Positions 1 through 9,353 of a DNA stretch of 9,353 nt are shown here, piece by piece (within the stretch, counting starts at the first letter, position 1; each line of letters starts with the position of its first letter). The notes under the pieces are model-generated. The model worked only from the letters and a program-made list of their open reading frames with translations. It was not told the origin of the DNA and ran no database searches. Source of the DNA: Bacillota bacterium (GTDB taxonomy: Bacteria; Bacillota_C; Negativicutes; Sporomusales; Sporomusaceae); the NCBI GenBank assembly GCA_023441125.1, contig JAEZQV010000085.1, positions 1 to 9,353 on the forward strand, written 5' to 3'. Made by a program: the position numbers and the translations under genes.

Positions 1-1294
1 CCCCCACCACCCCGGCCGCGCCGGCTACCTTGGTCGGCAGCCGGATAATGGCTTCCTGAAAAAGTTCCAGAATGACCTCCATCGCAAAGGCTTCCAAGAA
101 AGAAGGAAAGGGTGTTTTGGCCCTGAGACTGGCGACCGAAATAGCCATCGACGTCGGCATTAAGCCCGGATGGAAGGAAACTACGGCAACATAAATAGCC
201 GGTAAATAGATAGCGATAAAAGCGGAAATATGCCGGCTGATCCGGATGAGGCTGGCCACGATGGCCGTAGTGGTGTAGTCCTCCGGCGTCTGCATAATCA
301 GATTGTACGTACAGGGCGCCAGCAGGGTAGCCGGAGTATTATCAATCACGATGGCGACCTGGCCTTCATAAATGGCCGCAACCGTCTTGTCCGGCCGTTC
401 TGTCACCTGCATTTGCGGAAAAGGCGACCAGGGATGCTCCACGATCTGCTCTTCGATAAATTTCGAGGATAAAACCTTATCCACTTTGATACTCTTCAGC
501 CGCCGCTCCACTTCTTCCACCAGCCCCGGTTTCACAAGGTCTGCGGCATAAACTAGGGCGACTGAGGTCTTGGAGCGCACGCCGATTTTGAGGATGCGCA
601 CTTTCACATTATTGTCCTGGGCTCGCCGGCGGATGAGAACAATGTTGTCGTTCAACGTCTCGGTAAAGGAATCATGCGGTCCCCGGATGACATCCTCATG
701 TCCGGATTCAATATTGCGTTTCACATGTTTAATAGCACCAACGACCAGGATATTGGACAAGCCGTCGATCAGCAGTAATGCTTTGCCGGTCATAACGGCT
801 TCAATTGCCGTTGTGGCCCTATTTACTATCGTCACATTGGCAACGCTTAATTTCTCGTTTACCAGCGTCTCCAGACTGGCTACTGCTGCCGTGCTGTTTG
901 CCTGGGCTGAGGATTCGGCAGTAAATGTCTTCATGACATTCTCGCCCAGTACTTCGGTATCTGTCATCCCGTCAAGATAAACCAGCAGTGCCGGATTGCC
1001 ATACAAACTAAAGGACCGCATCTTAACATCTGCGCAATCACGGAAAACAACTGCCAACAGCCGTTTATTCACCGTCAGGTCAGTAGTAAAGACAAACGGC
1101 TGCTCCTCAGGTGCAGCGACCTTACGGATATTGGCTATAAGACCGCTTATTTGTTCACCAAGCCTCGCGCTCTCGCTCACCAGCGCCTGTAACCGGTTAA
1201 GATTTTGTCCAGCTCGTTCAAGGGAGGCGTCCGGAAACCGTGCAGATAGCTTATAAAAATTTAGTTGATTGGTTCTATCACGGTTTCCAGACAC
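1..1294 (-). CDS. GerA-family spore germination protein, GerAA/GerKA type (partial, C-terminus beyond window)
   Basis: This is the A subunit of a nutrient germinant receptor, an inner-membrane complex of the dormant spore that triggers germination. The visible 431 codons hold the large soluble N-terminal domain (about residues 1-335), including an RGP segment near 204 followed by LIRRR, then WSPFPQMQVTERPDK before the membrane part. PEDY lies at about 337-340, the first membrane helix follows (about 345-372), then HPGLMPTSMAISVAS and TPFPSFLEAFAMEV. These are hallmark GerA-family segments. The reading frame is still open at position 1; roughly another 100 residues of membrane helices are expected. 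The GTG at 1294 is chosen because GGAGG lies 7 nt upstream; a second in-frame GTG (1297) is possible, and a TAA just upstream excludes earlier starts. The N-terminus seems 50-70 residues longer than B. subtilis GerAA as I recall it. It follows the SpoIID-like gene by 95 bp, probably in one operon; gerB/gerC-type partners would be expected beyond the left edge. Confidence 0.93.
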   Translation of the reverse strand, partial: MSGNRDRTNQLNFYKLSARFPDASLERAGQNLNRLQALVSESARLGEQISGLIANIRKVAAPEEQPFVFTTDLTVNKRLLAVVFRDCADVKMRSFSLYGNPALLVYLDGMTDTEVLGENVMKTFTAESSAQANSTAAVASLETLVNEKLSVANVTIVNRATTAIEAVMTGKALLLIDGLSNILVVGAIKHVKRNIESGHEDVIRGPHDSFTETLNDNIVLIRRRAQDNNVKVRILKIGVRSKTSVALVYAADLVKPGLVEEVERRLKSIKVDKVLSSKFIEEQIVEHPWSPFPQMQVTERPDKTVAAIYEGQVAIVIDNTPATLLAPCTYNLIMQTPEDYTTTAIVASLIRISRHISAFIAIYLPAIYVAVVSFHPGLMPTSMAISVASLRAKTPFPSFLEAFAMEVILELFQEAIIRLPTKVAGAAGVVG

Positions 1295-1301
1295 CACACT
1301 A

Positions 1302-1306
1302 CCTCC
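1302..1306 (-). promoter_or_regulatory. Ribosome binding site of the GerA-family gene
   Basis: GGAGG on the minus strand, 7 nt before GTG 1294 and 4 nt before GTG 1297. It decides a GTG start; no ATG is available because an in-frame TAA lies immediately upstream. Confidence 0.7.
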
Positions 1307-1389
1307 AGGTTAATGGTATTATTCTGCCAGTAACCGGTACCTTATAACGAACTATATCAGCCGTAGTAAGCACCGCAGGCTTATTACCG

Positions 1390-2361
1390 TTAATTCCAGC
1401 GCTTCTCGACAGTTACGCCTTTAAAATAGTGGCCGACAATTTCCTCCGGCTTTTTGCCGTCCTTGGCCAGGCGATTGGCCCCCCACTGGGACATGCCGAC
1501 ACCATGGCCATAGCCTTTACCGGCAAAAGTGACACTGTCTTCGCCGACTTCGATTTTATCGAGCAGCATGGACTTCAATTTCGTGCTGTCCAGGGCCACC
1601 CGCAAATCGGGGCCGGACACCGGAACGTTTTTATTCACCGTAAGCATAGTAGCCCGTCCTGACGGTCCTTTTTGGGAGATTTCCATACTGCTGATGTCAT
1701 TTACCTGTTTACCGATTTTCCCCAGGGCGGCAATAATATCTTCTTTGGGGAAGATAATCGTCCAGTTTTTAACATCCGCCGGTGCCAGGTCATCCGGCGA
1801 CTGCACTGACTGAATATAGGGCGGCTCATCGTATTTGTAGTTCAGGCCTTCCTTGGCTGTCGCCGTAATTCCCCCGGCGGAAGCATGAAACCAGCTTTTG
1901 ATGGGCTTGCCCTGATAGGTCATAATCTGGCCGCGGGTCATCTGTACGGCTTTTTTGACATTGTCGTTGACATCCTTGGCGCTATAGGCCTGAAATTCTT
2001 TAATATCGGTAGAAGCCTGCGTACCGCGTTCGGGAACCCCGCCTTTGCTCTCAATCGCTTCCACCGTAAAGGTTCGGGCAATAATAGCCTGGGCGGCCAG
2101 CGCTTCTACCGGCCAGTCATTTTTCATTTCGCCGGCTACCACACCGGCAATATAGTCTTCCATTTTCATGGTCTTTTTCTCGCCGGTTTCATGCATAAAC
2201 ACGGATATTTCAGGCTCGTTCTGCTGGCCAGTCTGCGGCGGTGCAGCCTGCTGCGGTGTCTGCGATGTATCAGGCTTAGGCTGCGGGCTTTTGCTGCAGC
2301 CGCCAAACACCAGACCTAGACTCATAAGCACTACGACACAAAGCAAAATTTTTCTGTTCAT
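1390..2361 (-). CDS. SpoIID/LytB-domain lipoprotein (peptidoglycan lytic enzyme homologue)
   Basis: SpoIID enzymes are lytic transglycosylases that cleave peptide-free glycan strands during forespore engulfment. This 323-residue protein starts with a lipoprotein-type signal (hydrophobic residues 5-20, then FGGC with candidate lipidated Cys22), followed by a Pro/Gln-rich linker (about 26-50). The SpoIID/LytB domain fills the rest. YIAGVVAGEM contains Glu78, aligning with the catalytic Glu of SpoIID (E88 in B. subtilis). SWFHASAGG at 156-164 corresponds to the usual HStsGG segment, and GKGYGHGVGMSQWGA at 281-295 is the family's C-terminal signature. The start is ATG with AGAGGTGG (2376-2369) at a good distance. 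Classical SpoIID has an uncleaved N-terminal membrane anchor, so the lipoprotein form and the gerA neighbour suggest a paralogue and not spoIID itself. It may instead act on cortex or forespore wall; that role is inference. Confidence 0.9.
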   Translation of the reverse strand: MNRKILLCVVVLMSLGLVFGGCSKSPQPKPDTSQTPQQAAPPQTGQQNEPEISVFMHETGEKKTMKMEDYIAGVVAGEMKNDWPVEALAAQAIIARTFTVEAIESKGGVPERGTQASTDIKEFQAYSAKDVNDNVKKAVQMTRGQIMTYQGKPIKSWFHASAGGITATAKEGLNYKYDEPPYIQSVQSPDDLAPADVKNWTIIFPKEDIIAALGKIGKQVNDISSMEISQKGPSGRATMLTVNKNVPVSGPDLRVALDSTKLKSMLLDKIEVGEDSVTFAGKGYGHGVGMSQWGANRLAKDGKKPEEIVGHYFKGVTVEKRWN

Positions 2362-2396
2362 CCTAAAGCCACCTCTCTAAACATTTTCTTCGATGT

Positions 2397-2426
2397 TATT
2401 ATGGCAGTTAAATGCCAACCGCATTC
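2397..2426 (-). promoter_or_regulatory. Candidate sigma-G-type promoter for the SpoIID-like/gerA operon
   Basis: On the minus strand GAATG (2426-2422) fits the sigma-G -35 pattern GHATR, and CATAATA (2403-2397) fits the -10 pattern CATNHTA, with an 18-bp spacer. The -10 lies 35 bp before the ATG at 2361. Forespore sigma-G control is what is known for gerA operons in Bacillus. The motifs are short, so chance matches are possible. Confidence 0.45.
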
Positions 2427-2427
2427 A

Positions 2428-2482
2428 TTGCCAAAAACTTAACACAATGATTACAAAGTCGGGGAGAATTCTGGCTTATAAT
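2428..2482 (+). promoter_or_regulatory. Candidate promoter of the EAL-GGDEF gene, with weak PhoP-like repeats
   Basis: TATAAT at 2477-2482 is a consensus -10, 37 bp before the start codon. No -35 is found at 16-18 bp. Instead three hexamers at an 11-bp period end 21 nt before the -10: TTGCCA (2428), TTAACA (2439) and ATTACA (2450). Only the middle one matches the PhoP half-site TT(A/C/T)A(C/T)A fully. The -10 is credible; the repeats are a weak version of the arrangement at 4505-4558. Confidence 0.35.
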
Positions 2483-2505
2483 GAAAGATAGAACATATCC
2501 CTACT

Positions 2506-2511
2506 AGGAGG
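2506..2511 (+). promoter_or_regulatory. Ribosome binding site deciding a TTG start
   Basis: AGGAGG, 7 nt before TTG 2519. The ATG at 2481 is out of frame and closes after eight codons, so TTG is the real initiator. Confidence 0.8.
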
Positions 2512-2518
2512 AATTACC

Positions 2519-4441
2519 TTGCCGCTTAAGCTTCCTCACTGGCTGGAAGGTATTTATAACGGCGTAATGGCATTTAACAATCTGGCGTTTCAGGCTAACG
2601 TCCTCTCCCTGGCCGGTGCTCCGCTACCAGCCAACGCCGCCAATGCAGCTACAGACCTAAAAGAAGAGCTGGAAGGAATTATTCGGGAAAAAAGTATTAC
2701 CCCGGTATATCAGCCTATTGTTAACCTGCGGTCGGGGCGAATCATGGGCTATGAGGCGTTAAGCCGCGGTCCGGCAGACAGTCCGCTGCATTTTCCGACC
2801 AAACTGTTCAGTGTCGCCATCGCCAGCAACCGCTTATTAGCACTGGAGCAGGTTTGCCGCGAGGCAGCGCTTCGCCATATAACCACCCTGGGTGTAAACC
2901 AACGCTTATTCCTCAATATGAATGCCGAGGTAGTCAAAGATCCTGATTTTCGCGGCGGCCTGACCAAAGCACTGCTCATTCGTCATGGTCTGAACCCGGA
3001 CCAGGTAACCTTCGAAATCACCGAGCGAACTGCCATTACCGACTTTGAAAGTTTTACCAAATCTCTCAACCACTACCGGCAGCAAGGCTACAGTATTGCG
3101 GTCGATGATGCGGGTGCAGGCTATTCCAGTCTTGAAGCCATTGCCACACTCCGGCCAAATTTCATCAAACTGGATCGTTCCATTGTCTCAAATGTTGATA
3201 AAGATCCCCTAAAGCAGGCTATGCTTGATGCCATGGTCAAGCTGGCGGCAGTTATCAACAGCAAAATTATCGCCGAAGGCATTGAAAATGCCGAGGAATT
3301 ATCCGTCCTGATCAGTAAGGGGGTCCATTATGGCCAGGGATATCTCTTGGCCCGCCCCTGTTTTCCTGCACCGGAAATATCGCCGGAGGTGCTTGAAATG
3401 ATTGCCGAGTTCAACTTCCAGGACATGCAGGTAAAATCCCGGTCCCGTAAAGGTCTGGGGGTAAGTATCGGCGAAATCGTTGAACAAGTCCCCACATTCA
3501 GTCCTAACACGACCGTCAATACCATTGAAGATGTTTTTACCACCCAGCCGGTAAACGGCATTGTCATTGTGGATGGCAGCCGGCCTGTCGGCTTGCTGAT
3601 GAAGGATAAATTGTACTATCAGCTGGGCACAAATTATGGCATATCTCTCTATTACCGCCGGCCGGTAGAACGGGTTATGGATAAAAATCCGCTGATTGTC
3701 AATGCCGAGCTGCCGCTTGAGGCCGTCTCGCAAATGGCTATGAGCCGGGAAGAATCGCACCTCTACGACTTGATTCTGGTCGTACAGGATGATAAATTCG
3801 CCGGTGTAGTCTCGGTTATGACGCTGCTAAATAAAATAACCAATTTGCAAATCCGGCGGGCGCACAATTCCAATCCGCTTACCGGCCTGCCGGGCAATTT
3901 AGTGATTGAGGACAAGCTCAAAGAACTCATCCAGGCAAAAGAACCTTTTGCCGTAATGTATCTTGACCTTGATAACTTTAAAGCGTACAATGATAAATAT
4001 GGCTTTGAACACGGCGATAAGGTATTGCTGGTGACCTCGCAGATTTTAAGTCAAAGTATTGGCAAAGCGGGCTCTGCTGACGATTTTCTGGGTCATATTG
4101 GTGGCGATGACTTTATAATCATTACCAAGCCGGAAAATGTCCCCGGTATCGCTGACTATATCCTCAACGTATTTGACCGGGAAATACGGGGTTTATACCA
4201 GCCGGATGATCTGGCCCAAGGCTACATCGAAGGCAAAAACCGCAAAGGTCAGCCGGAACATTTCTCCATTATGTCGATCTCCATTGCTGCTGTTTCTAAC
4301 CGCTTCCAGATGTTCAGCAATTATTTGGAGATTGCCGAAATTGCCGCCGATCTGAAAAAGCTAGCCAAACAGCAGGCGTGTTCCTGTATCGTATATGACC
4401 GCCGCAATGCACGAGATCAGGTCAATAGCTCAAACAGTTAA
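2519..4441 (+). CDS. EAL-CBS-GGDEF cyclic-di-GMP signalling protein
   Basis: This is a soluble 640-residue protein predicted to hydrolyse cyclic di-GMP. After an N-terminal region of about 50 residues comes an EAL domain (about 55-295) with the active-site set in place: E79 of the EAL motif (YEALSRG), N133 (FLNMN), E166 (FEITER), D196-D197 (AVDDAGAGYSS), K217, E253 (IAEGIE) and Q273 (GQGY). A CBS pair (about 312-440) follows, a module that often binds adenine nucleotides. The GGDEF domain (about 450-625) has NPLTGLPGN, D483/D485 in YLDLDNFK, and GGDDF at 528-532 in place of GG(D/E)EF. The RxxD inhibitory site before it is SADD, so product inhibition there is unlikely. The phosphodiesterase probably works; the cyclase half may be weak, or a GTP-sensing regulator. 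The order is the reverse of common GGDEF-EAL proteins. No membrane segment is seen. The TTG start follows an ideal AGGAGG. The gene is divergent from the sporulation block. Confidence 0.93.
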   Translation: MPLKLPHWLEGIYNGVMAFNNLAFQANVLSLAGAPLPANAANAATDLKEELEGIIREKSITPVYQPIVNLRSGRIMGYEALSRGPADSPLHFPTKLFSVAIASNRLLALEQVCREAALRHITTLGVNQRLFLNMNAEVVKDPDFRGGLTKALLIRHGLNPDQVTFEITERTAITDFESFTKSLNHYRQQGYSIAVDDAGAGYSSLEAIATLRPNFIKLDRSIVSNVDKDPLKQAMLDAMVKLAAVINSKIIAEGIENAEELSVLISKGVHYGQGYLLARPCFPAPEISPEVLEMIAEFNFQDMQVKSRSRKGLGVSIGEIVEQVPTFSPNTTVNTIEDVFTTQPVNGIVIVDGSRPVGLLMKDKLYYQLGTNYGISLYYRRPVERVMDKNPLIVNAELPLEAVSQMAMSREESHLYDLILVVQDDKFAGVVSVMTLLNKITNLQIRRAHNSNPLTGLPGNLVIEDKLKELIQAKEPFAVMYLDLDNFKAYNDKYGFEHGDKVLLVTSQILSQSIGKAGSADDFLGHIGGDDFIIITKPENVPGIADYILNVFDREIRGLYQPDDLAQGYIEGKNRKGQPEHFSIMSISIAAVSNRFQMFSNYLEIAEIAADLKKLAKQQACSCIVYDRRNARDQVNSSNS

Positions 4442-4477
4442 ACTAATGCGCCGCGCTTTTTTGCAATTAAGGCAATG

Positions 4478-4493
4478 AACGCAGGCGTTTTTT
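4478..4493 (+). terminator. Possible weak terminator after the EAL-GGDEF gene
   Basis: AACG/CGTT arms around a CAGG loop run straight into six T residues. The stem is only about 4-5 bp, so termination may be leaky. GGCGTT (4484-4489) could instead pair with AACGCC (4507-4512), which would compete with this hairpin. Confidence 0.3.
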
Positions 4494-4504
4494 ACATAGC
4501 AAAC

Positions 4505-4532
4505 TTAACGCCCTATTAACCTGGGGTTAACA
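4505..4532 (+). promoter_or_regulatory. Putative PhoP box (three direct TTAAC repeats, 11-bp period)
   Basis: TTAACG (4505-4510), TTAACC (4516-4521) and TTAACA (4527-4532) are separated by exactly 5 bp each. B. subtilis PhoP binds direct repeats of TT(A/C/T)A(C/T)A separated by about 5 bp, located roughly -20 to -60 at activated promoters. With the -10 at 4553 these repeats cover about -60 to -33. The first two copies deviate in the last base, and B. subtilis boxes usually have four copies; TTTACA at 4491-4496 is a further match but out of phase (8-bp gap). Confidence 0.5.
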
Positions 4533-4549
4533 GTCCAGTGCGCTTGGCG

Positions 4550-4558
4550 TGCTATAAT
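4550..4558 (+). promoter_or_regulatory. Extended -10 promoter of the glycosyltransferase gene
   Basis: TGCTATAAT has a perfect TATAAT with the TGn extension. No usable -35 exists at 16-18 bp; the last TTAACA repeat sits 20 nt upstream. That is typical of an activator-dependent promoter. The transcript would begin near 4565 and have a leader of about 25 nt. Confidence 0.6.
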
Positions 4559-4576
4559 AAAAATGAGGTTTATGAC

Positions 4577-4584
4577 GAGGTGAT
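4577..4584 (+). promoter_or_regulatory. Ribosome binding site deciding the TTG start at 4589
   Basis: GAGGTGAT is an 8-nt match to the anti-Shine-Dalgarno sequence, with the GGAG core 8 nt before TTG 4589. The upstream in-frame GTG at 4538 overlaps the -35/-10 region and cannot be transcribed from this promoter. ATG 4583 lies inside the binding site. Confidence 0.7.
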
Positions 4585-4588
4585 GACT

Positions 4589-5755
4589 TTGTCGTTTCAA
4601 AATAAGCCGGCAAAAATTCTATTGGTTTCTGCGTCTGTAGGTGCGGGTCATACCCAGGCCGCCCAGGCGATCAGTGCAGCCATTGACAGCCAGAAACTGG
4701 CTGCCACCGAGGTTGTCGACTTTATGGCCGGAGAATACTCCTATCTAAATACTCTGGCCAAAGAAACTTACCTCAAAATGATTGATATCCTGCCAGATAT
4801 GTATGACCTGATGTACCGCTGGTCGCAAATGCCGCTGCCAGGCGGCAAAGTACAGAATCTCATGGCGATGACCATGAAACGCAGCATGCACAAGCTCATA
4901 ACGGCCCACCGTCCCGATGTCATGATCTGCACCCATCCGTTTCCCTGTGGTGCTGCGGCTTACCTTAAGCGCACGCACCGGCTCTCGGTACCGCTGATTG
5001 GCGTCATAACCGACTTTGCCCTTCACCGCCTCTGGTGTTATCACGAAACCGACATGTATTTTGTGGCTACGCCCGAACTAAAACAGGCACTGTCCTTGCA
5101 GGGAATTAACCAGAGCCGTATCCATGCAACGGGTATACCGGTCGGTCCCAAGTTCAGTCACCCGCCGGCGGCGGCCGAACAGGCCGTCCTGCGTCAGGCG
5201 CTGGGCTTTGCCGACAGGCATCATCCTGTGGTCCTCATTATGGGCGGCGGACTGGGCATGGGGGATCTTGAACAGGCCGTGCTGGCGATTGATGCGCTGC
5301 CGCTGCCGCTTAACTTAGTCGTAGTGGCCGGGCGCAATGCAGCCCTGCGCCGGAGTCTCTTAGCCAAAGCACACGACCTTGTCCATCCGGGTAAGGTGTT
5401 GGGTTATACCCAGCATATTCCCGAGCTGATGGCCGCTGCCGACCTCTTAATCACCAAACCCGGCGCTTTAACGCTGAGTGAAGCGCTGTCAATGCGGCTG
5501 CCTATGCTGCTATACCATGCCATCCCCGGTCAGGAAGAGGAAAATGCCGCTTTTCTAACCCAAAAAGGCGCCGCGCTGTGGGCCCATGACAACCGTGCCC
5601 TCGCCGGTACCGTTTACCAGCTTTTTACCAGCCCGGACCAATTAAGATATTTGCGGGAAATGGCTGCCATGCTGGCCCGGCCGGCGGCCGCTCAGACCAT
5701 TGCCAGTACAATCTGGCAAAAGCTATTCAGCACCGGGGCCGCTGCCTCACGCTGA
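4589..5755 (+). CDS. GT28 / MGDG-synthase-type diacylglycerol glycosyltransferase (UgtP-like)
   Basis: The family transfers a hexose (glucose or galactose) from a UDP-sugar to diacylglycerol at the inner membrane face, making glycolipids. The protein has 388 residues, near the usual size. The N-terminal MGDG_synth domain shows ILLVSASVGAGHTQAA (10-25) with the glycine loop and His21, then VMICTHPFPCGA (111-122) and GVITDFALHRLW (138-149). The C-terminal GT-B domain has VLIMGGGLGMGD (215-226), VVVAGRN (244-250), LGYTQHIPELMAAADLLITKPG (271-292) and the sugar-nucleotide signature SEALSMRLPMLLYHAIPGQEEENA. No transmembrane helix is seen, in line with a peripheral enzyme. MurG belongs to the same superfamily, but the N-terminal VGAGH segment argues for the lipid branch. 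The promoter carries a PhoP-like box. The downstream phospholipase C homologue could be cotranscribed, since no clear terminator separates them. The exact sugar and processivity cannot be read here. Confidence 0.88.
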   Translation: MSFQNKPAKILLVSASVGAGHTQAAQAISAAIDSQKLAATEVVDFMAGEYSYLNTLAKETYLKMIDILPDMYDLMYRWSQMPLPGGKVQNLMAMTMKRSMHKLITAHRPDVMICTHPFPCGAAAYLKRTHRLSVPLIGVITDFALHRLWCYHETDMYFVATPELKQALSLQGINQSRIHATGIPVGPKFSHPPAAAEQAVLRQALGFADRHHPVVLIMGGGLGMGDLEQAVLAIDALPLPLNLVVVAGRNAALRRSLLAKAHDLVHPGKVLGYTQHIPELMAAADLLITKPGALTLSEALSMRLPMLLYHAIPGQEEENAAFLTQKGAALWAHDNRALAGTVYQLFTSPDQLRYLREMAAMLARPAAAQTIASTIWQKLFSTGAAASR

Positions 5756-5778
5756 CCCTGTCAGGGAATAACTGTCAA

Positions 5779-5820
5779 GGGGATGGTTCTTTTGACATGC
5801 CTGTCAGAGGAACCGTCCCC
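5779..5820 (+). repeat. Long palindrome, REP/MITE-like, between glycosyltransferase and phospholipase C genes
   Basis: Arms 5779-5797 and 5802-5820 pair over 19 positions around a TGCC loop. Sixteen pairs are Watson-Crick; three (5784/5815, 5790/5809, 5792/5807) are G-U if transcribed from the plus strand. The arms carry GGGGATGGTTC and GAACCGTCCCC. From memory, GGGGACGGTTC-type palindromes recur in many Firmicute genomes. No T-run follows, so it is not a standard terminator. Confidence 0.7.
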
Positions 5821-5828
5821 TAATCATT

Positions 5829-5834
5829 AGGAGG
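5829..5834 (+). promoter_or_regulatory. Ribosome binding site deciding the ATG at 5843
   Basis: AGGAGG stands 8 nt before ATG 5843 but only 2 nt before the in-frame ATG 5837, so the inner ATG is preferred. The site overlaps a small inverted repeat, CCTAA-TCA-TTAGG (5819-5831 region), that could partly mask it. Confidence 0.7.
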
Positions 5835-5842
5835 AAATGACT

Positions 5843-6571
5843 ATGAGAGCTGAGTCCCTGCCGGCCACCTATACCGGTGTGACCGGAGCCAAACTACTGC
5901 TTGCTGCTGTCAGTCCCTTCCAAGGTTTGTTTGACCGTCCCAGTATAACGCACGAATTTCTTAACCGGCAGGCAATTATCATCTTACATAATGACGGCTT
6001 GGAACATTGTGCCGGTTTGCTGCATCACTTTCTCACCGAACTGAACAATGGTGTCTACTGGGCAGACCATGGCTGGAAAAACGTCAGCCATTACTATGAG
6101 CCGCCAACCGGCAAGGGGTTATGGCATTTTGCCACCGCGTTGGATAGCTTCTCGGTTTATTTTGAAGCCGCATTGAAGCGCTTCCGGCAGCACGATACGG
6201 CCGGCAGTATTTTCCTCTTAGGTGCAGCCGCGCATCTATTACAGGATGTCTGTGTCCCTCACCATGCCCGGGCTAAGCTTTTCTCCGGTCATAAGGAATA
6301 TGAAAATTGGGTCAGGATTTATCATGCCGATTTCGCTGTTGACCGGCAAGGGCTGTACCTTACCGGTAAGCTCCCCCACGAGTTGCTCATTAAGAATGCT
6401 ACCGCCGCCGCCGACTATCTGGACTGGGTGACCGAAGAAAATCACACCCGCTTCCATACGGTAACTACCGACCTCCTGGCCCGGGCCCAGCGTACCACAG
6501 CCGGCTTGTTTGAGCGTTTTTGCGTATTAGCCGGGATTCGTCAGGGCGGCAGCCGGCTCACGGTTGCCTGA
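5843..6571 (+). CDS. Zinc-dependent phospholipase C family protein
   Basis: This 242-residue protein belongs to the phospholipase C/P1 nuclease superfamily, whose phospholipase members cleave phospholipids to diacylglycerol and a phospho-headgroup using three zinc ions. Ligand positions of the B. cereus enzyme can be followed: H37 (ITHEF), D75 (ELNNGVYWAD), H83 (SHYYEPPTG), H131-x3-D135-x5-H141 (AHLLQDVCVPHH) and H150-x3-E154 (GHKEYENWV). AQRTTAG at 215-221 matches the C-terminal helix. The B. cereus enzyme also uses the mature N-terminal Trp1, 13 residues before the first His; here that place is Ser24 and no Trp is nearby. There is no convincing signal peptide, only a short hydrophobic run at 17-23. 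It may therefore act inside the cell, with altered metal binding or another phosphoester substrate. Its neighbours are the diacylglycerol glycosyltransferase upstream and long palindromes on both sides. Confidence 0.87.
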   Translation: MRAESLPATYTGVTGAKLLLAAVSPFQGLFDRPSITHEFLNRQAIIILHNDGLEHCAGLLHHFLTELNNGVYWADHGWKNVSHYYEPPTGKGLWHFATALDSFSVYFEAALKRFRQHDTAGSIFLLGAAAHLLQDVCVPHHARAKLFSGHKEYENWVRIYHADFAVDRQGLYLTGKLPHELLIKNATAAADYLDWVTEENHTRFHTVTTDLLARAQRTTAGLFERFCVLAGIRQGGSRLTVA

Positions 6572-6596
6572 AACAGCCAAATGCCAATAAAAATAC

Positions 6597-6645
6597 GGGG
6601 ATGGTTTTTGTGCCTGCTAACGGTAATGGCCCAAAAACCATCCCC
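6597..6645 (+). repeat. Second long palindrome, sharing GGGGATGGTT with the one at 5779
   Basis: Perfect 14-bp arms GGGGATGGTTTTTG (6597-6610) and its complement (6632-6645) enclose a 21-nt loop. It begins 25 bp after the phospholipase C stop codon. The outer ten bases equal those of the left arm at 5779. No T-run follows directly. As RNA it could slow transcription or protect a 3' end. Confidence 0.7.
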
Positions 6646-6649
6646 TGCC

Positions 6650-6672
6650 TATGTAAAAATATTTTTTACATA
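6650..6672 (+). repeat. AT-rich perfect inverted repeat
   Basis: TATGTAAAAA (6650-6659) and TTTTTACATA (6663-6672) are perfect 10-bp arms around TAT. It lies directly after the second palindrome and about 30 bp before the likely -10 of the CYTH-CHAD gene. It is too AT-rich for a strong terminator; a protein binding site or bent DNA is possible. Confidence 0.5.
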
Positions 6673-6681
6673 AAGGCGTTA

Positions 6682-6722
6682 CTGACCTAAAAGCGAATAT
6701 TTATATAAACTGCCAATATTGG
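6682..6722 (+). promoter_or_regulatory. Candidate promoter and palindromic operator of the CYTH-CHAD gene
   Basis: CTGACC (6682-6687), a 16-bp spacer and TATAAA (6704-6709) make a modest sigma-A promoter. The perfect palindrome CCAATATTGG (6713-6722) sits over the expected start of transcription, a common place for a repressor site. Confidence 0.35.
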
Positions 6723-6735
6723 ATATGCCATACTC

Positions 6736-6744
6736 AAGGAGGTG
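6736..6744 (+). promoter_or_regulatory. Ribosome binding site deciding the GTG at 6752
   Basis: AAGGAGGTG is nearly ideal and lies 7 nt before GTG 6752. The longer reading from TTG 6719 would begin upstream of this site, inside the CCAATATTGG palindrome, and is rejected. Confidence 0.8.
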
Positions 6745-6751
6745 CTTACCG

Positions 6752-8353
6752 GTGACCAACACGGAAGCTGAACTGAAATTGCGAATTGCTGATCCCGCCT
6801 GCCTCAGCCGGTTATTGTCCGCGCCCTTGCTGGCGCAGCTCTCAACCCAGCCGCCTTATAAGGAGCTGATGGAAACCACCTATTATGATACAGCCGATCA
6901 GCGCTTGTTAAAATCGCGCCTATCCTACCGGCTGCGCTTGGCCAACGGGGAATGGACGGCTACGGTCAAGGCCGACGGCACCAGTGACGGCGGCTTGCAT
7001 CAACGAACTGAATATAATGTTCCTGTAGATAAGCCACTGCCAACGCTTGCGCATTTTCTGGCTACCGCCATCGGCGGGCGGTTGGCTGAAGCTGCCGGTG
7101 ATCTGCCGCTGGAACCGGTATTCAGCACCCGTTTTGAACGGCATATCATGAATGTCGGCACGCCTGACGGCAGCAGCATTGAACTGGCCCTGGACAATGG
7201 CGAAATTATCGCCGGCGATAAACAGCAACCCCTGCTGGAACTGGAGCTGGAATTAAAGGCCGGCCGGCCGCAGGCTCTCATTTGGCTGGGAGCCGCCTTG
7301 GCCGGGGAATTTCCCCTGCTGCCCGAACAGGAAAGCAAACTGTACCGGGCTACTGTCTTAGCCGGTCTGGCCGCTGGACTTGGCCGCGATATCCCGCAGC
7401 CAGCCCCGCTGAAAAAAGCCAGCGCACTCTTGCCGGCCAATCAGATTTTCAGCCAGATTATGATCCACACCATCCATGATCTGGTCCGGGCGCAGCAAGC
7501 CTATCTAACTGCTCCGGACGACATTGAAACTTTGCATGCCCTGCGGTTGGAACTCCGCAGGCTTAATGCCCTGCTGCAGCTGGCCCGGCCACTCCTGCCG
7601 CCGGAAGAACAGCAGGACATGACGGAAAAAGTTACCGCCTGGGACTGCCGGTTCAGCGATGTTCGCGATCTGGACAGCCTCAGCATGGCCTGGCAGGAAC
7701 TAACCGGCTATATGAGCCGCGTAATCCCCGAACATGCGGGGAAACCGGCTCTAACCGCGCTGCTGGCGGCTAAGCGGCAAACGGTAAGAGTAACTTTCCA
7801 CAACGCAGTCGCCGCCGGCGAACTTACCGCCGTACTACTGAGCATCTGGTCCTCGCTTGCGGACTGGGCCGACCAAGACAACGGTCATACTCAGCCGCTA
7901 TTTAAAGAATTCGTTCTCGAACACGTAACGTTATGGCTTACACAGTTTTTACAAATGGGCAATGATTTAGACGTAGCCGATTTAAATGCGGTACACAGCC
8001 TGCGGATTACCGGCCGCCGGCTAAGGCTTGTCCTCGAAACCCTGTCTCCCGTCCTGCCGGCCAGCACCGGTGCGCTCCTTAAGCGGCTGGAGAAACTCCA
8101 GGATATCCTGGGGAGAATTCAGGATGTTGCTCTCACTCCGACCCTGTTACAGGAACTGGTCAAGGCGTCTGCCAGCCGCCTTACCCATCGCGATGCCGGC
8201 CTGATCACGGGCTGGCAACTGGCCCGGTCCTCGCTGACCTGCAGCAGTTGGCGCAAAGCCTGGCCCAAAGTCCTCAAGGCTGCCGCCAAACAAAAGAAAC
8301 TCAAAGTTCGGCCGGAATCGATCGGCAATAAAAGAAATCCTGAGCTAGAGTAA
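6752..8353 (+). CDS. CYTH-CHAD domain protein (inorganic triphosphatase-like)
   Basis: CYTH domains are tunnel-fold enzymes that bind triphosphate groups with metal ions; CHAD domains are helical, His/Arg-rich and bind polyphosphate. From GTG 6752 the protein has 533 residues. The CYTH part (about 1-205) shows E5-x-E7-x-K9 (EAELK), YYDTADQRL (44-52), R60/R62, TVKADG (71-76), GLHQRTEYNV (81-90), IELALDNGEI (143-152) and LELELELKAG (162-171). The CHAD part (about 230-505) has two repeats, each with HxxR: H262/R265 with R269-R270, and H415/R418 with R422-R423. RDLD (305-308) and LGRIQDVA (453-460) also fit the family. The end is basic (KQKKLKVR). All main CYTH residues are present, so triphosphatase activity is likely, though the natural substrate is not shown. 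It stands alone downstream of two inverted repeats and faces pstA. Its last codons form part of the terminator. Confidence 0.92.
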   Translation: MTNTEAELKLRIADPACLSRLLSAPLLAQLSTQPPYKELMETTYYDTADQRLLKSRLSYRLRLANGEWTATVKADGTSDGGLHQRTEYNVPVDKPLPTLAHFLATAIGGRLAEAAGDLPLEPVFSTRFERHIMNVGTPDGSSIELALDNGEIIAGDKQQPLLELELELKAGRPQALIWLGAALAGEFPLLPEQESKLYRATVLAGLAAGLGRDIPQPAPLKKASALLPANQIFSQIMIHTIHDLVRAQQAYLTAPDDIETLHALRLELRRLNALLQLARPLLPPEEQQDMTEKVTAWDCRFSDVRDLDSLSMAWQELTGYMSRVIPEHAGKPALTALLAAKRQTVRVTFHNAVAAGELTAVLLSIWSSLADWADQDNGHTQPLFKEFVLEHVTLWLTQFLQMGNDLDVADLNAVHSLRITGRRLRLVLETLSPVLPASTGALLKRLEKLQDILGRIQDVALTPTLLQELVKASASRLTHRDAGLITGWQLARSSLTCSSWRKAWPKVLKAAAKQKKLKVRPESIGNKRNPELE

Positions 8354-8373
8354 GCTCAGGATTTCTTTTATTG
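8326..8373. terminator. Bidirectional terminator between CYTH-CHAD and pstA
   Basis: Perfect 21-bp arms (8326-8346 and 8353-8373) flank a 6-nt loop. The core GAAATCCTGAGCT/AGCTCAGGATTTC ends in a T-rich tract (TTTCTTTTATT), and by symmetry the same holds on the minus strand. The left arm lies inside the CYTH-CHAD coding region, and its TAA stop (8351-8353) spans the loop and the first base of the right arm. Confidence 0.92.
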
Positions 8374-8383
8374 TATTGAGAAG

Positions 8384-9244
8384 TTAGTGTCCGCCGCCGG
8401 CCATTTTGCGCTGAATATATTTACTCGGCAGCGCAAACATCAGGTTAAACACCAGAATGGTAATAATGAGCAATGCCCCGGTGCCGTCGGCGATAGCCAG
8501 CCGGTCAGGCACCAGCCCCACGGCCATAACGTACCACATATGCACCGCCAGTGTTTCACCGGCTGCCGTAACATCAAAATTAGGTATTGTCCGGGATACC
8601 GTTGTCCCGGCGGTGAATATCAGAATGGCTGTTTCCCCTAAAGCCCGGCCGGCGGTCAGGGTAATACCGGTAATAATGCCCGGCAGGGCGTTAGGCAGAA
8701 CTACCCGCCAGATGGTCTGCCATTTGGTGGCGCCCAGGGCCAGACTGGCTTCCCGGTAATGCGCCGGCACAGTCCGGATGGTTTCCTCGGTTACCCGCAC
8801 CAGCACCGGCAGATTGAGCAGCATCAGGGTCAATGAACCGCCAATGATACTAAAACCCATCCCCAGCATATTTACAAAAATGATCATGCCGAACAAGCCT
8901 AACACAATAGAAGGAACGGTAGCCAGACTTTCGGTGCTCAGCCGGATCATGTCTGTCAGCCGGTCGTTGCCGGCATACTCCGCTAAATAAATCCCGGCCC
9001 CGACCGCCACCGGAATGGAAAATAGCAACGACAAGGCCAGAATGTAGAACGAATTGAAAAACTGTGCGCCAACACCGCCGCCGGCGTTAATATCACTGGA
9101 CATACCGGTAATAAAGTTCCAGCTTAACACCGGCAGCCCCTTAAGCAGCATATAACCCAGAAAAATAACCAGTATGGCCAATATACACATTCCCGCCAGC
9201 CACAGTACCGCTGTGGCTGCCCGGTCCCAAACCCGCGCCGACAT
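8384..9244 (-). CDS. pstA: Phosphate ABC transporter permease PstA
   Basis: PstA and PstC form the membrane channel of the high-affinity phosphate importer, with PstS binding phosphate and PstB hydrolysing ATP. The protein has 286 residues, normal for the family. Likely membrane segments lie at about 13-35, 62-89, 108-130, 132-150, 187-210 and 253-274. The cytoplasmic EAA loop that contacts PstB is at 165-193 (EASLALGATKWQTIWRVVLPNALPG). AGRALGETAILIFTAG (198-213) is typical of PstA. The ATG is preceded by AAGGAGG (9259-9253) at 8 nt, and it overlaps the pstC stop codon, so the two are probably translationally coupled. PstB would normally follow, but here the gene ends at the terminator 11 bp downstream, so pstB must lie elsewhere. 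The operon promoter lies outside the window to the right; PhoP control is usual but cannot be seen here. Confidence 0.95.
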   Translation of the reverse strand: MSARVWDRAATAVLWLAGMCILAILVIFLGYMLLKGLPVLSWNFITGMSSDINAGGGVGAQFFNSFYILALSLLFSIPVAVGAGIYLAEYAGNDRLTDMIRLSTESLATVPSIVLGLFGMIIFVNMLGMGFSIIGGSLTLMLLNLPVLVRVTEETIRTVPAHYREASLALGATKWQTIWRVVLPNALPGIITGITLTAGRALGETAILIFTAGTTVSRTIPNFDVTAAGETLAVHMWYVMAVGLVPDRLAIADGTGALLIITILVFNLMFALPSKYIQRKMAGGGH

Positions 9245-9353
9245 TATGCCAACCTCCTTGCAGCGATCATCCGGATAACTAAAATCATGATCAGCGATAG
9301 AATAAGCAGCACCAGGGCCATGAGGAACAAAGAATTGCCCCAGGTTGACCCAA
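9244..9353 (-). CDS. pstC: Phosphate ABC transporter permease PstC (partial, C-terminal end only)
   Basis: The last 35 codons and TAA of an open frame entering from the right edge are present. They encode a membrane helix (SLFLMALVLLILSLIMILVI) followed by a basic tail (RMIAARRLA), as expected for the end of PstC. The stop TAA shares its last A with the ATG of pstA (TAATG), the usual tight pstC-pstA junction. The identity rests mainly on the adjacent pstA. Confidence 0.8.
   Translation of the reverse strand, partial: GSTWGNSLFLMALVLLILSLIMILVIRMIAARRLA

Follow-up and report, generated by a model that had tools for sequence, protein, structure and literature searches.

In the PlcP-Agt system of bacteria, PlcP is a metallophosphoesterase and Agt a GT4 enzyme. 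In Bacillus subtilis, PhoP-activated promoters carry TTAACA-type direct repeats at 11 nt, four in number, upstream of a -10 element without a good -35, and older work describes glycolipid shifts in phosphate-limited bacilli grown in chemostats. In marine heterotrophic bacteria, a phospholipase C gene and a diacylglycerol glycosyltransferase gene lie downstream of a Pho box, and the glycolipid made by this PlcP-Agt system replaces phospholipid under phosphorus stress (PMC4796936). The lineages named for it are the Alphaproteobacteria, Gammaproteobacteria, Flavobacteria and Verrucomicrobia; the Firmicutes are not mentioned in the main text. The fitness of phosphate-limited Desulfovibrio is affected by a homologue of Agt (PMC5193443), and Methylosinus, Pseudomonas aeruginosa and Mycobacterium tuberculosis are also named in connection with PlcP-Agt-like topics (PMC9239053, PMC8528852, PMC12722247). 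The general 11-nt structure of Pho boxes has been described (PMC4415409). As to the Firmicutes, the main text of the paper on the lipid glycosyltransferases UgtA and UgtB of Clostridioides difficile contains neither the word 'phosphate' nor the word 'phospholipase', and reports neither Pho control nor a paired phospholipase C (PMC11898633). In searches of the open-licence literature, no title or abstract opening described Pho-controlled glycolipid synthesis in this phylum.

Here we analyse a stretch of 9,353 nucleotides from a member of the Sporomusaceae (the window), in which a three-repeat box precedes the genes of a diacylglycerol glycosyltransferase-like protein (GT) and a phospholipase C-like protein (PLC). 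At the level of genome comparison, Pho-type regulation of the GT-PLC pair is well supported, and from the genes we infer a phosphate response and both enzyme activities.

Gene organization of the locus

The window carries, in this order, a GerA-type gene and a SpoIID-like gene (both on the reverse strand), genes for an EAL-CBS-GGDEF protein, the GT, the PLC and a CYTH-CHAD protein (all on the forward strand), and pstA (reverse strand), just past which it stops (Table 1). The TTG start of the GT was read from a GAGGTG ribosome site and from an ATG found at the same aligned place in G011 and L159 (G and L denote genomes and loci, respectively). CYTH-CHAD proteins have a link to polyphosphate, and this gene is a possible further member of the operon.

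Table 1. Positions of the genes and regulatory elements in the window
Feature	Coordinates	Strand	Remarks
Weaker box-like site (tentative)	2428..2455	+	TTGCCA, TTAACA, ATTACA with an 11-nt period; upstream of the EAL-CBS-GGDEF gene; score 11.0
EAL-CBS-GGDEF protein, c-di-GMP enzyme-like	2519..4441	+	found repeatedly beside GT-PLC pairs
Hairpin, possibly the terminator of the EAL-CBS-GGDEF gene	4448..4488	+	fold versus shuffles
PhoP/PhoB box	4505..4532	+	TTAACG 4505, TTAACC 4516, TTAACA 4527; exact 11-nt period
Extended -10, TGCTATAAT	4550..4558	+	TGC 4550-4552, TATAAT 4553-4558
Diacylglycerol glycosyltransferase-like protein (GT)	4589..5755	+	PF06925 and PF04101; TTG start
Zinc-dependent phospholipase C-like protein (PLC)	5837..6571	+	PF00882
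CYTH-CHAD protein	6719..8353	+	same order in Sporomusa malonica
pstA, end of the phosphate-transport genes	8384..9244	-	TIGR00974 above cut-off

The possible terminator folds weakly (z -1.84, 10 of 200 shuffles being equally good; z -5.29 for its Sporomusa malonica counterpart), and a pattern search found no terminator-like site after the EAL-CBS-GGDEF gene. Should transcription end there, the GT gene would need its own promoter. A strong hairpin repeat between the GT and PLC genes (5778-5821, z -7.8) may lower or modulate the expression of PLC. We noticed that this hairpin and a second strong one (6597-6645) have similar ends (GGGGATGGTT...) and flank the PLC gene on either side, and that S. 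malonica contains a related dispersed repeat, matched 13 times (at most 2 mismatches; 1 match for the control), in one case just 3' of the GT gene. Rfam gave no gathering-score match anywhere in the window.

A three-repeat box in front of an extended -10 element

The box and the -10 element make up the sequence TTAACGCCCTATTAACCTGGGGTTAACAGTCCAGTGCGCTTGGCGTGCTATAAT (positions 4505-4558). A preliminary description had reported the repeats with their positions, the 11-bp period and a distance of 20 nt to an extended -10 that lacks a -35, and all of this is confirmed in the sequence: the third hexamer and TATAAT are 20 nt apart (4533-4552), and 4400-4650 contains no sigma-70 -35/-10 pair with at least 9 of 12 matches. 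The pattern TTAACn6TTAACn6TTAAC has a single exact occurrence in the window. When as many as 3 mismatches are allowed it matches twice, the second match being the reverse-strand reading of the same place, and shuffles gave a mean of 0.13 such matches (200 shuffles, 1 of which also reached 2).

The same box marks phosphate genes in relatives

We compared the locus with 12 genomes of the family (S. malonica, G001, included) and with the order at large, represented by 28 genomes that amount to about 117 Mb. The nearest named relative, S. malonica (Negativicutes, Sporomusaceae), has a GT that is 75% identical and the same gene order, which runs on into pstA, pstC, pstS and a divergent histidine kinase gene. 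Its 5.2 Mb contain 5 exact triples, located at pstS, at pstC, at an alkaline phosphatase gene, at the GT gene and at one place where no downstream open reading frame (ORF) was found. The 12 family genomes hold 42 exact triples (5 in S. malonica and 37 in the other 11, with none in G002), and the reversed control pattern has none at zero mismatches (1 in S. malonica with one mismatch allowed). Order-wide, 80 exact triples stand against 0 for the reversed pattern.

Thirty-five of the 42 family sites, from 11 genomes, were examined. Twenty-seven of these precede pstS (9), pstC (7), GT (4), alkaline phosphatase (4, including L084, assigned by Pfam) or GntR/UTRA regulator genes (3), and the other 8 lie away from any recognised phosphate gene. 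Among these 8, L143 and L151 represent a single tandem array, read in two registers, upstream of an acyltransferase gene, and L085, L126, L137 and L148 have no ORF. The 11-nt direct repeats in front of the GT match the pst and phosphatase boxes of the same lineage. The preliminary description, which had read the repeats as a PhoP-box-like element before a lipid glycosyltransferase and had proposed looking for them at pst genes and in relatives that keep the GT, is supported on these grounds: the box stands at pstS and pstC of S. malonica and other relatives, and also at alkaline phosphatase genes, and its conservation at the GT is as follows.

The GT orthologue (GT-A) is present in 10 of the 12 family genomes and keeps the box in 6 of them, and the 4 genomes in which it is unboxed are exactly those that carry a second, boxed GT-PLC pair. 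Box, GT-A and PLC occur together in the window, G001, G003, G010 (with one mismatch), G011 and G012. In G004-G007, GT-A has neither the box nor an adjacent PLC, and the second pair, GT-B and PLC, is boxed (one mismatch in G005-G007, two in G004); these genomes offer a natural experiment on how regulatory sites may follow function from one paralogue to another. Near the GT-B pair of G005 and G007 there is a boxed alkaline phosphatase gene, separated from it by one gene. Box and PLC adjacency do not fully coincide, G009 being the exception: it has a boxed GT-A without an adjacent PLC, and its PLC lies elsewhere with a site of its own (two mismatches). In Anaerospora hongkongensis (L002), a divergent histidine kinase gene, the box, GT, PLC, a short ORF, a boxed pstS and a boxed pstC follow one another.

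We also noticed three copies of one 27-nt box sequence in G006/G007 (L126, L137 and G007:C1:3977414), and neither of the two loci examined has an ORF downstream of it; it could be part of an element, mobile or non-coding, that has a Pho-like promoter. S. malonica has one-mismatch boxes before a chemoreceptor gene (L091) and a NUDIX gene (L086), which are possible additional Pho targets. In the boxed GT-B pair of G005 (L163, 6352-6936), the PLC lacks about 40 residues, conserved positions included, and the adjoining GT is full length.

As for the regulator itself, the top match to the PhoB model in G001, G012 and G117 is followed by a gene that looks pstB-like by eye, and a box-like site lies between the two (scores of 15.7, 11.3 and 22.9, respectively). 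The PhoB-like protein of S. malonica is encoded at G001:C16:45250-45930. A site scoring 26.6 in G010, about 680 nt beyond a PhoB-like gene, was not counted as support, the stretch examined containing no pstB-like gene. In the genomes of L199, L200 and L202, the pstB-like gene (by eye) lies apart from pstSCA and after the top PhoB-model match, and a histidine kinase gene lies beside pstS or GT instead.

A matrix trained on pst boxes recognises the lipid genes

A weight matrix was built from the hexamer positions of 21 pstS and pstC boxes, with no GT or PLC site in the training set. The window box, at 23.6, was its top site in the window on both strands. The GT genes that are followed by a PLC scored from 17.5 to 32.0 in 11 of 11 cases (one of them, G005, with the shortened PLC). 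Of the five GT-A orthologues without an adjacent PLC, those of G004-G007 scored at most 0.9 and that of G009 scored 23.2. A third paralogue in a different neighbourhood, GT-C, scored at most -3.4 in 11 of 11 cases. The best unrelated gene, an EAL gene of G012, reached 16.4 (147 upstream regions of ORFs of at least 200 aa from 18 loci, with mechanically set starts, and with pst, phosphatase and lipid genes excluded); among the shuffled upstream regions one reached 17.4 and the next 6.0. A scan of whole loci found no site with up to 2 mismatches in G004-G006, and an eroded box, with 2 mismatches but in the same register as in its orthologues, is left in G007.

GT-PLC loci across the class and the geometry of their promoters

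A profile search for PLC matched 56 of 300 genomes of the class, and the 30 best-scoring loci (L169-L198) were examined; 9 of them are loci described above (L169-L176, together with L178, which was recognised by its identical boxes), and two more, L177 and L179, belong to family genomes covered before. The GT lies directly upstream of the PLC homologue in 27 of these 30 (being only 24% identical in L182, and found via tblastn in L181 and L183), and the PLC of L177, L179 and L192 has no GT but a site of its own (24.5, 18.8 and 23.2, respectively). With the matrix, 22 of the 30 loci score at least 15.7, 6 score 6.9-12.7 (L182 and L193-L197, some with irregular or additional repeats) and 2 have no site; the 99th percentile of the shuffles is 7.3, which L193 (6.9) does not exceed. 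L181, L182, L183 and L196 were scored in a second pass from the tblastn-found GT, the first pass having lacked a GT start in three of them and having used a start too far upstream in L196. PLC and GT are paired under a Pho box, the exceptions being L187 and L191, which are GT-PLC loci without a box.

Of the 30 loci, 18 were aligned together with the window, and in all 19 of these lipid-operon boxes the hexamer of an extended -10 (TGn) begins exactly 20 nt past the third repeat. Twelve loci were dropped before this count (L182, L186, L187 and L190-L198), among which L186, L190, L192 and L198 score at least 15.7 but appear to have extra repeats. The distance is fixed as in the pst promoters, where the -10 lies at 20-21 nt in 19 of 21 cases; the remaining two were called at 23 and 25, with a TACAAT at 20 scoring equally. 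The TG before the -10 hexamer, in contrast, is found in 19 of the 19 aligned lipid-operon promoters and in 0 of the 21 pst promoters. The GT-A promoter of G009 keeps the 20-nt spacing, with TAG in place of TGn.

Beyond the near relatives, the region upstream of the GT was scored in 80 GT relatives, and only L001 (Sporomusa) and L002 (Anaerospora) exceed 12.4; the other 78 include Megasphaera (L003) and Massilibacillus (L008), which are of the same class. In Desulfosporosinus (L010, L015, L024 and L075), PLC precedes GT, and in two of these loci the pair has a GTTTAGA triple with an 11-nt period (L010 9149-9176, L024 9169-9196); an exact TTTAG triple occurs once each in 2 of 5 Desulfosporosinus genomes. 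As this triple is unlike the TTAACT/TTTACA repeats of the main pst promoter (3 of 3 genomes, L209-L211), we do not claim Pho control there, and the pair is perhaps under another regulator.

The GT and PLC proteins

The GT scores above the cut-offs of PF06925 and PF04101 and below that of the GT4 N-terminal model PF13439. Among solved chains it is closest to a processive diacylglycerol beta-glucosyltransferase (E 4e-42), followed by MGD1 of Arabidopsis (E 4e-29), and MGD1 is also the best structural match of its predicted model (pLDDT 83; TM 0.77 by query length), so that both domains and fold are of the MGD1/UgtP type. The GT misses the NCBIfam equivalog cut-off (262 of 500 bits), its nearest models there being diglucosyl-diacylglycerol synthases.

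The sole family matched by the PLC is PF00882 (39.2 bits versus a gathering score of 26.8), and no NCBIfam family was matched. Its model is of middling confidence (pLDDT 68.9, residues 1-35 below 50) and has the zinc-dependent phospholipase C fold, being closest to the phosphatidylcholine-specific enzyme (PC-PLC) of Bacillus cereus (TM 0.68; E 1.3e-7 for PC-PLC versus 0.14 for S1 nucleases in the fold search). An alignment of 11 sequences shows conservation of H39, H85 (nearly), H133, D137, H142, H143, H152 and E156, which we take as putative zinc ligands. No signal peptide is evident by eye, and hence the PLC is probably cytoplasmic.

A possible link to cyclic di-GMP

The weaker box-like site before the EAL-CBS-GGDEF gene has a TATAAT 21 nt past the array (region 2428-2482). 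Of the 6 relatives that share this gene order, 5 have a similar site before the EAL gene (scores of 7.3-16.4), the exception being L159, and the EAL genes of L002 and L162-L164 have no such site (at most 0.3). EAL/GGDEF genes follow PLC in 10 of the 30 best class-wide loci (by blastp), and in L181 by eye. A Pho link to c-di-GMP is possible. A broader proposal, which we put forward tentatively and are inclined to doubt, is that the diderm spore-forming Negativicutes evolved their own lipid remodelling for phosphate starvation, with a cytoplasmic PF00882 PLC and a UgtP/MGD1-type GT unrelated to PlcP-Agt, in a regulon whose EAL-CBS-GGDEF protein would tie phosphate shortage to c-di-GMP.

Proposed mechanism and alternative explanations

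The PLC gene beside the GT, absent from the preliminary description, gives the regulation its likely meaning. We propose, as the probable reading of these sequences, that GT and PLC form an operon activated by PhoP/PhoB, which converts phospholipid into diacylglycerol and then into glycolipid under phosphate starvation. The phosphorylated OmpR-type regulator would bind along one face of the helix, to the three 11-bp half-sites, and recruit RNA polymerase to the extended -10 element that lacks a -35. The resulting transcript would cover GT and, in most relatives, PLC. The PLC would then split membrane phospholipid into diacylglycerol and a phosphorylated head group, and the GT would put a sugar on the diacylglycerol, so that the cell would recover phosphate and keep its bilayer with glycolipid. 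What genome comparison itself documents is the box with its geometry, the fact that it is the same as the pst and phosphatase boxes, and its association with the GT-PLC pair; binding and activation by the regulator, co-transcription, diacylglycerol release and glycosylation are what we predict from them.

An unlikely alternative keeps the Pho-controlled promoter and gives the operon another purpose: the GT would make a glycolipid or envelope precursor, for the outer membrane or the spore envelope, and the PF00882 protein would be a nuclease or a phosphodiesterase. The acceptor and sugar of the GT are putative, and S1-type nucleases do appear lower in the fold search with the PLC model, the fold being shared; however, the PC-PLC structures rank far above them, and the PLC stands beside a GT in nearly all of the best class-wide loci. 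That the box is used by some other OmpR-family regulator with TTAAC repeats, rather than by the phosphate regulator, seems to us quite improbable. In four genomes the PhoB model finds 50-93 matches apiece, many of which are receiver domains only, direct repeats of 10-11 bp are common among OmpR-family regulators, and the Desulfosporosinus pair has a triple unlike that of its pst promoter, but in the very genomes that carry the TTAAC box at the lipid genes it marks pstS, pstC and alkaline phosphatase genes.

A chance repeat in an intergenic region, conceivable for a box of just 15 fixed bases, can be rejected with near certainty: the repeat is conserved in relatives, has a fixed geometry and is rare genome-wide. 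We also rejected serving the upstream EAL gene as the main role of the box, which sits after that gene and points to the GT, and which G003 (L161) retains with no EAL gene between its SpoIID and GT genes. The preferred reading thus remains the phosphate-controlled GT-PLC operon; if true, it represents a parallel solution to phosphorus-stress lipid remodelling in the Negativicutes, and it supplies named genes for the lipid response of these anaerobes.

Comparison with known systems

The window promoter shares with the PhoP promoters of B. subtilis the TTAACA-type repeats, spaced at 11 nt, and a downstream -10 with no good -35. It differs in having three repeats instead of four, in its target, a diacylglycerol GT, and in the TG extension of the -10, which is a mark of the lipid operon and not of the lineage's own pst promoters. 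The PLC has in common with PC-PLC of B. cereus the fold and the conserved His/Asp/Glu set. The B. cereus enzyme is secreted and uses its N-terminal tryptophan as a ligand, whereas the window PLC has no signal peptide evident by eye and no visible counterpart of this tryptophan. Like UgtP/YpfP and the UgtA and UgtB of C. difficile, the GT would be a lipid glycosyltransferase of the Firmicutes (PMC11898633). With PlcP-Agt, the locus shares a PLC gene adjoining a GT gene under a Pho box. The proteins are others: the PLC belongs to PF00882 and not to the metallophosphoesterases of the PlcP family, and the GT to PF06925/PF04101 and not to GT4, as Agt does. As read from its genes, the GT-PLC operon would follow the logic of PlcP-Agt with other protein families in another lineage.
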